From Acinetobacter piscicola (GTDB lineage: Bacteria; Pseudomonadota; Gammaproteobacteria; Pseudomonadales; Moraxellaceae): 64,000 nucleotides of DNA. The notes under the pieces are model-generated. The model worked only from the letters and a program-made list of their open reading frames with translations. It was not told where the DNA came from and ran no database searches. Below are positions 1 to 64,000 of this stretch, one piece after another. Location of the stretch: contig NZ_NIFO01000001.1 of assembly GCF_002233755.1 (NCBI RefSeq), positions 496,001-560,000 on the forward strand, read 5' to 3'. Numbering within the stretch: the first letter of the stretch is position 1; every line of letters begins with the position of its first letter. The position numbers were made by a program, and so were the translations under genes.

Positions 1-2
1 CG

Positions 3-248
3 CATGCCAAATGCATGGATGAAATTGAAAGCAATCCAACATGGATGTTAAGTAGTAAACTTTTATCTGAAGATCAAAAGCATAAGAAAAAACGTCAAGT
101 ATGTAACTGTGTAGGAGAAAATTCACCGAAAGTATTGTCTAAAGAACAGTTGGCATTGGCGGCAATTGATCCGAAAGCGAAAGCAACTTATACCGCTTTG
201 GCAACGACAAAAACAACAGCCGTTTGTGCCTCTGAAATGTTAGACTAA
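3..248 (+). CDS. C-terminal part of an unrecognised protein, cut by the window edge
   Basis: The reading frame is open to the left edge of the window and ends with TAA at 246-248, so this is most likely the 3' end of a longer gene. An ATG at 15 exists but has no ribosome binding site in the few bases visible. The visible part is polar and lysine-rich with four scattered cysteines (one just before the ATG, a C-N-C pair, and one near the end), which could suit a periplasmic or metal-binding protein, but I do not recognise the family. It lies 66 bp upstream of rnhB on the same strand and may be cotranscribed with it. Confidence 0.55.
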   Translation, partial: HAKCMDEIESNPTWMLSSKLLSEDQKHKKKRQVCNCVGENSPKVLSKEQLALAAIDPKAKATYTALATTKTTAVCASEMLD

Positions 249-314
249 GCGCAAGTGATTGTTGTTAAATTTTTAAAATGGCTGTTGATCAGTCATTTTT
301 TATGAGAGTAGAAA

Positions 315-884
315 ATGTTAATTGCTGGTGTAGATGAAGCAGGTAGAGGCCCATTGGTAGGCTCAGTTGTGGCTGCTGCTGTTATTTTGGATCCAAATAA
401 TCCAATTGAAGGATTGAATGATTCAAAAAAATTGACTGAGAAAAAACGTGAAAAGCTATTTGTCGAAATTCAAGAAAAAGCTTTGGCTTGGGCCATTGCA
501 GAAGCCAGTCATGAAGAAATTGATGAGATCAATATTTTACAAGCATCTTTATTGGCAATGCGCCGTGCAGTAGAAAAATTAAAGGTTCAGCCTGAGCATG
601 TCTTGGTGGATGGTAATAAAGTCCCACAAGGTCTTGTTATGAGCTGTGATGCTGTTGTCGGTGGGGATGCATTACATGCGGAAATTAGTGCTGCCAGTAT
701 TCTTGCAAAAGTGACGCGTGACCGTGAAATGGTGGTTTTAGACTTAAAATATCCACAATACGGCTTTGCTAAACATAAAGGTTATCCAACGAAGGCACAT
801 TTTGAAGCGATTGAAGAACATGGTGTGATTGACCAACATCGCCGTAGTTACGCTCCAGTGAAAAAAGCTCTAGGGATTGGCTAA
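315..884 (+). CDS. rnhB: Ribonuclease HII
   Basis: RNase HII cleaves the RNA strand of RNA-DNA hybrids and starts removal of single ribonucleotides misincorporated in DNA. The 189-residue protein has the usual length. The N-terminal motif [13 protein letters not shown] carries the first two acidic metal ligands (D7, E8); further acidic residues are D99 in VLVDGN and D118 in VGGDAL, and the family VTRDR motif is present at about 134-138. The ATG at 315 is preceded by GAGAGTAGAAA as a plausible ribosome binding site. It converges with csrA at a shared terminator. Confidence 0.97.
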
Positions 885-913
885 TTATAAATTATTGAAA
901 TCCATATAAATTT

Positions 914-940
914 AAAGCGGCCTCAAGAGCCGCTTTATTT
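914..940. terminator. Bidirectional terminator between rnhB and csrA
   Basis: A perfect 8-bp inverted repeat, AAAGCGGC at 914-921 and GCCGCTTT at 929-936, encloses a 7-nt loop. On the plus strand it is followed by a T-rich run and on the minus strand by TTTAAATTT. It lies between the convergent ends of rnhB and csrA and can serve both. Confidence 0.8.
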
Positions 941-958
941 TGCAAAAAGACTATAACC

Positions 959-1213
959 TTAACGATTATAGTTATTTTGCACAGTATTATCATCTTCAAA
1001 AGAAGGCTGATAATCTTGATCGATGTGTTGAAGATGTTCATGCATAGCACGTTCATGTTGAATTCGTTGATAGATTTCTTCGCGATGAACAGATACTTCT
1101 TTTGGTGCATTTACACCAATACGCACTTGATTACCTTTGACACCAAGTACAGTTACACTGACTTGATCCCCAATCATTAATGTTTCTCCGACACGACGGG
1201 TCAGAATCAGCAT
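959..1213 (-). CDS. csrA: Carbon storage regulator CsrA (RsmA)
   Basis: CsrA is a small homodimeric RNA-binding protein that binds GGA motifs in mRNA leaders and controls translation and stability of carbon-metabolism, motility and biofilm genes. The protein begins [15 protein letters not shown] and has the conserved [12 protein letters not shown] segment; R44 is the family's key RNA-contacting arginine. At 84 residues it is longer than the ~61-residue enterobacterial protein because of an acidic, glutamine- and asparagine-rich C-terminal tail. The ATG at 1213 has AAGGAGA upstream. It follows lysC on the same strand, as in pseudomonads. Confidence 0.97.
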
Positions 1214-1370
1214 GTTTATCTCCTTGCTTAAACGCTAAACCTGCGATGAATTTCAAAATACGAAAAACAACCTCGATAGCAGAGACAATTTTAACAGAAA
1301 AATGTGACAAATTTTTCACTTTGCACGTTCTGTTGAAAATTATTCTTAAACCTCATAATCTAATATAACA

Positions 1371-1408
1371 GAGCCACTATAGTAAAAACTATAGTGGCTC
1401 ATGTTTTT
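1371..1408. terminator. Hairpin terminator downstream of lysC
   Basis: A 13-bp perfect inverted repeat (1371-1383 with 1388-1400, starting GAGCCACTATAGT) has a 4-nt loop. It lies between the end of lysC and the start of csrA. The T-run is better on the plus strand (TGTTTTTTAT) than on the minus strand, where the tail is only TGTTATATT, so termination of lysC may be partial and leave some read-through into csrA. Confidence 0.65.
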
Positions 1409-1451
1409 TATCACTTGGAATAGTGAAATATTTAACGATTATGATTAAATA

Positions 1452-2732
1452 TTAAGCATGTACGCTTGATTCACCGTGTTCACGGTCTAAACCAAAAGCA
1501 GTGTGTAGTGAACGAACAGCAAGTTCTAGGTAATTTTCTTCAATAATCACTGAAATTTTAATTTCAGAAGTTGAAATCATTAGGATATTGATACCTTCGT
1601 CTGCAAGTGCGGTAAACATTTTACTTGCAACACCTGCATGTGAGCGCATACCCACACCCACGATTGACACTTTAACAATATCATCGCGAGTTGCTACTTC
1701 ACGTGCACCAATTGCACGAGCAGTTTCTTCTAAAATTGTTGTCGCTTTCTTAAGGTCGCCACGATTTACTGTGAACGTAAAGTCAGTTGTGCCATCTTCT
1801 TCAACATTTTGGATAATCATATCCACTTCAATGTTTGCAGCACCAATAGGCGATAATATTTTAGAGGCAATACCAGGGACATCAGGTACACCTAAAATTG
1901 TTAATTTAGCTTCGTCACGGTTAAATGCGATACCTGAAATAATTGGCTGTTCCATATTGTCTTCCGCTTCTGTGGTGATTAGTGTCCCGACATTTTTTTT
2001 GAAATGTTCATCGAATGCGCCATCATTGTCATTATCAAAACTTGATAATACACGTAAAGGCACTTGGTATTTTCCTGCAAATTCAACAGAACGAATTTGC
2101 AAAACTTTTGAACCAAGTGATGCCATTTCAAGCATTTCTTCAAATGAAATGCGGTCAACTTTTTTCGCTTTAGGTGCAACACGAGGGTCAGTAGTATATA
2201 CGCCATCAACATCTGTATAAATCTGACATTCATCCGCTTTAAGTGCCGCAGCAAGTGCTACACCTGAAGTATCTGAACCACCACGGCCTAAAGTTGTGGT
2301 ATTGCCATCAGCATCAAAGCCTTGGAAACCTGCAACAACAATGACACGACCTGCATCTAAATGCTCTGTCATTACATCAGTATCAATCGATTCAATACGT
2401 GCTTTTGTATATGCGTTGTCAGTTTTGATACCGACTTGGCGACCTGTTAGAGATTTTGCTTCAACACCAATCGAGTTAAGCGCCATTGCTAACATTGAAA
2501 TCGTTACCTGTTCACCGGTAGACACCATTTGGTCTAATTCACGAGGATCAGGGGTTTCGGTAATGGCTTTCGCTAAAGCCAATAAGCGGTTGGTTTCACC
2601 ACTCATTGCTGATACAACCACTACAACCTTGTGGCCGTGGTCATGCCAACGCTTTACACGACGAGCAACATTTAAAATGCGCTCGGGAGTACCCATAGAG
2701 GTACCGCCATATTTTTGAACGATTAATGCCAT
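1452..2732 (-). CDS. lysC: Aspartate kinase
   Basis: Aspartokinase phosphorylates L-aspartate, the first step of the lysine, threonine, methionine and diaminopimelate pathway. The 426-residue protein has the kinase signature KYGGTS (7-12), GRGGSD (149-154) and TDVDGVYTTDPR (173-184), then two C-terminal ACT domains (about 270-340 and 350-426) expected to bind lysine and/or threonine for feedback control. It is the short monofunctional type. Inside the gene, M260 (ATG at 1953-1955) has GGAAGA 5-10 nt upstream and would make a separate ACT-domain polypeptide, as in the alpha/beta aspartokinases. csrA follows; alaS, often the upstream neighbour in related genomes, is not present. Confidence 0.96.
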   Translation of the reverse strand: MALIVQKYGGTSMGTPERILNVARRVKRWHDHGHKVVVVVSAMSGETNRLLALAKAITETPDPRELDQMVSTGEQVTISMLAMALNSIGVEAKSLTGRQVGIKTDNAYTKARIESIDTDVMTEHLDAGRVIVVAGFQGFDADGNTTTLGRGGSDTSGVALAAALKADECQIYTDVDGVYTTDPRVAPKAKKVDRISFEEMLEMASLGSKVLQIRSVEFAGKYQVPLRVLSSFDNDNDGAFDEHFKKNVGTLITTEAEDNMEQPIISGIAFNRDEAKLTILGVPDVPGIASKILSPIGAANIEVDMIIQNVEEDGTTDFTFTVNRGDLKKATTILEETARAIGAREVATRDDIVKVSIVGVGMRSHAGVASKMFTALADEGINILMISTSEIKISVIIEENYLELAVRSLHTAFGLDREHGESSVHA

Positions 2733-3290
2733 AACACCTAAACCCTTGTTATCAAACAGGTAAAGTTATTTCTTGCTTTCTACTATTTGTATTATGTACG
2801 CATATATGTACATAAATGAAAATATTGAGTTTTTAGCAAGCCGTAAAAATTGCGATAAGTATATAGCAAGCGAAATACACTAACAATCATTGATATAGAC
2901 TAAAACCCATGAGTCTAATGATTGTTAGCATTAATGTTATTTATATAGCCTTTTTTGTTTGCTCTGTATTTTGATGTTATTTTTCCATCCAATAATGTCT
3001 GTGGCTAAGTCGTGCTTTATTGTACTGCATGCAGAATCAAATATAGGGGCAGGGAAAAGGATGCCTAAGGTGTTTTACTTTCCTAAGGATGAAGTGCGCG
3101 CTTGGTAGTTTGAAACATTTTACAGACACAGTTGGAGGTTATATATTTGTTCATCAACCTTCCTCCATCAACCTTACAGCACATCATGCTGACAAAAATT
3201 CACTAACAAGATGAAAACTAAGATTAATACACGTTGATCGTGAGAGTAGGTTTGATTATCCTTAAATCACAATGATTTGAGAATAACTTC
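2733..3290. other. Intergenic stretch upstream of lysC with inverted repeats
   Basis: No confident gene lies here. Two inverted repeats are visible: TATGTAC at 2793-2799 with GTACATA at 2808-2814, about 60 bp upstream of the lysC start, and a long bulged hairpin at 2880-2928 (separate entry). A 37-codon frame at 2995-3108 ends in residues VFYFPKDEVRAW, which resembles the end of an excisionase/AlpA-type helix-turn-helix domain and may be a gene remnant. The lysC promoter should be here, but I cannot place it with confidence. Confidence 0.4.
2880..2928. repeat. Long bulged hairpin upstream of lysC
   Basis: CTAACAATCATT at 2880-2891 pairs with AATGATTGTTAG at 2917-2928, and the inner TAGACT (2896-2901) pairs with AGTCTA (2912-2917). 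This gives a stem of about 18 bp interrupted by a 4-nt bulge and closed by a 10-nt loop. A T-rich stretch follows about 25 bp downstream on the plus strand. It may be an old terminator, an operator, or the scar of an inserted element. Confidence 0.5.
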
Positions 3291-3386
3291 ATGAAAAACA
3301 TAATTCTTGTTTTAATTTTAACATCACCTGTTGTTGCTTCTGCAGTTCATTTGAAATCTATTCGTACAAGCTTTGATTATCAATAA
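3291..3386 (+). CDS. Predicted 31-residue secreted or membrane peptide
   Basis: The frame begins MKNIILVLILTSPVVASAVH, a good signal-peptide-like start (two positive/polar residues, a hydrophobic core, then A-S-A as a possible cleavage site), and ends after a short tail of about 12 residues. It lies 23 bp upstream of the rmuC-like gene on the same strand. There is no strong ribosome binding site (AATAACTTC precedes the ATG). It may be a real small peptide or the remnant of a longer secreted protein; I do not recognise a family. Confidence 0.35.
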   Translation: MKNIILVLILTSPVVASAVHLKSIRTSFDYQ

Positions 3387-3409
3387 TAAGAAGAAGGGTT
3401 GCTAAATCA

Positions 3410-4726
3410 ATGGAACATATAGACATCATCATACTTGTTTGCATAATAATAGTTGCCATATTGCAAATATTGCTTTTATTAAAAAAGTCAGGAAAATTAA
3501 ATACTGACGATATTTTATCTCCTATAAGTCAATCTTTTGAACGTATTGAAAGATTCACAAGTAATGAACTGGGTAGGAATAGAGAAGAATCTAGCCAGCA
3601 ATCAAGATTTACACGTGAAGAACTTGGCGGAACAGTTAAGGCCGAATTATTGACGTATGCTCAAACGATGCGTGAAAGCCTTAAACAGATTTCTGATGAA
3701 CAAACAAAGCATCTAAGTTCGTTTGTGGAACAGATTGGCAATCTAAATCAATCACAAACCCAACAGGCTGAACAGTTAAGAAATAAAATTGAAGAAAAAT
3801 TGATTAGCCTTCAAAAGGATAATTCGGAACAATTAGAAAAAATGCGTCAAACAGTAGATGAAAAACTACAAGGTACGCTTGAAAAAAGGTTGTCAGAATC
3901 CTTTAAGTTGATTAGTGAGCGTTTGGAATCAGTGCACAAAGGGTTAGGCGAGATGCAAGTATTAGCCAGTGGTGTGGGGGATCTTAAAAAGGTTCTAACG
4001 AATGTTAAGACTCGTGGTACTTGGGGGGAGGTTCAATTGGGTGCAATGCTGGAGCAGGTTCTTACCATTGATCAATATGAGGCAAATGTTTCAACCAAAG
4101 GTAATTCAGAGCGTGTTGAATATGCTGTAAAAATTCCAAGTAAGAATAATGATCAAGATATTGTATGGTTGCCTATTGATGCTAAATTTCCAATGGAATC
4201 TTATAGTCGCTTAGTTGAGGCTCAGGATAATGCTGATGCGACTGGCGTTGAATCAGCATTAAAAGAACTTGAATTACGCATTAAACAATGTGCGAATGAT
4301 ATAAGTAGAAAATATATCTCACCACCCGCAACAACAGATTTTGCAATTTTATATTTGCCGACTGAAGGCCTGTTTGCTGAAGTTACAAAGCGATCCAATC
4401 TTGTTGATATTGTCCAGCGTGATTATAGAGTCGTATTTGCAGGGCCAACTACATTATGGTCAATATTGAATAGTTTACAGATGGGGTTTAGGACGCTTGC
4501 TATTGAAAAGCGCTCAAGTGAAGTATGGAATACATTAGCAGCTGTTAAAACTGAATGGACTAAGTATGGTGACGCTTTAGATAAGGTTAAAAAGAAACTT
4601 GAGGAAGCTTCTAATAGTATAGATCAGGCGCAAGTTAGAACCAGAGCGGTTGGAAAGAAATTGAAAGAGGTTCAGGAGTTACCTTCATCTCAGGCAGATA
4701 ATATTCTTGAATTAGATGAAGATTAA
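3410..4726 (+). CDS. rmuC: RmuC family protein
   Basis: RmuC proteins limit inversions at short inverted repeats and have a PD-(D/E)XK nuclease-like domain; the biochemical role is not well defined. This 438-residue protein has an N-terminal membrane segment (about 7-25), a long glutamine/glutamate-rich coiled coil (about 40-190), then the conserved RmuC domain with KTRGTWGEVQLGAMLEQVL (about 199-217), VWLPIDAKFPMESYSRL (about 252-268) and YLPTEGLFAEV (about 314-324). The ATG at 3410 has AAGAAGGG upstream. A second membrane-anchored coiled-coil gene follows after 40 bp. The pair sits between lysC and the surA terminator and looks like an inserted unit. Confidence 0.88.
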   Translation: MEHIDIIILVCIIIVAILQILLLLKKSGKLNTDDILSPISQSFERIERFTSNELGRNREESSQQSRFTREELGGTVKAELLTYAQTMRESLKQISDEQTKHLSSFVEQIGNLNQSQTQQAEQLRNKIEEKLISLQKDNSEQLEKMRQTVDEKLQGTLEKRLSESFKLISERLESVHKGLGEMQVLASGVGDLKKVLTNVKTRGTWGEVQLGAMLEQVLTIDQYEANVSTKGNSERVEYAVKIPSKNNDQDIVWLPIDAKFPMESYSRLVEAQDNADATGVESALKELELRIKQCANDISRKYISPPATTDFAILYLPTEGLFAEVTKRSNLVDIVQRDYRVVFAGPTTLWSILNSLQMGFRTLAIEKRSSEVWNTLAAVKTEWTKYGDALDKVKKKLEEASNSIDQAQVRTRAVGKKLKEVQELPSSQADNILELDED

Positions 4727-4766
4727 ATAATTAAAATAAGCCATTGGTTCGTTATAGGAGATAGCA

Positions 4767-5354
4767 TTGAGTATGAAATACATATTAGGTGCATTTATTA
4801 TTGTTGTCTTATTAATTGGTTATTTTATCAATAAAAGCAATAAGGAAGATATGGTGAGGTTAAAGCAAGCCGAAGCCGCTCAAAAAGAAAAAATGCAAAT
4901 TGCTAATGATGACTTTAAAAATGCTGATGTTGCAAAAGAGCGCAAAATAAAGCTTGATAAGGAAATTGTAGAACTACAATCTAAGATGGCAATGGATTAT
5001 TTGGAGGCTAAGCAAATTTTAGAGTCAAAGAAAATTTCTATTCAAGATCAGGCTTTTTATGCCGATTTGTTTAGTCGTTGGAATGAGGTTGTTCATGTTG
5101 CTGCCTCTGTGTCTAGGACTTCATTAGCCCTACCAGTAAAGGAATTACAAGCAATTCGTAGAGAATTAGAAATAAAAGATACACAAAGCTATTGTGAGAG
5201 TGAGTTTAAGAATAATCTGGTGACGGCTTATAGCTATACTATTGATGGCTTTTTAGAATTTATGCAAAGCAATGATGCAATGCCTAATACCAATAGTGAA
5301 CTAGATGAAAAGTATGCTAAAAAAATATCAATATTGATGGAGTATTGTTATTAA
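4767..5354 (+). CDS. Uncharacterised single-pass membrane protein with coiled coil
   Basis: I do not recognise the family. The 195-residue protein has one N-terminal membrane helix (about 5-20, ILGAFIIVVLLIGYF) followed by a charged, coiled-coil-prone region (about 25-90) and a helical C-terminal half with two cysteines. GGAG at 4757-4760 is 6 nt before a TTG at 4767 and 12 nt before an ATG at 4773, so the TTG start is favoured. It begins 40 bp after the RmuC-family gene and shares its architecture (one N-terminal helix then coiled coil), so the two probably form an operon and may interact. It ends before a strong shared terminator. Confidence 0.75.
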   Translation: MSMKYILGAFIIVVLLIGYFINKSNKEDMVRLKQAEAAQKEKMQIANDDFKNADVAKERKIKLDKEIVELQSKMAMDYLEAKQILESKKISIQDQAFYADLFSRWNEVVHVAASVSRTSLALPVKELQAIRRELEIKDTQSYCESEFKNNLVTAYSYTIDGFLEFMQSNDAMPNTNSELDEKYAKKISILMEYCY

Positions 5355-5451
5355 TTTTTATAAATAAGTTTCAGTAGTAAAGAATACATTTTACTTTGTA
5401 AATTAAAATGAATAAACCCGTTTAAAAACTTATTCTAAGACAGAATATGGA

Positions 5452-5490
5452 GCGATAAAAAACCAGTTGTTTCAACTGGTTTTTTATCGC
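5452..5490. terminator. Strong bidirectional terminator
   Basis: An 18-bp perfect inverted repeat (5452-5469 with 5473-5490) with a 3-nt loop contains A-runs and T-runs in its own stem, so it works in both directions. It separates the rmuC-like operon (plus strand) from the end of surA (minus strand). Confidence 0.9.
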
Positions 5491-5497
5491 TTAACCT

Positions 5498-6814
5498 CTA
5501 GCTTCCGTTCTTTTTAGGATCTAAGCTTGGGTCTTTAATTTCGATATACGTATTTGCACGTAGTTCTCGGATCCAGCTATCAAATTCAGATTCGAACTGG
5601 CGTTCGCCTAATATCTGACGTGCCATACGCTTTTGATATTCACTGGTCATATCTTGTTGACGCGTTTCTGAAACTTGTAAAATATGCCATCCGAACTGTG
5701 TTTCAAAAGGTTTGCTGACTTCGCCAACAGTGGCGCTTTGCATCGTTTTATCAAACTCAGGCACCATCATACCTGGGCTAACCCAACCTAGGCTACCACC
5801 ATCACGTGCTGAACCTGGGTCATTTGAATAGGTTGAAGCAAGTGTGGCAAAATCTTCACCAGCTTTTAAGCGGTTATAAATGCTATCGATCATTTGTTTT
5901 GCATTTTCAGGACTGACCACTTCTGATGTTTTGATCAGAATATGACGAGTGCTGTATTGTGGAACCAAAGCTTTTTGATCATTAGATTTCTTTTCAATCA
6001 GCTTTAGGATGTGAATACCATCTTTGGCTTGAATCAAATCAGTGGTTTGTCCTGCTTGTAATGTACTTACACGCGCAGCGAGTTCAGCTGGGATGTCTGA
6101 GAGTGGGCGGAAGCCCATATCAGCACCGTCAACCTTGATCTGAGCTGTAGTGAATTTTTTTGCTATAGCATTTACATCATTACTGTTTTTTAAATCTGTA
6201 CGAACAGATTTAGCTATATTCTCAAGATCAGCAACTGGTGCATCAGCTGCAATACGCATATGTAGTACATGCGCCTGACTGCCGACAGCAGCTTGACCTT
6301 CAGGGGATTTTAAGAAGTTTTCAATATCTAGGTCAGTGATTTTAATACGGGACATGACTTGTTGTTGACTTAGTTTTTGAATCAATAAATCCTCAGAAAC
6401 TCGGTTACGTAGTAATTCATAAGTGCCCGGTGAAACTGAATCTAATTTTTGTTGAAACGCTTCTAATGAGTTAGAGCCAGACTGTTGGGCAATTTTCAAA
6501 ACCGCTTCATTTAGACTTTTTTCATCAGACTTTAAGCCATATTTTTTAACCAGTTCAAGCTGTGCATCATGAGTAATCAGTTGATTTAGAACTTGAGCTT
6601 GTAAAATATTTTGTGGTGGAATTTCTTTTTTCTGTGATTGAAGTTTATGTGTGGCTTCAGCAACACCTTGATCCAAATCACTTTTTAAAATAGCAGTTGC
6701 ACCAACAATGGCAACGATCTGATCGTTAGGTGCCGCATAAGAGAAAGCAGATGCTGAGATGAGTAAAGCTAAGCTCGAAGCTTTAAACAATTTTTTAAAT
6801 TTTTGCGTCTTCAT
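5498..6814 (-). CDS. surA: Periplasmic peptidyl-prolyl isomerase/chaperone SurA
   Basis: SurA escorts unfolded outer-membrane proteins such as LptD through the periplasm. From the ATG at 6814 the protein starts MKTQKFKKLFKASSLALL, a signal peptide ending in SYA before APNDQ. It has the SurA N-terminal domain and two parvulin PPIase repeats (roughly residues 170-270 and 285-390; the second has RHILIK and GGSLGWV). A GTG at 6826 gives four extra residues before the signal peptide; the ATG is preferred because it overlaps the lptD stop (TAATG), which suggests translational coupling. The order lptD-surA is the classical one for these partners. Confidence 0.95.
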   Translation of the reverse strand: MKTQKFKKLFKASSLALLISASAFSYAAPNDQIVAIVGATAILKSDLDQGVAEATHKLQSQKKEIPPQNILQAQVLNQLITHDAQLELVKKYGLKSDEKSLNEAVLKIAQQSGSNSLEAFQQKLDSVSPGTYELLRNRVSEDLLIQKLSQQQVMSRIKITDLDIENFLKSPEGQAAVGSQAHVLHMRIAADAPVADLENIAKSVRTDLKNSNDVNAIAKKFTTAQIKVDGADMGFRPLSDIPAELAARVSTLQAGQTTDLIQAKDGIHILKLIEKKSNDQKALVPQYSTRHILIKTSEVVSPENAKQMIDSIYNRLKAGEDFATLASTYSNDPGSARDGGSLGWVSPGMMVPEFDKTMQSATVGEVSKPFETQFGWHILQVSETRQQDMTSEYQKRMARQILGERQFESEFDSWIRELRANTYIEIKDPSLDPKKNGS

Positions 6815-9258
6815 TAATGTGTCCACGATTGATTAGCTTTATCAAAACCTAAAATACGATTTTCAAGTAATGAGCTTAATTTGTTGTTCAAACCACCAAG
6901 TCCTTTTAAGGTAAGTTCTGCCATCACTGCGCGTTTAGGTGAAACGGAAGAATCAGTGACATCATCAAGGTCATTGAAATAAGAGCGACCATAGACAGAT
7001 ATGCCCCAACAACAAGATTCATAATTCACACCTAATAAGTATTCACGTGCAACATGGTTGTCAAGATCATATTGAATGTGTCCCATGATGCGCCAGTTGT
7101 CTTTAATCGGCTGCATAAATGATGCAACTGCTTGATCATATTTATCTTGACGATCTGGAAGGTTATTTCGATAGAAGTAACCGACATTGTAAAGATTGCC
7201 TTGCTCACCTGTGTAATACACTTGGAAGTCGTGTTGTGCGCTATCGCCATTCGACATCCAAGCAGAGTTCGTACTCAAGGTAAAATTCTGAGAAAGTTGG
7301 CTAGAAAGGCTAATGACAGGGCCGGTGCGCTTTTCTTTATCAATATTGTCGGTGTTATTAAGTAAGGTAACTCTTCGGTCATCAAAATAATAACTTTGTC
7401 CGAGACTGGCACGTAAACGTTCTAAACCGACTGTATCAAAGAGGCTATAACTTAGACCTAAAGATAAAAAGTTATTGTCTTCTAAACGGTCATGTCCATA
7501 AAAACGATATGGACTAAACAGTTGGTCATAATTGATAGAGGCAGAGGTCGAATCAAAGTTCGGGTTACCATTTTGTTTTTCATACGGAGCGTAGGCGTAG
7601 AAAGCACGTGGTGTAATTGTTTGTAGGAATTTACCTTCTTTCTCAAAGGTTAAACCTGTGTCCAAAGTAAATTGAGGAACAACAATCGACTTGGTCTTGT
7701 TATCTGTACCCAGCCTTTGTTCTGTTTCTTGGTCGTAGAATGTATTTAAACTACGAACAGAAACTTCTGGAATCGCAAATGCCCATGGATTACGGAAATT
7801 ATATCGTGTCGCGAATTGGTTGTATAAACGTGTACCACTTGGCTGGCTAACATCTGTTGTGTCATTGATATCTTTTTGGAAATAAGCCGTATCGTTATTA
7901 AACTCGTATTCTAAACCTTGTGGATTACCTGTAACGTAGTTTAATAAAAATTGCGGCAATCGTGCATACGGCTTATCAATATCTTGAATAGTATCATCCA
8001 AAGTCTGGAAATCTTCGACTTTTAACTGTGCTTTTAAACCAGGAATGCCATGTGCATAATTTAATTCCCAAGCACGACGTTGATTCAGCTCTGTTCTAGA
8101 GTTTGGATTGTTATCTAGATCAGAAAAGAAGTCTTTATCCGATACGTAGTTATATTCTAAATTGGTTGTCCATTGGTTGTTAATTTGCCAGTTATGCAAA
8201 AAGTGAAAATCTTTACGGTCTTTATCTTGGTATTCACGATCTGAGGGTAAATAACTCCCCCAAACACTTCCTTTGCCATAATTTTCAGTCAGATAACGGA
8301 ATTCGCCTTGAGCGAATATGCCGCGATCTGTAATCAGTCTTGGTGTAATTGTTGCGTCATAATTCGGTGCAAGATTTAGATAAACAGGCACAGCCAGTTC
8401 AAAGCCACCATCATTGGTAAAGCCAAAACCTGGATTTAAAATCCCTGTGGTACGACGATCATCGATAGGAAAGTTAAAATATGGCACAGCAAGTACCGGT
8501 ACATCTTTAACATAAATTTTTGTGCCGCGTGTTATACCACGACCTGTATCCTGATCTAATTCAATTTGATTGGCTTGAATTTTCCAAGTTGGTTTTTCAT
8601 CAGGAGGGCAAGTGGTATAGCTTGCATTTTCTAAAATAATTTTCGTAGGTGATGTTCTGTTGATCTTATTGGCATGACCATGCGCATGTGTCACTTCAGC
8701 GATGTAAAAACTATTATTTAACTGACCTGTTTCATCTTTTAGGTTGTAATCAATCTGGTCACTTTGTGCGATGATTCCGCCTTGAGCCATTTGCACATTA
8801 CCTTTGGCTTTCGCAAAAGTCTGTGTCTTATCAATGGTGACTTCATCTGCACGAATCATTCGCCCAGATTGGTCAATGACGACATCACCTGAAAGTATTG
8901 AGTCGCCATTGGGATTGAAATATCCTTTATCTGCTGTAATGACAGATGAAGCTTCTTGCGGATTAATCGTTTTTGACTGATTACTAAAAGGCGTGATCCA
9001 TACACCTTCACAATAACGATTGTTTGGGCTTTTAACGTCGCGTAATTGAGCTTCAGGGGTATTTTTGTCGACATAATATTGCTCAAAGAAGTTTTGCCCT
9101 GCATAACTTTCTTTGATGGCAGCATTGAGTTGCGTATTATTGACTTCAGAAGCAGTATTTGTTGATTCTGCATAGCTGGATACTGAACTTCCACAAAGTA
9201 GTGTCAAAATAGCAGTCGCTAAAGGATTAAATTTAAACTGATGCTTCATTTGTCTCAT
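6814..9258 (-). CDS. lptD: LPS-assembly outer membrane protein LptD
   Basis: LptD is the outer-membrane barrel that, with LptE, inserts lipopolysaccharide or lipooligosaccharide into the outer leaflet. The 814-residue protein has a signal peptide (about 1-30, ending SSYA), an OstA/LptA-like periplasmic beta-jellyroll (about 105-220, 'GNVQMAQGG') and a large C-terminal barrel. Mature cysteines are C83, C217 and the pair C749-C750, which fits the two-disulfide arrangement known for LptD. The ATG at 9258 lies between lptD and the divergent amgK. surA follows with overlapping stop and start codons. Confidence 0.96.
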   Translation of the reverse strand: MRQMKHQFKFNPLATAILTLLCGSSVSSYAESTNTASEVNNTQLNAAIKESYAGQNFFEQYYVDKNTPEAQLRDVKSPNNRYCEGVWITPFSNQSKTINPQEASSVITADKGYFNPNGDSILSGDVVIDQSGRMIRADEVTIDKTQTFAKAKGNVQMAQGGIIAQSDQIDYNLKDETGQLNNSFYIAEVTHAHGHANKINRTSPTKIILENASYTTCPPDEKPTWKIQANQIELDQDTGRGITRGTKIYVKDVPVLAVPYFNFPIDDRRTTGILNPGFGFTNDGGFELAVPVYLNLAPNYDATITPRLITDRGIFAQGEFRYLTENYGKGSVWGSYLPSDREYQDKDRKDFHFLHNWQINNQWTTNLEYNYVSDKDFFSDLDNNPNSRTELNQRRAWELNYAHGIPGLKAQLKVEDFQTLDDTIQDIDKPYARLPQFLLNYVTGNPQGLEYEFNNDTAYFQKDINDTTDVSQPSGTRLYNQFATRYNFRNPWAFAIPEVSVRSLNTFYDQETEQRLGTDNKTKSIVVPQFTLDTGLTFEKEGKFLQTITPRAFYAYAPYEKQNGNPNFDSTSASINYDQLFSPYRFYGHDRLEDNNFLSLGLSYSLFDTVGLERLRASLGQSYYFDDRRVTLLNNTDNIDKEKRTGPVISLSSQLSQNFTLSTNSAWMSNGDSAQHDFQVYYTGEQGNLYNVGYFYRNNLPDRQDKYDQAVASFMQPIKDNWRIMGHIQYDLDNHVAREYLLGVNYESCCWGISVYGRSYFNDLDDVTDSSVSPKRAVMAELTLKGLGGLNNKLSSLLENRILGFDKANQSWTH

Positions 9259-9368
9259 TAACCAAATATGCTAATCGCAATTAATTATTGTCGCATCATA
9301 GAGAAAAAGTCGATAAGTAGCTACACTTAACACTTCAAAAATTCAGCCTGAATTAGATTAAATTGCAA

Positions 9369-10382
9369 ATGAATACACAACGTGAACAATTGATACAAGC
9401 ATGGTTAACATCAGTACTCAATTCAAAACAATTTGAAATCCATTTTTTAGCAGGCGATGCGAGTTTCCGTCGTTATGCACGAATTATATTGAATAATAAA
9501 ACATTTATGCTCATGGATGCACCTCCTGAGAAGGAAGATTGTCGTCCTTTTGTGTCTATTGATGAATTCTTTGACACAAATGGTGTACGTGTCCCACATA
9601 TTGTTGCGAAAGACTTGGAAAATGGCTTTCTATTATTAGAAGATTTTGGTGATGTTTTGCTGTCAACGCAGTTGAATGATCAAACTGTAGACGCACATTA
9701 TGCGCAAAGCTTTAAACAATTAGTACAGCTACAATCGATTGCTGAGACTTCACATTTACCTGAATATGCATATGAAAAACTCATTTCGGAAATGGAGTTG
9801 CTGACCGATTGGTTATTACCTTCATTGAGTATTCAACCAACAGTTGACGAACTTGCACTGATCAAACGTACTTTTGCGATTTTGGCCAATGCTGCTTTGG
9901 CGCAGCCTCAAGTGATTGTACATCGTGATTTCCATAGTCGTAATTTGATGATTTTGGACGGTGAAACTGAACAAGGTGTGATTGATTTTCAGGATGCTGT
10001 GATTGGTGCAGATACTTACGATCTGATCTCAATTACCCGTGATGCCTATGTGCAATGGAATCCTGAGCGTGTTTATCAATGGTTTGAAGTGTTTTATAAC
10101 TTGCTTCCTGCAACTGCAAAACAAGATCGTGATTTTGAGCAGTTTAAACAAGATGCAGACTTTATGGCAATTCAACGTCATATCAAAATTTTAGGTATCT
10201 TTGTCCGTTTATTTGAGCGTGATGGAAAGTCAGGCTATCTCAAAGATTTACCGCGTGTGATGTGGTATTTAGTTGAAGAATCGAAACCATATGCAGAATT
10301 ACAACCTTTTATGCAGTTTATCAATGCTAAGGTATTGCCTAAATTTGAAGAAAAATATGGAAAATATGAGGTTGTAGCATAA
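9369..10382 (+). CDS. amgK: Anomeric N-acetylmuramate/N-acetylglucosamine kinase
   Basis: AmgK phosphorylates MurNAc and GlcNAc at the anomeric carbon; with MurU it recycles peptidoglycan sugars straight to UDP-MurNAc, bypassing MurA (the fosfomycin target). The protein belongs to the aminoglycoside phosphotransferase fold: catalytic HRDFHSRNLM at 185-194 (D187) and metal-binding VIDFQDA at 205-211 (D207). The ATG at 9369 is chosen over an in-frame TTG at 9363; neither has a clear ribosome binding site. Its stop overlaps the murU start (TAATG). It is divergent from lptD. Confidence 0.93.
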   Translation: MNTQREQLIQAWLTSVLNSKQFEIHFLAGDASFRRYARIILNNKTFMLMDAPPEKEDCRPFVSIDEFFDTNGVRVPHIVAKDLENGFLLLEDFGDVLLSTQLNDQTVDAHYAQSFKQLVQLQSIAETSHLPEYAYEKLISEMELLTDWLLPSLSIQPTVDELALIKRTFAILANAALAQPQVIVHRDFHSRNLMILDGETEQGVIDFQDAVIGADTYDLISITRDAYVQWNPERVYQWFEVFYNLLPATAKQDRDFEQFKQDADFMAIQRHIKILGIFVRLFERDGKSGYLKDLPRVMWYLVEESKPYAELQPFMQFINAKVLPKFEEKYGKYEVVA

Positions 10383-11071
10383 TGAAGGCAATGATTTTAG
10401 CTGCGGGTTTAGGTAATCGCATGCGACCATTAACTTTATATAGACCTAAACCACTTTTAGAAGTAGGTGGAAAGGCACTGATCGTATGGCATATCGAAAA
10501 GTTAAAAGCGATTGGCGTAACGGAAATTGTGATTAATTCTGCATGGTTAGCGGATCAGTTGATTGGTACTTTAGGTGATGGTTCTCAGTTCGGAGTAAGC
10601 ATTCGTTGGACACGTGAAGACAAGGGCTTAGAAACCGCAGGTGGAATCATCAATGCATTACCATTATTGGGCGTTGAGCCTTTTATTTTGGTGAATGGTG
10701 ATGTTTGGACTACTTTTGATTTTGCTTCATTATTAAATGTAGATTTAGATGATGATTTAGCTCACTTGGTTTTTGTAAACAATCCTGAGCAGCATCCAAA
10801 TGGCGATTTTACCTTGTTAGATAATCGTGCATATACTTTTGATCAGGAAAAGCAAGGTGAGAATCTCACTTATAGCGGGGTTGCTGTGATTAATCCAAAA
10901 ATGTTTGACGGTTTAGAAACGGGTAAACGACCACTTGCACCATTGCTCAAACAAGGCATGTTAGATGGTAAAATTTCTGCTGAAAAAATGCAGGCAGCTT
11001 GGGTTGATGTGGGTACACCAGAGCGTTTAACTGCACTAGATTTGCAAATTAGACAAGGTAACTATGTTTAA
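10382..11071 (+). CDS. murU: N-acetylmuramate alpha-1-phosphate uridylyltransferase
   Basis: MurU transfers UMP from UTP to MurNAc-1-phosphate, giving UDP-MurNAc for the peptidoglycan salvage pathway. The 229-residue protein is a single nucleotidyltransferase domain: AAGLGNRMRPLT at 7-18 with the KPLLEVGGK segment after it, and VNGDVW (about 103-108) as the metal-binding aspartate motif. There is no left-handed beta-helix acetyltransferase domain, which separates it from GlmU. Overlapping stop and start with amgK imply translational coupling. Confidence 0.93.
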   Translation: MKAMILAAGLGNRMRPLTLYRPKPLLEVGGKALIVWHIEKLKAIGVTEIVINSAWLADQLIGTLGDGSQFGVSIRWTREDKGLETAGGIINALPLLGVEPFILVNGDVWTTFDFASLLNVDLDDDLAHLVFVNNPEQHPNGDFTLLDNRAYTFDQEKQGENLTYSGVAVINPKMFDGLETGKRPLAPLLKQGMLDGKISAEKMQAAWVDVGTPERLTALDLQIRQGNYV

Positions 11072-11149
11072 GCGTGGGTTAGCTGAGGATTAACTGCATT
11101 TAAGTACGAATAAATCTGCTTAAGTGCATATTAACTCGTCATTAACTAC

Positions 11150-11165
11150 TGTTCCACGGGCAAGA
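11150..11165. promoter_or_regulatory. parS: parS-like ParB binding site
   Basis: TGTTCCACGGGCAAGA matches the 16-bp bacterial parS consensus TGTTNCACGTGNAACA at 12 of the 14 defined positions. The left arm is identical to that of pseudomonad parS. It lies about 45 bp upstream of rsmG and 700 bp upstream of parA, the kind of place where parS is usually found. A -10-like TATACT (11172-11177) follows, so ParB binding could also affect the rsmG-parAB promoter. Confidence 0.55.
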
Positions 11166-11209
11166 AATCGGTATACTTTCAACTAATTTTTTAGAGATGT
11201 TATTTGATT

Positions 11210-11842
11210 ATGCATCCATTTTTTCAAGAGTTAAAGCAAGGCAGTCAAAAGCTTGGCTTAAAACTAAGTGATGAAGCATTGGGGTTGTTACTACAATACC
11301 AAGATGCGCTCGTGCTGTGGAACAAAGCTTATAATCTAACAGCGATTCGTGATCCAAAAGAAATGTTGGTGAAACATTTATTAGATAGTTTAAGTATTTT
11401 AAATGATTTGCCAGCAGGTCGTTTACTGGATATCGGTACAGGTGGTGGTATGCCTGGAATGATCATTGCATTATGCCAGCCTGAACGCCAATGTGTTTTA
11501 TTGGATTCAAATGGTAAGAAAATTCGTTTTCTAAAACAATTTATTGCAGACCTAAAATTAAAAAATGTGATTGCAGTTCAAACTCGTGTTGAAAATGAAG
11601 ACAGCATTGATGAACTCGGTCAATTTGATGTAATCACCAGTCGTGCTTTTGCATCATTGACAGATTTTGTGGCAGCTTCACAACCATATATGCATGACAG
11701 CAGTATTATTGCGTCTATGAAAGGTTTGATTCCAACAGAAGAAGTTGATGCATTAAAAGATCAATTCAGTTGCGATATTATTGAATTACACGTACCAAGA
11801 CTTGATGAACAACGTCACTTACTTTTATTAAAACAGATCTAA
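11210..11842 (+). CDS. rsmG: 16S rRNA (guanine-527-N7) methyltransferase
   Basis: RsmG (GidB) makes m7G527 in 16S rRNA; its loss gives low-level streptomycin resistance. The 210-residue protein has NLTAIRDPKEMLVKHLLDSL (about 44-63) and the SAM-binding LLDIGTGGGMPGM (about 75-87). The start MHPFFQEL at 11210 is preferred; an in-frame TTG at 11204 adds two residues and has a slightly better spacing to AGAGA. A TATACT at 11172-11177 is a candidate -10 element. parA follows after 25 bp. Confidence 0.94.
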   Translation: MHPFFQELKQGSQKLGLKLSDEALGLLLQYQDALVLWNKAYNLTAIRDPKEMLVKHLLDSLSILNDLPAGRLLDIGTGGGMPGMIIALCQPERQCVLLDSNGKKIRFLKQFIADLKLKNVIAVQTRVENEDSIDELGQFDVITSRAFASLTDFVAASQPYMHDSSIIASMKGLIPTEEVDALKDQFSCDIIELHVPRLDEQRHLLLLKQI

Positions 11843-11867
11843 AAAACAGACAAGGATTGGGGTTACC

Positions 11868-12650
11868 ATGGCTCAAATTATTGCTATCGCAAACCAAAAA
11901 GGTGGCGTCGGTAAAACCACGACAGCAGTGAATTTGGCTGCATCTTTGGCAGTCTTAAAAAAACGTGTGCTATTGGTAGATATGGACTCGCAAGGCAATG
12001 CCACAATGGGTTCAGGTATTCAAAAAAACGATTTATTGTATTCTGTAACTGATGTTCTATTGGGCGAAACACCGATCGAAACGGCGATTACTAAAGCAGA
12101 AGTCGGTTATAAAGTTTTAGGTTCTAATCGTGATTTAGCAGGTGTAGAGCTTGTTATTGCTGAGCAAGAAGGTCGTGAGTTTATTCTCCGTGATGCATTA
12201 CAAAAAATTGAAAAAGATTTTGACTATATTATTGTTGACTGTGCACCGAGTTTGAGTTTGATTACAGTCAATGCGTTGGCTGCTGTGCACAGTGTAATGA
12301 TTCCAATGCAATGTGAATATTATGCTTTGGAAGGTTTGGCAGATTTAACCCAAACCATTGATAAAATTCAGCAAGCTTTAAACCCAGACTTAGAAATTAT
12401 TGGTGTTTTACGTACGATGTATGATGCACGTAATGCGTTGACTCGTGATGTTTCTAGTGAGTTGGAACAATATTTTGGTAAGAAACTTTATGATACAGTG
12501 ATTCCGCGAAATGTACGTTTGGCAGAAGCACCTGCACATGGCTTACCGATTATCTATTTTGAAAAAAGCTCTAAAGGTGCAATTGCATATTTAAATTTAG
12601 CAGCTGAAATGTTGAAAAAAAGTAAAGTGAAAAAAGGAAGTAAAGCATGA
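11868..12650 (+). CDS. parA: Chromosome partitioning ATPase ParA (Soj)
   Basis: ParA is a Walker-type ATPase that forms a nucleoid-bound gradient moving ParB-parS complexes. The 260-residue protein has the deviant Walker A motif KGGVGKTTTAVNLA at about 10-23, a Walker A' (VDMDSQGNAT) and Walker B (IIVDCAPSLS). It lacks the N-terminal helix-turn-helix of plasmid type Ia ParA proteins, as expected for a chromosomal Soj. The start has GGATTGGGGTTACC upstream. It overlaps parB by 4 bp (ATGA). Confidence 0.96.
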   Translation: MAQIIAIANQKGGVGKTTTAVNLAASLAVLKKRVLLVDMDSQGNATMGSGIQKNDLLYSVTDVLLGETPIETAITKAEVGYKVLGSNRDLAGVELVIAEQEGREFILRDALQKIEKDFDYIIVDCAPSLSLITVNALAAVHSVMIPMQCEYYALEGLADLTQTIDKIQQALNPDLEIIGVLRTMYDARNALTRDVSSELEQYFGKKLYDTVIPRNVRLAEAPAHGLPIIYFEKSSKGAIAYLNLAAEMLKKSKVKKGSKA

Positions 12651-13537
12651 CCGTAAAAAAAAGAGGCTTGGCGAAGGGTCGTGGCTTAGATGCATTATTA
12701 GGTTCTATTCAAAAAGAAAAATTACAGCTTGAAGTTCAAGCGCTTGATCATGGTCAATTAAAGCAAATTGAGGTGACTCAATTAAAGCGTGGTACTTATC
12801 AACCACGTCGCTTTATTAATGAACAAGACTTGCAAGAGCTTGCAGCATCAATTAAAAAACATGGTGTGATGCAACCCATCGTTATTCGCCCAATTGATGA
12901 TGAAGAATATGCTTATGAAATCATTGCAGGTGAGCGTCGTTGGAGAGCAGCTCAGATTGCTGGATTGACGGAAATACCTGCAATTGTCCGTGATCTAACC
13001 GACCAAGTCGCTATTGCATTAGCTTTAATTGAAAACATTCAGCGCCAAGATTTGAATCCAATCGATCAAGCTTTGGCATTGCAGCGTTTTCATGAAGAAT
13101 TTGGTTTGAGCCATCAAGAAATTGCGGATACTGTAGGTAAGGCGCGTACGACAGTGAGTAATTTACTACGATTACTCAGTCTTGAAGAAGAAATTAAAGA
13201 ATTGATGCAACAAGGTCAGATTGATATGGGGCATGCCCGTGCAATCTTGACCATGAAAGCCAAAGACCAATTACAAATTGCAAAAATTGTGATTGAAAAA
13301 AGCTTGTCAGTGCGTCAAACAGAACAATTGGTTCGTGATTGGAATGAGCCAAAACAGGAGAAATCTAAAGACCCACAAGCACCTGATGTGCAACAGCTTA
13401 CACAAAAGCTGTCTGAACGTTTTAGTGCAAGTGTGAAATTAGATTACAACAAGCAAGGTAAAGGAAAATTAGTGATTAGCTATAATTCATTGGATGAATT
13501 AGATGGTATTTTAAATATCTGTTTAGCAGAAAAATAA
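12647..13537 (+). CDS. parB: Chromosome partitioning protein ParB (Spo0J)
   Basis: ParB is a CTP-dependent DNA clamp that loads at parS and spreads to form the partition complex. The 296-residue protein starts with a basic segment (KKRGLAKGRGLDALLG), then the ParB CTPase domain with GTYQPRR (about 48-54) and the GERRWRAAQIAG box (about 98-109), a central helix-turn-helix (HQEIADTVGKARTTVSNLLR, about 157-176), and a C-terminal dimerisation domain. It overlaps parA (ATGA). A candidate parS is about 1.5 kb upstream. Confidence 0.96.
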   Translation: MTVKKRGLAKGRGLDALLGSIQKEKLQLEVQALDHGQLKQIEVTQLKRGTYQPRRFINEQDLQELAASIKKHGVMQPIVIRPIDDEEYAYEIIAGERRWRAAQIAGLTEIPAIVRDLTDQVAIALALIENIQRQDLNPIDQALALQRFHEEFGLSHQEIADTVGKARTTVSNLLRLLSLEEEIKELMQQGQIDMGHARAILTMKAKDQLQIAKIVIEKSLSVRQTEQLVRDWNEPKQEKSKDPQAPDVQQLTQKLSERFSASVKLDYNKQGKGKLVISYNSLDELDGILNICLAEK

Positions 13538-13579
13538 TTTTTAAAACGGTTTAACTAACGTGTTATTGGGGAACTTAAG

Positions 13580-14212
13580 ATGTGGGAACTTGTAAAGGCA
13601 GGTGGCTGGTTAATGCTGCCATTGGTTTTATGTTCAATTTTTACTGTCGCAATCTCGATCGAGAGGTTTATACGGTTAAAACGCTCTTTGGTTCTCCCTA
13701 AAGCGTTAATGATGCAAAAAGGGCGTAGTCTAGATGATGTTTTGGATGTTATAGAACAAGATAAATCTGCTGGTCAAACATCATTGGGTTATATTTTTAA
13801 AGATGGAATTGATGCTTATCCTCAAGGCGAGGATTATGCACGTGCGCAAATGGAAGCAACTGCATCGCGTGAAATTGGCTATTTAGAAAAAAATATTAAT
13901 TTTTTAGGTACCTTAAGTGCTGTTGCACCATTATTGGGTTTGTTGGGAACAGTTGTCGGAATTATTGAATCATTTTTGGTGATTGACTTAGGTTCGACTG
14001 CAAATCCAACTATGATGATTCCGGGGATTTCTAAAGCATTAATCACGACTGCCGCGGGTATGGTCATCGCGATTCCTGCTTTATTTGCTTATCGTTATTT
14101 TCAACGTTTAGTTCAAGAATATGTGGCTGAATTGGAACAACAATCAACTTTATTCCACGCTTCATTATTCTTTCAAAAACACCATGAAAAAGATCAGAAA
14201 AAAGCTGGTTAA
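13580..14212 (+). CDS. exbB: MotA/TolQ/ExbB proton channel family protein
   Basis: ExbB/TolQ proteins form the five-subunit membrane channel that uses proton flow to drive TonB or TolA. The 210-residue protein has three membrane helices (about 10-30, 112-135, 148-172) and the typical segment FLGTLSAVAPLLGLLGTVVG between helices. It is followed by an ExbD/TolR partner after 17 bp. Because no tonB follows and msbA-lpxK do, this pair is the type often found next to lipid A genes; its energy-transducing partner is not shown by context. Confidence 0.88.
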   Translation: MWELVKAGGWLMLPLVLCSIFTVAISIERFIRLKRSLVLPKALMMQKGRSLDDVLDVIEQDKSAGQTSLGYIFKDGIDAYPQGEDYARAQMEATASREIGYLEKNINFLGTLSAVAPLLGLLGTVVGIIESFLVIDLGSTANPTMMIPGISKALITTAAGMVIAIPALFAYRYFQRLVQEYVAELEQQSTLFHASLFFQKHHEKDQKKAG

Positions 14213-14229
14213 TCCTAAGGGGTGTTTAG

Positions 14230-14652
14230 ATGAAATTTAAACGTAAAGCAGTAGAAGATATTCATATCAATCTCACACCAATGATTGATTGCTTGCTCTT
14301 TATTTTGGTGATTTTGTTGCTAACGACGACATTCAATCAACAAAGTCGTATTAACTTATCGTTACCAGATGCACAAGGTGTTCCACCAAAAGAATATAAA
14401 AACAAGATTGAAGTCATGGTAGACTCATCGGGACATTATGCAGTGAATGGTCAGGCACTTTCGAGTAAAGAGGGTGCGGATTTAAGCACAGCAATTAAAC
14501 AAGCAGCCAATGATCGTCGTGATTTGATGTTTATCATTGCTGCGGATGCAAAAGCAACACATCAAGACGTTATACGAGTTATGGATGTCGCAGGACAGCT
14601 AGGATTTGTGAATGTCAACATTAGTACTAAAGTTCCATCCCGAGGTTATTAA
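14230..14652 (+). CDS. exbD: ExbD/TolR family biopolymer transport protein
   Basis: ExbD/TolR is the plug of the ExbB-type proton channel. The 140-residue protein has one N-terminal membrane helix (about 18-38) with the essential channel aspartate D20 in NLTPMIDCLLFILVIL, followed by a periplasmic domain ending in VNISTKVP. The start has AAGGGG upstream. It lies between exbB and msbA with short gaps, so it is part of one operon; msbA begins 4 bp after its stop. Confidence 0.9.
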   Translation: MKFKRKAVEDIHINLTPMIDCLLFILVILLLTTTFNQQSRINLSLPDAQGVPPKEYKNKIEVMVDSSGHYAVNGQALSSKEGADLSTAIKQAANDRRDLMFIIAADAKATHQDVIRVMDVAGQLGFVNVNISTKVPSRGY

Positions 14653-14655
14653 TCA

Positions 14656-16386
14656 GTGAAGCAAGATTTTAAGGTCTATATTCGCCTTTTATCGTATTTA
14701 AAACCATATTGGGGGATCGCCTTATTAGTTGTTGTCGGGTTTGGGATTAATGCAGCGACAGAGGTTTCTGTTGCTAAATTGCTGAAATATATTATTGATG
14801 CAATTCAAGGTGGTAACCGAGGTGATTTAGACTGGTTCCCTATTTTAATTGTGTTACTTATTTTCTTCCGTGGTTTAGGCTTATTTATGGGAGGCTACTT
14901 TACAGCAGTCATCTCTAGAAGCCTGGTATTTAGTATCCGTCAAGAAATATACGCAAAGCTTTTAAAACTTCCATCACAATATTACTTAGATAATTCATCG
15001 GGTCATATTACTGCAAAGATTATGTACAACGTGGAGCAGTTGACCGCAGCTTCATCAGAGTCATTAAAAATCTTAGTTCGTGATGGTGCTATTACGCTTG
15101 GTTTAATGGGCTATTTGCTTTATACCAATTGGCGTTTAACGCTGTGTATCTTTATTTGTGTTCCGATTATTGGAATCTTGGTGCGTAAAGCGTCTAAGCG
15201 TTTGCGTAAGCTTTCTCTGCAAGTGCAAAACACTATGGGCGATGTCAATCACATCGTACAAGAAACTGTGACTGGAAATGCAGTGGTAAAGAGCTTTGCT
15301 GGTGAAGAAAGTGAACAGCAACGCTTTTATAAGTCCTCACAAGAAAACTTAAAACGTGGCTTGAAAATGGTTGTGGTTCAAAACCTCAATAGCCCACTTG
15401 TACAGTTGGTGATGGCTTTTGCTTTGAGTATTATTATTTGGTTGGCATTACGTCCACAAATTTTAGGAAATACTTCAGCGGGTGAATTTGTTGCGTTTAT
15501 TACTGCGGCAGGTTTGTTGGCTAAGCCAGTAAAAAGTTTGACTGATATTAACGAAAAGTTGCAACGCGGAATGGCTGCGGCTTATTCAGTATTTGAGCTG
15601 TTAGATCTTCCTCAAGAAGAAAATACAGGAACACTTCAACCTACTTTACAAGGTGCAATTAAATTTGAACATGTAGATTTGGTTTATAAAGATAATGTTA
15701 AAGCCATACAAAATTTTAATTTAGACATTCGCGCTGGGCAAACAGTCGCTTTAGTGGGGCGTTCTGGTGCCGGAAAGTCTTCTTTGGTGAATATGTTGGT
15801 GCGTTTTCAAGAACGGAGTGCAGGGCAAATTTATCTTGACCAAATCCCAATTCAAGATATTGAACTGACCTGTTTACGTTCTCAAGTCGCTATGGTAAAT
15901 CAGCAAGTGGTGTTGTTTGATCGAACTGTGCGTGAAAATATTGCGTATGGGCAATTAAATAAAGCAACGGATGAACAGGTTATTGCAGCGGCAAAAGCAG
16001 CCTATGCGCATGAGTTTATTATGGCTTTACCGCAAGGTTATGATACACCTTTAGGTGCTCAAGGTTTGAGTTTATCTGGTGGGCAGCGTCAGCGTATAGC
16101 AATTGCACGTGCTATTTTAAAAGATGCGCCTATCTTAATTTTGGATGAAGCAACGAGTGCTTTAGATAATGAGTCAGAGCATTTTATTCAAAAAGCTTTT
16201 GATGCAGCAATGCAGGATCGTGATCGTACAACAATCGTGATTGCACATCGTTTATCGACGATTGAAAACGCTGACTTGATTGTAGTTATGGATAAAGGGC
16301 GTATTATTGAGCAGGGTACACATGTTGAACTGTTAGCTCAGCAAGGCGCTTATTATCAACTTCATCAACGTAATTTTGAGGAATAA
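14656..16386 (+). CDS. msbA: Lipid A flippase MsbA (ABC exporter)
   Basis: MsbA flips core-lipid A across the inner membrane, powered by ATP. The 576-residue protein is an ABC exporter half-transporter: six membrane helices (about 1-310), then the nucleotide-binding domain with Walker A GRSGAGKSS (near 368), signature LSGGQRQR (near 472), Walker B ILILDEATS (near 494) and the H-loop AHRLST (near 530). The start is GTG at 14656, 4 bp after exbD, so coupling is likely. lpxK follows after 6 bp, the classical msbA-lpxK order. Confidence 0.95.
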   Translation: MKQDFKVYIRLLSYLKPYWGIALLVVVGFGINAATEVSVAKLLKYIIDAIQGGNRGDLDWFPILIVLLIFFRGLGLFMGGYFTAVISRSLVFSIRQEIYAKLLKLPSQYYLDNSSGHITAKIMYNVEQLTAASSESLKILVRDGAITLGLMGYLLYTNWRLTLCIFICVPIIGILVRKASKRLRKLSLQVQNTMGDVNHIVQETVTGNAVVKSFAGEESEQQRFYKSSQENLKRGLKMVVVQNLNSPLVQLVMAFALSIIIWLALRPQILGNTSAGEFVAFITAAGLLAKPVKSLTDINEKLQRGMAAAYSVFELLDLPQEENTGTLQPTLQGAIKFEHVDLVYKDNVKAIQNFNLDIRAGQTVALVGRSGAGKSSLVNMLVRFQERSAGQIYLDQIPIQDIELTCLRSQVAMVNQQVVLFDRTVRENIAYGQLNKATDEQVIAAAKAAYAHEFIMALPQGYDTPLGAQGLSLSGGQRQRIAIARAILKDAPILILDEATSALDNESEHFIQKAFDAAMQDRDRTTIVIAHRLSTIENADLIVVMDKGRIIEQGTHVELLAQQGAYYQLHQRNFEE

Positions 16387-16392
16387 CTGTAC

Positions 16393-17412
16393 ATGGCTAT
16401 TGCGCAAATCATTCAAAATGCTTGGAATAAAAAAGCCAAGTGGTTGATTGTGTTGCGCCCATTGTCATGGCTTTATCAGTTTGGTTTTGGTTTAAATAAA
16501 AAATTATATCAGTACGGTCTTAAACGTAAGTTTAAAGCACCCATTCCAGTGATGATCATTGGAAATATTACTGTTGGCGGCAGTGGTAAGACACCATTAC
16601 TGATTCAGCTGGTTAAATATCTTCAACAGCATCAGGTTCGAGTCGGTGTGATTAGTCGTGGCTATGGCGGGCAGGGCCCTTTTCCTGCTTTAGTGGGTTT
16701 GGAGTCTGTACCTGAAAGTGTCGGTGATGAACCATGTTTAATTGTTCAATCCACCCATGTTCCGATGGCAGTGGGTGGAAATCGCCAAGCGACCATTGAG
16801 TTGTTGCTAAAACAGTATGATCTAGATTTGATCATTAGTGATGATGGTTTGCAGCATTGGGCTTTAGCGCGTCAAATTGAATGGATTGTCTTGGACAATA
16901 ATCGTGGTTTAGGTAATCAAAGGATATTGCCGGAAGGTTATCTGCGTGAACCAGTCAGCCGTTTAAAACACAGTACTGTAATTGAGCATGCACAACACCC
17001 ACAGTCAGATTTAAATATGCATTTAGAGGTTGCAGAACCTTATTTGCTAAATCCGCTTTTTGATCAGTCTGAACAATTTAATCCGAATCAAGATTTTTAT
17101 GCAGTGGTAGGTATTGGCTTTCCGCAACGCTTTTATAATACTTTGGAAGACATAGGTGTTCGTCAGTTTCAATGTCATGAATTCCCTGATCATTATGATT
17201 ATGAAATTGATGACCTGCAATTTGAGGATTTAACCCCTATTATTACAACTGAAAAAGATGCTGTTAAAATATTACCCTTGTTAAATAAACATCCTTCATT
17301 TAATCGTGAAATCTGGATTGTTCCAGTTGAAGCGGTATTATCTGAACCATGTTATCAGTTACTTCATAAACAACTTACCCAACTTGGTATTGATTTAATA
17401 CAAGGTTATTAA
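16393..17412 (+). CDS. lpxK: Tetraacyldisaccharide 4'-kinase
   Basis: LpxK phosphorylates the 4' position of the lipid A disaccharide precursor at the inner membrane. The 339-residue protein has an N-terminal membrane-associated helix, the P-loop TVGGSGKTPL (about 60-69), a Walker B-like DDGLQHW (about 153-159) and the RGYGG motif (about 94-98). It follows msbA by 6 bp and its stop codon is directly followed by the kdsB start, so all are probably translated from one message. Confidence 0.95.
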   Translation: MAIAQIIQNAWNKKAKWLIVLRPLSWLYQFGFGLNKKLYQYGLKRKFKAPIPVMIIGNITVGGSGKTPLLIQLVKYLQQHQVRVGVISRGYGGQGPFPALVGLESVPESVGDEPCLIVQSTHVPMAVGGNRQATIELLLKQYDLDLIISDDGLQHWALARQIEWIVLDNNRGLGNQRILPEGYLREPVSRLKHSTVIEHAQHPQSDLNMHLEVAEPYLLNPLFDQSEQFNPNQDFYAVVGIGFPQRFYNTLEDIGVRQFQCHEFPDHYDYEIDDLQFEDLTPIITTEKDAVKILPLLNKHPSFNREIWIVPVEAVLSEPCYQLLHKQLTQLGIDLIQGY

Positions 17413-18183
17413 ATGAAACATATTGTTATTCCTGCTCGTTTTGCAAGCTCACGCTTACCCGGAAAACCACTTTTAGAAATACACGGTCGTGCTATGATTT
17501 TACGTGTCGTGGATCAGGCTAGAAAAGTACAGGGTTTCGATGATTTATGTGTTGCTACAGATGATCAACGTATTGTTGATTTATGTCGCGCTGAAGGCGT
17601 TGATGTGGTGATAACCAGTCCAAACCATCCTTCAGGTACAGATCGTTTAAGTGAAGTGGCTCGAATGAAAGGTTGGGCGGAAGACGATATTATTGTCAAT
17701 GTGCAGGGTGATGAGCCTTTATTACCTGCTGAGTTGGTGATTCAAGTTGCGAAATTGTTGGAAGAAAAACCACATTGTTCAATGTCAACGCTGTGTGAGC
17801 CTATACATCATCTTGAAGAATTTCAGCGTGATAGTATCGTGAAAGTAGTGATGTCAAAGTTCAATGAAGCGTTATATTTTAGTCGTTCAACGATTCCTTA
17901 TGATCGTGATGGTGTAAAACAGGAAGAGCAAAAGTTACATCAACATGCTTATCGTCATTTGGGCTTATATGCTTACCGTGTAAAACTCCTTCAAGAATAT
18001 GTAACTTGGGATGTGGGGACTTTGGAGCAATTGGAGAGCCTTGAGCAATTACGCGTATTGGAAAATGCTCATCGTATTGCGATTGATGTTGCTCAAGTGA
18101 ATTTACCTCCAGGTGTAGATACTCAAGCCGATTTAGATCGCTTAAATGCGATGGATAGATCTTCATTTGCATCATTTGAATGA
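17413..18183 (+). CDS. kdsB: 3-deoxy-manno-octulosonate cytidylyltransferase
   Basis: KdsB makes CMP-Kdo, the activated sugar for the LPS/LOS inner core. The 256-residue protein starts with the signature [15 protein letters not shown] (5-19) and contains VNVQGDEPL (about 95-103) and [11 protein letters not shown]-like residues ([13 protein letters not shown]), all typical of the family. Its ATG directly follows the lpxK stop (TAA-ATG). It closes the exbB-exbD-msbA-lpxK-kdsB run; no clear hairpin terminator is seen in the 80 bp after it. Confidence 0.96.
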
Positions 18184-18263
18184 TTTTTTTTATTTTCAAT
18201 ATTAAATGAATGTTTTTTGCTAAATCTTTGTTTTAAATAATGGCTTTTGTAGGTTAAAGATCA

Positions 18264-19244
18264 ATGGATGCTACGCAATCTCAGGTTTATCCATGGCAAC
18301 AGCCTGTATGGGAAACGCTCACAGGGCGATTTCCACAGTTAGGACATGGCTTATTGTTCTATGGTAAGAAAGGGTGTGGCAAGCATGCTTTTGCACAACA
18401 TTTTTTGTCTTGGGTATTGTGTCTCAATAAAACCGCAGCTGGTGCTTGTGGTGAGTGTAGTAGTTGTCAGTGGTTAAAATCAGATACCCATCCTAATTAT
18501 GTCAATATCACAACGGATGAAGACAATAAAAAGCAAAATGCAAAAATTAAGATAGAGAAGATTCGTGATTTATTGCCATTTGTGCAACAAACGGTTGATG
18601 GTTGGCGTGTTATCGTTATTCAACCTGCTGAGGCACTGAATATTGCTTCAGCCAATGCACTCTTAAAAACACTCGAAGAACCAGGTGATCGAGTGCTGAT
18701 TATTCTATTGGCAGATCATTATTTAAAACTTCCAGCGACAATCCGTAGTCGCTTACAGCATTTTGCAATGGATCGTATTACACCTGCTCAATCGGAAGCA
18801 TACTTAAAACAGCATCTCCCTGTTGAAATACAGTCAAAAATTCCGTTACTCTTAAATTTATCCAATCATATGCCTTTACAAGCTTTATCGCTTGCCCAGT
18901 TGGATTGGTTAAATCGTAGAGCTGAATTTTTGCAAGATTGGCAAAGACTGGTTTTACAAAAGAGTATGCCGTTACAGTTTGCAACCAAGTGGAATAAAGA
19001 ATTAAGTTTTTCTGATTTTTTACAGATGTTTGAATACTTGTTGTCGGATATAATTTGTGTCAAGCTGAACCAAGCAGTTAAAAATGATGATATAGATTTA
19101 AGTACAATTGCAGAGCAATATAGTTTGCAAAGTTTATTTTTAATTTATGAAGATTTACAGAAATCTAAGTTAAAAGTAGAGCAAAATGTACAAAGTAATC
19201 TCATTATTGATCAATTATCTATTCAATTGATGAATGTGTCATAA
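18264..19244 (+). CDS. holB: DNA polymerase III subunit delta'
   Basis: The delta' subunit is part of the clamp loader that places the sliding clamp on DNA. The 326-residue protein has a degenerate P-loop GKKGCGKHAF (about 31-40) in which the usual Ser/Thr is a histidine, as expected for a subunit that does not hydrolyse ATP. A zinc-binding cluster follows (CLNKTAAGACGECSSC, four cysteines, about 53-68) and then the SRC-like arginine motif TIRSRLQHF. pilZ follows after 26 bp. Confidence 0.93.
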   Translation: MDATQSQVYPWQQPVWETLTGRFPQLGHGLLFYGKKGCGKHAFAQHFLSWVLCLNKTAAGACGECSSCQWLKSDTHPNYVNITTDEDNKKQNAKIKIEKIRDLLPFVQQTVDGWRVIVIQPAEALNIASANALLKTLEEPGDRVLIILLADHYLKLPATIRSRLQHFAMDRITPAQSEAYLKQHLPVEIQSKIPLLLNLSNHMPLQALSLAQLDWLNRRAEFLQDWQRLVLQKSMPLQFATKWNKELSFSDFLQMFEYLLSDIICVKLNQAVKNDDIDLSTIAEQYSLQSLFLIYEDLQKSKLKVEQNVQSNLIIDQLSIQLMNVS

Positions 19245-19270
19245 CATTTGAATATTAAAAGGAAATAATA

Positions 19271-19615
19271 ATGCAACCACCACGTATGAACGGTTTAATT
19301 CAGGTGAATATTAATGATCGAGCGACATTACAAGCCAGTTATATGCCTTATATTCAGGGTGGTGGATTATTCATTCCCTCTAAACAAGCCGTAAAGATGG
19401 GCGACGAAGTGTTTGTTTTGGCAGGACTACCAGAGCAATCACAAAAAGTACCTTTAACAGGGAAAGTGATTTGGATTTCGCAAAAGCAAAACGGGATTAA
19501 ACCACAAGGTTTTGCAATCCAATTATCAGGTGAAAAAGGCACATATTACAAAATGGAAGCAGAAAAAATGCTTGCAGGAAGTCTGTCTTTAGATCGTCCT
19601 AATTTTACCATGTAA
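19271..19615 (+). CDS. pilZ: PilZ domain protein
   Basis: The 114-residue protein matches the type IV pilus PilZ protein in size and in its place directly after holB, the arrangement known from Pseudomonas and Xanthomonas. It begins MQPPRMNGLIQVNI, and the core reads GGGLFIPSKQAVKMGDEVFV. The canonical c-di-GMP binding motifs (RxxxR and D/NxSxxG) are not visible, as in PilZ of P. aeruginosa, which acts in type IV pilus assembly without binding the nucleotide. A ribosome binding site AAGGAA precedes the ATG. Confidence 0.87.
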   Translation: MQPPRMNGLIQVNINDRATLQASYMPYIQGGGLFIPSKQAVKMGDEVFVLAGLPEQSQKVPLTGKVIWISQKQNGIKPQGFAIQLSGEKGTYYKMEAEKMLAGSLSLDRPNFTM

Positions 19616-19663
19616 GACCATTACAATTATTTTTAAAACTATTGATTAGGAAAGACAAAGACT

Positions 19664-20437
19664 GTGTTTGTTGATACGCATTGCCATCTCACCATGTTGG
19701 ATTTAAGCCCTTATGATGGAAATCTTGATGCAGCATTGCAACAAGCGCGTGAGGGTGGTGTCTCTAAATTTATGGGAATTTCTGTAGATTTGGATGATCA
19801 TATTGCACTAGCTGAAATTGCAGCACGACATACAGATGTTGGTTATAGTGTGGGTGTACATCCTTGTGAAGATCCAGCTGTAATGCAGCGTGCAACAGTT
19901 GAAAAACTAGTTGAATTAGCACAGGCTGAAAAAGCTTGGGCATTGGGTGAAACAGGTTTAGATTATTTTCACAGCACTGAATTTATTGCCGAACAAAAAC
20001 AATGTTTCGCACGCCATATTCATGCTTCGCAAATTGTAAAAAAACCTGTGGTTGTGCATACACGTTCTGCTAAGCATGATACTGTAGATTTAATTCGCGC
20101 TGAGCAATCCACTCATGGGATTTTGCACTGTTTCACAGAAGATTGGGAAACCGCAAAAGCAGTATTGGATTGTGGCTATTACATTTCTTTTTCAGGGATT
20201 GTCTCGTTTAAAAATGCTCAAGACCTAAGAGATGTGGCAAAACAAGTTCCGCTAGATCGAGTGTTGATCGAAACGGATAGTCCTTATTTAGCACCCATGC
20301 CATACCGAGGTAAAACCAATGAGCCTAAGTATGTTCCTTATGTCGCTAAAGCTTTAAGTGATGTATATGGTAAATCACTAGAGGAAATGGCTTTCATTAC
20401 CACACAAAATTTTGAAAATCTGCTTAAACAAAAGTAA
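19664..20437 (+). CDS. TatD family metal-dependent hydrolase (YcfH type)
   Basis: TatD-family proteins are TIM-barrel metal-dependent deoxyribonucleases or hydrolases. The 257-residue protein has the metal-binding FVDTHCHL near the start, GVHPC (about 65-69), GETGLDY (about 92-98), HTRSA (about 127-131), HCFTE (about 152-156) and IETDSPYLAP (about 203-212). The start is GTG at 19664 with GGAAAGACAAAG upstream. It follows holB and pilZ, the same order as in E. coli (holB then ycfH), so it is the YcfH-like paralogue. Confidence 0.92.
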   Translation: MFVDTHCHLTMLDLSPYDGNLDAALQQAREGGVSKFMGISVDLDDHIALAEIAARHTDVGYSVGVHPCEDPAVMQRATVEKLVELAQAEKAWALGETGLDYFHSTEFIAEQKQCFARHIHASQIVKKPVVVHTRSAKHDTVDLIRAEQSTHGILHCFTEDWETAKAVLDCGYYISFSGIVSFKNAQDLRDVAKQVPLDRVLIETDSPYLAPMPYRGKTNEPKYVPYVAKALSDVYGKSLEEMAFITTQNFENLLKQK

Positions 20438-20519
20438 TTAAGCGTCTGCGGACACTTCATAATTGGCTTGCGTTGTAGGCAAATGATTAACGGATAGAAT
20501 AAAGAAGAGAGTTTATCGG

Positions 20520-21140
20520 GTGAAGATGGATCGACAGGCTCAATTTAGAGCAAGAGAAGCGTTAATTTTTCAGGTAGCTGAACAATTGCTTTTAGAAAAT
20601 GGTGAAGCGGGGATGACTTTAGATGCGCTCGCTGCTGAACTTGATCTCGCAAAAGGAACGCTTTATAAACATTTTCAAAGTAAAGATGAATTGTACATGT
20701 TGTTAATTATTCGTAATGAACGCATGTTATTGGAAATGATTAAAGACACTGAAAAAGCGTTTCCAGAACACTTGGCTTTTTTTATGTTGCATCACTTACA
20801 TCATCCTGAAAGAGCCGTATTGTTCCATCAAATAGAGGAACGTTTGTCTACGACTGGGCAGGGTATCTATCATTTATTTAGTGAACTCTATCAAATACGT
20901 AAACAGCGTCTGCGTCTGATTATTCGAATGACCGAAAGTTATTTAGAATCGATTCAAAGTTTGATGAGTGTGCGTGATTATTTGGCATCGATTTGGTCAA
21001 TCACTCATGGTGCTGCGGCTATTCTTAATTCAAGTTTTTATCAACGCTATTTAGGTTGTCGTGACACATTGCGTGTTGCACTTATTGACCAAGCTTTGGC
21101 AATCCCCAAACATCCGCAATCTTCTGAGCAGGTTGCATAA
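20520..21140 (+). CDS. TetR/AcrR family transcriptional regulator
   Basis: The 206-residue protein has an N-terminal TetR helix-turn-helix (about 10-58) with GMTLDALAAELDLAKGTLYKHF (split here: GMTLDALAAELDLAKG, then TLYKHFQSK), followed by an all-helical ligand domain. The ligand is unknown. The GTG start at 20520 is preferred because GAGAG at 20507-20511 is 8 nt away; an ATG at 20526 is the alternative. It ends 5 bp before gspH, so it may be cotranscribed with the pseudopilin genes, though TetR proteins often act on themselves. Confidence 0.88.
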   Translation: MKMDRQAQFRAREALIFQVAEQLLLENGEAGMTLDALAAELDLAKGTLYKHFQSKDELYMLLIIRNERMLLEMIKDTEKAFPEHLAFFMLHHLHHPERAVLFHQIEERLSTTGQGIYHLFSELYQIRKQRLRLIIRMTESYLESIQSLMSVRDYLASIWSITHGAAAILNSSFYQRYLGCRDTLRVALIDQALAIPKHPQSSEQVA

Positions 21141-21145
21141 TTTAT

Positions 21146-21712
21146 ATGAAGTCTTTGCCATCATCTCATGCAGTTCGAGGTTTTACCTTAATCGAGGTGA
21201 TGGTTGTTATTGTGATTATCAGTATTATTGCATCGCTGATTGTGCTCAATATCGATGGTTTGGATCAACGTAAAGCGATGCAAGCGCGTGAAATGTTGTT
21301 GCTCGATTTAAAACAAATTAATCGTGAATCCAGTGATCAGTCTCGTGTTTATGCTTTAGATTTTCAAAATGCAACAGATGTCGCTGCGGCACAATACGGT
21401 ATCATTGAATATCTTCCTACTCGCTCAGAAACGCGATCTTCAATCCAAGTCATTGAAAATAAACCTTGGAAAGACGTAACGGATTTTCAAAAAAGAACGT
21501 TGCCTGATCATGTCTCATTTGTTGTTGAAACTGAAGATCATCAGTTTGAAAATGCCAGTAATACTGATTTGTTGGGAAATAATGCACCTAAATTAATTTG
21601 GTTTGGCAATGGTGAAGCCAAACCTGTCACCATTCAGATGTATTATGATCAAAATCCTGTGGGTGATGTGATACGTGTTGATTATTTGGGTAAAGTAGAT
21701 GAAGAAAAATAA
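21146..21712 (+). CDS. gspH: Type II secretion minor pseudopilin GspH
   Basis: GspH (XcpU) is a minor pseudopilin of the type II secretion pseudopilus. The 188-residue protein has a short leader and the prepilin cleavage motif RGFTLIEVMVV (about 10-20), with cleavage expected after the glycine by PilD and methylation of the phenylalanine; E at +5 is present. A hydrophobic helix follows. It is the first of four genes H-I-J-K; its end overlaps gspI by 14 bp. Confidence 0.88.
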   Translation: MKSLPSSHAVRGFTLIEVMVVIVIISIIASLIVLNIDGLDQRKAMQAREMLLLDLKQINRESSDQSRVYALDFQNATDVAAAQYGIIEYLPTRSETRSSIQVIENKPWKDVTDFQKRTLPDHVSFVVETEDHQFENASNTDLLGNNAPKLIWFGNGEAKPVTIQMYYDQNPVGDVIRVDYLGKVDEEK

Positions 21713-22088
21713 AGGCTTTACCTTGATTGAAGTGGTGGTTGCTTTAGCAATCTTTGCAGTTGCAGCAATGGCACTAACCAAAGTAGCGATGCAATATACA
21801 CAATCAACAGCGAACTCAATTTTACGTACCAAAGCACAGTTTGTTGCACAGAATGAAATTTCTCAAATGATCATTAATAAAGAATGGTTAACAGGAACAT
21901 CTTCTAAACAGATTACTGCACAAGGCGAAACGTGGCAGGTGGATAAAACAGCAGAAGCGACCATTAGCCCAGATGTGCAAAAAATAGATGTACAAGTCAG
22001 TCTTTTTAATCATGATACGGGTAAAGTCGAAGCGGGCATCACCAATATGGTGTTTTTTAATTATCCTATTAAAGAAAAACAATCGTGA
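21699..22088 (+). CDS. gspI: Type II secretion minor pseudopilin GspI
   Basis: GspI (XcpV) forms the tip complex with GspJ and GspK. The 129-residue protein has the prepilin motif NKGFTLIEVVVALAIFA (4-20) right at the N-terminus with a 6-residue leader, and a T2SSI-type C-terminal domain. It overlaps gspH by 14 bp and gspJ by 4 bp, which indicates a tightly coupled operon. Secretion is through the outer-membrane secretin GspD, which is not encoded in this window. Confidence 0.9.
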   Translation: MKKNKGFTLIEVVVALAIFAVAAMALTKVAMQYTQSTANSILRTKAQFVAQNEISQMIINKEWLTGTSSKQITAQGETWQVDKTAEATISPDVQKIDVQVSLFNHDTGKVEAGITNMVFFNYPIKEKQS

Positions 22089-22729
22089 AAGTGCAGATGC
22101 AAAATAACAAAAAATCTTCATATTTACCTAAAAGATCAGGTTTTACTTTAATCGAGCTATTGGTTGCGATTGCGATTTTTGCGGTACTTTCAGCATTAGG
22201 CTGGAAAATTTTTGATTATTTGATCAAAGTCAAAGATCGTAATGCAATGCATGAAGAAAATTTAGGCCAATTGCAAAGTGCTTATCAACAAATTCAACGA
22301 GATACTCTGCAAATGATCCCTGTTACAGCAAACAATGCTGGTACTATGGAGCCTGCTTTGTATTTAGATCATCAGCGCTTATCGTTTAGTAAAGCTGGTG
22401 TCACTGACCCGCTTAAGCAAGGTGTATCACCTTATGAGCGTGTCGAATACAGTTATAATCAACAAGAAAAAAAATTATATCGTTTAAAATATTCAAATCT
22501 TAATCGAGTGCGCTCAGAACAACCCTTGTCGAGTGTATTATTGACTGATGTAGAGCAGTTTCAAATCAATGTATTAAATCCAAATGAATTAGAGCGTTGG
22601 CCAAGTGATAATGCAAATGATATCAATCAATTACCTGCTGGATTGAAAATTAAAGTCATGATTCGAGATGTGGAATATGAATGGATTTTTAATTTGTTAA
22701 ATACTGATTTTTTAAATAAAAGTTCTTAA
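22085..22729 (+). CDS. gspJ: Type II secretion minor pseudopilin GspJ
   Basis: GspJ (XcpW) is the second member of the pseudopilus tip complex. The 214-residue protein has the prepilin motif RSGFTLIELLVAIAIFA (about 18-34) after a basic leader, and a beta-rich C-terminal domain. The GTG start at 22085 overlaps the gspI stop; an ATG five codons in (22097) is an alternative. It is followed after 73 bp by gspK. Confidence 0.9.
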   Translation: MKVQMQNNKKSSYLPKRSGFTLIELLVAIAIFAVLSALGWKIFDYLIKVKDRNAMHEENLGQLQSAYQQIQRDTLQMIPVTANNAGTMEPALYLDHQRLSFSKAGVTDPLKQGVSPYERVEYSYNQQEKKLYRLKYSNLNRVRSEQPLSSVLLTDVEQFQINVLNPNELERWPSDNANDINQLPAGLKIKVMIRDVEYEWIFNLLNTDFLNKSS

Positions 22730-22802
22730 ATATAAGCATGTTCAAAACATTGGGTCACTTAGCAATGCAGGCTAAGGTATTTAAACCGTTAGGTAAATCG
22801 CT

Positions 22803-23768
22803 ATGCAAATAAAGCAGCAAAAAGGAATTGCATTAATCACAATACTGGTGATGGTGGCATTGGCGACCATTATTGCTGCAACGATTGCAAAAAGACAAAA
22901 CTATACCAATGAAAGTACAGCATTTTTAAAACGTCAAAGTCAGGCGGTTTTTTATGCTAAAAGTGCAGAGTCGTTTTTTGCAGAGCTTTTGGCACAGGAC
23001 AGTCAAAACAGTAAAGAAGCAGATTATTTACAAGAAACATGGGCAAAGCCGATGCCTGCATTTCCTGTTGAAGATGGCTATGTGACTGGAGAATTAATGG
23101 ATGAGTCGGGTAAGTTTAATTTAAATAGTTTGTTAAATGCTGAAAATAAGCCTAATCTTGTGGCTCAAGCTTACTTCTCTAAGCTTTTGGTTCGTGTGGG
23201 TTTACCTGCGGACACAGTCCAAGCAGTGATTGATTGGCAAGATCCTGATGATGAGACCATAGGTGCAATGGGTGCTGAGAGTAATTATTATCAAGGTTTA
23301 ACAAAGCCATATTTGGCTGCAAATCGTAAGTTTGCCAGTGTGGAAGAATTAAAACAGGTGCGGGGTTTCGAAGGGAAAAATTTTGATCTAATTGAGCAAT
23401 ATGTTTCTGCATTGCCTGATATTACAACAAAAATTAACGTGAATACTGCACCTGCAATGGTTCTGGCAGCCATGGATGAAAGCTTGGATGAAAATGCTGT
23501 TAAAACTACTTTGGAAGCGAGGCAAACAAAGCTAGAGTATTTTGCCAATGTGAGTGAACTATTAAAAATGCCACCATTTGATGGCTTAAAAGATAAAGAG
23601 TCAGAAATATTGAAAAGCCCTGAGCAAATTTTTGCTGTTAAATCTAATTATTTCAAAGCACATATTGAAGTTTTATTAAGTAACAGAAAGCGTCAATTTA
23701 GTAGTGATTTAATGCGAAATGATAAAGGACAAGTTTTTATTTATGCACGAAGTTTAGCACCTTTTTAG
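22803..23768 (+). CDS. gspK: Type II secretion minor pseudopilin GspK
   Basis: GspK (XcpX) caps the type II secretion pseudopilus. The 321-residue protein starts with KQQKGIALITILVMVALATI, a prepilin motif in which the residue at +5 after the cleavage glycine is not glutamate, the known hallmark of GspK. The large globular domain has VIDWQDPDDE (about 141-150) and VNTAPAMVL, typical for the family. A 24-codon frame (22738-22812) overlaps its start and might couple its translation to gspJ. Confidence 0.92.
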   Translation: MQIKQQKGIALITILVMVALATIIAATIAKRQNYTNESTAFLKRQSQAVFYAKSAESFFAELLAQDSQNSKEADYLQETWAKPMPAFPVEDGYVTGELMDESGKFNLNSLLNAENKPNLVAQAYFSKLLVRVGLPADTVQAVIDWQDPDDETIGAMGAESNYYQGLTKPYLAANRKFASVEELKQVRGFEGKNFDLIEQYVSALPDITTKINVNTAPAMVLAAMDESLDENAVKTTLEARQTKLEYFANVSELLKMPPFDGLKDKESEILKSPEQIFAVKSNYFKAHIEVLLSNRKRQFSSDLMRNDKGQVFIYARSLAPF

Positions 23769-23975
23769 ATTAAATATTTTAAAATAAATCAAAAGTTTGT
23801 TGTATGTTGGAAGAAGGTTGGTTGCGTAAATAAGCATAGATCACTATTTTTATTTTTAAGGTTTTTAAGCGCAATGCCTTTTGCCTATTGCTTTAAACGT
23901 TAAATTTAATGCTCAGCATGCGACTTTTGCTTTATAATCGAGATTCTAGACAGCTTTGTTTGTAAAATTTGGCAC

Positions 23976-24572
23976 ATGTTAATTCGTAAGTTATTCAAGT
24001 TTGAAAATGCACATATTGTGCGTAATTGCACTTCAGATCGCTGCAAGCGGTCTATACATGGGCACAGCTATAAAGTTGAGCTATTGCTAAAAGCTTCGAA
24101 ACTTGATCACGGTCAAATGGTTTATGACTTTGGTTTGCTGAAAGGTGTAATTAAAGAAATTTTTGACAGTTTCGATCATGCGATCTGTTTTTGGCAAGAT
24201 GATAGTCCAGAATATATCCAAGCCTGTAAAACTTTTAGCGCACGTTGGGTTGCTTTACCTGTTTCCCCATCGGCAGAGCAATTTTCAAGAGTATTTTTCT
24301 TTCTTGCTCAGGAAGTTTTAAAATCAACCATTACCCAAAATGGGGAAGGTGATGTGGAAGTGTATTCTGTGATTGTGCATGAAACAGATACAGGTTATGC
24401 GCAAAGCTTTCAAGAAGATATTGAAAATGCGCAAATGGGCTTGTTGAGTTTGGATCAAATTGTATTTTCAGAACAAGTTCAAGCTGAATGGTCTGATCCT
24501 GAAATGTATGAAAAATTAAAGCAAGGAATTCAATTCCAAAATCCTGAAGTGGATTTACAAGTTAAAGTTTAA
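23976..24572 (+). CDS. queD: 6-carboxytetrahydropterin synthase QueD-like protein
   Basis: QueD/PTPS proteins make 6-carboxytetrahydropterin in the preQ0/queuosine pathway. The protein has the zinc ligands H13, H28 and H30 (FENAHIV and IHGHSY) and the catalytic cysteine C23 in the CKRSIHGH segment; the DFDH-like segment reads FDSFDHAICF. At 198 residues it is longer than the ~120-residue E. coli QueD because of a C-terminal extension. A TATAAT at 23933-23938 is a candidate -10 element. No other queuosine gene lies close by. Confidence 0.8.
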   Translation: MLIRKLFKFENAHIVRNCTSDRCKRSIHGHSYKVELLLKASKLDHGQMVYDFGLLKGVIKEIFDSFDHAICFWQDDSPEYIQACKTFSARWVALPVSPSAEQFSRVFFFLAQEVLKSTITQNGEGDVEVYSVIVHETDTGYAQSFQEDIENAQMGLLSLDQIVFSEQVQAEWSDPEMYEKLKQGIQFQNPEVDLQVKV

Positions 24573-24574
24573 TG

Positions 24575-24599
24575 AATGGTTTTAGAGAGAAACCATTTT
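24575..24599 (+). terminator. Hairpin after the queD-like gene
   Basis: AATGGTTT at 24575-24582 pairs with AAACCATT at 24590-24597 around a 7-nt loop, followed by a short run of T. The T-run is short, so termination is probably weak; it lies between the queD-like gene and ung. Confidence 0.45.
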
Positions 24600-24631
24600 A
24601 CGCATTGATGAAAGATTTAGGATGAAGATAA

Positions 24632-25345
24632 ATGCAATTGACTGAAATCGAACAAACAAAATTAAATCAAGTTCGATTAGATCAAAGTTGGAAAGAGGGG
24701 TTGGCAAACTTTTTACTCAGTTCGCAAATGGATGAGTTAAAAGCTTTTTTGGTTGCAGAAAAGAATGCCGATAAACTGATATATCCACCAAGCTCGCTTA
24801 TTTTCAATGCTTTTGACATCACACCTTTGTACAATGTCAAAGTTGTGATTTTGGGGCAAGATCCGTATCATGGCCCTGAGCAAGCGCATGGATTGAGTTT
24901 TTCTGTACAGAAAGGATTGGCTCTACCTCCATCTTTACGCAATATTTTTCACGAATTAAACACTGATTTGGCTGTACCTGTGTCTAAACATGGTGATTTA
25001 ACCAAATGGGCACAACAAGGCGTACTTCTATTAAATAGTGTACTGACCGTTGAGGCAGGGCAGCCGACATCACATCAAAAACGAGGTTGGGAAAATTTTA
25101 CCGATCAAGTGATTGATGTGTTGAACGAACGCAGAGAGCATATCGTATTTATCCTTTGGGGTGCTTATGCTCAGAAAAAGGGACAGCGTATCGATCAAGC
25201 AAAACATCTCGTATTAAAAGCTGCTCACCCATCTCCATTGGCAGCAAATCGTGGTGGTTTTTTTGGTTGTAAAGCTTTTTCTAAAACAAATAATTACCTG
25301 AAACAACATGGCATTGAGCCAATCGACTGGCAGCTGGACGCATGA
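24632..25345 (+). CDS. ung: Uracil-DNA glycosylase
   Basis: Ung removes uracil from DNA to start base excision repair. The 237-residue family 1 enzyme has the water-activating loop VILGQDPYHGPEQAHGLSFS (about 71-90, with the catalytic aspartate in GQDPYHG), the LLLNSVLTV segment, and the minor-groove loop HPSPLAANRG (about 196-205) with the catalytic histidine. The next gene overlaps its end by 4 bp (ATGA). Confidence 0.97.
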   Translation: MQLTEIEQTKLNQVRLDQSWKEGLANFLLSSQMDELKAFLVAEKNADKLIYPPSSLIFNAFDITPLYNVKVVILGQDPYHGPEQAHGLSFSVQKGLALPPSLRNIFHELNTDLAVPVSKHGDLTKWAQQGVLLLNSVLTVEAGQPTSHQKRGWENFTDQVIDVLNERREHIVFILWGAYAQKKGQRIDQAKHLVLKAAHPSPLAANRGGFFGCKAFSKTNNYLKQHGIEPIDWQLDA

Positions 25346-26463
25346 CAAATTCTCCCGAAATAAACGATTATCACCCAGATCTGATTATTGAAGAAGCAGC
25401 ACAAGGATGGCGGATTATTCGTTTAAACCGCCCAAAATCTCTGCACGCACTTGACGAGTCAATTGTTGCAGCACTCTTGAAGTTGTTTGAAGATTTTCAC
25501 CATGATGATTCTGTGAAAGCGATTTGGTTAGATTCAACAACACCAAAAGCTTTTTGTGCAGGTGGTGATGTTCGTAAGCTTCGTCAATTGGTCATCAATA
25601 ATGAGGTTGATGCTGCCAATCGCTTTTTTGAAACAGAATACGCACTTGATTTGTTATTACATAACTACGCTAAGCCGATTGTGGTATGGGGTGAAGGTTA
25701 TGTGATGGGTGGCGGGCTTGGTTTGTTTATGGCAGCGCCATTCCGTTTAGTGACGCCGTATTCTCGCTTAGCAATGCCTGAAGTGAATATTGGTTTATAT
25801 CCAGATGTTGGTGCGACACGCTTCTTAGCTGATCGTGGTCAAATTGGTTTATTTACTGGTTTAACGGGTTCAATCATGACCGCTGCAGGTGGTTATGGCA
25901 TTGGTTGGGCAACGCATATTTGTGATACGCAACGTGATGTGGTGTTACAGAAACTTGTTGATATCGATTGGGATCATTATCCAGCAGGAGACTTCCGCGC
26001 GATCGATGATACCTTAAACAGTTTGCATCGTCCTGTTTCTCCTGGGCCGCTACAAAATTCGTTGGATGTGATTCATAGTGTTTGCCGTGGTGTAAATTTC
26101 CAACAAGATTATGAAGCAATCATTGGTTTGAGTGATGCACGTAGTGATTGGTTACGTCAAGCCAGTGAAAACTTGCAAAAAGGATCTCCAAGCACAGCAG
26201 CTATTACATGGTTGTTATGGCAATGGGGGCGTCAAGTGCATGCTTGGGCAGAAGTTTACGAGTTAGAAAAGCAAATTTCTGACTGGAAAATACGCCATCC
26301 TGATTTTGTTGAAGGTGTTCGTGCTCGTTTGGTAGATAAAGATTTATCTCCTGAATGGGAGCAAGTGGAATCAATGACATTGGCGGGAATTCTTGCCAAA
26401 AATCCACCTGTCACTACGATTGAGAGTTGGAATGCATTATTACGTCAATACGGCGTAATTTAA
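25342..26463 (+). CDS. Enoyl-CoA hydratase/isomerase family protein (3-hydroxyisobutyryl-CoA hydrolase-like)
   Basis: The 373-residue protein is a crotonase-fold enzyme. It has the oxyanion-hole segments AFCAGGDVRKL (about 71-81) and MGGGLGLFMAAPFR (about 121-134), and the MPEVNIGLYPDVGATRFL segment (about 145-162), which resembles 3-hydroxyisobutyryl-CoA hydrolase more than classical hydratases. The length and the C-terminal domain with WLLWQWGRQ also fit that group. The substrate cannot be decided from sequence alone; valine breakdown is possible but no other valine-degradation gene is near. It overlaps ung by 4 bp and precedes tadA by 6 bp. Confidence 0.8.
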   Translation: MTNSPEINDYHPDLIIEEAAQGWRIIRLNRPKSLHALDESIVAALLKLFEDFHHDDSVKAIWLDSTTPKAFCAGGDVRKLRQLVINNEVDAANRFFETEYALDLLLHNYAKPIVVWGEGYVMGGGLGLFMAAPFRLVTPYSRLAMPEVNIGLYPDVGATRFLADRGQIGLFTGLTGSIMTAAGGYGIGWATHICDTQRDVVLQKLVDIDWDHYPAGDFRAIDDTLNSLHRPVSPGPLQNSLDVIHSVCRGVNFQQDYEAIIGLSDARSDWLRQASENLQKGSPSTAAITWLLWQWGRQVHAWAEVYELEKQISDWKIRHPDFVEGVRARLVDKDLSPEWEQVESMTLAGILAKNPPVTTIESWNALLRQYGVI

Positions 26464-26469
26464 GCGGTT

Positions 26470-26991
26470 ATGTCTGAAGAAATTCAACAAAACATCATTG
26501 ATGAACAATGGATGCAGCAAGCTTTCGAGCAAGCTGCATTCGCTGCTTCTATAGGTGAGATTCCTGTCGGTGCGGTGATCGTGAGCCAAGGTCAAATCAT
26601 TGGCCGAGGATATAACCATCCAATATCCCAACATGATCCAACAGCACATGCTGAAATTCAGGCATTGCGAGATGCATGTCAAACCATTCAAAACTATCGC
26701 CTTCCTGAAGATGCAACACTCTATGTAACCTTAGAGCCTTGTACGATGTGTGTAGGTGCATTGATTCATTCACGTGTTCAGCGTGTAGTTTTTGGTGCGA
26801 CTGAACCTAAGGCAGGTTCACTGGTGAGTAGTCGGCAGTTGTTAGAATCAGGTTACTACAACCATGTTTTTAAATTTGACGGTGGATGTTTACATGAGCA
26901 ATGCTCATTGCAGCTTTCAGACTTTTTTAAAATGCGTCGTGAGCAAAAAAGACAACTAAAATTACAACAAAAGTCATTAAATGAGAGATAA
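26470..26991 (+). CDS. tadA: tRNA-specific adenosine deaminase
   Basis: TadA deaminates the wobble adenosine A34 of tRNA-Arg(ACG) to inosine. The zinc site is intact: H60 and the proton-shuttling E62 in HAEIQAL, and C91 and C94 in EPCTMCVGAL. The residues IPVGAVIV and IGRGYNHP precede them, as in the family. The protein is 173 residues. It lies 6 bp after the crotonase-family gene and is probably in the same transcript. Confidence 0.94.
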   Translation: MSEEIQQNIIDEQWMQQAFEQAAFAASIGEIPVGAVIVSQGQIIGRGYNHPISQHDPTAHAEIQALRDACQTIQNYRLPEDATLYVTLEPCTMCVGALIHSRVQRVVFGATEPKAGSLVSSRQLLESGYYNHVFKFDGGCLHEQCSLQLSDFFKMRREQKRQLKLQQKSLNER

Positions 26992-27019
26992 AAATAATTT
27001 AAAATGATGTTGATTTTTA

Positions 27020-27038
27020 ATGACAATAATCATTGTCA
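27020..27038. promoter_or_regulatory. Fur-box-like palindrome
   Basis: ATGACAATAATCATTGTCA contains an almost perfect palindrome (27021-27038) and matches the 19-bp Fur consensus GATAATGATAATCATTATC at 14 of 19 positions when aligned on the ATCATT core. It lies 57 bp upstream of the SRPBCC gene, where an operator would be expected. Confidence 0.4.
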
Positions 27039-27095
27039 AAACTAATATTTTTAAAACTATAGTATTTAAAAGCAAATATACAAAAGGCGAAAATC

Positions 27096-27530
27096 ATGAA
27101 TTCAATTCAAGTGAAACAAGCGTTTGATGCACCTGTAGCACAAGTGTTCGAATTACTTTCAAAACACTCAACTTATAATATTGCATTTGCACCTGTACAA
27201 GTTGTACGTGTTAAAGATTCTGCAGATGCTGAGCGCCCTGATGGTTTGGGTTCAATTCGTCGCATGGGTTTTGGGCCGATTAAACCTGTTCAAGAGCAGA
27301 TTACATTACTTGATGTAAATAAGCGTATTGAGTATAAATTAATCAATAATCCACTGATTAAGCATCATATTGGCATGATTGAGTTTAGTGAAATTTCTCC
27401 AAATAAAACATTGGTCACTTATACGATTGAATTACAAGCACGTGCACCATTTGTAAGTAAATTAATACTTGCACAGCTCAAACTTGCGATTACACTTGGC
27501 TTTAAGAAACTCGCAAAATCTTTTGTTTAA
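27096..27530 (+). CDS. SRPBCC (START-like) family protein
   Basis: The 144-residue protein has the polyketide-cyclase/START-like fold: an N-terminal strand [20 protein letters not shown], a central region with [20 protein letters not shown], and a long C-terminal amphipathic helix ([20 protein letters not shown]). Such proteins bind hydrophobic ligands or act on lipids; no function can be assigned. An AAAGGCG precedes the ATG. It sits upstream of cmk by 11 bp and has a Fur-like palindrome in front. Confidence 0.75.
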
Positions 27531-27541
27531 TTGGAAATACA

Positions 27542-28231
27542 ATGACAATTCAAATCATCACGATCGATGGCCCTAGTGGTTCGGGCAAGGGAACACTTGC
27601 TGCCAAACTTGCAGCGCACTATCAATTCCATTTACTTGATTCAGGTGCGTTATATCGTTTGCTCGGATTGTCATTACATCAAAAAGGTTTTTTGGATACT
27701 TTGGATGATGAAGATACACTTCAACAAAGCGTTACAATTACAACAAATTTAGATATTGTCTTTAAAAGCTCAGAATCTGGCACTCAAATCTTGCTTGATG
27801 GTGAGGACGTAACCCAAACTATTCGTACAGAACGAGTGGGCGAGTTTGCCTCAAAAGTTGCTGCAATTCCTGCACTTAGAGCTGCATTAGTCGATCGCCA
27901 ATACGCATTTGCACAAGCGCCTGGCTTGGTTGCAGATGGTCGTGATATGGCAACAGCTATTTTCCCACAAGCTCAAGCGAAGATTTATTTGACGGCATCT
28001 GCTGAGTCTCGTGCAGAGCGACGAGTAAAACAGTTGCAGGCTATGGGGCTGGATGTTAAAATAAGCGACATTTTAGCAAATATACAAGCTCGAGATAAGC
28101 GAGATATGGAACGCACTGTCGCTCCACTCAAGCCAGCAACTGATGCTTACATCATTGATAGTTCAAGTTTGAACATTGATGAAGTGTTTCAGTTAATGAC
28201 TGATTATGTCGATTCTAAATTAGCTAACTAA
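27542..28231 (+). CDS. cmk: Cytidylate kinase
   Basis: Cmk phosphorylates CMP and dCMP. The 229-residue protein starts with the P-loop [17 protein letters not shown] (7-23) and has LDSGALYR (about 34-41), the [13 protein letters not shown] segment (about 137-149) with the nucleotide-binding arginine and aspartate, and [13 protein letters not shown]. It is followed by rpsA, the order conserved in many Proteobacteria. An 11-bp gap separates it from the SRPBCC gene upstream. Confidence 0.96.
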
Positions 28232-28305
28232 CGAATATTTAACTAAATATTAACAGAAGCATAACTTGATCAGTTTATATGGATTATGTGGATGTTTAAC
28301 TAAAC

Positions 28306-28328
28306 CGGCCTTGTCTGATCCAAGACCG
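28306..28328 (+). promoter_or_regulatory. Leader hairpin upstream of rpsA
   Basis: CGGCCTTG (28306-28313) pairs with CAAGACCG (28321-28328) around a 7-nt loop with one C-A mismatch. It lies 20 bp before the rpsA start codon and there is no T-run, so it is not a terminator. S1 in E. coli controls translation of its own mRNA through leader hairpins, and this could be the equivalent. Confidence 0.4.
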
Positions 28329-28348
28329 CTGACTTTACTAGGTATATC

Positions 28349-30028
28349 ATGACCGAATCTTTTGCAGCCCTCTTTGAAGAAAGCGAATTAAACCTCAACG
28401 TTGAAAAGGGTGCAGTCATCCAAGGTATCGTTGTTAGTATCGATTCTGACTGGGTAACTGTAGATACTGGCCTTAAATCTGAAGGCGTTGTATCACGTGC
28501 TGAATTCTTAAACGAACAACGTGAACTTGAAGTTCAAGTTGGCGATACTGTTGATGTTGTTGTTGAAGCACTTGACAACGGTATGGGTCAAACAGTTTTA
28601 TCACGTGAAAAAGCGAAACGTGCTGAAACTTGGACTAAGCTTGAAAAAATCTTTGAAGACGGCGAAATCGTTACTGGTGTTATTTCTGGTAAGGTTAAAG
28701 GCGGTTTCACTGTTGACATCGGTCCAGTTCGTGCATTCTTACCAGGTTCATTGGTAGACACTCGTCCTATCCGTGACACGACTCACCTTGAAGGTAAAGA
28801 GTTAGAGTTCAAAGTAATCAAGCTTGATGCTAAACGTAACAACGTTGTTGTATCTCGTCGTGCAGTTATGGAAGCTGAATCTTCAGCTGACCGTGAAGCA
28901 TTACTTTCTCAACTTGAAGAAGGTCAAACAGTTACAGGTACGATTAAGAACCTTACTGATTACGGCGCATTCGTTGACCTTGGCGGTATCGATGGTCTTC
29001 TACATATCACAGATATGGCTTGGAAACGCATCAAACACCCTTCAGAAGTTGTTGAAGTGGGTCAAGAAGTTACTGTTAAAGTACTTAAGTTTGACAAAGA
29101 ACGTAACCGTGTATCTCTAGGTCTTAAGCAATTAGGCGAAGATCCTTGGTTAGCGATCATGAACCGTTATCCTAAAGGTTCTATCGTTAAAGCGCGTGTA
29201 ACGAACTTAACTGATTACGGTTGTTTTGCTGAAATCGCTGAAGGCGTTGAAGGCTTAGTACACGTTTCAGAAATGGATCACACTAACAAAAACATCCACC
29301 CATCTAAAGTTGTTCAGATTGGTGACGAAGTTGATGTTATGGTTCTTGAAGTTGATGAAGAGCGTCGTCGTATTTCTCTTGGTATCAAACAAACTCGTGC
29401 GAACCCATGGGAAGAATTCTCTAAGTCACACGACAAGGGCGAGAAAGTTTCTGGTACGATCAAGTCAATCACTGACTTCGGTATCTTCATCGGTTTACCA
29501 GGCGGTATCGATGGTCTAGTTCACTTGTCTGATATTTCTTGGAACGAACAAGGCGAAGATGCTATCCGTCGTTACAAGAAAGGTGACACTGTTGAAGCGG
29601 TTATCTTGTCTGTAGATGCTGAAGGCAACCGTATCAGCCTTGGTATCAAACAATTGAACAACGATCCGTTCAATGACTTCTTAGCTGCTAACGAACGCGG
29701 TGCGTTAGTTAAAGGTACAGTAACTGCAGTTGATGCTAAAGGCGCAACGATTAAGTTAGCTGATGAAGTTGAAGCTTCTTTGAAAGCATCTGAAATCAAC
29801 CGCGATCGCGTTGAAGATGCAACTAAATTCTTAGAAGTTGGTCAAGAAGTTGAAGCTAAAATCATCAATGTAGATCGTAAATCACGTTCTATCAACTTGT
29901 CGATTAAAGCGAAAGACGAAGCTGAAGAGAAAGAAGCTGTTGCTAACTTGAAAACAACTGCAACAAATGGTCAAGAAAATGGTCCTAAGACTATTGGTGA
30001 CTTGATCAAAGCTCAGATGAATCACTAA
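28349..30028 (+). CDS. rpsA: 30S ribosomal protein S1
   Basis: S1 binds mRNA and brings it to the ribosome. The 559-residue protein has six S1 (OB-fold) repeats, of which repeats three to five have the strongest signature (for example [59 protein letters not shown]), and an acidic C-terminal tail. Codon choice is strongly biased as for a highly expressed gene. The leader carries a hairpin (28306-28328). No standard Shine-Dalgarno is seen, as is usual for rpsA. A terminator follows at 30089. Confidence 0.98.
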
Positions 30029-30088
30029 GTTATTGTTAAGAAGTATTATTTAATGTAATTAATTAATATTTTTTATTCAATTAGTGTA

Positions 30089-30126
30089 AAAGGTAGCGTA
30101 GTATATGATTACTGCGCTACCTTTTT
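30089..30126 (+). terminator. rpsA terminator
   Basis: A 14-bp inverted repeat (30089-30102 with 30111-30124, one G-T wobble) with an 8-nt loop ends in a run of five T. It lies 60 bp after the rpsA stop, in front of ihfB. Confidence 0.85.
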
Positions 30127-30187
30127 GTATTTAAAAAGGATATTATCTAGTGTATGTCAATTAGCATTAAAATTAATGAGGTCTTAA

Positions 30188-30490
30188 ATGACAACTGAAG
30201 CACTTAATAAGTCTGACTTAATAGAAAGAATTGCTCTTAAAAATCCACATTTAGCAGAGCCTTTAGTGGAAGAAGCTGTTAAGATCATGATTGACCAAAT
30301 GATAGCATCATTATCTTCGGATGATCGAATCGAGATTCGTGGGTTTGGTAGCTTTGCATTACATCACCGTGAACCGCGTGTCGGTCGCAACCCAAAAACA
30401 GGTAAATCAGTAGAAGTTGCAGCTAAAGCTGTGCCACATTTTAAACCTGGTAAGGCACTACGTGATGCAGTAAACGAATCTGCTGATTAA
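30188..30490 (+). CDS. ihfB: Integration host factor subunit beta
   Basis: IHF is a heterodimeric DNA-bending protein used in replication, recombination and transcription. The 100-residue protein has the HU/IHF fold with the signature [21 protein letters not shown] (split: [14 protein letters not shown] and GRNPKTG); the proline in RNPKTG inserts between base pairs. The ATG has GAGG seven nucleotides upstream. It follows rpsA, the usual neighbour of ihfB, and precedes lapA. Confidence 0.96.
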
Positions 30491-30513
30491 TAAAAAATTC
30501 GAATGGGGTAATT

Positions 30514-30879
30514 ATGCGTTTTATCTTAGGGCTGCTTTTGGTAGCAGTGTTTGTCTATTCTTTAGCATTGGTATTGATCAATGGTACTGAATTACCTGTA
30601 GACTTATGGTTTACTCAAGTTCCTGCTATGCGCCTAGGTTTATTGCTATTACTGACCTTAGCGATTGGTATTGTTCTAGGATTGCTTATCGGTGTTCAAG
30701 CTTTCCGTGTGTTCCAAACAAACTGGGAAATTAGACGTTTACGCAAAGATATTGATCATCTGCGTAAAGAGCAAATTCAGACTGCACAATTGGCCGCTGC
30801 TGAAGCTGCTGCAAGTGTACGTCATGAAAAGACGGTATTAGATATACACGCTCAAGATAAAAACTCTAATCCTCTTTAA
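30514..30879 (+). CDS. lapA: LapA family (DUF1049) inner membrane protein
   Basis: LapA proteins have two membrane helices and a cytoplasmic coiled coil, and with LapB work in lipopolysaccharide assembly and LpxC control. The 121-residue protein has membrane helices at about 2-23 and 41-64, a VQAFRVFQTNWEIRRLRKDI segment with the coiled coil (about 66-105), and a polar tail. In E. coli lapB follows lapA; here the next gene on this strand is pyrF, beyond an inserted fimbrial operon, and lapB is not found in the window. Confidence 0.85.
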   Translation: MRFILGLLLVAVFVYSLALVLINGTELPVDLWFTQVPAMRLGLLLLLTLAIGIVLGLLIGVQAFRVFQTNWEIRRLRKDIDHLRKEQIQTAQLAAAEAAASVRHEKTVLDIHAQDKNSNPL

Positions 30880-30890
30880 TCGCAGTACTA

Positions 30891-30930
30891 AAAAACTCCT
30901 TATTGGTCAAAATAAGGAGTTTTTGTTTTT
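30891..30930 (+). terminator. Terminator after lapA
   Basis: AAAAACTCCTTATT (30891-30904) and its perfect complement (30911-30924) form a 14-bp stem with a 6-nt loop, followed by G and a run of five T. A-rich sequence before it may allow function in both directions, but the fimbrial operon ends 100 bp further on. Confidence 0.85.
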
Positions 30931-31029
30931 ATAGCAGTTCAAAATAAAATTTTATCAAAACTTATTATTGAAAAGTGGAAGACTTCATTTTTCACGAATA
31001 TTATTTTTATTGAAAAGTTATTCTAAAAA

Positions 31030-32091
31030 TTAATCATAAACAATATTGAGATAAGCTTGTGCACGAACAGTTCCAGGTGTGACGTTATTGTTGGTTCTGA
31101 CGTAATTGGCTTTAATAATGTGCTGAATAATTGTAGATGTATTCATATTTCCAAAAGTCCATTTATTTGTTGTTTCAGACTGGTTTGGATCTAAACTGAT
31201 AATATTATTACTTTTATCACGCAGGCGTATTCCGACACCAGTAGCATAACCTGTACCAGTTTGATTTTGTAAAATATTACTTGCATTGGATTGATTGAGT
31301 GTATCGGTCATATAGGCTTTGATTTCGCGACCACCACCATTATTTAAGTTGGCACAGTTAATGCTCAATGTTGCAGTATTATTGCTTAAAGATGTTTCAC
31401 TTCCAGGTAGACCTAATTGGCGGATACTTACATCAGGTAGTGAGATGGTATAATCGGTAGGACTAAGCGTGCAAGTTGTCTCAGAGATATTTACAGTCGC
31501 ATTGAGGTAAACTGGGATAGATGTTGAAACTTGGGCACCTGTAGAGTTTCTTCTTAAATTAATGGTTGCCACTTGAAGCTTATTGATATTGATCGTAGCA
31601 GGATATGAAGTCATTGCTGCTGTTTTCGGTAAAACATAGAGTGTGACTCTTATTTTTACTCCATGTGAATCACCATCATATTGATAAATGGGTGTTTCTA
31701 CAGTATTGACAACTTTTAGAGTGGCTGTCATGGGTGCATCGCCCATTTCTACTTTAACGCCAAGAGCAGGGTTGCTATTCAGGCGATAAACATCTGTACT
31801 GAATTGTGTAACGTTAGTATTGAAAATAGTACCATAAACAGTTCGCATATATTGAGGGTTAAGAGAGCAAGTATCATAGACTCTAAAAATACTGGCATCT
31901 ACAGTAGCGACCCCTCGTGAAAAAACATTAGATTGAATAGAGCTGGTTTCATATTTATTAATATTTGTAGTACTGGCTGTTAATGTGGGCATTGTATAAC
32001 CACCAGTGAAACTGCTACCTACGTTACACGCAAATGCAGAATAACTGGCAGGTAGGGTAAATAAAGCAAATAAAAATTTATATTTAAACAT
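31030..32091 (-). CDS. Chaperone-usher fimbrial tip adhesin
   Basis: This 353-residue protein is the last gene of the fimbrial operon. It has a signal peptide (about 1-21, ending SAFA before CNVGSS), an N-terminal domain of unknown ligand (about 22-200), and a C-terminal pilin domain (about 205-353) starting at ETTCTLSPTDYTISLPDVS and ending in AQAYLNIVYD, the donor-strand acceptor typical of fimbrial subunits. Two-domain architecture and gene position make it the probable tip adhesin; what it binds is unknown. It lies 18 bp after the usher gene. Confidence 0.82.
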   Translation of the reverse strand: MFKYKFLFALFTLPASYSAFACNVGSSFTGGYTMPTLTASTTNINKYETSSIQSNVFSRGVATVDASIFRVYDTCSLNPQYMRTVYGTIFNTNVTQFSTDVYRLNSNPALGVKVEMGDAPMTATLKVVNTVETPIYQYDGDSHGVKIRVTLYVLPKTAAMTSYPATININKLQVATINLRRNSTGAQVSTSIPVYLNATVNISETTCTLSPTDYTISLPDVSIRQLGLPGSETSLSNNTATLSINCANLNNGGGREIKAYMTDTLNQSNASNILQNQTGTGYATGVGIRLRDKSNNIISLDPNQSETTNKWTFGNMNTSTIIQHIIKANYVRTNNNVTPGTVRAQAYLNIVYD

Positions 32092-32109
32092 TCTACCACT
32101 CCAATGATT

Positions 32110-34611
32110 CTATTTGCATACTGCGCTAAAACTAGCAAAAGGAATTTGATTTTGACTTTGCTTTAACATTTCATCTGAAATGTTAAATTGGCAAGCATTT
32201 GAATTATTCCAGTTTATGCTATAGGTTCCTGCATTAAGGCTAGAAATAAAAATTTGCTGCCCTTGTCCAACGGTAGCAATTACATGATTCGATGCATTTA
32301 ACACTTGAGCGCCCATTGGAATGACTGAATCATTATGTATAAGCTCAATTAATGCTTTATTGCTTTTCAGTGCTTTAAAATCAACTAAAATACTGGCATT
32401 GGATTTTGGTATGACCTGTAGTTCTGTCGCATTCACTTCTGTATTTAAAGGAATTGTATTCGGGTTTAAGGCGATACTATTATATTGATATGGATTTAAG
32501 TAAGGTAAAATCGCATTTCCCCAACGATCAACTTTGATATTGTTGCCATTCAATAGGCTGATACCTTCTAGTCCTTTTGCATGAATAATGGCATAAGTAT
32601 CATTTAAATCATTGCTTAAGGTAATACCATGGCGGTGAGCCACAATCGCGCCTTGTGCCTGAACAGAGTATTGGCGTTGTTGATCAAAATTTGTGGTATA
32701 AGTCGATGCCAAATAAACAGGGCTAGTTTTATAACTTAGTGAGCCACTTAATAAGTCGGTGTCTTTGCTATTAGAATAATTTATATTATAGCCGAGTTGT
32801 TGATTTTCACCTAAACTACCAAATAAGCCAATTTGATTGGTATTGAGTGCATTATTATCTGGATATAATTCGCTGCTTAATCGAAGATTGCTATTTTGCT
32901 TCTTAAATGAAAGTGGAATGTTTACATTTAAAAAGTATTGGGTATCTTTATCGGATTTATATTGGTCATTTTCGGTACGTTGTAAGCCAAAGTAATAACC
33001 TATACCTTTATAGTTATTGCTATAACTAAGTTGCAATGATTTTTGTTCATTCTCAGCATGCCAGAATTTATATTGCGAGTAATTGACTGACAATGCACCA
33101 TAGGATTGACCTAAGTTTTGCGTCAATTGGATGTAATTTGAAGATTTTGGGCGACCATTCAGTGCATTTGAGAATGTATTATTCTGTGTATAACGACTTT
33201 GCATGACCTCATCAAATGAATAATATTGATCATTGTTATAATATGAACTATTTAAACTAATATTGGTTTTTGCTGCATTTAGTGCAAGGTTGTAGCGCAT
33301 ATTAATAAGGAAGCTATCCAAATTTTGATTAGATTCATTAAAATCGGCTTTTACATAATTTCCTTCGAATGCAAAACCACCGATCTGAGTATTTAAGGCT
33401 GTACCCAATATAAATGATTGATAATGCTTACTGATGAGTCCAGCGCTACTCAGCGACATGAAGTTATTTAAACCATAATCAAAAGATGCATTGATTAACT
33501 GTTCATCATAGGCTTTATCATTTTGGCGGAAACGACCTAGCGCAAATTGGTACCTGAATTGATTGGCGCGTATGGTTTGTATGTAGTTGTTATAGGGTAA
33601 GTCAAAGCTATGAATTTCACCATTGGCTTCGATTACATCGACACTTAATGTCCCACCTGTACCCGGTGTTTGTAGATCTGTGATATTAAATGCACCTGCA
33701 GGTACTGTGCGTTCTAGGATAATCTGTTGATTTTGACGAACACGAACGAGGGCATTGCCTTTAGCATATCCAGTAATATTGGGTGCATAACTTTGTAGAG
33801 AGACTGGCAACATGCGATCATCGCTCGCAATTTGCACACCACGAACAGCAAAGCTTGAATTACTATTGATTGTTTTAGTATTGGTATAAAAATCACCAAG
33901 TGTCAGTTGTGATTTGATACTTGGTAAAACACGCAAGAGTTTATTTTCGTAACTTACATATTGTTCAGTATTATTTTCATTGCTAAAACTGGTACTGCCT
34001 GAGTGACGGAATTGCCATTCACCTAAATTAACTCCAGCATTCAGATTTAAAAAGCTAGAGTCTTGTTGATTATCTTGACCATAATCTGAGTTGTAATAGT
34101 TGTAATAATATTTTAAAAAACTACTATTACCGCCATTTTCCCATAATGATGGATCGATGTAGCCTAAAGGTCTTTCATTGAGCATGTTTTGAGGGCTGGT
34201 AATGTTGACTCGTTGTTCTGCAATATTGAGTTTCCAAAAAACCACATGATTCATTAAACGAGTGTCGATACAGTCAGATGTGACTTTATCTAAATCAATC
34301 AACTTTGTATTAAAATCTAACTGCTTGACCGTGTTTCTAGGAATACAATAACGCTGCTTTTGAGGATCGTTAGGATCATCAGTAATATGCACGACAGAGC
34401 GGGTGATATAGCGATCGTTTAAATAAAGATCGAGAATATAATCATTGGGAGCAACTTTATCGCTCGAAATTAATTTTTCGATATCGATATTTTTACTATT
34501 TTGACCGTATAAGAAACTATTATCAAATTGAGGAGATTGCGCAACAACATTTTGATGACAAAGATATAAGCTTAGCGCTAAAGCACTATATCTAAGTTTT
34601 AAATGTTTCAA
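32110..34611 (-). CDS. Fimbrial outer membrane usher protein
   Basis: Ushers form the outer-membrane pore and assembly platform of chaperone-usher pili. The 833-residue protein has a signal peptide (about 1-24, ending VVAQ), an N-terminal periplasmic domain (DNSFLYGQNSKNIDIEKL onward), a beta-barrel with a plug domain (about 150-700, including TGYAKGNALVRVRQN and FDLPYNNYIQTIR), and a C-terminal domain ending with two cysteines (CQFNIS and SAVCK). It belongs to the FimD/PapC family. It lies 34 bp downstream of the chaperone gene. Confidence 0.93.
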   Translation of the reverse strand: MKHLKLRYSALALSLYLCHQNVVAQSPQFDNSFLYGQNSKNIDIEKLISSDKVAPNDYILDLYLNDRYITRSVVHITDDPNDPQKQRYCIPRNTVKQLDFNTKLIDLDKVTSDCIDTRLMNHVVFWKLNIAEQRVNITSPQNMLNERPLGYIDPSLWENGGNSSFLKYYYNYYNSDYGQDNQQDSSFLNLNAGVNLGEWQFRHSGSTSFSNENNTEQYVSYENKLLRVLPSIKSQLTLGDFYTNTKTINSNSSFAVRGVQIASDDRMLPVSLQSYAPNITGYAKGNALVRVRQNQQIILERTVPAGAFNITDLQTPGTGGTLSVDVIEANGEIHSFDLPYNNYIQTIRANQFRYQFALGRFRQNDKAYDEQLINASFDYGLNNFMSLSSAGLISKHYQSFILGTALNTQIGGFAFEGNYVKADFNESNQNLDSFLINMRYNLALNAAKTNISLNSSYYNNDQYYSFDEVMQSRYTQNNTFSNALNGRPKSSNYIQLTQNLGQSYGALSVNYSQYKFWHAENEQKSLQLSYSNNYKGIGYYFGLQRTENDQYKSDKDTQYFLNVNIPLSFKKQNSNLRLSSELYPDNNALNTNQIGLFGSLGENQQLGYNINYSNSKDTDLLSGSLSYKTSPVYLASTYTTNFDQQRQYSVQAQGAIVAHRHGITLSNDLNDTYAIIHAKGLEGISLLNGNNIKVDRWGNAILPYLNPYQYNSIALNPNTIPLNTEVNATELQVIPKSNASILVDFKALKSNKALIELIHNDSVIPMGAQVLNASNHVIATVGQGQQIFISSLNAGTYSINWNNSNACQFNISDEMLKQSQNQIPFASFSAVCK

Positions 34612-34645
34612 AAAACAATCTCCAATTGAGTAGTATTAAAAGGTA

Positions 34646-35353
34646 TTAAAAAGTCTTTTCTATAGTAAATAATGAACCATAATCATTGATAAAAGAAAGC
34701 TGTATCGATTTGGCACTCTCTAAATGATCAAGATTAATCTGCTGTTTTGCAAAAGGTTCTATATAAGTCAGTGATGTAATTTCACGAGTACTACTATTTT
34801 TTAAAACCAAATTAGATTTACCAAAATTTAAGTAATACGGTGTTGGGTTATTAATTTCTAAACTATTACCTGTACGTTGCACTTGAACCTTTTCAAAAGC
34901 TTGTTGCTGTTCCATTTTAAGGCCCGTTGGGCGATAAAAAAGTTTTAAACGGCTACGAATTGCAAATTGTAAATAATTGGCATCTGCCACTTCAGGTTTA
35001 GCAGGAATATCAAGGACATTCAACCAAAATAAACTTTCTCTGTCAGTCGCAAGTTTTTCTTTTTGATTGAAGATAATGCGTAAAGATTGTCCTTTATTAG
35101 CATCAACAGTTGTAATAGGTGGTGTGACAATAAATGGCGCTTTGGTTGTGGTAGGATCTGCAATGGAATCTTTGGTATCAACCCAAGACTGAACTAACGC
35201 AACTTTATCACCGACATTGCTTAACTGTACCGATACGAATTCTTTATCACTTGGATAAATCACACGTGTACCTGTAATCACGATACCTGCTTGAACAGTA
35301 GAGAATAAGCTAGATAACATTAACAATGATGAAGTCATCAGTCTTTTGTTCAT
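34646..35353 (-). CDS. Fimbrial periplasmic chaperone
   Basis: PapD/FimC-type chaperones cap pilin subunits by donor-strand complementation. The 235-residue protein has a signal peptide (about 1-22, ending TVQA), the first immunoglobulin domain with GTRVIYPSDKEFVSVQLSN, the family motif with VTPPITTVDANKGQSLRI, the segment RESLFWLNVLDIP, and a second domain with FYRPTGL and PYYLNFGKSNL. It follows the pilin gene; a hairpin lies between them. Confidence 0.93.
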   Translation of the reverse strand: MNKRLMTSSLLMLSSLFSTVQAGIVITGTRVIYPSDKEFVSVQLSNVGDKVALVQSWVDTKDSIADPTTTKAPFIVTPPITTVDANKGQSLRIIFNQKEKLATDRESLFWLNVLDIPAKPEVADANYLQFAIRSRLKLFYRPTGLKMEQQQAFEKVQVQRTGNSLEINNPTPYYLNFGKSNLVLKNSSTREITSLTYIEPFAKQQINLDHLESAKSIQLSFINDYGSLFTIEKTF

Positions 35354-35372
35354 TTCAAATCCTTGTAGAAAG

Positions 35373-35400
35373 CATAAGTCTGCTATTTAGCAGACTTATG
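35373..35400 (-). terminator. Intra-operon hairpin between pilin and chaperone
   Basis: CATAAGTCTGCT (35373-35384) and AGCAGACTTATG (35389-35400) form a perfect 12-bp stem with a 4-nt loop. On the transcribed minus strand only a short T-rich tail (CTTTCT) follows, so it may be a partial terminator or an RNA 3'-end stabiliser giving more pilin than chaperone and usher, a common pattern in fimbrial operons. Confidence 0.55.
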
Positions 35401-35424
35401 TATGTTTTTGAAAGTACAATTTTA

Positions 35425-35958
35425 TTATGGATAAACAACATAATAAGTTACAGCTGTATTTACATCACCTTTTGTTGCAGCAGCAGGTGCGAAATAACGA
35501 GCAAAGAAATCAATATTTGCACTACCATTTGCAGTTGCAACATTTGTTGTTAAAAGGTTTTGACCAGTACGATCTTTAGTTAGATCAATCGCAGTTTTTG
35601 CAGAGTTTAATAATTGAACTTCTACATTCGAACCAGTAGGGGTTGCAATCGTATTTTTTAAACGACCTGTTGCAGTAATATTTGCGTGTGTATTGTCATA
35701 ATATACGCCAACATTGCCAATAGGGCAGTTGGTTAAATTAATCGTAAATTTAGTATCACCAGCTGTTGCATTCGCAGGTAATGTTGATGCAAGAACTGTT
35801 GGTAAAGCAACAGTGTAATTGCCTGATGCACCACCAACATTACAAGTTTGATCTACAACCTTTCCTGTAATTGTAACAGTTCCATCAGCCGCGGCGAAAA
35901 CAGTAGAAGATGCTAAACCTAAGCTGATTACCGCTAAGCCTAATTGAAATTTTTTCAT
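35425..35958 (-). CDS. Major fimbrial subunit (chaperone-usher pilin)
   Basis: The 177-residue protein starts MKKFQLGLAVISLGLASST at 35958, a signal peptide ending VFAAA. A longer frame to 35997 adds 13 residues that break the signal peptide, so the inner ATG is chosen; GAGAGAAT lies just upstream. The mature part is a FimA-type pilin with two cysteines (DQTCNVGG and TNCPIGN) forming the fold's disulfide, and ends in AVTYYVVYP. It is the first gene of the operon. Confidence 0.9.
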   Translation of the reverse strand: MKKFQLGLAVISLGLASSTVFAAADGTVTITGKVVDQTCNVGGASGNYTVALPTVLASTLPANATAGDTKFTINLTNCPIGNVGVYYDNTHANITATGRLKNTIATPTGSNVEVQLLNSAKTAIDLTKDRTGQNLLTTNVATANGSANIDFFARYFAPAAATKGDVNTAVTYYVVYP

Positions 35959-36666
35959 GGAGATTCTCTCAAAATAATTGAACAGTTCCTTATTCACATA
36001 TTTCTAACAAGGAATTTTTCTGTTTGGAGCTAAACATTTCATGCCTAATATAAATTCTTTCTGACGAATGGCAATAAAAATTGTGATAAAAATCACTTTT
36101 TTTGTTAATAAACTAATTTATATCTTGTAATAATTATGATAGTGTAAAGTTCTTGGTTGAAATAATGTAATAAATACAAATATATAATTATATTTTTTAA
36201 TATATTTTATGCGATTATACTTTTTAAAATAAATTTCCAAAGGAATGACGAAAAGTGTCACCTTTTGCCAATTTAATCACGGAATAATTTAAAATTGAAT
36301 ATTATTTAAAATATACTTAACTGTTATTTAAGATATTTTAAATAAAATCATTGCTGATTTAGAAGAAAATTAGAAGGGCGATATTAGAAAATAATTTCTA
36401 GTTTATAATTTATTCATCTCATCATGTTTCAAAGTGAAATCAATTTTAAATAGATTAGAGGTTCATTTACCTTATTATATATTACAAAAATATTTAGAGT
36501 AATTATTCTAAGTAATGAAGTGTAAACCTGAACAAAAGATAATATCTTGTTTCAAAATTGAGTCTGAACAGTCAGAATTACAAATCTAAAAAAATAATCG
36601 TATTCACTTGAATTTTATTATTAATCTAAATTTAGCGATAAAATGCTTGAAACTTTAGTAGAAACC
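35959..36666. other. AT-rich control region upstream of the fimbrial operon
   Basis: About 700 bp without a coding frame of note, very AT-rich, between the divergent pilin and pyrF genes. It holds a CRP-like site (36082-36097), an imperfect 18-bp palindrome at 36494-36511 (TTAGAGTAATTATTCTAA) and the pyrF promoter at its right end. I see no recombinase gene and no long inverted repeats flanking a promoter, so invertible-switch phase variation is not indicated. High AT content suits silencing by an H-NS-type protein. Confidence 0.5.
36082..36097 (-). promoter_or_regulatory. CRP/Vfr-like binding site
   Basis: TGTGATAAAAATCACT matches the CRP consensus TGTGA-N6-TCACA at 9 of 10 defined positions and is flanked by A- and T-runs that extend the palindrome. 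It lies about 125 bp upstream of the pilin start codon. Confidence 0.5.
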
Positions 36667-36695
36667 TTTGTACCAGCATTGAAAAACTTTATAAT
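36667..36695 (+). promoter_or_regulatory. Candidate pyrF promoter
   Basis: A perfect -10 element TATAAT at 36690-36695 is preceded 17 bp upstream by a weak -35 (TTTGTA, 36667-36672). Transcription would start near 36702, about 25 bp before the pyrF TTG. Confidence 0.5.
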
Positions 36696-36727
36696 GTGGC
36701 ATCTTTTTGTGTGATGGAAGTAGACTC

Positions 36728-37408
36728 TTGAGTATCATTGTTGCCTTGGATGCTAAAAGCCAATATGACGCATTAGCAATTGCTGATCAACTTGACCCAT
36801 CACTCTGTCGTGTAAAAGTAGGCAAAGAACTTTTTACACATGAAGGCCCTTCAATTGTTAAAGCATTACATGACAAAGGCTTTGAAGTTTTTCTCGATTT
36901 AAAATTTCACGATATTCCAAACACGACAGCTCAAGCTGTATGTGCTGCGGCTGACCTAGGTGTATGGATGGTTAATGTACATGCATCAGGTGGTCGTAAA
37001 ATGATGGAAACCTGCGTTGAACGCTTAAAAGCTGGAAATTATAAAACACAACTCATCGCAGTGACCGTTTTAACCTCAATGGGGCGTGAGGATCTACGTG
37101 ATTTAGGTCTAGACATTGAACCCTTTGAGCAGGTAAAGCGTTTAGCAAAACTGACCCAAGACAGTGGTTTAGATGGTGTCGTATGTTCTGCGCAAGAAGC
37201 AAAAATGCTACGTCAAGATTTAGGTCAAGATTTTGCTTTAGTGACCCCTGGTATTCGCCCTGAAGGCTCGAATGCTGATGATCAAAAGCGTATTGTGACA
37301 CCTAAACAAGCCATGCTGGATGGTTCTACGCATTTGGTGATTGGTCGCCCAATTACTCAATCTGCACATCCAAGCCAAATGTTGAAAGATATTTTAGCAA
37401 CCTTATAA
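36728..37408 (+). CDS. pyrF: Orotidine 5'-phosphate decarboxylase
   Basis: PyrF converts OMP to UMP, the last step of pyrimidine synthesis. The protein (226 residues) has the catalytic [10 protein letters not shown] at 57-66 (D57, K59, D62), VNVHASGGR, and the C-terminal phosphate loop [16 protein letters not shown] and VIGRPIT. The frame can start at a TTG at 36707, but the TTG at 36728 ([10 protein letters not shown]) has GGAAG eight nucleotides upstream and gives the usual N-terminus. A terminator follows. Confidence 0.95.
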
Positions 37409-37452
37409 TTTTTATAAATATCTATTTTTGAATAGAAGATTTTATTTAAAAC

Positions 37453-37484
37453 AAAAAATAGGGGAATTTACCCTATTTTTTTTG
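37453..37484 (+). terminator. pyrF terminator
   Basis: AAAAAATAGGG (37453-37463) and CCCTATTTTTT (37471-37481) form an 11-bp stem with a 7-nt loop and continue in T. Confidence 0.8.
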
Positions 37485-37507
37485 TTCCTAATTTTTGGGG
37501 TTAAGTT

Positions 37508-37571
37508 ACGTTTTTTCGATTTTAAGCTTAACTATTTTAGAATTTAAAAATCGAAAATGACGAAAAAACGT
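37508..37571. repeat. Nested inverted repeat downstream of pyrF
   Basis: ACGTTTTTTCG at 37508-37518 is the exact inverse of CGAAAAAACGT at 37561-37571, and inside it CGATTTT pairs with AAAATCG. The 64-bp unit with an AT-rich centre looks like a small palindromic element or a bulky hairpin. No gene uses it obviously. Confidence 0.45.
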
Positions 37572-37630
37572 CCTATAATGCTAAACTTAATACTGATTAG
37601 TTAAAAGTAATTTGGTGATCCTAATATAAG

Positions 37631-37772
37631 AATCTCCCCTAACCCCTCTTTAAAAAGAGGGGAAATCTTTGAGAATTTAAAATTATCTTAAATTCCTTGC
37701 GCAGCAGTGCTGCTCATCCCTCCTTTTTCAAAGATGAGGAGCATAGCTCCGCAAGAGGGAGAATTAAAAATG
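37631..37772. repeat. Composite intergenic repeat with three hairpins
   Basis: The stretch starts AATCTCCCCTAACCCC and ends GAGGGAGAATT. It has a hairpin CCCCTCTT/AAGAGGGG (37643-37662), and two copies of a module CTTGC-stem-TCA in opposite orientation: stem GCAGC/GCTGC at 37695-37716 (plus) and stem GGAGC/GCTCC at 37735-37755 (minus). A relative lies at 63144-63242. It looks like a dispersed REP- or MITE-like intergenic element. Confidence 0.6.
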
Positions 37773-37792
37773 CTGAACTGACTGGCATTATT

Positions 37793-38701
37793 TTATAAAG
37801 CAGCCAAGATACTCACTGCAATAGGAGCGAGTATTGAAAGTATAAAACCACTGACCATCGCATGCGGAATAAACTCATTACCACAAGCTTGTTTAACCAT
37901 GGGTAGTGTTACATCCATTGCTGTTGCACCTGCCGAAGAAATGGCTGAACGAGGATAGCGCCAGCCTATTAAATACATAAGCACAATCGCAAAAATTTCT
38001 CTAAATAAATCATTCATTAAAGCAATGCTACCTAAGTGAGCATTTTTCAATTCTGTAACGACAATACCTGTCATAGAGTAGAAACCATAGCCTTGTGACA
38101 GCATAATCAAGTCTTTAAGACTGATGCTATGAATAAAAAAAGAAACCAAGATTGCACCAAGCACTGAACCAATAATACAGGCGATGGGTACAAGTAATAT
38201 TTTCCAATTGAGCCATGAACGATCAAGTGGTGAATAAGCCAGATCCAGACCAATCAAAAACATAAAGACCAGTAATAAATTCCAAGTGCTGACATGCAAA
38301 GTATAGTGAAAATGATTAAATAGTTCCGCTAATCCGTAACCTGCTGCAAGTGCGAAAAAAGCATAACTAATATTGATCAATGATCGAGTGAGTAACGCTA
38401 TAGAAACCTTACCTTGAGAGGGTTGGTAACCTATACCTGTAAATAGGACATAGCAGCAGAGGAAAGCACCTATAGAGGTTGCAATAGAAATTAAAATTGC
38501 ATGAGTTAAAATTTCAGTAGGGTTTGAGATGCGGTGAATGGTTTGTGAAAACTCAATGGCGATCGCAATTAAGAGGATATAAGTAAAATAAGGCAAAATT
38601 TTAAGTGCAATTCTTTCTAGCCATTGTGGCAAACGCCTTGCCAACATGAAACCAATAAATAAGCAAAACAACAGTTGAAAAATAAGCCAAAGAGATTGCA
38701 T
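37793..38701 (-). CDS. lysO: LysO family (DUF340) lysine exporter
   Basis: LysO exports L-lysine and toxic analogues. The 302-residue protein has about eight membrane helices and the family's C-terminal signature ISSAGATAMDVTLP (about 253-266) with VSGFILSILAPI (about 284-295); E. coli LysO has the equivalent SGATSMD-type segment. The ATG at 38701 has no ribosome binding site: the four bases before it belong to the T-tract of a terminator that closes the upstream monooxygenase gene. Translation may start weakly, or at a later methionine such as M19. Confidence 0.8.
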   Translation of the reverse strand: MQSLWLIFQLLFCLFIGFMLARRLPQWLERIALKILPYFTYILLIAIAIEFSQTIHRISNPTEILTHAILISIATSIGAFLCCYVLFTGIGYQPSQGKVSIALLTRSLINISYAFFALAAGYGLAELFNHFHYTLHVSTWNLLLVFMFLIGLDLAYSPLDRSWLNWKILLVPIACIIGSVLGAILVSFFIHSISLKDLIMLSQGYGFYSMTGIVVTELKNAHLGSIALMNDLFREIFAIVLMYLIGWRYPRSAISSAGATAMDVTLPMVKQACGNEFIPHAMVSGFILSILAPIAVSILAAL

Positions 38702-38734
38702 AAAAATATGTAGGTATGAAAATACCTACATATT
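38702..38734 (-). terminator. Terminator between the monooxygenase and LysO genes
   Basis: AATATGTAGGTAT (38705-38717) and ATACCTACATATT (38722-38734) form a 13-bp stem with a 4-nt loop, followed on the minus strand by five T. The T-tract ends right at the LysO start codon, so read-through would be needed for LysO expression from the upstream gene. Confidence 0.85.
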
Positions 38735-38745
38735 ATAGACAAAGT

Positions 38746-40269
38746 TTATGCAACGCGGGATGTTTTATGTTGGATTTGTTGATTGCCAAGTAATTGAAAA
38801 TCAGCAGGATTCACTTTGCGTGTCTTTAACCAATATTTCCAAGTATAGGTTGGCCATAATGCAAAGTTTTTGCCACCATCCTGTTGATACCAACTAACGC
38901 AACCTGATTGCCATACTGTGCCCTCTAACATGTGTTGAACCTGTTCGTTGTATTTGTCTTGAACTTCGGGCTTCACTACGATCGCTTGAGTAGAGGTTTT
39001 ATTGACGATTTGCATGAGCTGTAAAATATAATGGACTTGCGCTTCGATCATAAAAATCACAGAGTTATGCCCTAAAACCGTATTCGGCCCAAGTAATTGG
39101 AATAGGTTTGGAAAACCTTTGGTGCTAATGCCTAAATAACTTTCAGCACCATCTTTCCAAGCATCTTTGAGTTCAATCCCATTTTCGCCATAGCATTGGA
39201 ATGATTTCAGGTAGATACGTGGGTCTGTGATAAAACCAGTACCATAGATTAGGCAGTCAATTTTGCGTTCTTCACCATTTTTAAAGATGATACTATTTTC
39301 GGTCAATTCTTGAATTGCATCGGTAACTAGTTCAACATTTTTACGATTAAACGTAGGGTAATATTTGTTTGAAATTAAAATACGTTTACACCCCATAACG
39401 TAATCGGGAGTGAGTTTTTGAGCGGTATTTTTATCTTTCACTTGGAATTTAATAAAAGCTTCTGCAAGTTTTTGACCATATTTCATGATTTGCGGCTGCA
39501 CGATTGGCACGACGCGGGATTCATTCGACCAATAGAGGCGAGCGCGGTGTAATTTTCTAAACCAATCAAAACGATTAAACAGCTTTTTATCAAATGTATT
39601 ATAAGTACGTTCATCGCGCGGTATGACCCAAGCAGGTGTACGTTGCAATACATAAAGATTTTTTACTTTATCTGCAATTTCAGGAATGTACTGAATTGCA
39701 CTGCCACCAGTGCCAATAGAAGCAACATTCTTATCATTTAAATTATATTGATGATTCCACTGCGATGAATGGAAAACTTCACCTTTGAATTTTTCGATGC
39801 CTTTGATTTTAGGTACTTGCGGTACGTGCAATGGGCCAGAGGCAAAAATAACAAATTGAGCGTTTATTTGCTGCCCATTTTTTAAAGTTAAATGCCAATT
39901 TAATGTGTTTTCATCATACTGTGCTGTGACAACTTCATGATTGAACTGAATATATTGTTTTAAATCATATTCACGGATTAAATCTTGAATATAGTCAAAA
40001 ATTTCAGGGGCTTCGGCATAACGTTTTGACCAATCAAGTTTGGGCGCAAAAGATAAAGAATACATGTGAGATTGCACATCACAAGCAGCACCAGGATATT
40101 GGTTTTCACGCCAAGTCCCACCGACATCGTTGGCTTTTTCTAAAATAATAAAATCATGAATATTGGCTTGGATTAAACGTATAGCGGTGGCTAAACCTCC
40201 AAAACCCGATCCAATAATGGCGACTTGAGTGCTTTGAATCTGTACAGTTGTTGTTTGCGTTGTGCCCAT
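38746..40269 (-). CDS. Flavin-containing monooxygenase, Baeyer-Villiger type
   Basis: The 507-residue protein has two Rossmann motifs, GSGFGG at 20-25 (FAD) and GTGGSA at 186-191 (NADPH), with the Baeyer-Villiger fingerprint FKGEVFHSSQW at 161-171 between them. The tryptophan at the end favours a Baeyer-Villiger enzyme over an N-hydroxylating monooxygenase. Substrates are likely ketones or cyclic ketones, but cannot be told. It is divergent from an AraC regulator that probably controls it. The start at 40269 (GTG/ATG region MGTTQTTTVQ) precedes a normal N-terminal strand. Confidence 0.87.
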   Translation of the reverse strand: MGTTQTTTVQIQSTQVAIIGSGFGGLATAIRLIQANIHDFIILEKANDVGGTWRENQYPGAACDVQSHMYSLSFAPKLDWSKRYAEAPEIFDYIQDLIREYDLKQYIQFNHEVVTAQYDENTLNWHLTLKNGQQINAQFVIFASGPLHVPQVPKIKGIEKFKGEVFHSSQWNHQYNLNDKNVASIGTGGSAIQYIPEIADKVKNLYVLQRTPAWVIPRDERTYNTFDKKLFNRFDWFRKLHRARLYWSNESRVVPIVQPQIMKYGQKLAEAFIKFQVKDKNTAQKLTPDYVMGCKRILISNKYYPTFNRKNVELVTDAIQELTENSIIFKNGEERKIDCLIYGTGFITDPRIYLKSFQCYGENGIELKDAWKDGAESYLGISTKGFPNLFQLLGPNTVLGHNSVIFMIEAQVHYILQLMQIVNKTSTQAIVVKPEVQDKYNEQVQHMLEGTVWQSGCVSWYQQDGGKNFALWPTYTWKYWLKTRKVNPADFQLLGNQQIQHKTSRVA

Positions 40270-40423
40270 TGTTATTAACTCAGTGTGCTTTAATTTTGTT
40301 TAGAATAATCGAAATGTACATAGAGGATAATGATTGCCTTGACATAAATATTGATATATTCGGCAATTTCCAAAACTGGCTCTTTATAGTAAAAAGTTGT
40401 TGTAATAAATATTTGAAGACAAG

Positions 40424-41434
40424 ATGAAACGATCAATACTCGGCTTGATGTACTTAATTCACGGTATGCGTAATGCAGGAATAGACGTGGATTCACGACT
40501 TGAGAGTATTGGAATCAAAGCAGATGCTTTAGATCCAAGTTCAATTATTCATCCAAGTCTTGAATGGGATATTTTAAAAGTTATTGGTAAAGATGTAGAA
40601 CCTGAAACAGGATTATTTATTGGTAAGCATTATTCTCTAGCGGGTTATGGTCCTTTACTTATGTTATTGGTGACGTGCAGTACTGTTTATGATGCAATTC
40701 AAAAAGGCATTCAATATCAGGGTTTAACTTATTTATATGGTGTATTGGGCATTGAAAATAGTGAACATCAAATTGCTTTAACTTACCAACCGATCGATTT
40801 AGATTCTGAAATGGGTTTGTTAAGGGCACAATGTGAAATATCAGGTACGTATAAGTTCTTAGATGATATTTATAAAATGATGGGACTAACTGCACCCAGT
40901 GTGAGAATCGAGTTACCTTTTGCACAACCTCAAAATGTAGAAGTATTAAAGCAATATCAAGATTATTACGGTTCAAACCTACACTTTGATTGTGATAAAG
41001 CATCATTTTGGATTAATCATGATGTGATGCAACTAAAAATACCTTCAGCAGATTCAATCACACATCGTGTTTATGAGATTAAATGTGTTGAAGAATTAGC
41101 ACGATTAAATGCTGAAGAAGTCAAAGTGCCAGCATTGATTCAACGTGTAAATGATTATTTAGAATTGCAACAAGGCATCATTCCTTCAATGGCAGAGGTT
41201 GCACAAGCTTTAAATTTGCCAGAAAGAACATTGCGACATCAGTTGCAGCAATTGAATACCAGTTATAAGCAAATTCGTGAGCAATTGATTAAACATAAAG
41301 CTTTGCGCTTAATTGAATATAAAGAATATTCAATTGAAGTGATAGCTGAACTGCTCGGTTATTCAGAGCCTGCAGCATTTAATCATGCATTTAAACGTTG
41401 GTTTGGACAAAGTCCAAGACAATACGGTAAATAA
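40424..41434 (+). CDS. AraC family transcriptional regulator
   Basis: The 336-residue protein has an N-terminal domain of the AraC-type 'arabinose-binding-like' group (about 20-210), and a C-terminal AraC DNA-binding domain (about 235-336) with two helix-turn-helices: SMAEVAQALNLPERTLRHQL and SIEVIAELLGYSEPAAFNHAF, ending FKRWFGQSPRQY. It starts 154 bp from the divergent Baeyer-Villiger-type gene and is the natural candidate for its activator, as in many inducible catabolic loci. Confidence 0.9.
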   Translation: MKRSILGLMYLIHGMRNAGIDVDSRLESIGIKADALDPSSIIHPSLEWDILKVIGKDVEPETGLFIGKHYSLAGYGPLLMLLVTCSTVYDAIQKGIQYQGLTYLYGVLGIENSEHQIALTYQPIDLDSEMGLLRAQCEISGTYKFLDDIYKMMGLTAPSVRIELPFAQPQNVEVLKQYQDYYGSNLHFDCDKASFWINHDVMQLKIPSADSITHRVYEIKCVEELARLNAEEVKVPALIQRVNDYLELQQGIIPSMAEVAQALNLPERTLRHQLQQLNTSYKQIREQLIKHKALRLIEYKEYSIEVIAELLGYSEPAAFNHAFKRWFGQSPRQYGK

Positions 41435-41557
41435 AGAAGTGTAATGAAATTATGAAAATGACGACTCGTTTTTTAAATTGGAATTATGCCAAAGTTTTAT
41501 TTATCAAAACTAAATATTCGATATAATCTCCCTAGCCATTAAAAGTACCTTAGCCAT

Positions 41558-42709
41558 ATGTTAGATCAAAATTCAATGCCCAATACTGCATTTTCTCCCG
41601 TATCACCCGCAGAACGTTATGCTAAAGCTTTATCATCTGGTCAATTTTTACCCGATGATGCTCAAGCGCATGCTGTGCATGAATTGGAGCGAGTATGGCA
41701 AGAATTAATTAATCGATATAAAGCTTCGAAAAAAGCATTCCGTCGTTTTAGACGCCAAACTGCACCACGTGGTGTCTATATGTGGGGTGGCGTAGGGCGT
41801 GGAAAAACATGGTTAATGGATCAGTTTTATGAGTCGATCCCGTTTCGTCGTAAAATGCGTATGCATTTCCACCACTTTATGCAATTTGTTCATAAAGAAC
41901 TGAATAAGCTAGCAGGGCAACGCAATCCGCTTGATTTGGTGGCAGATCAAATTTACAAAGAAGCTGTAGTGATTTGTTTTGATGAGTTTTTTGTATCAAA
42001 CGTCACAGATGCCATGATTATTAGTGATCTGTTCCAAAAACTATTTACTCGCGGTATTACTTTAATCGCAACATCGAATATTGCACCAGATGGTTTATAT
42101 AAAAATGGTATTCATCGTGACCGTTTTTTACCAACGATTGAAATGGTGAATACGCATTGTGTGGTTTTAAATGTAGATGCAGGCGTAGACTATCGTTTGC
42201 GTGTGCTTAAACAAGCTCAATTATTTAAAACACCATTAAGCGATGATAATAAAATTTGGATGGCGAAACGTTTTAATGCGCTTACCAGTTCACAAGTTAT
42301 TTCAGAAGAACCGATTCAAATCAATAATCGTGTGGTTGAAACGATTGGACACACTGAAGATGTGTTGTGGTGCGAATTTAGAGAGCTGTGTATGAAACCA
42401 CGCAGTCCTTCTGATTTTATTGAGATTGCCAATATTTATAATACGGTTTTAGTGAGTAATGTTCCGCATTTAACTGATACGCTTTCTGAAGGAACACGTC
42501 GTTTTATTTATTTAGTCGATGAGTTTTATGACCGTGGTGTGAAGTTACTGTTAACCTCAGAAGATTCAATTATTGAAATTTATGAAGGTGAGAAGCTTTC
42601 TTTTGAAATTGAAAGAACACGTTCACGTTTACTTGAAATGCAATCAGATGATTACTTACAGTCAGAGCACCGACTAATTAAAGATTCGGGTGAATCGCAG
42701 GCTGAATAG
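41558..42709 (+). CDS. zapE: Cell division protein ZapE (AFG1-like ATPase)
   Basis: ZapE is a divisome-associated AAA ATPase that destabilises FtsZ under stress or low oxygen. The 383-residue protein has Walker A GGVGRGKTW at 77-85, Walker B ICFDEFF at 139-145, and the segment TSNIAPDGLYKNGIHRDRFLP (split: TSNIAPDGLYKNG, then IHRDRFLP) typical of the AFG1/LACE1 family. No transmembrane segment is seen, so it is a soluble or peripheral protein. A terminator follows. Confidence 0.93.
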   Translation: MLDQNSMPNTAFSPVSPAERYAKALSSGQFLPDDAQAHAVHELERVWQELINRYKASKKAFRRFRRQTAPRGVYMWGGVGRGKTWLMDQFYESIPFRRKMRMHFHHFMQFVHKELNKLAGQRNPLDLVADQIYKEAVVICFDEFFVSNVTDAMIISDLFQKLFTRGITLIATSNIAPDGLYKNGIHRDRFLPTIEMVNTHCVVLNVDAGVDYRLRVLKQAQLFKTPLSDDNKIWMAKRFNALTSSQVISEEPIQINNRVVETIGHTEDVLWCEFRELCMKPRSPSDFIEIANIYNTVLVSNVPHLTDTLSEGTRRFIYLVDEFYDRGVKLLLTSEDSIIEIYEGEKLSFEIERTRSRLLEMQSDDYLQSEHRLIKDSGESQAE

Positions 42710-42727
42710 TGAATACTGATTAAAATT

Positions 42728-42754
42728 AAAAGCACTCAAATGAGTGCTTTTTTT
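42728..42754 (+). terminator. zapE terminator
   Basis: AAAAGCACTC (42728-42737) and GAGTGCTTTT (42742-42751) form a 10-bp stem with a 4-nt loop followed by a T-run. Confidence 0.85.
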
Positions 42755-43110
42755 GATTCAAGAAAAGACAATAATTTTAAACATAATTGTTGATTTGCTT
42801 TATCGACATTTTGTTATATTCGTGGCTTAATCTTTACATAAGGAAGTAAAGTGTATTGTAAAAAATGGATCAATTAGCACTTATTCGGCACTTTAGTCTA
42901 ATTTCGACATTTTAAAAACTTTATACACTGTAAAAAGCGATCCAAGTTGATGATATTGTCTCATTTTTAATCATTATTTTTAGAATGAATGCTTGCATTT
43001 ATTTAAATTAAAATGATCACTATTTAGCAATGTGATAATACTATTCAGCATGGTTTAAATCGGTATACTAGAAACTCTTGTTATAAAAAGTAGCAATATC
43101 AGGAAAGACA
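42755..43110 (+). other. Upstream region of glcB
   Basis: About 355 bp without a gene. Candidate promoter parts are TTGATT (42790-42795) with TTATAT 18 bp downstream, and a TATACT at 43064-43069 close to the gene, without a good -35. The decamer TCGACATTTT occurs twice (near 42804 and 42907). AGGAAAG precedes the glcB ATG. Confidence 0.4.
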
Positions 43111-45273
43111 ATGACTGCACGTATTCAGAAAGGCAAGTTAGCGATTGCTAAAGAACTTTACGATTTCATCGAGAATGAAGCACTACCAGGTTCTGGTTTA
43201 GACAGTGAAACTTACTGGAAAAACTTTGAGCAAGTTGTTGTCGATCTTAGCCCTAAGAATAAAGCGCTTTTAGCTAAGCGTGATGACATTCAGGCTAAAA
43301 TTGATGAATGGCACCGTAATAATAAATTTGAGCTGGAAGCTTATAAAGCTTTTCTTAAAGAAATTGGCTACTTAGTACCAGAAGTAGAAGATTTCCACAT
43401 CAGCACAGAAAATGTAGATGAAGAAATCGCATTATTGGCTGGTGCGCAATTAGTAGTACCTGTGCGTAATGCACGTTACTGTTTAAATGCTGCAAACGCA
43501 CGTTGGGGTTCGCTCTATGATGCACTTTACGGCTTTGATGTAATCCCAGAAGATGGCGGCGCAGAAAAAGGTAAAGGTTATAACCCGGTTCGTGGCGACA
43601 AAGTTGTAGCATTTGCTAAAAACTTCTTGAATGAAACATTCCCATTGGCAAATGGCTCGCATGCAGATGTGACGAAATATGCAATAGAAGGCAAAAAGCT
43701 TGTTGCAACATTAAAAGATGGTTCAACATCGACTTTAGCAAAAGAAGCACAATTTGTTGGTTTTAATGGTGAAGCATCGGCTCCAACAGAAATCGTTTTA
43801 TTAAATAATGGCTTGCACGTTATTATCGAAATTGATGCGAATAGCCCAATTGGTAAAACTGATGCTGCTGGCGTTAAAGATTTAGTTCTTGAAGCTGCTT
43901 TAACAACGATTCAAGATTTAGAAGATTCGATTGCTGCTGTAGATGCAGAAGAAAAAGTTGAAGGCTACCGTAACTGGTTAGGTTTGATGAAAGGTACTTT
44001 GGAAGAATCTATCGAGAAAAACGGCAAGACTGTTACTCGTACATTGAACAAAGACCGTACGCATAAAAACTTGATCGGTGGAGAAACGACGCTTCATGGT
44101 CGTTCATTGATGCTTCTTCGTAACGTGGGTCATTTAATGACGAATCCAGCGATCCTTGTAGATGGTGCTGAAATCTACGAAGGCATTATGGATGCATTGA
44201 TCACACCATTGTTGTCTTTTGCAGATATCAAAGGCGAAAACGAAAACAAGAACTCTCGTAAAGGTTCTATGTACATCGTTAAGCCAAAAATGCATGGTCC
44301 TGAAGAAGTTGCATTTGCTGTTGAATTATTTGAACGTGCTGAGCAAGCGTTAGGTTTACCTGAGAAAACGTTAAAAATCGGTATTATGGATGAAGAACGT
44401 CGTACATCTGTAAACTTGAAAAACTGTATTGCTCAAGCAAAAGACCGTACGATCTTCATTAATACAGGTTTCATGGACCGTACTGGTGATGAAATCCATA
44501 CCTTTATGGAAGCGGGCCCATTCGTTCGTAAAGGCGAAGTGAAGTCTCAAACTTGGTTCCCAGCATACGAAAACCGTAACGTAATGATCGGTCTTCAAGC
44601 AGGTTTACGTGGTAAAGCACAAATCGGTAAAGGTATGTGGCCTAAACCAGATATGCTTTTAGACATGTATAACACCAAAATTGAACATCCTGAAGCTGGT
44701 GCAAGCTGTGCATGGGTTCCATCGCCATCTGGTGCAGTGATTCATGCAATCCATTATCATCATTGCAATGTTTCAGCTCGTCAACAAGAGTTGTTGAAAG
44801 TTGAGCCATTATCTCTTGATGATTTGTTAACGCCGCCTTTAGCGACAGATACAAACTGGACTGACGAAGAAAAAACCAAAGAGCTTGAAAATAACCTTCA
44901 AGGTATCTTAGGTTATGTGGTTCGTTGGGTTGATCTAGGTGTAGGTTGTTCGAAAGTTCCAGATATCAACAACGTTGGTTTGATGGAAGACCGTGCAACG
45001 CTACGTATTTCTTCACAACACGTTGCGAACTGGTTGCGTCACGGTATCGTTAGCAAAGAACAAGTTGAAGAAGTTATGCAACGTATGGCGAAGATTGTGG
45101 ATGAGCAGAATGCGAGTGATCCAGAATATACAGCTATGGCGCCTGCATTTAATGGTTATGCATATCAAGCAGCATATGACCTTGTATTTAAAGGTGGTGA
45201 GCAACCATCGGGTTATACTGAGCCATTACTACATGCTTCACGTTTGAAATTAAAAGGTTATACAGGTGATTAA
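43111..45273 (+). CDS. glcB: Malate synthase G
   Basis: Malate synthase G joins acetyl-CoA and glyoxylate to malate in the glyoxylate shunt, needed for growth on acetate and fatty acids. At 720 residues it has the length of the G isoform (GlcB), not the ~530-residue AceB. Signature parts are [16 protein letters not shown] (about 128-143), [10 protein letters not shown], the [20 protein letters not shown] segment (about 329-348), [25 protein letters not shown] (split as [20 protein letters not shown]) and [13 protein letters not shown]. Codon choice looks optimised. A terminator follows. Confidence 0.97.
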
Positions 45274-45293
45274 TTTCACTGCTGTATAAAGTC

Positions 45294-45319
45294 AAAAAAG
45301 CCTCTTCGGAGGTTTTTTT
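45294..45319 (+). terminator. glcB terminator
   Basis: An A-run, GCCTC, the very stable TTCG tetraloop, GAGG and a run of seven T form a classical intrinsic terminator about 20 bp after the glcB stop. Confidence 0.9.
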
Positions 45320-45558
45320 GTTTTGAGGGCTTTTATATTAATCATGAGAATTGAATCCATCACATTGCCATTAAAAATAGGTGGTTATACTTGTGATGTA
45401 TTATTGATGCGATTTTAACTGCGGGATTTCAATTAAAACTTATGATTTGTTATTCTTGTCCAGTTATATAAATTTTGTTGAGCTAAGTTGGAGATTACTC
45501 AAACAATCATAAATCTCTGCTACAATTTAAAAGAATCAATCTTTAAGTTGAATTATAA

Positions 45559-46179
45559 ATGTCATCAATTCTTAAATTAGATGCATTGAAAAATGCTGAA
45601 GTTTCTAGCGCTCCTTATCCTTTTTTTGTCGTTGAAAATGCATTGGCGGACAACGAAGTACAAGCTGTAATCCAAGATTTTCCAAAAATTGAGCAGGGTG
45701 GAAGTTTTAACATTGAAGATGTTGAAATTAAACCAAATTTTGATCGATTCTTAAAGTCATTAGATACACCAGAATTTCGTAAAATCTTGACAGATAAATT
45801 TGATGTGAATGTTATGGAGCATCCAATGATGATCACTTTACGTGGTTATTCACGTCAAAAAGATGGGCGTATTCATAGTGATTCTAAGAGTAAGTTATTA
45901 ACCGTCCTTATTTATTTAAATGAATCATGGGATGCACCAAATGGCCGTTTACGCATTTTAAATGATGACAAAGATATCAATAACTATGTTGCTGAAATCA
46001 ATGCAGGTCCCGGCGCATTGGTTGCTTTTAAAGTGACAGACAATGGTTGGCATGGTTATATTCCTTATGAAGGACAACGCCAGTCGATTCAAATTAACTT
46101 TTTAACCAGTGAAAAAGCCAATGCGAAGCATAAGTTTTTCCATGGTTTAAGTGCGAAAATGAAAAAGATTTTTAAATAA
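45559..46179 (+). CDS. 2-oxoglutarate/Fe(II)-dependent oxygenase family protein
   Basis: The 206-residue protein has the double-stranded beta-helix iron triad: H106 and D108 in IHSDSKSK and H165 in NGWHGYIP, and a basic residue (R174 in EGQRQSIQIN) that would bind 2-oxoglutarate. The segment VLIYLNESWDAPNGRLRIL resembles prolyl hydroxylase-like proteins. The substrate is unknown. The region upstream (45321-45558) has no clear feature. A terminator follows. Confidence 0.83.
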   Translation: MSSILKLDALKNAEVSSAPYPFFVVENALADNEVQAVIQDFPKIEQGGSFNIEDVEIKPNFDRFLKSLDTPEFRKILTDKFDVNVMEHPMMITLRGYSRQKDGRIHSDSKSKLLTVLIYLNESWDAPNGRLRILNDDKDINNYVAEINAGPGALVAFKVTDNGWHGYIPYEGQRQSIQINFLTSEKANAKHKFFHGLSAKMKKIFK

Positions 46180-46192
46180 TCAATAGGTGTTC

Positions 46193-46224
46193 AGAAGGTA
46201 AATGTAGATTTACCTTCTTTTTTT
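46193..46224 (+). terminator. Terminator after the 2OG-Fe(II) oxygenase gene
   Basis: AGAAGGTAAAT (46193-46203) and ATTTACCTTCT (46208-46218) form an 11-bp stem with a 4-nt loop and a T-run (46218-46224). Confidence 0.88.
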
Positions 46225-46272
46225 GAAATGCTGTTTGAATAAAATCTAACGTTTGAAATCATATTTTATTGT

Positions 46273-46935
46273 ATGTGTGCCAATTTTAAACCCATTAGTC
46301 TGATACAAGTTGAGCAACTCCGTTTGCCAATAATCCCATTCGCATATGAAGAAGAGATATTTCCAAGCTTTCAAACACCATTGCTATTCCAATCTAATCA
46401 AGGAATAGAGTGGCGTTTAGTAAATTTTGGTTTAATCCCGAAGTGGGCAGAGGATAAAGAGGTTGCTAAGCATACCTACAATGCTCGCAATGAAACAGTC
46501 ATGGAAAAACCAAGCTTTAGCGAAGCATTTGCTAAATGTCAGTTTGGTGTTATTCCTGTAAGTGAATTTTACGAATCAAAATATATCAATGGTAAACCAC
46601 AGCGTTGGGCTGTTAGACGAAAAGATGGCCAAGCATTTTATATTGCTGCGCTGTATGAAATTACCCGATTGAAAAGTGGTGAAGTTGTGCGTTCAGCAAC
46701 CATGTTGAGTATGGATGCTCATCATCACGAAATGATGAAAGAGTTTCATGAACCAAGAACGGATAAGCGTTCCATCGTGGTGATACCACAACACCGTTTA
46801 GAAGAATGGCTGTCACTGAAACAGCCGAATATAATGAGTTTTATTAAAGGGTTTCCTGTAGAGGAGTTTGAGTGTTATTACTGTCCAAAACAAAGGCACA
46901 ACAAAAACACTCTACAGATCAATATGTTTGACTAA
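46273..46935 (+). CDS. SRAP (SOS response-associated peptidase) family protein, YedK/HMCES type
   Basis: YedK/HMCES proteins shield abasic sites in single-stranded DNA by a thiazolidine crosslink formed by the N-terminal cysteine. After removal of Met1, C2 is at the N-terminus (MCANFK). Other active-site residues match: N70 in YNARNET, E98 in PVSEFYE and H159 in FHEPRTDKR. The 220-residue length is usual. The start ATG is fixed by the need for Cys2. It converges with the MarR gene. Confidence 0.92.
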   Translation: MCANFKPISLIQVEQLRLPIIPFAYEEEIFPSFQTPLLFQSNQGIEWRLVNFGLIPKWAEDKEVAKHTYNARNETVMEKPSFSEAFAKCQFGVIPVSEFYESKYINGKPQRWAVRRKDGQAFYIAALYEITRLKSGEVVRSATMLSMDAHHHEMMKEFHEPRTDKRSIVVIPQHRLEEWLSLKQPNIMSFIKGFPVEEFECYYCPKQRHNKNTLQINMFD

Positions 46936-46946
46936 TTTTTATTCTA

Positions 46947-47411
46947 TTAATGAGAAAGATTTTTAAAAATATGCTTTAAGCTTTCCATCATTTTTTCAAT
47001 TTGTAATGGTGTCAAACCATCAAATGATTGTTCGAGTACCACACTCATTAAGTCATTAATTTTTTGAGTCATTTGTTTGCCAGACTCAGTAAGTTTGACC
47101 CGAGTAATACGCGCATCATGCTCACAAGAAAAAGTTTCAACTAAGCCTTCTTCTTTTAGGCGATACACGATTTTAGTGGTTGTTGACATTTTAGAAACAA
47201 TCATTTCAGAAAGTTCTGAAACACTGGCATTAGGCTTAGCCTCTAAAGAAATCAATAAACGCCGTCTTGAATTGTCCACGCCATATTTTTTTAAAACATG
47301 ATCTACGTTCAATACGTATTGTGCATGTACTTGAGTAATCCAGTAATAAGGAAAACTTTCTATATTAAAATTTTCTGCTGATGGCAAAAATTTTGAATAT
47401 TTCTTAGTCAT
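46947..47411 (-). CDS. MarR family transcriptional regulator
   Basis: The 154-residue protein has the winged helix-turn-helix of MarR with SVSELSEMIVSKMSTTTKIV and LKEEGLVETFSCEHDARITR (the wing) and long dimerisation helices. The ATG at 47411 (MTKKYSKF) is preferred over a TTG at 47444 because it gives the usual length and has AGGGTTA upstream. The genes it controls are unknown; it converges with the SRAP gene, and the next gene upstream is an unrecognised one on the same strand. Confidence 0.87.
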   Translation of the reverse strand: MTKKYSKFLPSAENFNIESFPYYWITQVHAQYVLNVDHVLKKYGVDNSRRRLLISLEAKPNASVSELSEMIVSKMSTTTKIVYRLKEEGLVETFSCEHDARITRVKLTESGKQMTQKINDLMSVVLEQSFDGLTPLQIEKMMESLKHIFKNLSH

Positions 47412-47482
47412 TAGGTAACCCTGATTTTTTGTAATTATAGCCAAAATAAAGGCTTAATAATATTTTATTTTGAATAGTTGAA

Positions 47483-47875
47483 TCAAGACGTGATCAATCG
47501 CTTAATGTAAAAAAACAAGGAAAATCCATAAAATATCGATTTTCCTTGGAGTAAACTTAGGCAGAACTGTCTAGTTAAAGACATAGTGTAACTATCTTTA
47601 TCTTGATGAAACGCGACAATACTTTGAGCAAATTTAGTTGCTTTTTCTTGCAATTGAGAATTGGTAGCTTTCGTATCTGATAGTTGTGCTGTCAGATCTG
47701 CATTTTCAAGAATGACATTGTAGGTCAATTCTTGCTTATTATTCTCTTGCGTAACTATGACTTTGACCGGATGCTGTTCTAGGGCTGAATCAAGATTGAT
47801 ATCAGTTCCTGCATAGCTTGTATTTGCAATAGTCTTTGAAATTTTTTTAAAAGTCAATGCATTTACACTTGTCAT
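47483..47875 (-). CDS. Unrecognised protein, probably with a frameshifted 3' end
   Basis: The frame codes for 130 residues. The first ~98 (MTSVNALTFKKISKT to DKDSYTM) are polar and soluble-looking; the last ~32 are hydrophobic and aromatic and differ sharply. A strong terminator (47509-47548) lies inside this final part, so a transcript ending there would have no stop codon. In both other frames a stop occurs near 47570, before the terminator. The natural C-terminus was therefore probably near residue 100. AGGATTAACCGCT precedes the ATG, so the start is credible. The family is not recognised. Confidence 0.5.
   Translation of the reverse strand: MTSVNALTFKKISKTIANTSYAGTDINLDSALEQHPVKVIVTQENNKQELTYNVILENADLTAQLSDTKATNSQLQEKATKFAQSIVAFHQDKDSYTMSLTRQFCLSLLQGKSIFYGFSLFFYIKRLITS
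47509..47548 (-). terminator. Intrinsic terminator inside the annotated 3' end of the 47483-47875 frame
   Basis: CAAGGAAAATC (47516-47526) and GATTTTCCTTG (47538-47548) form an 11-bp stem with an 11-nt loop, followed on the minus strand by seven T (47509-47515). Confidence 0.85.
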
Positions 47876-48534
47876 AGCGGTTAATCCTATTCACTTTTAC
47901 GTGCCTTAGTATTGATGAAAAACTAAAGCGACTGAGTCAAAATGTTCAATAACTAAACAATGCTGACTGTGGTCTTATTCTAATGAAAAATTAAGTGCAT
48001 GAGACTTGGCTTTATGATGAAAAAATTCTGTCGCAATAGTCATAACTGGTGTAGGTTTATTTATTTGTTGTGTGAATATTGTTTTAAGAATTTGAAAATA
48101 ATCATTTTTAATATTTTCATAAAGATGAAAATCTGAACTATGACACTACATTCCGTAAGTGTAATAAATCATTACAGAAATTAGGTGATTCAGGACTAAA
48201 AATACTTTCTGTAAATATTGTTAAGTCTAGTTTAAATGTTGTTAGATACGTTGCAAATTATACTAATTTTCCTTGTTAAACTTGTCATGGTCATTTGGGG
48301 CCATTTTTAGACTAAAGTTGAATAATTTTTTTATTAGCAACGATTATTTATGCAAGCTTTGCCAAATTTATAAAATACTAAAATGTAAATTTTTCATGAA
48401 AAGTAATTACAAATCTTAGATATTGTGCATAATTAAACTAATATTGTTGAAAAGGTATCATTCATGGATCCGTCGCCGTGTAGGTTAAACTTATTTTTGT
48501 CTTCTTTTTATAATAAAAAGCAGGAGATCTAATA
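47876..48534. other. Long AT-rich intergenic region upstream of the TerC-type gene
   Basis: No gene is supported in 660 bp. It holds a TATACT (48259-48264) and, just after it, a small hairpin ATGGTC/GGCCAT (48287-48304) with five T, which could be an attenuator. Directly before the next gene an A/T inverted repeat CTTTTTAT/ATAAAAAG precedes the ribosome binding site AGGAG. I cannot identify a riboswitch class. Confidence 0.4.
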
Positions 48535-50076
48535 ATGGAATTTTTATTAGACCCTGGTATTTGGGTTGGTCTTTTAACCCTGATTGTTTTAGAAATTGTA
48601 CTGGGGATTGATAACCTCGTATTTATTGCCATTCTTGCAGATAAACTACCTCCCGAACAACGTGATAAGGCTCGTATCATTGGCTTGTCTTTAGCTTTAT
48701 TGATGCGTCTAGGTTTATTGTCTGTCATTTCTTGGTTGGTTACATTAACCAAACCCTTAGTCACTTTTGCTGATTTTTCATTTTCTGGAAGGGATTTAAT
48801 TCTCTTATTCGGTGGGCTATTCCTTGTTTATAAAGCAGTAACAGAGCTGCATGAAAAAATGGAAGGAAAGCCAGAAGTTAAAAGCACTGGCGCAGTGGTT
48901 TATGCAAGTTTTTGGGCGGTCGTTGCTCAAATTATCGTACTTGATGCGGTTTTCTCGCTGGATTCAGTGATTACAGCAATCGGTATGGTGGATAATATTT
49001 ATGTGATGATGGCTGCGGTGACGATTGCTGTTATCGTGATGTTAATTGCTTCAAAACCATTAACAAGCTTTGTAAATAGACATCCTACAGTCGTGATTCT
49101 ATGTTTAAGCTTCTTATTGTTAATTGGCGTAAGTTTGATTGCAGAAGGCTTCGGTTTCCATATTCCAAAAGGCTATATTTACTCAGGTATTGGTGTTGCG
49201 ATCTTGATTGAAGCATTTAACCAATTTTCAAGCCGAAATGCCGAAAAGCATGAATCAAAAATTCCTTTACGTCATCGCACTGCGGATTCAATTCTCAAGA
49301 TGATGGGAAGTAAGTTAGACGCTGATTTATTACAAACACCTGAAGCCTTGGCTGCACAAAAAGCCTTTGGTGATGAAGAACGTTATATGGTCGGTGGTGT
49401 ATTAACCCTTGCAGAGCGTTCTGTCGCATCGATTATGACGCCAAGGAATCAGATCTCTTGGATCAACCTTGAAGATGATCCTGAAAGTATTCGTCAACAA
49501 ATTTTGGCTGTACCGCATAGCTTATTTCCAGTCTGCCGTGGGCAATTGGATAAAGTGGTGACTGTCGTACGTGCCAAAGAACTAATCGATGTTTTAGACG
49601 AACCTGAGCAATTACAGGCGTTGTTAAAACGTCATCGTCCAATCTTTATTTTTGAGAAAATGAAGGTGATTGATGCGATTCACACGCTAAGAACTTCGAA
49701 AGGTTCTTTGGTTTTGGTGAGTAATGAATTTGGTAATATTCAAGGTTTGATCTCACCACTTGATGTGTTCGAGGCGATTGCAGGTGAATTCCCAGATGCG
49801 GATGAGCAACTGGAATTGGTCAAGCTTGATGAAACCACTTGGAAAGCTTCTGGAATGTTAGATCTTTATCAACTTGAATTAGAGTTGGGGATGTTAGATC
49901 TGGTTCAAGAAGATTCTGGTTATTTCAGTGTTGCAGGTTTAATCTTGGATAAGACACAAGGTGAAGCCAAAGTCGGTACTCAGATCGAACAAGAGGGCAT
50001 TTGGTTTGAAGTGGTTGAGATGGATGAAAATCGAATCAAAACAGTTAAAATTACCCGTCCTGAACAGTTTGCTTAA
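48535..50076 (+). CDS. TerC family membrane protein with CBS and CorC/HlyC domains (YegH/YoaE type)
   Basis: The 513-residue protein has an N-terminal TerC domain of seven membrane helices (about 1-225), with the metal-related motifs [11 protein letters not shown] (about 20-30) and [13 protein letters not shown] (about 137-149), then a pair of CBS domains (about 300-420) and a CorC/HlyC transporter-associated domain (about 430-510). This arrangement is that of YegH and YoaE, which are thought to move or sense divalent metals. Its transport substrate is unknown; TerC proteins often act in manganese export. AGGAG precedes the ATG. Confidence 0.87.
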
Positions 50077-50122
50077 ATCGATTAAGTCATAAATTTAAGA
50101 TTTAAATACTCTTTTAAGATAT

Positions 50123-50153
50123 AAAAATGCCTCATCAATTGAGGCATTTTTTA
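50123..50153 (+). terminator. Terminator after the TerC-type gene
   Basis: AAAAATGCCTCA (50123-50134) and TGAGGCATTTTT (50140-50151) form a perfect 12-bp stem with a 5-nt loop and T-run. Confidence 0.9.
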
Positions 50154-50315
50154 TTGCTAAAACATATTTGAAGTACATGGTTAAGGTCTGATGATTTGTT
50201 TTTTAACCAAGATGGTTTCATACGATTTAAAATTGCATTAAAAATAATTTTAAGTAATTGATGAAATATTGTAGAGTTAAAATTCTTGTATTAAATTGAT
50301 TTAAAAGGAATTATT

Positions 50316-50441
50316 GTGAATAAAATATTAATGGTATGTTTAGTTATCTTTGCCTCTACAAATATTAATGCTCACTCAGGAGGCACAGACTCAGAAGGTT
50401 GTCATAAAAATAGTAAAACGGGTGAACGTCATTGCCATTGA
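50316..50441 (+). CDS. Small secreted YHYH-type protein
   Basis: The 41-residue frame starts with GTG and encodes a signal peptide (MNKILMVCLVIFASTNINA) followed by HSGGTDSEGCHKNSKTGERH and a final CH. The C-terminal motif GG-D--GCH-N--TG--HCH is that of the small YHYH-domain proteins common in Proteobacteria, with two cysteines and several histidines that suggest metal binding. AAGGA lies seven nucleotides before the GTG, which supports translation. It is flanked by its own terminator. Confidence 0.7.
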   Translation: MNKILMVCLVIFASTNINAHSGGTDSEGCHKNSKTGERHCH

Positions 50442-50449
50442 TATTAATT

Positions 50450-50477
50450 GAGTAGGAATAGTTATTCCTACTCATTT
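50450..50477. terminator. Bidirectional terminator between the YHYH-type gene and chrA
   Basis: GAGTAGGAAT (50450-50459) and ATTCCTACTC (50464-50473) form a 10-bp stem with a 4-nt loop; T-rich sequence follows. It lies between convergent genes. Confidence 0.8.
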
Positions 50478-50510
50478 TAAACTTTAGCGCATATTTTAAA
50501 ACACCATTTT

Positions 50511-51869
50511 TTAAAAGAACAGTTTAATGACTAAACCTGTAAGCGCAGATAAAGCAATTACTCTTAAAACACTTTGATTAAATTTGAATAATGCCAGTAT
50601 GGCAACTAAGCAAATAAGTGCAGAAACATAATCAAATGAACCTGCAAACCCTTTGGGCCATAAGACATGATAGCCAAAGAACAATGCTAAATTTAGAATA
50701 ACACCCACCACAGCAGCAGTAATTGCCGTCAATGGGGCAGTAAATTTAATTTGATTATGTGTCGATTCAATAATTGGCCCACCTGCCAAGATAAATAAAA
50801 ATGAGAATATAAAAGTAAACCACGTCACGATCACTGCACCCAATGCACCTGCGATGAACTGTTGATCTACACCTAATAAGTGATGACTATATGCACCAAT
50901 AAATCCTACAAAAGCCACCACCATAATTAAAGGTCCGGGAGTACTTTCACCGAGCGCCAATCCATCTATCATTTGGGTGGGACTTAACCAATGATAATAA
51001 TTGACAGCACCTTGATAAACGTATGGTAAAACAGCATACGCACCACCAAAGGTCATCAAGGCTGCTTTAGTGAAAAACCATGCCATTTGAGTATAAGTAT
51101 GATTCCAGCCGAAAATATAAAACAAACTTGTGAATGGGACGAACCACAATAAAGCTGAGATTGCTATAATTTTAATAAGTCGAGACCATTTAAATACAGC
51201 ATGTTCAGGGATAGGCGTATCATCATCGATGATGGCTTTGCCGTAGGACTTACTACTCGATTGATGTGCTTGATTTGAAAACAGCTCAGGATATTTTTTA
51301 CTCGTGAAATAACCTGTTAAAGCCGCAAATAAAACGATCATAGGAAAAGGAATATTGAAAATAAAAATCGCAATGAATGCCAGTGTAGCGATTAACCAAA
51401 GAAATTTATTCTTCAATGATTTGCTACCAATGCGATAAGTTGCATGAAAGACAATCGCTGTGACTGCAGGTTTAATACCGTAAAATAAACCTGCAATAAT
51501 AGGAACATTCCCAAATTTGATATACACCCAAGACAACGTAATCAAAATAAACAATGAGGGAAGAACAAACAGAATGCCTGCAACTAAACCGCCTTTGGTT
51601 TTATGCATCAACCAACCGATATAAGTTGCCAGTTGTTGTGCTTCAGGGCCAGGTAAGAGCATGCAGTAATTTAAAGCATGCATAAACCTTTTTTCAGAAA
51701 TCCATTTTTTCTGTTCGACAAGCTCTTGATGCATGACTGCAATTTGACCAGCAGGGCCACCAAAGCTAATAAAACCAAGTTTGAACCAAAATAAAATAGC
51801 ATGCCAAAAATTAACACTTTCAATTTTATTTTCAATATCTTTAATATTTTCATTATTTTGAGGATTCAT
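50511..51869 (-). CDS. chrA: Chromate efflux transporter ChrA
   Basis: ChrA exports chromate. The 452-residue protein is the long form with two homologous halves, each of five or six membrane helices: FKLGFISFGGPAGQIAVMH near the start of the first half and AALMTFGGAYAVLPYVYQ in the second, plus LPGPEAQQLATYIGW and ESTPGPLIMVVAFVGF. The ATG at 51869 (MNPQNNE) has GGAG six nucleotides upstream and is preferred over a start at 51905. It overlaps chrB by 17 bp, so both are expressed together. Confidence 0.93.
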   Translation of the reverse strand: MNPQNNENIKDIENKIESVNFWHAILFWFKLGFISFGGPAGQIAVMHQELVEQKKWISEKRFMHALNYCMLLPGPEAQQLATYIGWLMHKTKGGLVAGILFVLPSLFILITLSWVYIKFGNVPIIAGLFYGIKPAVTAIVFHATYRIGSKSLKNKFLWLIATLAFIAIFIFNIPFPMIVLFAALTGYFTSKKYPELFSNQAHQSSSKSYGKAIIDDDTPIPEHAVFKWSRLIKIIAISALLWFVPFTSLFYIFGWNHTYTQMAWFFTKAALMTFGGAYAVLPYVYQGAVNYYHWLSPTQMIDGLALGESTPGPLIMVVAFVGFIGAYSHHLLGVDQQFIAGALGAVIVTWFTFIFSFLFILAGGPIIESTHNQIKFTAPLTAITAAVVGVILNLALFFGYHVLWPKGFAGSFDYVSALICLVAILALFKFNQSVLRVIALSALTGLVIKLFF

Positions 51870-52791
51870 GTGTTTCTCCAAGTAGATCTGCATATAAACC
51901 ATCAAAAATATGATTTGAGAGTGTTAGGAGTCGGTCATCGTCTAAAATCGTGGTTTTTAAACCATGAATAACCTTTTCAAAACCAACAGCTTCAGCAGGT
52001 TCGTGACCACCGATATCGAGGTAATGGACAATTTCGGCAATTTTATTTAATGCAGGCGTACTTTGGTCGAAGCTGAGCATTAACACTTCGAAAGTCACAA
52101 AGGAGTCGATATGAGTGAATTTTGCACCATCGAAGTCGAAGCCAATTGCATCGGTAGGGCAGTCAGATGGGGAGTCCAACCATTTAAATCGAGCAGATGA
52201 ATCGATAAATTTTTGAATGAACCATGCGGATGCAAGTCGGTCAATCCACGGACGTTTTCGTGTTGCCCAAACTTTATTTTGAAAATGTTCAGCTTGTAGT
52301 GTTTGTATTGTTTGCGAGCTCATCTGAGGTTCATTAATTTCCCCCAAACGGGTGATTTTATATTCAAGATCATTCAGTGTCTTCGTAGATTGTTTTTGTA
52401 TCGGTTTTGGAAAATAATCGATTTGAATTAAATGATTTAAATTTTTTCTTAATTTCCTGATGTGTTTTAAATGTTCATTCTTCTTAGTTATACCTAATTC
52501 ATTTTCAAGCATTTTCAGTTGATTTAAAAATTCTGAATATTCTTCTTCTCGATCAAACAGTTTAAATAGATCAATATTTTCGGGGCATTGGGTATGAAAA
52601 ATATAAGCTTTACCGTCTTCATTTTGATGATCTTGAGCAATTTCATCAAAGGTATTCGCGAAAGCTGATGGTAGCAAGTAAACACCATCTCTCAGCGTGA
52701 CTGCCCCACAATTTTTGATAGACCGCCATACTCTCATACGTGTCGCCGTACTTTGTGTGGGCAGGCTTGAAACCAGCAAGGAAATATCCAT
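51853..52791 (-). CDS. chrB: Chromate resistance protein ChrB
   Basis: ChrB senses chromate and regulates chrA. The 312-residue protein has the ChrB N-terminal domain (LVSSLPTQSTATRMRVWRSI and LRDGVYLLPS) and the C-terminal domain with TRKRPWIDRLASAWFIQKFI and AVGFDFDGAKFTHI-like segment (FDFDGAKFTH). It is upstream of chrA with a 17-bp overlap, the order of known chrBA operons. About 290 bp of gene-free DNA precede it. A mobile-element origin is often seen for chrBA, but no such element is visible here. Confidence 0.92.
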   Translation of the reverse strand: MDISLLVSSLPTQSTATRMRVWRSIKNCGAVTLRDGVYLLPSAFANTFDEIAQDHQNEDGKAYIFHTQCPENIDLFKLFDREEEYSEFLNQLKMLENELGITKKNEHLKHIRKLRKNLNHLIQIDYFPKPIQKQSTKTLNDLEYKITRLGEINEPQMSSQTIQTLQAEHFQNKVWATRKRPWIDRLASAWFIQKFIDSSARFKWLDSPSDCPTDAIGFDFDGAKFTHIDSFVTFEVLMLSFDQSTPALNKIAEIVHYLDIGGHEPAEAVGFEKVIHGLKTTILDDDRLLTLSNHIFDGLYADLLGETHESSK

Positions 52792-53088
52792 GTTATATAT
52801 TCTACAAATTTTGTATTAAACATAACATATTTAAAATTTATCTATAGAATATAAATAGATAACGATATTGACGAATATGCAAAACAATGACTTTAAAAAG
52901 AATAGTTTTTAAATTAAATCATTAAGTTATTTTTTTATTAGAAGTATATTTTTAGTATCAAAACTAAGTGTATAGGAGAGAGTTTTTTGATTTTTAGTAT
53001 TATTTTTAAGCATTTTATTGTAATTAATAATTCTTTATTTTAAAGAATGTAAATGTTTAAAAAGAATCTTAGATACAAAAGAGTGCTG
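52792..53088. other. Gene-free AT-rich stretch upstream of chrB
   Basis: About 300 bp holding no coding frame that I can support. The chrBA promoter must be at the left end, but no consensus hexamers stand out. Apart from the terminator at 53090-53130, I see nothing of note. Confidence 0.4.
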
Positions 53089-53089
53089 A

Positions 53090-53130
53090 AATAAAAAGAG
53101 CACTTAAATAGGATTACTTATTTAAGTGCT
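53090..53130 (-). terminator. Terminator of the alpha/beta hydrolase gene
   Basis: AGCACTTAAATA (53099-53110) and TATTTAAGTGCT (53119-53130) form a 12-bp stem with an 8-nt loop, followed on the minus strand by CTTTTTATTT. Confidence 0.85.
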
Positions 53131-53144
53131 TAAAACGGAAAGTT

Positions 53145-54002
53145 TTAATTAAAAATATTTTTCGTCATCAATGGCCACAAGTTTTGATGTGATTTTCTAA
53201 ACATGAGCATATGCCCAATGGCTTTATGGTCATGTGCTTGAGGTTTTAACTCAATCATATTGGTATTTGCATTTGGATATAAACGCAATAGATCTTGAAC
53301 ATTGGCTTTTGTGGCAATTTCGTCATCGGAAGACCAATACACCGTAATAGGGCATTGAATTTCTTGATGGAAATCCTCAAAAATGGTTTTACCAATAGCG
53401 TTCATGACATAACCAGGTTTACTACAAAAGAGAGCCCATTGCTTAGCAACATTTTTTGGAAGGTTTTCCCCCATGCCGAGCATTTTTGTTGCGCCGTAGC
53501 CTTTAAATAAACTTGAAACTGGAAATACAAGCTTAAACATGACAGGTGCCAGATGTTTAGTTCGACCTTTCAAACCTTTAACATGTCCTGTTGAACCCGA
53601 AATAGCAATCACTTGTGCAACTTTGTCATAGTTTGGTACAACGCCAAGAAGTTGCCCGCCAGCGCTATGTCCAATTAAAATAACTTGGTCTTTTCCTGTT
53701 TTTGCAAGCAACACTTGAATTGCCGCAGGAATATCCAATTGTCCCCAATCTTGAATACTTGCATTTGATTGTCGAATTGGACCATGCAGTGATGCTCCAA
53801 TCCCACGATAATCAAAAACTAAAACATCTAAGTTTTGTTCAGTCAGCCATTCAATAAAGTCGTGATAAAAACCTTGAGTAATACCCGTTGCAGGGCAAAG
53901 CAAAACAGGTAACTTGTCAGTTGGATGTTTCGCCTTGTAAAAACGTGCACTTAAGCCATAGCCATCGGCACAACTTATGGTTAAATTTTCAAAAGTACTC
54001 AT
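53145..54002 (-). CDS. Alpha/beta hydrolase
   Basis: The 285-residue protein has the hydrolase fold with the nucleophile elbow GHSAGG at 111-116 (S113), an oxyanion strand LLCPATG (about 35-41), and late acidic and basic residues (SSDDEIAT, then QAHDHKAIGH) that fit the catalytic Asp and His. The sequence resembles the YheT/'serine aminopeptidase S33'-like group of proteins rather than a specific enzyme. No secretion signal is present. The substrate is unknown. It is monocistronic with its own terminator. Confidence 0.83.
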   Translation of the reverse strand: MSTFENLTISCADGYGLSARFYKAKHPTDKLPVLLCPATGITQGFYHDFIEWLTEQNLDVLVFDYRGIGASLHGPIRQSNASIQDWGQLDIPAAIQVLLAKTGKDQVILIGHSAGGQLLGVVPNYDKVAQVIAISGSTGHVKGLKGRTKHLAPVMFKLVFPVSSLFKGYGATKMLGMGENLPKNVAKQWALFCSKPGYVMNAIGKTIFEDFHQEIQCPITVYWSSDDEIATKANVQDLLRLYPNANTNMIELKPQAHDHKAIGHMLMFRKSHQNLWPLMTKNIFN

Positions 54003-54141
54003 AATAAATCGATAACGTTTAGAATTATGTTTACTTTAAATGAGTTCCGAAAGGAAACTTAATTAAAACGTGACTAAAAAGTCATTATGCTCGAATAGCT
54101 TGAGTATTAAATTTGACTGTTAAATAAAATAGGACAATAAA

Positions 54142-54600
54142 ATGGGTATTGGTCTTTTACCACTTTCAGCAAAATTAGCTATATTATTCAGTGGGATATA
54201 TTTGTTGGTTGGCATGCTAACAGGAGTATGGAAGTATTATCAAATAAGCCGTTCTGAGTTAGCAAGGGCGCATTATTATGTGGATATTGCTCATCGCAGT
54301 AGCTTACTTTATGCACCTGCAACGCTGATTTTAGCCATCATGGCTTACTGTTCTGTGTGGTCAGAAATTGTAAATCTTTTATTTATTGTCATTAATTTAA
54401 TTTTCTTTACTTTTTCAATTGCGAGCTATGTGTTGCATGGTTTCTTAAAAGACACGACCAACCAATTTAAAGAACCACACCAATTAGGAAAAATGCAATT
54501 ACCAAAAATACTGATGCGTATGGCAATGGTTTTATTGGTGATTGGTGAAGTTACTGCGACAGGTGGTCTTTTATTGGGAATGTTCAAGGGATTGTTCTGA
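54142..54600 (+). CDS. Uncharacterised four-helix membrane protein
   Basis: The 152-residue protein has four hydrophobic segments (about 8-28, 53-72, 77-98 and 128-150) linked by short loops with basic residues, and no signal peptide. I do not recognise the family. The segment RAHYYVDIAHRSSLLYAPA (about 41-59) is a possible conserved loop. The ATG at 54142 follows an AGGACAATAAA ribosome binding site. It converges with a small membrane-protein gene; a 17-bp direct repeat lies in between. Confidence 0.7.
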   Translation: MGIGLLPLSAKLAILFSGIYLLVGMLTGVWKYYQISRSELARAHYYVDIAHRSSLLYAPATLILAIMAYCSVWSEIVNLLFIVINLIFFTFSIASYVLHGFLKDTTNQFKEPHQLGKMQLPKILMRMAMVLLVIGEVTATGGLLLGMFKGLF

Positions 54601-54608
54601 TTTAAGCT

Positions 54609-54657
54609 ATATTAAATCGTTTGAATATTGGGTTGATTGAATATTAAATTGTTTGAA
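54609..54657. repeat. 17-bp direct repeat after the 152-residue membrane-protein gene
   Basis: ATATTAAATCGTTTGAA (54609-54625) and ATATTAAATTGTTTGAA (54641-54657) match at 16 of 17 positions and are spaced exactly 32 bp apart. No function is apparent. Confidence 0.5.
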
Positions 54658-54716
54658 AGTTTTTAACGTAAGTATTTGTTTTTTAAATTCTTATAGTTTT
54701 TATTTCTTCATTCATT

Positions 54717-54744
54717 AAAGATGGATGCTTCGCATCCATCTTTT
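54717..54744. terminator. Bidirectional terminator
   Basis: AAAGATGGATGC (54717-54728) and GCATCCATCTTT (54732-54743) form a 12-bp stem with a 3-nt loop, with a T-run on the plus strand. It lies at the convergence of two membrane-protein genes. Confidence 0.85.
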
Positions 54745-54979
54745 ATTCTGTAATTTTCGCAAGCTTTCGCGATTTATGATCGACAACATCCCAAAGATAG
54801 AAGGCTGCAGATACGATTAATGCATAAGCAAAAAATTCAGGTTTTAAATTACCTTGAATGAGCCCATGAATAAATAGGGTAGCAAGAAGTGCCAACGTAG
54901 TGCTTAAATACGTGACCATTTTTTTGTTTGCCTTCAACGAATTAATGAAGACTTGCTTGTCGAAATGTATTGGTAACAT
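54743..54979 (-). CDS. Small two-helix membrane protein behind a Pho-box array
   Basis: The protein (78 residues from the ATG at 54979) has two membrane helices (about 23-42 and 48-65) and charged ends. I do not recognise the family. The ATG at 54979 (MLPIHFDK) is chosen over one at 54985 because the strong AGGAGG site is 7 nt upstream of it and directly abuts the other. Upstream lies an array of four PhoB half-sites (55077-55116) in the orientation that would activate this gene, so it may be induced in phosphate starvation. Confidence 0.7.
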   Translation of the reverse strand: MLPIHFDKQVFINSLKANKKMVTYLSTTLALLATLFIHGLIQGNLKPEFFAYALIVSAAFYLWDVVDHKSRKLAKITE

Positions 54980-55076
54980 CTCCATACCTCCTGTCTGCTC
55001 GACAAAAACCTAATTGTTTTGGTCTGGATTGGTTTATTTAGTTGTACCACATCTGATTATTATTTCAAGTGAAAAT

Positions 55077-55116
55077 ATGACTATTTTCATGACTAAATAT
55101 GACATATTTATGACAA
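55077..55116 (-). promoter_or_regulatory. Pho-box array (PhoB binding sites)
   Basis: On the minus strand the sequence TTGTCATAAATATGTCAT (55099-55116) matches the 18-bp Pho box CTGTCATAWAWCTGTCAY at 16 positions. Two more GTCAT half-sites follow at 55089-55093 and 55077-55081. Spacing between half-sites is 10 to 12 bp, that is, one helical turn. An AATAAT lies 12 bp further on as a possible -10 element for the gene at 54979. Confidence 0.72.
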
Positions 55117-55509
55117 AACATGAATATTTCATTTATTTTAAAAATATGTTTAATCAATATTGGATTATAAAGGTAGTGAAATTTAAAAGTGAGATCTAGT
55201 TATCATTATAAAATACAATAAGTTGTAGATAGATGGAAGAGAACTAAGACCAAAGTTTATGATTTTGATGCAAAAAATAAGCCTAATTTGTATACCGAAT
55301 CGGTTTAATTTATTCAAATTTCTTTATTGTTTTATTTGGTTGAAATTTGATCAAATGGAAGAGAGGCACGTCCTAGAAAAAAATTTACTGCATTTGAATA
55401 ACGAAGTGTCGCAAACAATAACAGCCAGTTGGATAAACTTGACGATTATTGATTACTCATAAAATATGATTTGGGTAAAATCAAATTTTAAAGGTAGGTT
55501 AAAAAAGGT
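55117..55509. other. AT-rich gene-free stretch
   Basis: About 390 bp with only short frames that lack ribosome binding sites and resemble chance. The brnQ gene ends at its right edge. I see no clear terminator for brnQ and no further element. Confidence 0.35.
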
Positions 55510-56802
55510 TTATTTTTTAACTTTATCAATTACGACACAAATAATGAATACAATTAAAGATGGAATTAACCATGCTAAGTTTTGTTCATTCAAAGGTAAG
55601 TTTTGGATCAATGCAGGTAAATTGTCTTTAAAGCTTGTGACTTTAATTCCTTCAATAACCCCAAAAATGAATGAAACAGCTGTTACTGGTGCAATCACTA
55701 AAGATGGATTGTTGAATTTTTTCCAGAAGAAGCTCAGTACAATCACCACAATTGCTGGCGGATAGATGGCACTTAAAACAGGAACTGAAAAAGCAATTAA
55801 CTTGGTTAAACCTAGATTTGAAATAACCAATGAGAATAAAACTAAAATGACCACTAAAATCTTGTAAGGGATTTTGAGCAATTCAGAGAAATATTCTGCA
55901 CATGCGCAGGTTAAGCCAATCGCAGTCACCATACATGCAATAAAAATTAGAGCAGTAAGGAATAATGACCCTAAATTACCAAAAGCATGTTGCACATAGG
56001 CATGTAGAATCACAGCTCCATTTGCAGCATTAGGTGCAACATCATGGCTGCCTAAACCCAATTTAAATAAGCTGAGATAAACGAGCGTTAAACCGACACC
56101 TGAAATTAAACTAGCGATGACCGCATATTTAGTCACTAACTTTTTGTCAGTTACACCACGCGAATGAATGGCATGAATAATGACAATACCGAAAACCAAT
56201 GCGCCTAAAGTATCCATGGTTAAGTAACCATTGACGAAACCTTCAGAAACAGGGCTAGTGACATAATTATTAATTGCAGGAGAGATTGAACCTGTTGGTG
56301 TGACCAACGCAGCAATGCCTAGAATAGCAAGTGCAATAATTTTCAATGGTGCAAGAACATGCCCGACAGTATCCAATAACTTATTTGGATAAAGAGACAC
56401 GACTGTGACAAAAGCAAAATAAACAATACTATAGATCAGTAAAGATGTGCTGCTATTTCCAAAATAAGGAGAAAAACCGATTTCGTAAGAAACCGTTGCA
56501 GTACGTGGCGTAGCGAATAAAGGTCCGACAGAAAGGTAGCAAACGACAGTTAACATTAAACTGGCAACTTTACCCAAAGGCGAACTTAAAATTGCAATAG
56601 AACCTTCAGTTTTTGAAAGCGCCATGATGGTGAGTACAGGTAGACCTACAGCAGTGATTAGAAAACCTAAAGCTGCGAGCCATACATGTTCACCTGCTTG
56701 TTGAGCAACAATAGGTGGAAAGATAATATTGCCTGCCCCAATAAATAAGGCAAAAGTCATAAAACCTAAAGCAATAATATCCTTTGTACGGAGATTCGTC
56801 AT
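55510..56802 (-). CDS. brnQ: Branched-chain amino acid transporter (LIVCS family)
   Basis: BrnQ is a sodium-coupled symporter for leucine, isoleucine and valine. The 430-residue protein has about twelve membrane helices and the family motifs [20 protein letters not shown] (about 18-37) and [15 protein letters not shown] (about 94-108). Length is standard. It is monocistronic. The 330 bp upstream (56803-57144) is shared with the divergent map gene. Confidence 0.93.
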
Positions 56803-57111
56803 AAAGGAAGAGGTTAGAGAAACAAAAACGGTGATTTTAGTAGAAAAGTGATTTTTTTTGTATTTTATTTTATAAATATTATTCCTGAAGTTTATAAATT
56901 TTAACCAATTAGCAATATAAATTATATTTATGTAGATGATTAATCGCTTAATTTAGATCATTATTGTCAAAAGCATATTTGAAAATAATTAATCTTGTGT
57001 TTTAATTGATTTTTTATGCATTTATCTTATTTTGTAAATATTGAGGAATATTTCACATTGCAAAGTTCTTTGTAATGGTTAAGAAAAAGCACAATCAGCG
57101 CATAAAAAGCT
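56803..57111. other. Divergent control region between brnQ and map
   Basis: About 300 bp, AT-rich, without a gene. A short inverted repeat ATATAAATTATATTTAT near 56916-56932 is visible. Promoters for both genes should lie here; only the map -10 element is clear. Confidence 0.35.
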
Positions 57112-57117
57112 TATAAT
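57112..57117 (+). promoter_or_regulatory. Candidate map -10 element
   Basis: TATAAT at 57112-57117 lies 27 bp before the map ATG. The -35 region (GCACAA, 17 bp upstream) is poor. Confidence 0.45.
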
Positions 57118-57144
57118 GCATGCTCATAATTGCGGACAGATACG

Positions 57145-57939
57145 ATGAAAGCTTCTACTATCACGATTAAAACTGAACAAGACCTTGAAAAATTACGAGT
57201 GTCTGGGCGTTTGGCTGCGCAGGTTTTAGAGATGATAGGTGAGTATGTCAAGCCGGGTGTGACAACAGAGTATTTAGATGATTTGTGCAATGATTTTATT
57301 GTCAATACATTGAAAGTGATCCCTGCAAATGTGGGTTATTATGGTTATACCAAAACGACCTGTATTTCTCCAAATGAAGTAGTTTGTCATGGTATTCCTT
57401 CTAATAGCATCGTTTTGAATGATGGCGATATTATCAATATTGATGTTGCGATTATTAAAGATGGATATTTTGGTGATACCAGTCGGATGTACTATGTGGG
57501 TAGTGTAAAACCTGAAGCAAAGAAGTTGGTTGACACAACTTATCTTGCAATGGTCGCAGGTATTCATACAGTGAAGCCTGGAGCAACATTGGGTGATGTA
57601 GGTGCTGCAATTCAACAAGTTGCAGAGCAAGAAGGTTATTCAATTGTTCGCGAATATTGTGGTCACGGCATTGGTAAGGTATATCATGAACAACCCAATG
57701 TGCTACATTATGGACAGGCGGGACATGGCTTAATTCTTAAAAAAGGCATGGTCTTTACCATTGAACCGATGGTCAATGCAGGTAAAGCAAAAGTTAAAGA
57801 ACTGAAAGATGGTTGGACTGTTATTACCGCAGACAAGTCTCTATCTGCACAGTGGGAACATATGATTGCAGTCACGGATACCGGATTTGAGTTGTTGTCG
57901 CCTTGGCCAGAAGGTACAGGGTTTTATCCTGAAATTTAA
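57145..57939 (+). CDS. map: Methionine aminopeptidase type I
   Basis: Map removes the initiator methionine from nascent proteins. From the ATG at 57145 the protein has 264 residues; the five metal ligands are D100, D111, H174, E207 and E238 (in NIDVAI, GDTSR, CGHGIG, TIEPMV and QWEHMI), and H82 in VCHGIP is the conserved active-site histidine. The frame extends to a TTG at 57130, but the ATG gives the usual N-terminus MKASTITIKTEQDLEKLR. The C-terminal PEI tail is normal. It may be a paralogue of the main map copy usually found next to rpsB. Confidence 0.93.
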   Translation: MKASTITIKTEQDLEKLRVSGRLAAQVLEMIGEYVKPGVTTEYLDDLCNDFIVNTLKVIPANVGYYGYTKTTCISPNEVVCHGIPSNSIVLNDGDIINIDVAIIKDGYFGDTSRMYYVGSVKPEAKKLVDTTYLAMVAGIHTVKPGATLGDVGAAIQQVAEQEGYSIVREYCGHGIGKVYHEQPNVLHYGQAGHGLILKKGMVFTIEPMVNAGKAKVKELKDGWTVITADKSLSAQWEHMIAVTDTGFELLSPWPEGTGFYPEI

Positions 57940-58096
57940 TACCTATACAACTTTTGTCTAAGAATTGTGATTCAATACGGGTTTAATTGTTTTTTTGTCT
58001 TATGTTTTTGCATTATTTATCACATTTTTTTTTAATTAATTTAATTGTTTAGATCTATTAATACAAAAAATTAATTGTTTAATCGTTTTTAAGTAT

Positions 58097-58125
58097 TTGT
58101 TTAAATAGTGAGCGGTGTGTAATAT
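58097..58125 (+). promoter_or_regulatory. Candidate promoter of an intergenic RNA
   Basis: TTGTTT (58097-58102) and TAATAT (58120-58125) are separated by exactly 17 bp. No start codon with a ribosome binding site follows before a strong terminator 80 bp downstream. Confidence 0.5.
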
Positions 58126-58131
58126 ACGTTT

Positions 58132-58211
58132 CAGATTCTAGCTGTAGTTTCTACTTTATTTAACTTATTTTAAGTTTCTAAGCTTATCCATCATAGGGTA
58201 AGCTTTTTTTT
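58132..58211 (+). ncRNA. Candidate small RNA between map and the Sbal_3080-like lipoprotein
   Basis: The predicted transcript of about 80 nt starts after the TAATAT promoter and ends at an intrinsic terminator: AAGCTTATCC (58180-58189) pairs with GGGTAAGCTT (58196-58205, one T-G wobble) around a 6-nt loop, followed by eight T. A further small hairpin AACTT/AAGTT lies before the terminator. The region contains no frame worth calling. The terminator could instead be a late terminator for map, 240 bp downstream. Confidence 0.45.
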
Positions 58212-58260
58212 GTCTGTAATATTAGTATGAATTTAAAGATCAGCTTGAGATAAGCATTTA

Positions 58261-58704
58261 TTATTTACTTTTAGGATCAACCAATTGCTCCACTAGCTCG
58301 TCAACTTTAGTGTCCGTGCTACGCCATTTGTTTAAAGCGAGACCACCTTTTCCTTTTAATCTAAATTCTGCTTCAGAAACGATTCGTCCTTGTTTCATGA
58401 GAGTAAATTTTGCATAAGTTAAATAAGTCACAAAATCCCATGAGCGTAATGCTGTGTAATTCATCGTTGTTTCACACATCACAGGTTTTGAATTTTCAGG
58501 GTAAATTCGTGCATTAATGTTGTATCGCCTGAAACTACGTATAATAGATTGTTCAAACCCATCGATTGTCACTTTTGAGTTATGAATAACACATATTTGT
58601 TTTACAGATTGTGGTTGAAATCCGTCATTATTTTTCACTTGAATTGAAGTGCATGCATTCAGTGTTAAAGCAAAAATTCCAACTGTAAATAATTTCTTTT
58701 TCAT
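58261..58704 (-). CDS. Sbal_3080 family-like lipoprotein
   Basis: The 147-residue protein starts MKKKLFTVGIFALTLNACTS, a type II signal peptide with the lipobox LNAC and lipidation at C18. The mature part has ICVIHNSKVTIDGFEQSIIR and ends in LALNKWRSTDTKVDELVEQL, which resembles the Sbal_3080 lipoprotein family found in gammaproteobacteria. Function is unknown. It lies 13 bp after benE, so the two probably form an operon; whether the lipoprotein works with the transporter is not known. Confidence 0.72.
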   Translation of the reverse strand: MKKKLFTVGIFALTLNACTSIQVKNNDGFQPQSVKQICVIHNSKVTIDGFEQSIIRSFRRYNINARIYPENSKPVMCETTMNYTALRSWDFVTYLTYAKFTLMKQGRIVSEAEFRLKGKGGLALNKWRSTDTKVDELVEQLVDPKSK

Positions 58705-58717
58705 AAGTTATCATCAC

Positions 58718-59890
58718 TTATTTTTTAGTTCTAAAATTTAAAATAAATGACACTGCAAATCCGAACAATAATCCCCAAAATGCTGAACCAATACCAAAGA
58801 ATTGCACGCTTGAAGCACTGAATAAGAATGTGAGTAATGCTGCTTCACGGTCTTTCACTTCATAAAAAGCAATTGCAATGTTATGACTAATTGTACCGAA
58901 TAGGGCAATTCCTGCTAAAGCAACGATAAAAAGATGTGGGAAAGACATGAGCAAACTGGTGAGAGTTGCTGCAAAAAGCCCCATCAAAATATAGAAAAAT
59001 CCACAACTAATCCCTGCGATATAGCGCTTAGATGGATCAGGGTGAACTTGATCATCTAAACTGACAGCAGCACTAATTGCTGCAATATTTACGGTATAGC
59101 AGCCAAAAGGTGCAAGAATGGCTTGTGTCAAACCTGTCCAACCAATCAGTTGATTGACATGGGGTTGATAACCGTAGCTTTTAATCATGGCAATACCGGG
59201 CAAATATTGAGAAGCCATGTTGATCACAAATAAAGGTAAAGCCAGTCCAAATAAAGCAGACCATGTAAATTCAGGTGTCATCCATACAGGTTTTGCCAAA
59301 CTCCAATGTAAAACTGGGGTATGAAACTCCATAAACAAAGGACAAATCAGAATCCCTGCAATAACTGTAATGACAATGCAATAACGTGCCCATAAACGTT
59401 TAGAAATAATATAAATAGCAAGTAAAGATAAAATGAATTGCCAATCGTTTTGCATACTGGCAAATAAGGCGATACCAAACTTGAGTAATACTCCTGCAAG
59501 CATGGCACTGGTTAAACTTTGTGGAATGTAGGCAAGGACTTTTTCAAAAATACCTAAGAATCCTAAAATCGCAGTCAATAAACCACAGACTAAGAAGGCA
59601 CCAATTGCTTCATAAAGTGTATAACCACTCGCAGTTGCTAGGATGAGTGCAAGCCCAGCCGTTGACCATGATGTCGCAACTGGATATTTAAATTTCCAAG
59701 ACAGAATCAGTCCCGAAAGACCAATACCTAAACCCAGTGCCCAAAACCAAGAAGTAATTTGTTCAGGCGTTGCACTAAGTAGCTGTGCGGCTTGAATCAC
59801 CAATACAGCTGAAACACTGATACCAATTAAAAAGGTAATAAAGCCTGCAAAAACAGCAGGTATAGAAAAGTCTTGGAGTATTTTTTGCAT
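58718..59890 (-). CDS. benE: BenE family benzoate/H+ symporter
   Basis: BenE takes up benzoate with protons. The 390-residue protein has about twelve membrane helices and family motifs IPAVFAGFITFLIGISVSAV (about 10-29), FGCYTVNIAAISAA (about 256-269) and TGLTQAILAPFG just before. No benABCD genes lie in the window, so the substrate could be another aromatic acid. A lipoprotein gene follows after 13 bp. The start at 59890 follows no clear ribosome binding site. Confidence 0.85.
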   Translation of the reverse strand: MQKILQDFSIPAVFAGFITFLIGISVSAVLVIQAAQLLSATPEQITSWFWALGLGIGLSGLILSWKFKYPVATSWSTAGLALILATASGYTLYEAIGAFLVCGLLTAILGFLGIFEKVLAYIPQSLTSAMLAGVLLKFGIALFASMQNDWQFILSLLAIYIISKRLWARYCIVITVIAGILICPLFMEFHTPVLHWSLAKPVWMTPEFTWSALFGLALPLFVINMASQYLPGIAMIKSYGYQPHVNQLIGWTGLTQAILAPFGCYTVNIAAISAAVSLDDQVHPDPSKRYIAGISCGFFYILMGLFAATLTSLLMSFPHLFIVALAGIALFGTISHNIAIAFYEVKDREAALLTFLFSASSVQFFGIGSAFWGLLFGFAVSFILNFRTKK

Positions 59891-60236
59891 GATCCCTAGC
59901 TTTTGAATTTGACTAAATGGTAGAAAAGTACACTAATCATCATACACGGAACGATTTGTTGCTTATAGCAATAATCGTGAGATTGCTCATTTTAAACATG
60001 AAATTTTCTAATGCTAATGATGAAAGCATTTTATAACTTATTCCAAATATTCATTCGTGATCAATTTACGAAAAGTTTTAACGAGTTTGGATTTTCATCA
60101 ATGGTCTTAATCAAATATTCAACTCATCGAAGTTGAAATTCACAAGTCATATAGAACTCACTGATTGATCGAGAAAAGCTCTATGTTTAGTCAGCGAGTT
60201 TAAACACTGACAATATCAAGCTTCATAATATAAAGC
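59891..60236. other. Gene-free region between leuE and benE
   Basis: About 345 bp. I find no coding frame, terminator or consensus promoter that stands out, apart from an AAGCTT-AAGCTT pair close to the leuE stop. Confidence 0.35.
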
Positions 60237-60890
60237 TTACATTGTAGACGTCGCCAGTTTTAAACCAAAGCCACAAAATAATAACCCTACGCATGCCACA
60301 CTAAAAGCAGCGACTTTATAACGACGATTAAAGAAGTTCGCCAGTTTAATTCCCGAAAAAATCAGAATAGTAAGATAAGCCATACTAATCACTTGCAAAA
60401 TCACAGAAAGTACAGCAAAACTAATCGCAGGATAGGGATATTGGGGATCTACAAATTGAACAAAAAAGGACAAGTAAAACATAATCGCTTTAGGATTTAA
60501 TAAACTAATGGTTAATGCGGTTCTAAAGGGATGAAACTGTTCAACAGTCGTTGAGTTTTCTGAAATTGTTTGAATATTCTTGGGTTTATTCATCCATGTT
60601 TTTACACTGGCGATAAGTAATCGAACGCCAAGATATGAAAGATATGCCGCGCCAGTAATTTTAAGAATAATAAATAACCAAGGGAAGGTATGTAACAGTG
60701 ATGCCGCACCAAGTACTGTACATAGAATGAGGATTAAATCACCTACAAACACACCAAAAGCGCCAATATAACCTGTTTTGATCCCAAATCGAGAGGCAAT
60801 AGACATCACGTAAAGCGAGTTTGGTCCCGGCAAAATGACAATGAAAATAGCCCCTAAGACATACGTTGCAATATCGGTAATACCAAACAC
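60237..60890 (-). CDS. leuE: LysE/RhtB family amino acid exporter (LeuE-like)
   Basis: RhtB-family proteins export amino acids; the closest by eye is LeuE, which exports leucine. The 217-residue protein has six membrane helices and the signature GAIFIVILPGPNSLYVMSIA (about 12-31), then GDLILILCTVLGAASLLHT and SYLGVRLL. Leucine export is inferred from the N-terminal half alone; other substrates are possible. It is monocistronic with tal upstream ending in a terminator. Confidence 0.83.
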   Translation of the reverse strand: MFGITDIATYVLGAIFIVILPGPNSLYVMSIASRFGIKTGYIGAFGVFVGDLILILCTVLGAASLLHTFPWLFIILKITGAAYLSYLGVRLLIASVKTWMNKPKNIQTISENSTTVEQFHPFRTALTISLLNPKAIMFYLSFFVQFVDPQYPYPAISFAVLSVILQVISMAYLTILIFSGIKLANFFNRRYKVAAFSVACVGLLFCGFGLKLATSTM

Positions 60891-60922
60891 GGGATACTCA
60901 CTAGATTATCAAATATAAATAA

Positions 60923-60956
60923 AAAACCGAGCTTGTATCATAACAAACTCGGTTTT
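60923..60956 (-). terminator. Terminator of the transaldolase gene
   Basis: AAAACCGAG (60923-60931) with CTCGGTTTT (60948-60956), and inside it TTGT with ACAA, form a bulged stem of 13 bp; on the minus strand it ends in TTTTTTATTTAT. It lies between leuE and tal. Confidence 0.85.
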
Positions 60957-61027
60957 AAATTGTGAGCAATTTTAGTGCATTAATCCACTAAATTAATGCA
61001 TAGAAAATGCATTCAAATTTGAAACAA

Positions 61028-62014
61028 TTAATCAATAAAATCTGCTTCTAAGCCAAAGGATTGACGTAATAATAAAGCCAATTGTTCACGTGCTTTGATA
61101 AAACCATCGACTCCGCTTTGTAGCAATTGGAATGACATCAAATCACCCTCTAATTGCTGTTTAAAGTCAGCTTTAGAAATTTCTTGGTATGGCTGATTTT
61201 GATCATTCTGTACGTGTTTGTGCAGTTGTGGTTCAACGATACGCTGATCTTGCTCTAACTTTGTCAGTAATCCGGGTGCAACAGTGAGTAAGTCACAGCC
61301 CGCCAATGCTAGAACTTGGTCTACACTACGGAAACTTGCACCCATCACTTCAGTTTTAATTTGATGCTGTTTGTAGTAAGCATAAATGTGTTTAACTGAA
61401 AGCACCCCTGGATCTTTTTCAATTGGGTAGTTATCTACATTTTCAGCTTTTTTGTACCAATCTAAAATTCGGCCTACGAATGGAGAGATCAGGGTGACTT
61501 CAGCGTCTGCACAGGCCTTGGCTTGGTGCATACCGAAAAGTAGTGTTAAATTGCAATGAATACCTTCAGCTTCAAGTGCTTTCGCCGCTTGAATACCTTC
61601 CCATGTCGAGGCAATTTTAATTAAAATGCGATCTTGGTCGATACCATATGATTTATAAAGCGCTAGTAATTCTTTGGCTTTGACAATGGTTTCATCAGTA
61701 TTATAAGAAAGCGCAGCATCAACCTCAGTCGAAACACGTCCTTCAATTGCTTTTAAAATTTCTACGCCGAGTTTTACTGTAAGAATGTCAATAGTACGAT
61801 CGACAAGTTGATCGAGTTGATATCCTTCTTTTTTCGCTTGGTCGTAAGCATCTTCAATGAGCTCACGATTTTCAGGTTGCTGAGCAGCCGAGGTAATGAG
61901 TGAAGGATTGGTTGTTGCGTCTAAAGGACGAAATTGTTGAATAGCAGCTAAATCACCTGTATCAGCAACAATAGTGGTTAAGCGTTTTAATTGATCTAAT
62001 GCAGATTGTGTCAT
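61028..62014 (-). CDS. tal: Transaldolase
   Basis: Transaldolase moves a dihydroxyacetone unit between sugar phosphates in the pentose phosphate pathway. The 328-residue TalB-type protein has DATTNPSLI (32-40), and the Schiff-base lysine K133 in ILIKIASTWEG; further conserved residues are TLLFGMHQAKACADA (about 157-171) and SPFVGRILDWY. Length is standard. Acinetobacter lacks much of glycolysis, so the enzyme probably serves pentose supply. A terminator follows. Confidence 0.96.
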   Translation of the reverse strand: MTQSALDQLKRLTTIVADTGDLAAIQQFRPLDATTNPSLITSAAQQPENRELIEDAYDQAKKEGYQLDQLVDRTIDILTVKLGVEILKAIEGRVSTEVDAALSYNTDETIVKAKELLALYKSYGIDQDRILIKIASTWEGIQAAKALEAEGIHCNLTLLFGMHQAKACADAEVTLISPFVGRILDWYKKAENVDNYPIEKDPGVLSVKHIYAYYKQHQIKTEVMGASFRSVDQVLALAGCDLLTVAPGLLTKLEQDQRIVEPQLHKHVQNDQNQPYQEISKADFKQQLEGDLMSFQLLQSGVDGFIKAREQLALLLRQSFGLEADFID

Positions 62015-62102
62015 TGCCGTCTATTTCTTAGTTAAAATATTTGTAATTTATTTATAACACAATGCAAATTTAGCAAAAGTGGAAAAAGTGTTGAATTTGA
62101 CA

Positions 62103-62993
62103 TTATTTTGTATGAATTCTTTGTTTTCTGATGTGATTAATCAAAAAACGAGCAGCTAGACCAAGATTACTCTCTTTATTCCATACAATGTCGACGTAAT
62201 ATTCAAATTTGGGAGTGAAATCGAGCAAATCAAGCGTTTTTAATTTTTTCCTTAGTTCAGGATTTTCGTTAAACATTTGTATAGGTAGAACGCCCCAACC
62301 TAACTTTTTTAAGATCAGTGAGCATGCTGAATGATGATTATCGGTTCGCCAATAATTCTTTGAATAAAGTAATTCAGGTTTTACGGTTCGATCTCGACTA
62401 GCAACAACAATTTGTCGGCTTTGTAGGATTTGCTCAAAACTCACTTGTACATGCTGTGCCAAAGGATGATCAATTGCCGCTACAGGAACTAAGGTCTCTT
62501 GTTTAAATTCTACAAATTGTTCACGACTTTCCAAAAACTCACGTTCAAACATGAGCGCAAGTTGAGCACTTTGATTAATTAACATTTTCAATGCATCTTC
62601 TTGCGGTGCAGTATAAATATTGATTTGCAATGTCGGAAAGCGCTCAGCTAATAGCGCAACATATTCCGTCCAATCGGTATGAATTAATTCTGAAACCACC
62701 ACAATATTGAGTGCAGATTCTAAACCTTCGCTGAGTGCAATGGCTTGTTGTTTCCATTGATTCATTTCAACCAAGAGTTGTTCGGTTTTTTCATACAAGA
62801 AATTGGCTTGAGCCGTAGGAATAGGCTCACGACCGACACGATTGAAAAGTTTCAGGTTTAAATCAATTTCTAAGTTGGCGATAGACATACTGACTGCGGA
62901 GGGTACTTTACCTAATTTTCGAGCCGCAGCAGAAAATGAACCTGTTTCCATCACGGTCTTAAATATATTCAGCTGCTCTTGGTTGATATTCAT
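62103..62993 (-). CDS. LysR family regulator, divergent from a PACE transporter
   Basis: The 296-residue protein has the LysR winged helix-turn-helix at the N-terminus (NIFKTVMETGSFSAAARKLG, then KVPSAVSMSIANLE) and a substrate-binding domain. The ATG at 62993 (MNINQEQLNIF) is preferred over a TTG at 63005. It lies 376 bp from a PACE-family gene on the opposite strand, the arrangement of aceR and aceI, in which AceR is the LysR activator of the chlorhexidine transporter AceI. The role here is inferred from that parallel. Confidence 0.85.
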   Translation of the reverse strand: MNINQEQLNIFKTVMETGSFSAAARKLGKVPSAVSMSIANLEIDLNLKLFNRVGREPIPTAQANFLYEKTEQLLVEMNQWKQQAIALSEGLESALNIVVVSELIHTDWTEYVALLAERFPTLQINIYTAPQEDALKMLINQSAQLALMFEREFLESREQFVEFKQETLVPVAAIDHPLAQHVQVSFEQILQSRQIVVASRDRTVKPELLYSKNYWRTDNHHSACSLILKKLGWGVLPIQMFNENPELRKKLKTLDLLDFTPKFEYYVDIVWNKESNLGLAARFLINHIRKQRIHTK

Positions 62994-63143
62994 GATTATT
63001 CTCAAACATGCTTGGTTTAATCTTTCAATAAAACTGAAAGAATCTAACTCGATTAATCAATATTATAAAAATATACTGCATCTGTCGAATCAATATCATG
63101 CAAAAGTCAAAAATGATCGAAAATTAATATTGCGAGTCTCTTT

Positions 63144-63242
63144 TCTTGCGCCATCTATGGCTCAGGGATAAGGTTAGAGTGAGAGGGTGCTTATTATATA
63201 AATCCTCTCCCTAACCCTCTCCTTTATTAAGGAGAGGGAACT
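63144..63242. repeat. Second copy of the intergenic repeat family
   Basis: It starts with the CTTGC-stem-TCA module (stem GCCAT/ATGGC, 63144-63164), then GGGATAAGGTTAGAGTGAGAG, and ends with a hairpin CCCTCTCCTT/AAGGAGAGGG (63215-63238) preceded by CTCTCCCTAA. The layout resembles the element at 37631-37772, with different stem sequences. It lies between the LysR gene and the PACE gene. Confidence 0.6.
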
Positions 63243-63369
63243 TCCATTATAAATAGATGTTGATCACAACTCGACTTATCGCAAGAAGTCTAATCAATAT
63301 CTGTCTTTATGAAATGAGTGAATTATTCATTCATAAGTCAGCAACGTAAAGAAAAGTGAGTATTTTAAA

Positions 63370-63792
63370 ATGGTGATTTCTAAAAGAAGGATTATTCATG
63401 CTTTGAGCTATGAGATCATTCTATTGGTGATCATAGCGATTGCATTGAGTTTTATTTTTGAAGTTCCAATGGAAGTGACTGGAACTTTGGGTGTAGCCAT
63501 GGCGGTTACATCTGTCGTCTGGAATATGATTTTTAATCATTTTTTTGAGAAAATTGAGCAGAAAAAGAAGTTTAAGCGAACCATTAAAATTCGTATTTTA
63601 CATGCGATTGGTTTTGAGGGGGGCTTAATGCTTGCAACCATTCCAATGGTCGCTTATGCAATGGAGATGAGCATCCTACAAGCGATTCTGTTGGATTTGG
63701 GAATGACCAGCTGTATTTTAGTTTATACCTTTGTTTTCCAATGGTGTTATGACTTGATTGAAGAACGAATGGGAGTCAATGCTGTTTGTTAG
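63370..63792 (+). CDS. PACE family multidrug efflux transporter (AceI-like)
   Basis: PACE proteins are small proton-coupled exporters; AceI exports chlorhexidine and short diamines. The 140-residue protein has four membrane helices in two tandem domains, and the key glutamate E15 (RIIHALSYE) of AceI is conserved. The segment SVVWNMIFNHFFEK (about 48-61) and the repeat-like ARG/HAIGFEGGLML in the second half fit the family. An ATTTTAAA leader precedes the ATG at 63370. A divergent LysR regulator is the likely controller. Confidence 0.9.
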   Translation: MVISKRRIIHALSYEIILLVIIAIALSFIFEVPMEVTGTLGVAMAVTSVVWNMIFNHFFEKIEQKKKFKRTIKIRILHAIGFEGGLMLATIPMVAYAMEMSILQAILLDLGMTSCILVYTFVFQWCYDLIEERMGVNAVC

Positions 63793-64000
63793 ACTGGTTT
63801 AGAACCTTTATTAACTGTGCAGCTCAAGACATTTAATGCTTTTAATACACCATTTCCATGCGTTATTTATCAGGTAAGTGTTTGAAGTGGGTGTGTTAAG
63901 GCATTGAATGTAAAAGTATATTGTGATGCATAAACAAAAAATTGCAAAAGATAATGAAATGAAATAGGTGTTGTGATGGGGTTATCATAGAATAAGCCAT
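63793..64000. other. Gene-free right end of the window
   Basis: The last 200 bp contain no coding frame or hairpin that I can support. Any gene starting here runs beyond the window. Confidence 0.4.

Follow-up and report, generated by a model that had tools for sequence, protein, structure and literature searches.

A candidate small RNA gene downstream of map in Acinetobacter piscicola and its relatives on chromosomes and plasmids of the genus

Introduction

Does the intergenic DNA that follows the methionine aminopeptidase gene map in Acinetobacter piscicola hold a small RNA (sRNA) gene of its own and, if so, does that gene stand alone? We addressed this question in a window of 64,000 nucleotides, the whole stretch of contig NZ_NIFO01000001.1 that was analysed, for which a preliminary description had proposed a discrete and possibly new sRNA between an orphan promoter and a strong terminator. 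On the basis of sequence comparison, the plus-strand interval 58132–58211 is very likely a real sRNA gene, and we give a probability of about 0.75 to the fuller reading, that it is an independently transcribed member of a multi-copy, Acinetobacter-specific family of sRNAs that would be bound by Hfq and act through seed pairing. What had been described as a single sRNA is thus, by the same comparison, one member of a family that reaches plasmids. As far as tested, the family is new and absent from Rfam; the kind of RNA is known, and its spread over chromosomes and plasmids is unusual.

Results

The element in the window

The features on which the proposal was built are all present (Table 1): the arrangement TTGTTT-N17-TAATAT (58097–58125), a terminator with a 10-bp stem and eight T that lacks a T-run in the minus direction, a distance of 240 bp from the end of map to that stem, and no credible reading frame in between, as zero open reading frames (ORFs) of at least 20 amino acids overlap 58132–58211. 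In the terminator, 58180–58189 pair with 58196–58205 around a 6-nt loop, and T8 occupies 58204–58211. The interval 58130–58211 folds at −18.2 kcal/mol, compared with a shuffle mean of −9.4 (z = −3.4; 1 of 200 shuffles as good). Between 57000 and 59500 our terminator scanner found 2 candidates with 1.5 expected, and only the one at the element combines 10 pairs with T8. A terminator hairpin with a long U tail, as found here, is one mark of the Rho-independent, Hfq-type class of trans-acting sRNAs; an own promoter and a discrete transcript of 50–200 nt are others, of which there are signs in the sequence.

Table 1. Annotated features around the predicted small RNA, in window positions
Feature	Position	Strand	Basis or remark
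Upstream box TAATCGTTTTTA, candidate regulator or UP-element site	58080–58091	+	Either orientation upstream of some other copies
−35-like hexamer TTGTTT	58097–58102	+	Weak consensus match
−10-like hexamer TAATAT	58120–58125	+	17 nt after TTGTTT; family feature at such a distance from the core
Predicted small RNA, about 79–80 nt	58132–58211	+	R1 match, BLAST starts, fold z −3.4
5′ hairpin AGA-UU-CUA [GCUG] UAG-UU-UCU	58133–58152	+	Minimum free energy folds
Family core GCTGTAGTTTC, loop and 3′ arm, probable seed	58141–58151	+	Conservation across loci
Variable A/U-rich linker	58153–58179	+	Length and sequence differ among copies
Rho-independent terminator, 10-bp stem and T8	58180–58211	+	Scan, fold, covariation
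map, type I methionine aminopeptidase, upstream neighbour	57145–57939	+	phmmer against solved methionine aminopeptidases, best E 6.7e-100
Small lipoprotein-like ORF, convergent neighbour	58261–58704	−	Lipoprotein-like by our own reading

The two promoter hexamers share 7 of 12 positions with the sigma-70 consensus and are absent from the list of our promoter scanner, whose cut-off is 9 of 12 and which found 8 sites with 10.3 expected between 57000 and 59500. By itself, therefore, the promoter proves nothing, and the claim of an orphan promoter is weak when it is based on this copy alone; it draws its support from the comparison across copies described below.

A recurrent unit with a conserved core and a covarying terminator

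BLAST searches with the intergenic DNA gave matches in 71 of 149 Acinetobacter genomes, a number that includes chance matches in AT-rich DNA beyond the element. Of about 105 places listed, 27 have a match beginning at query base 193 or 194, which corresponds to 58132–58133, and since transcription is expected to start 7–8 nt after TAATAT, these starts fit the predicted +1. The core occurs once in the 64 kb, and it is present (with T or A at the eighth base) in 27 of the 29 loci that were found by BLAST and not by pattern, the remaining two (L014 and L015) having slightly different forms. Our alignment A1 comprises 36 copies, the window's included, that were picked with a pattern holding the core; core invariance in A1 is therefore by construction, and the counts over the 29 loci and over the 65 hits below are fairer. 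In A1 a linker of variable length follows the hairpin region and leads to the terminator, in which 7 of 9 modelled pairs show compensatory changes and 98.1% of the cells are paired. The terminator has a covariation score of 0.287; shuffles score 0.171, none of the 500 being as high, and slid controls score 0.057–0.125. At least as many further pair types occur in 13 of 500 shuffles.

The covariance model R1 was built from these 36 copies, with the window's among them, and matches the window at 58132–58210 with 78.4 bits, a score that includes the copy's own contribution to the model. In 65 aligned R1 hits the core is exact in 48, nearly so in 5 and absent in 12, so that the core GCUGUAGUUUC is kept, exactly or nearly, in 53 of 65 hits while linkers and terminators differ. 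A third chromosomal type (L048, L050 and L053) has the same core with an unrelated, CCTCC-type terminator, a combination also seen at the A. lwoffii loci L115 and L164. It seems that core and terminator behave as exchangeable modules.

Promoter position and upstream context across copies

Distinct members of the family were counted at successive stages, in sets of 130, 149, 154 and 156 sequences; the set of 130 leaves out sequences without a −10-like hexamer or without a stable hairpin before the T-run. Among 156 distinct sequences, 63 have such a hexamer ending exactly 17 nt ahead of the core, and in 135 of the 154 that consist of core plus T-run it ends 14–18 nt ahead, which would place the beginning of the core about 8–11 nt into the RNA. 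The corresponding counts in control intervals are 9 of 154 at 21–25 nt, 43 at 40–44 nt and 84 at 48–52 nt, the latter two lying in AT-rich flanks, which also hold −10-like hexamers. At the −35-like position, several map-locus copies have GTATTTGTTTA or close forms, as judged by eye.

Farther upstream, a recurrent box (AAAAACGATTAA / TTAATCGTTTTT, in either orientation) precedes some copies at the map and grpE loci, including the one in the window, and is a possible regulator site. Its strict form, AATCG[TC]TTTT or the complement, lies within 110 nt upstream of 8 of 46 map-locus and 11 of 46 grpE-locus copies, with shuffle means of 0.02 and 0.1 and with 4 of 46 and 0 of 46 farther upstream. A shorter form, chosen after the results for the strict one had been seen, precedes 16 of 46 and 24 of 46 copies, respectively (shuffle means 0.9 and 0.7; 1 of 46 each downstream), and it is found at 1 of 28 copies at other loci and 0 of 10 copies near pdif-like sites. 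Because the box AAAAACGAT is enriched only at map and grpE copies, the siblings may be under different control.

A hairpin that would display part of the core

The 5′ hairpin typical of the 130 folded members is AGA-UU-CUA / UAG-UU-UCU, with the GCU of the loop unpaired at 0.85–0.91 and the 5′ arm more variable than the 3′ arm. When the 60 distinct 5′ arms were compared with shuffled arms, they paired better with the core (median z = −1.4; 14 of 60 at 5% or better), which gives the predicted hairpin moderate support. Such a design suggests a seed shown in a loop beneath a lid, with a U tail at the end that would suit Hfq. Within the core, UAG and UC are mostly base-paired in these folds, so that the core may be a protein-binding or stabilising element.

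Distribution within Acinetobacter

The preliminary description had proposed a covariance search over related genomes, and this search located the unit in many of them. At E ≤ 0.001, 101 of the 175 Acinetobacter genomes searched have an R1 match, and a single genome can have as many as seven; the other 74 are without a match under these strict filters. Over 244 genomes of the order, it returned the window's own matches and none in the 243 others, nine of which are shown as of the same family. The species matched include at least A. lwoffii, A. indicus, A. cumulans, A. variabilis, A. harbinensis, A. kyonggiensis, A. guillouiae, A. pragensis, A. pecorum, A. pseudolwoffii, A. terrae and A. rongchengensis. 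A simpler pattern, consisting of the core, 25–55 nt and T7, occurs in 117 of the 175 genomes, and its reversed control in 0 of 175. In a draw from Moraxellaceae it is present in 22 of 41 Acinetobacter genomes (within the 175) versus 1 of 108 others, the reversed pattern being found in three genomes, none of them Acinetobacter. Chance matches to the pattern do exist, for example at the ends of coding genes at L295 and L314. Regions around relatives were sampled at 60 places drawn from longer lists, at least two of these places duplicating earlier loci.

Many matches to the core pattern beyond Acinetobacter come from Chryseobacterium and share one gene neighbourhood (clusters of 25 and 24 proteins). 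When five of these loci were scored with R1, three reached 18.1–18.3 bits (E 0.9–1) and two were unlisted, and a Spirosoma locus reached 22 bits (E 0.17); we took these loci to be unrelated. Species with a match to the core pattern comprise at least those among the matches listed.

Chromosomal loci

The 130 distinct members, none of which comes from a non-Acinetobacter record, fall at recurrent places: 46 are downstream of map and co-directional with it, 46 lie on the opposite strand beside a divergent gene that we take from its sequence to be grpE, 10 have a pdif-like XerC/XerD site within 90 nt upstream, and 28 are elsewhere. As grpE points away from the copies that adjoin it, read-through from that neighbour is impossible and these copies are no 3′ UTR of it. 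At the map locus, the convergent position that the lipoprotein-like ORF takes in the window is mostly held in other genomes by what we read as lysR- or benE-like genes.

The source genome carries core plus terminator at three places: the map copy on C1, one on C10 that presumably lies near an argH-like gene, and one on C26 beside what we take to be an endonuclease-like ORF. At its own grpE locus (L003 1506–1586, minus strand, on C18), a 31-bit match has kept the terminator and lost the core, and is, to judge by its sequence, a decaying sibling.

The stretch after map contained no copy in 20 genomes (best score 15.8 bits, E 0.2) that had been chosen mainly for lacking R1 matches, 17 of them having none and three having one elsewhere. 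Seven of the 20, with a 264-codon map frame, appear to be A. baumannii-like. One record labelled A. baumannii (ACIN00150, L184) carries a grpE-locus copy; the contig belongs to the genome of a separate species (G048), and we suspect the label to be wrong. Simple absence from A. baumannii is countered by this record, with its doubtful label; a plasmid of that species carries a relative.

Copies on plasmids

Two types of relative are found on plasmids, and the map copy itself had no match among plasmid records. The first type, searched with a query that blends printed copies and includes the pdif-like site, matches 969 plasmid records, of which 966 are from Acinetobacter and 3 are labelled Klebsiella, with 895 matching over at least 80% of the query. 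The second type matches 118 plasmid records, all of them Acinetobacter. No annotated feature lies under the match among the matches listed (40 and 25, respectively), the gene table of the collection being incomplete.

Copies of one plasmid type have a XerC/XerD-like site just upstream, called with the pdif motif. At one locus (L387), plasmid-type copies at 2477 (+) and 3596 (−) flank a resolvase-like ORF in inverted orientation, as in a pdif module; such modules are treated in PMC12442408. On pE47_003, p1_010005 and p2AB5075, the copy is convergent with the repM operon, whose 3′ end it faces; contig C2 of genome G062 looks similar, and two other plasmids examined have different neighbours. The core-bearing relative on p2AB5075, a plasmid of A. 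baumannii AB5075, lies downstream of the repM operon (L324, around 1735–1815 on the minus strand, with the core at 1789–1799) and has no listed gene over it. Two phage records of 4–5 kb match this copy, and the other plasmid type had no match among phage records.

Comparison with known RNAs

At Rfam gathering scores nothing in the whole window matched, nor did the relatives in 20 loci, which leaves the suggestion of novelty in place as far as tested. A relaxed Rfam search gave only scores below threshold around the element, including those for two sRNAs of which it is not a member, NmsRb of Neisseria (RF02877; 14.7 bits against a gathering score of 52) and VrrA (RF01456; 17.3 bits against 50). 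A catalogue of sRNAs is reportedly given by Kroger et al. (2018). Searches for the core string or its complement in print returned no Acinetobacter paper among the matches listed, and the literature on Acinetobacter sRNAs, pdif and plasmid sRNAs, surveyed mainly by listings, yielded no description of the family.

The closest parallels are the six homologous sRNA groups that Weiss et al. (2016; PMC5320573) describe in A. baumannii AB5075, which, like the present family, are multi-copy sRNAs that share modules within a single Acinetobacter genome. By its description in that article, Group 5 (ABUWs041/048), with 13 identical residues and an accessible UUUC, could fit the core. Group 1 is C4-like and in this unlike the element; the C4 antisense RNA (RF01695), a multi-copy RNA in Acinetobacter according to the same article, has no match in the window. 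The word 'plasmid' is absent from the main text of the article, and the positions listed there end at 3.96 Mb. Aar, as described in PMC11472050, is likewise a short sRNA of Acinetobacter that has a short seed and a Rho-independent terminator ending in poly(U), and carO is among its known targets; its seed contains CUCC, however, and CTCC is absent from 58132–58211.

Searches for targets

Three crude searches for targets were negative. The exact complement of the core, GAAACTACAGC, showed no excess over the reversed pattern in 12 genomes, and the 30 contexts examined revealed no target. Likewise, AAACTACAG followed within 0–30 nt by ATG gave 146 matches versus 141 for the reversed pattern in 7 genomes (overlapping matches counted), which is no excess. 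The few GAAACTACAGC or AAACTACAG sites that recur look like conserved codons. In the plasmid loci L320–L323, no complement longer than 9 nt was found outside the copy's own antisense strand. A duplex test with 6 gene starts from the window and 11 from p2AB5075 gave nothing after correction; its best result, reached by 3.5% of shuffles, was the start of the lipoprotein-like ORF, one of the six in the window, and is not significant.

Discussion

The comparison of copies supplies a promoter at a recurrent position, a 5′ hairpin, a near-invariant loop and 3′ arm, a free linker, a covarying terminator and a set of sibling genes. From these parts we infer a course of events in which the RNA would be made and then bound by Hfq at its U-rich 3′ end, and in which the exposed GCUG loop, followed by the opened UAGUUUC arm, would serve as the seed for one or a few mRNAs present throughout the genus. 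With different promoters, and with upstream contexts that differ between a shared AAAAACGAT box at some map and grpE copies and a XerC/XerD-like site at plasmid copies of one type, the siblings might answer different conditions. The RNA encoded in the window is probably regulatory.

How else could the locus be read? Under one rival reading it would be no independent gene, and would serve as the terminator-bearing 3′ UTR of map, which might be processed to a stable RNA. Here map is co-directional and ends 193 nt before 58132 with no terminator listed between, and in most of the 20 element-less genomes a hairpin and T-run, seen by eye, come directly after map, so that the sRNA terminator may also serve map in the window. 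We nevertheless regard a mere UTR as quite improbable: besides the 46 distinct members beside opposite-strand grpE, 38 more are away from both genes, BLAST conservation often begins at the predicted +1 and not at the map stop, and the position of the −10-like hexamer recurs. The grpE-adjoining copies, the BLAST starts, the recurrent hexamer and the terminator covariation also support the original proposal of a discrete sRNA gene. Still less room is left for a short leader or small ORF, for which we found no supporting point and which is barely credible given that the element contains no ORF of at least 20 amino acids and that the length of its linker varies freely.

Two further explanations concern what the units are. 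If the 5′ hairpin were a protein-binding or sponge element, the family would titrate a factor and pair with no mRNA, a reading in keeping with the conserved loop and 3′ arm and the retained hairpin, with the presence of several copies in a genome (R1 finds up to seven) and with the negative target searches. We hold it to be unlikely, because the 5′ arm varies more than the 3′ arm, as is commoner where a seed pairs than where a protein binds a double-stranded site. Alternatively, the units might be debris of mobile repeats, module ends or MITE-like sequences that resemble sRNA genes by chance, as the XerC/XerD-like sites adjoining plasmid copies and the inverted pair around a resolvase-like ORF in L387 could suggest. 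This appears very improbable, since many species have copies at the map and grpE loci, with flanks that have diverged, and since the −10 position, the hairpin and the covarying terminator are kept despite changes in the sequence of linker and terminator.

An independently transcribed sRNA family with a shared seed over chromosome and plasmids would raise a tentative idea about the plasmid copies, which lie beside XerC/XerD-like sites and, among those inspected, often where a rep operon ends. Across hundreds of plasmids, they could be mimics that tune the same host mRNAs as the chromosomal siblings, or titrate the same factor, although we consider this rather less than an even chance. If expressed, the siblings would form an sRNA family without an Rfam entry that is present, by the model, in 101 of 175 sampled Acinetobacter species, more than half, and in nearly a thousand plasmid records. 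The family would then tie the carriage of plasmids to post-transcriptional regulation in the host, in a genus to which an important hospital pathogen belongs. For AB5075, Hfq RIL-seq (PMC12802169) and Hi-GRIL-seq (PMC11472050) data exist, and as its plasmid p2AB5075 carries a relative, a target might be readable from those data.

Other RNA elements occur in the neighbourhood of the plasmid copies. On an A. baumannii plasmid, isrK-like and C4 antisense RNA matches (L322 1733–1919, plus strand) lie about 2 kb from a family member. Matches to the ALIL pseudoknot at L317 74–190 and L306 1–105 are close to plasmid-type copies and hint at insertion sequences nearby.
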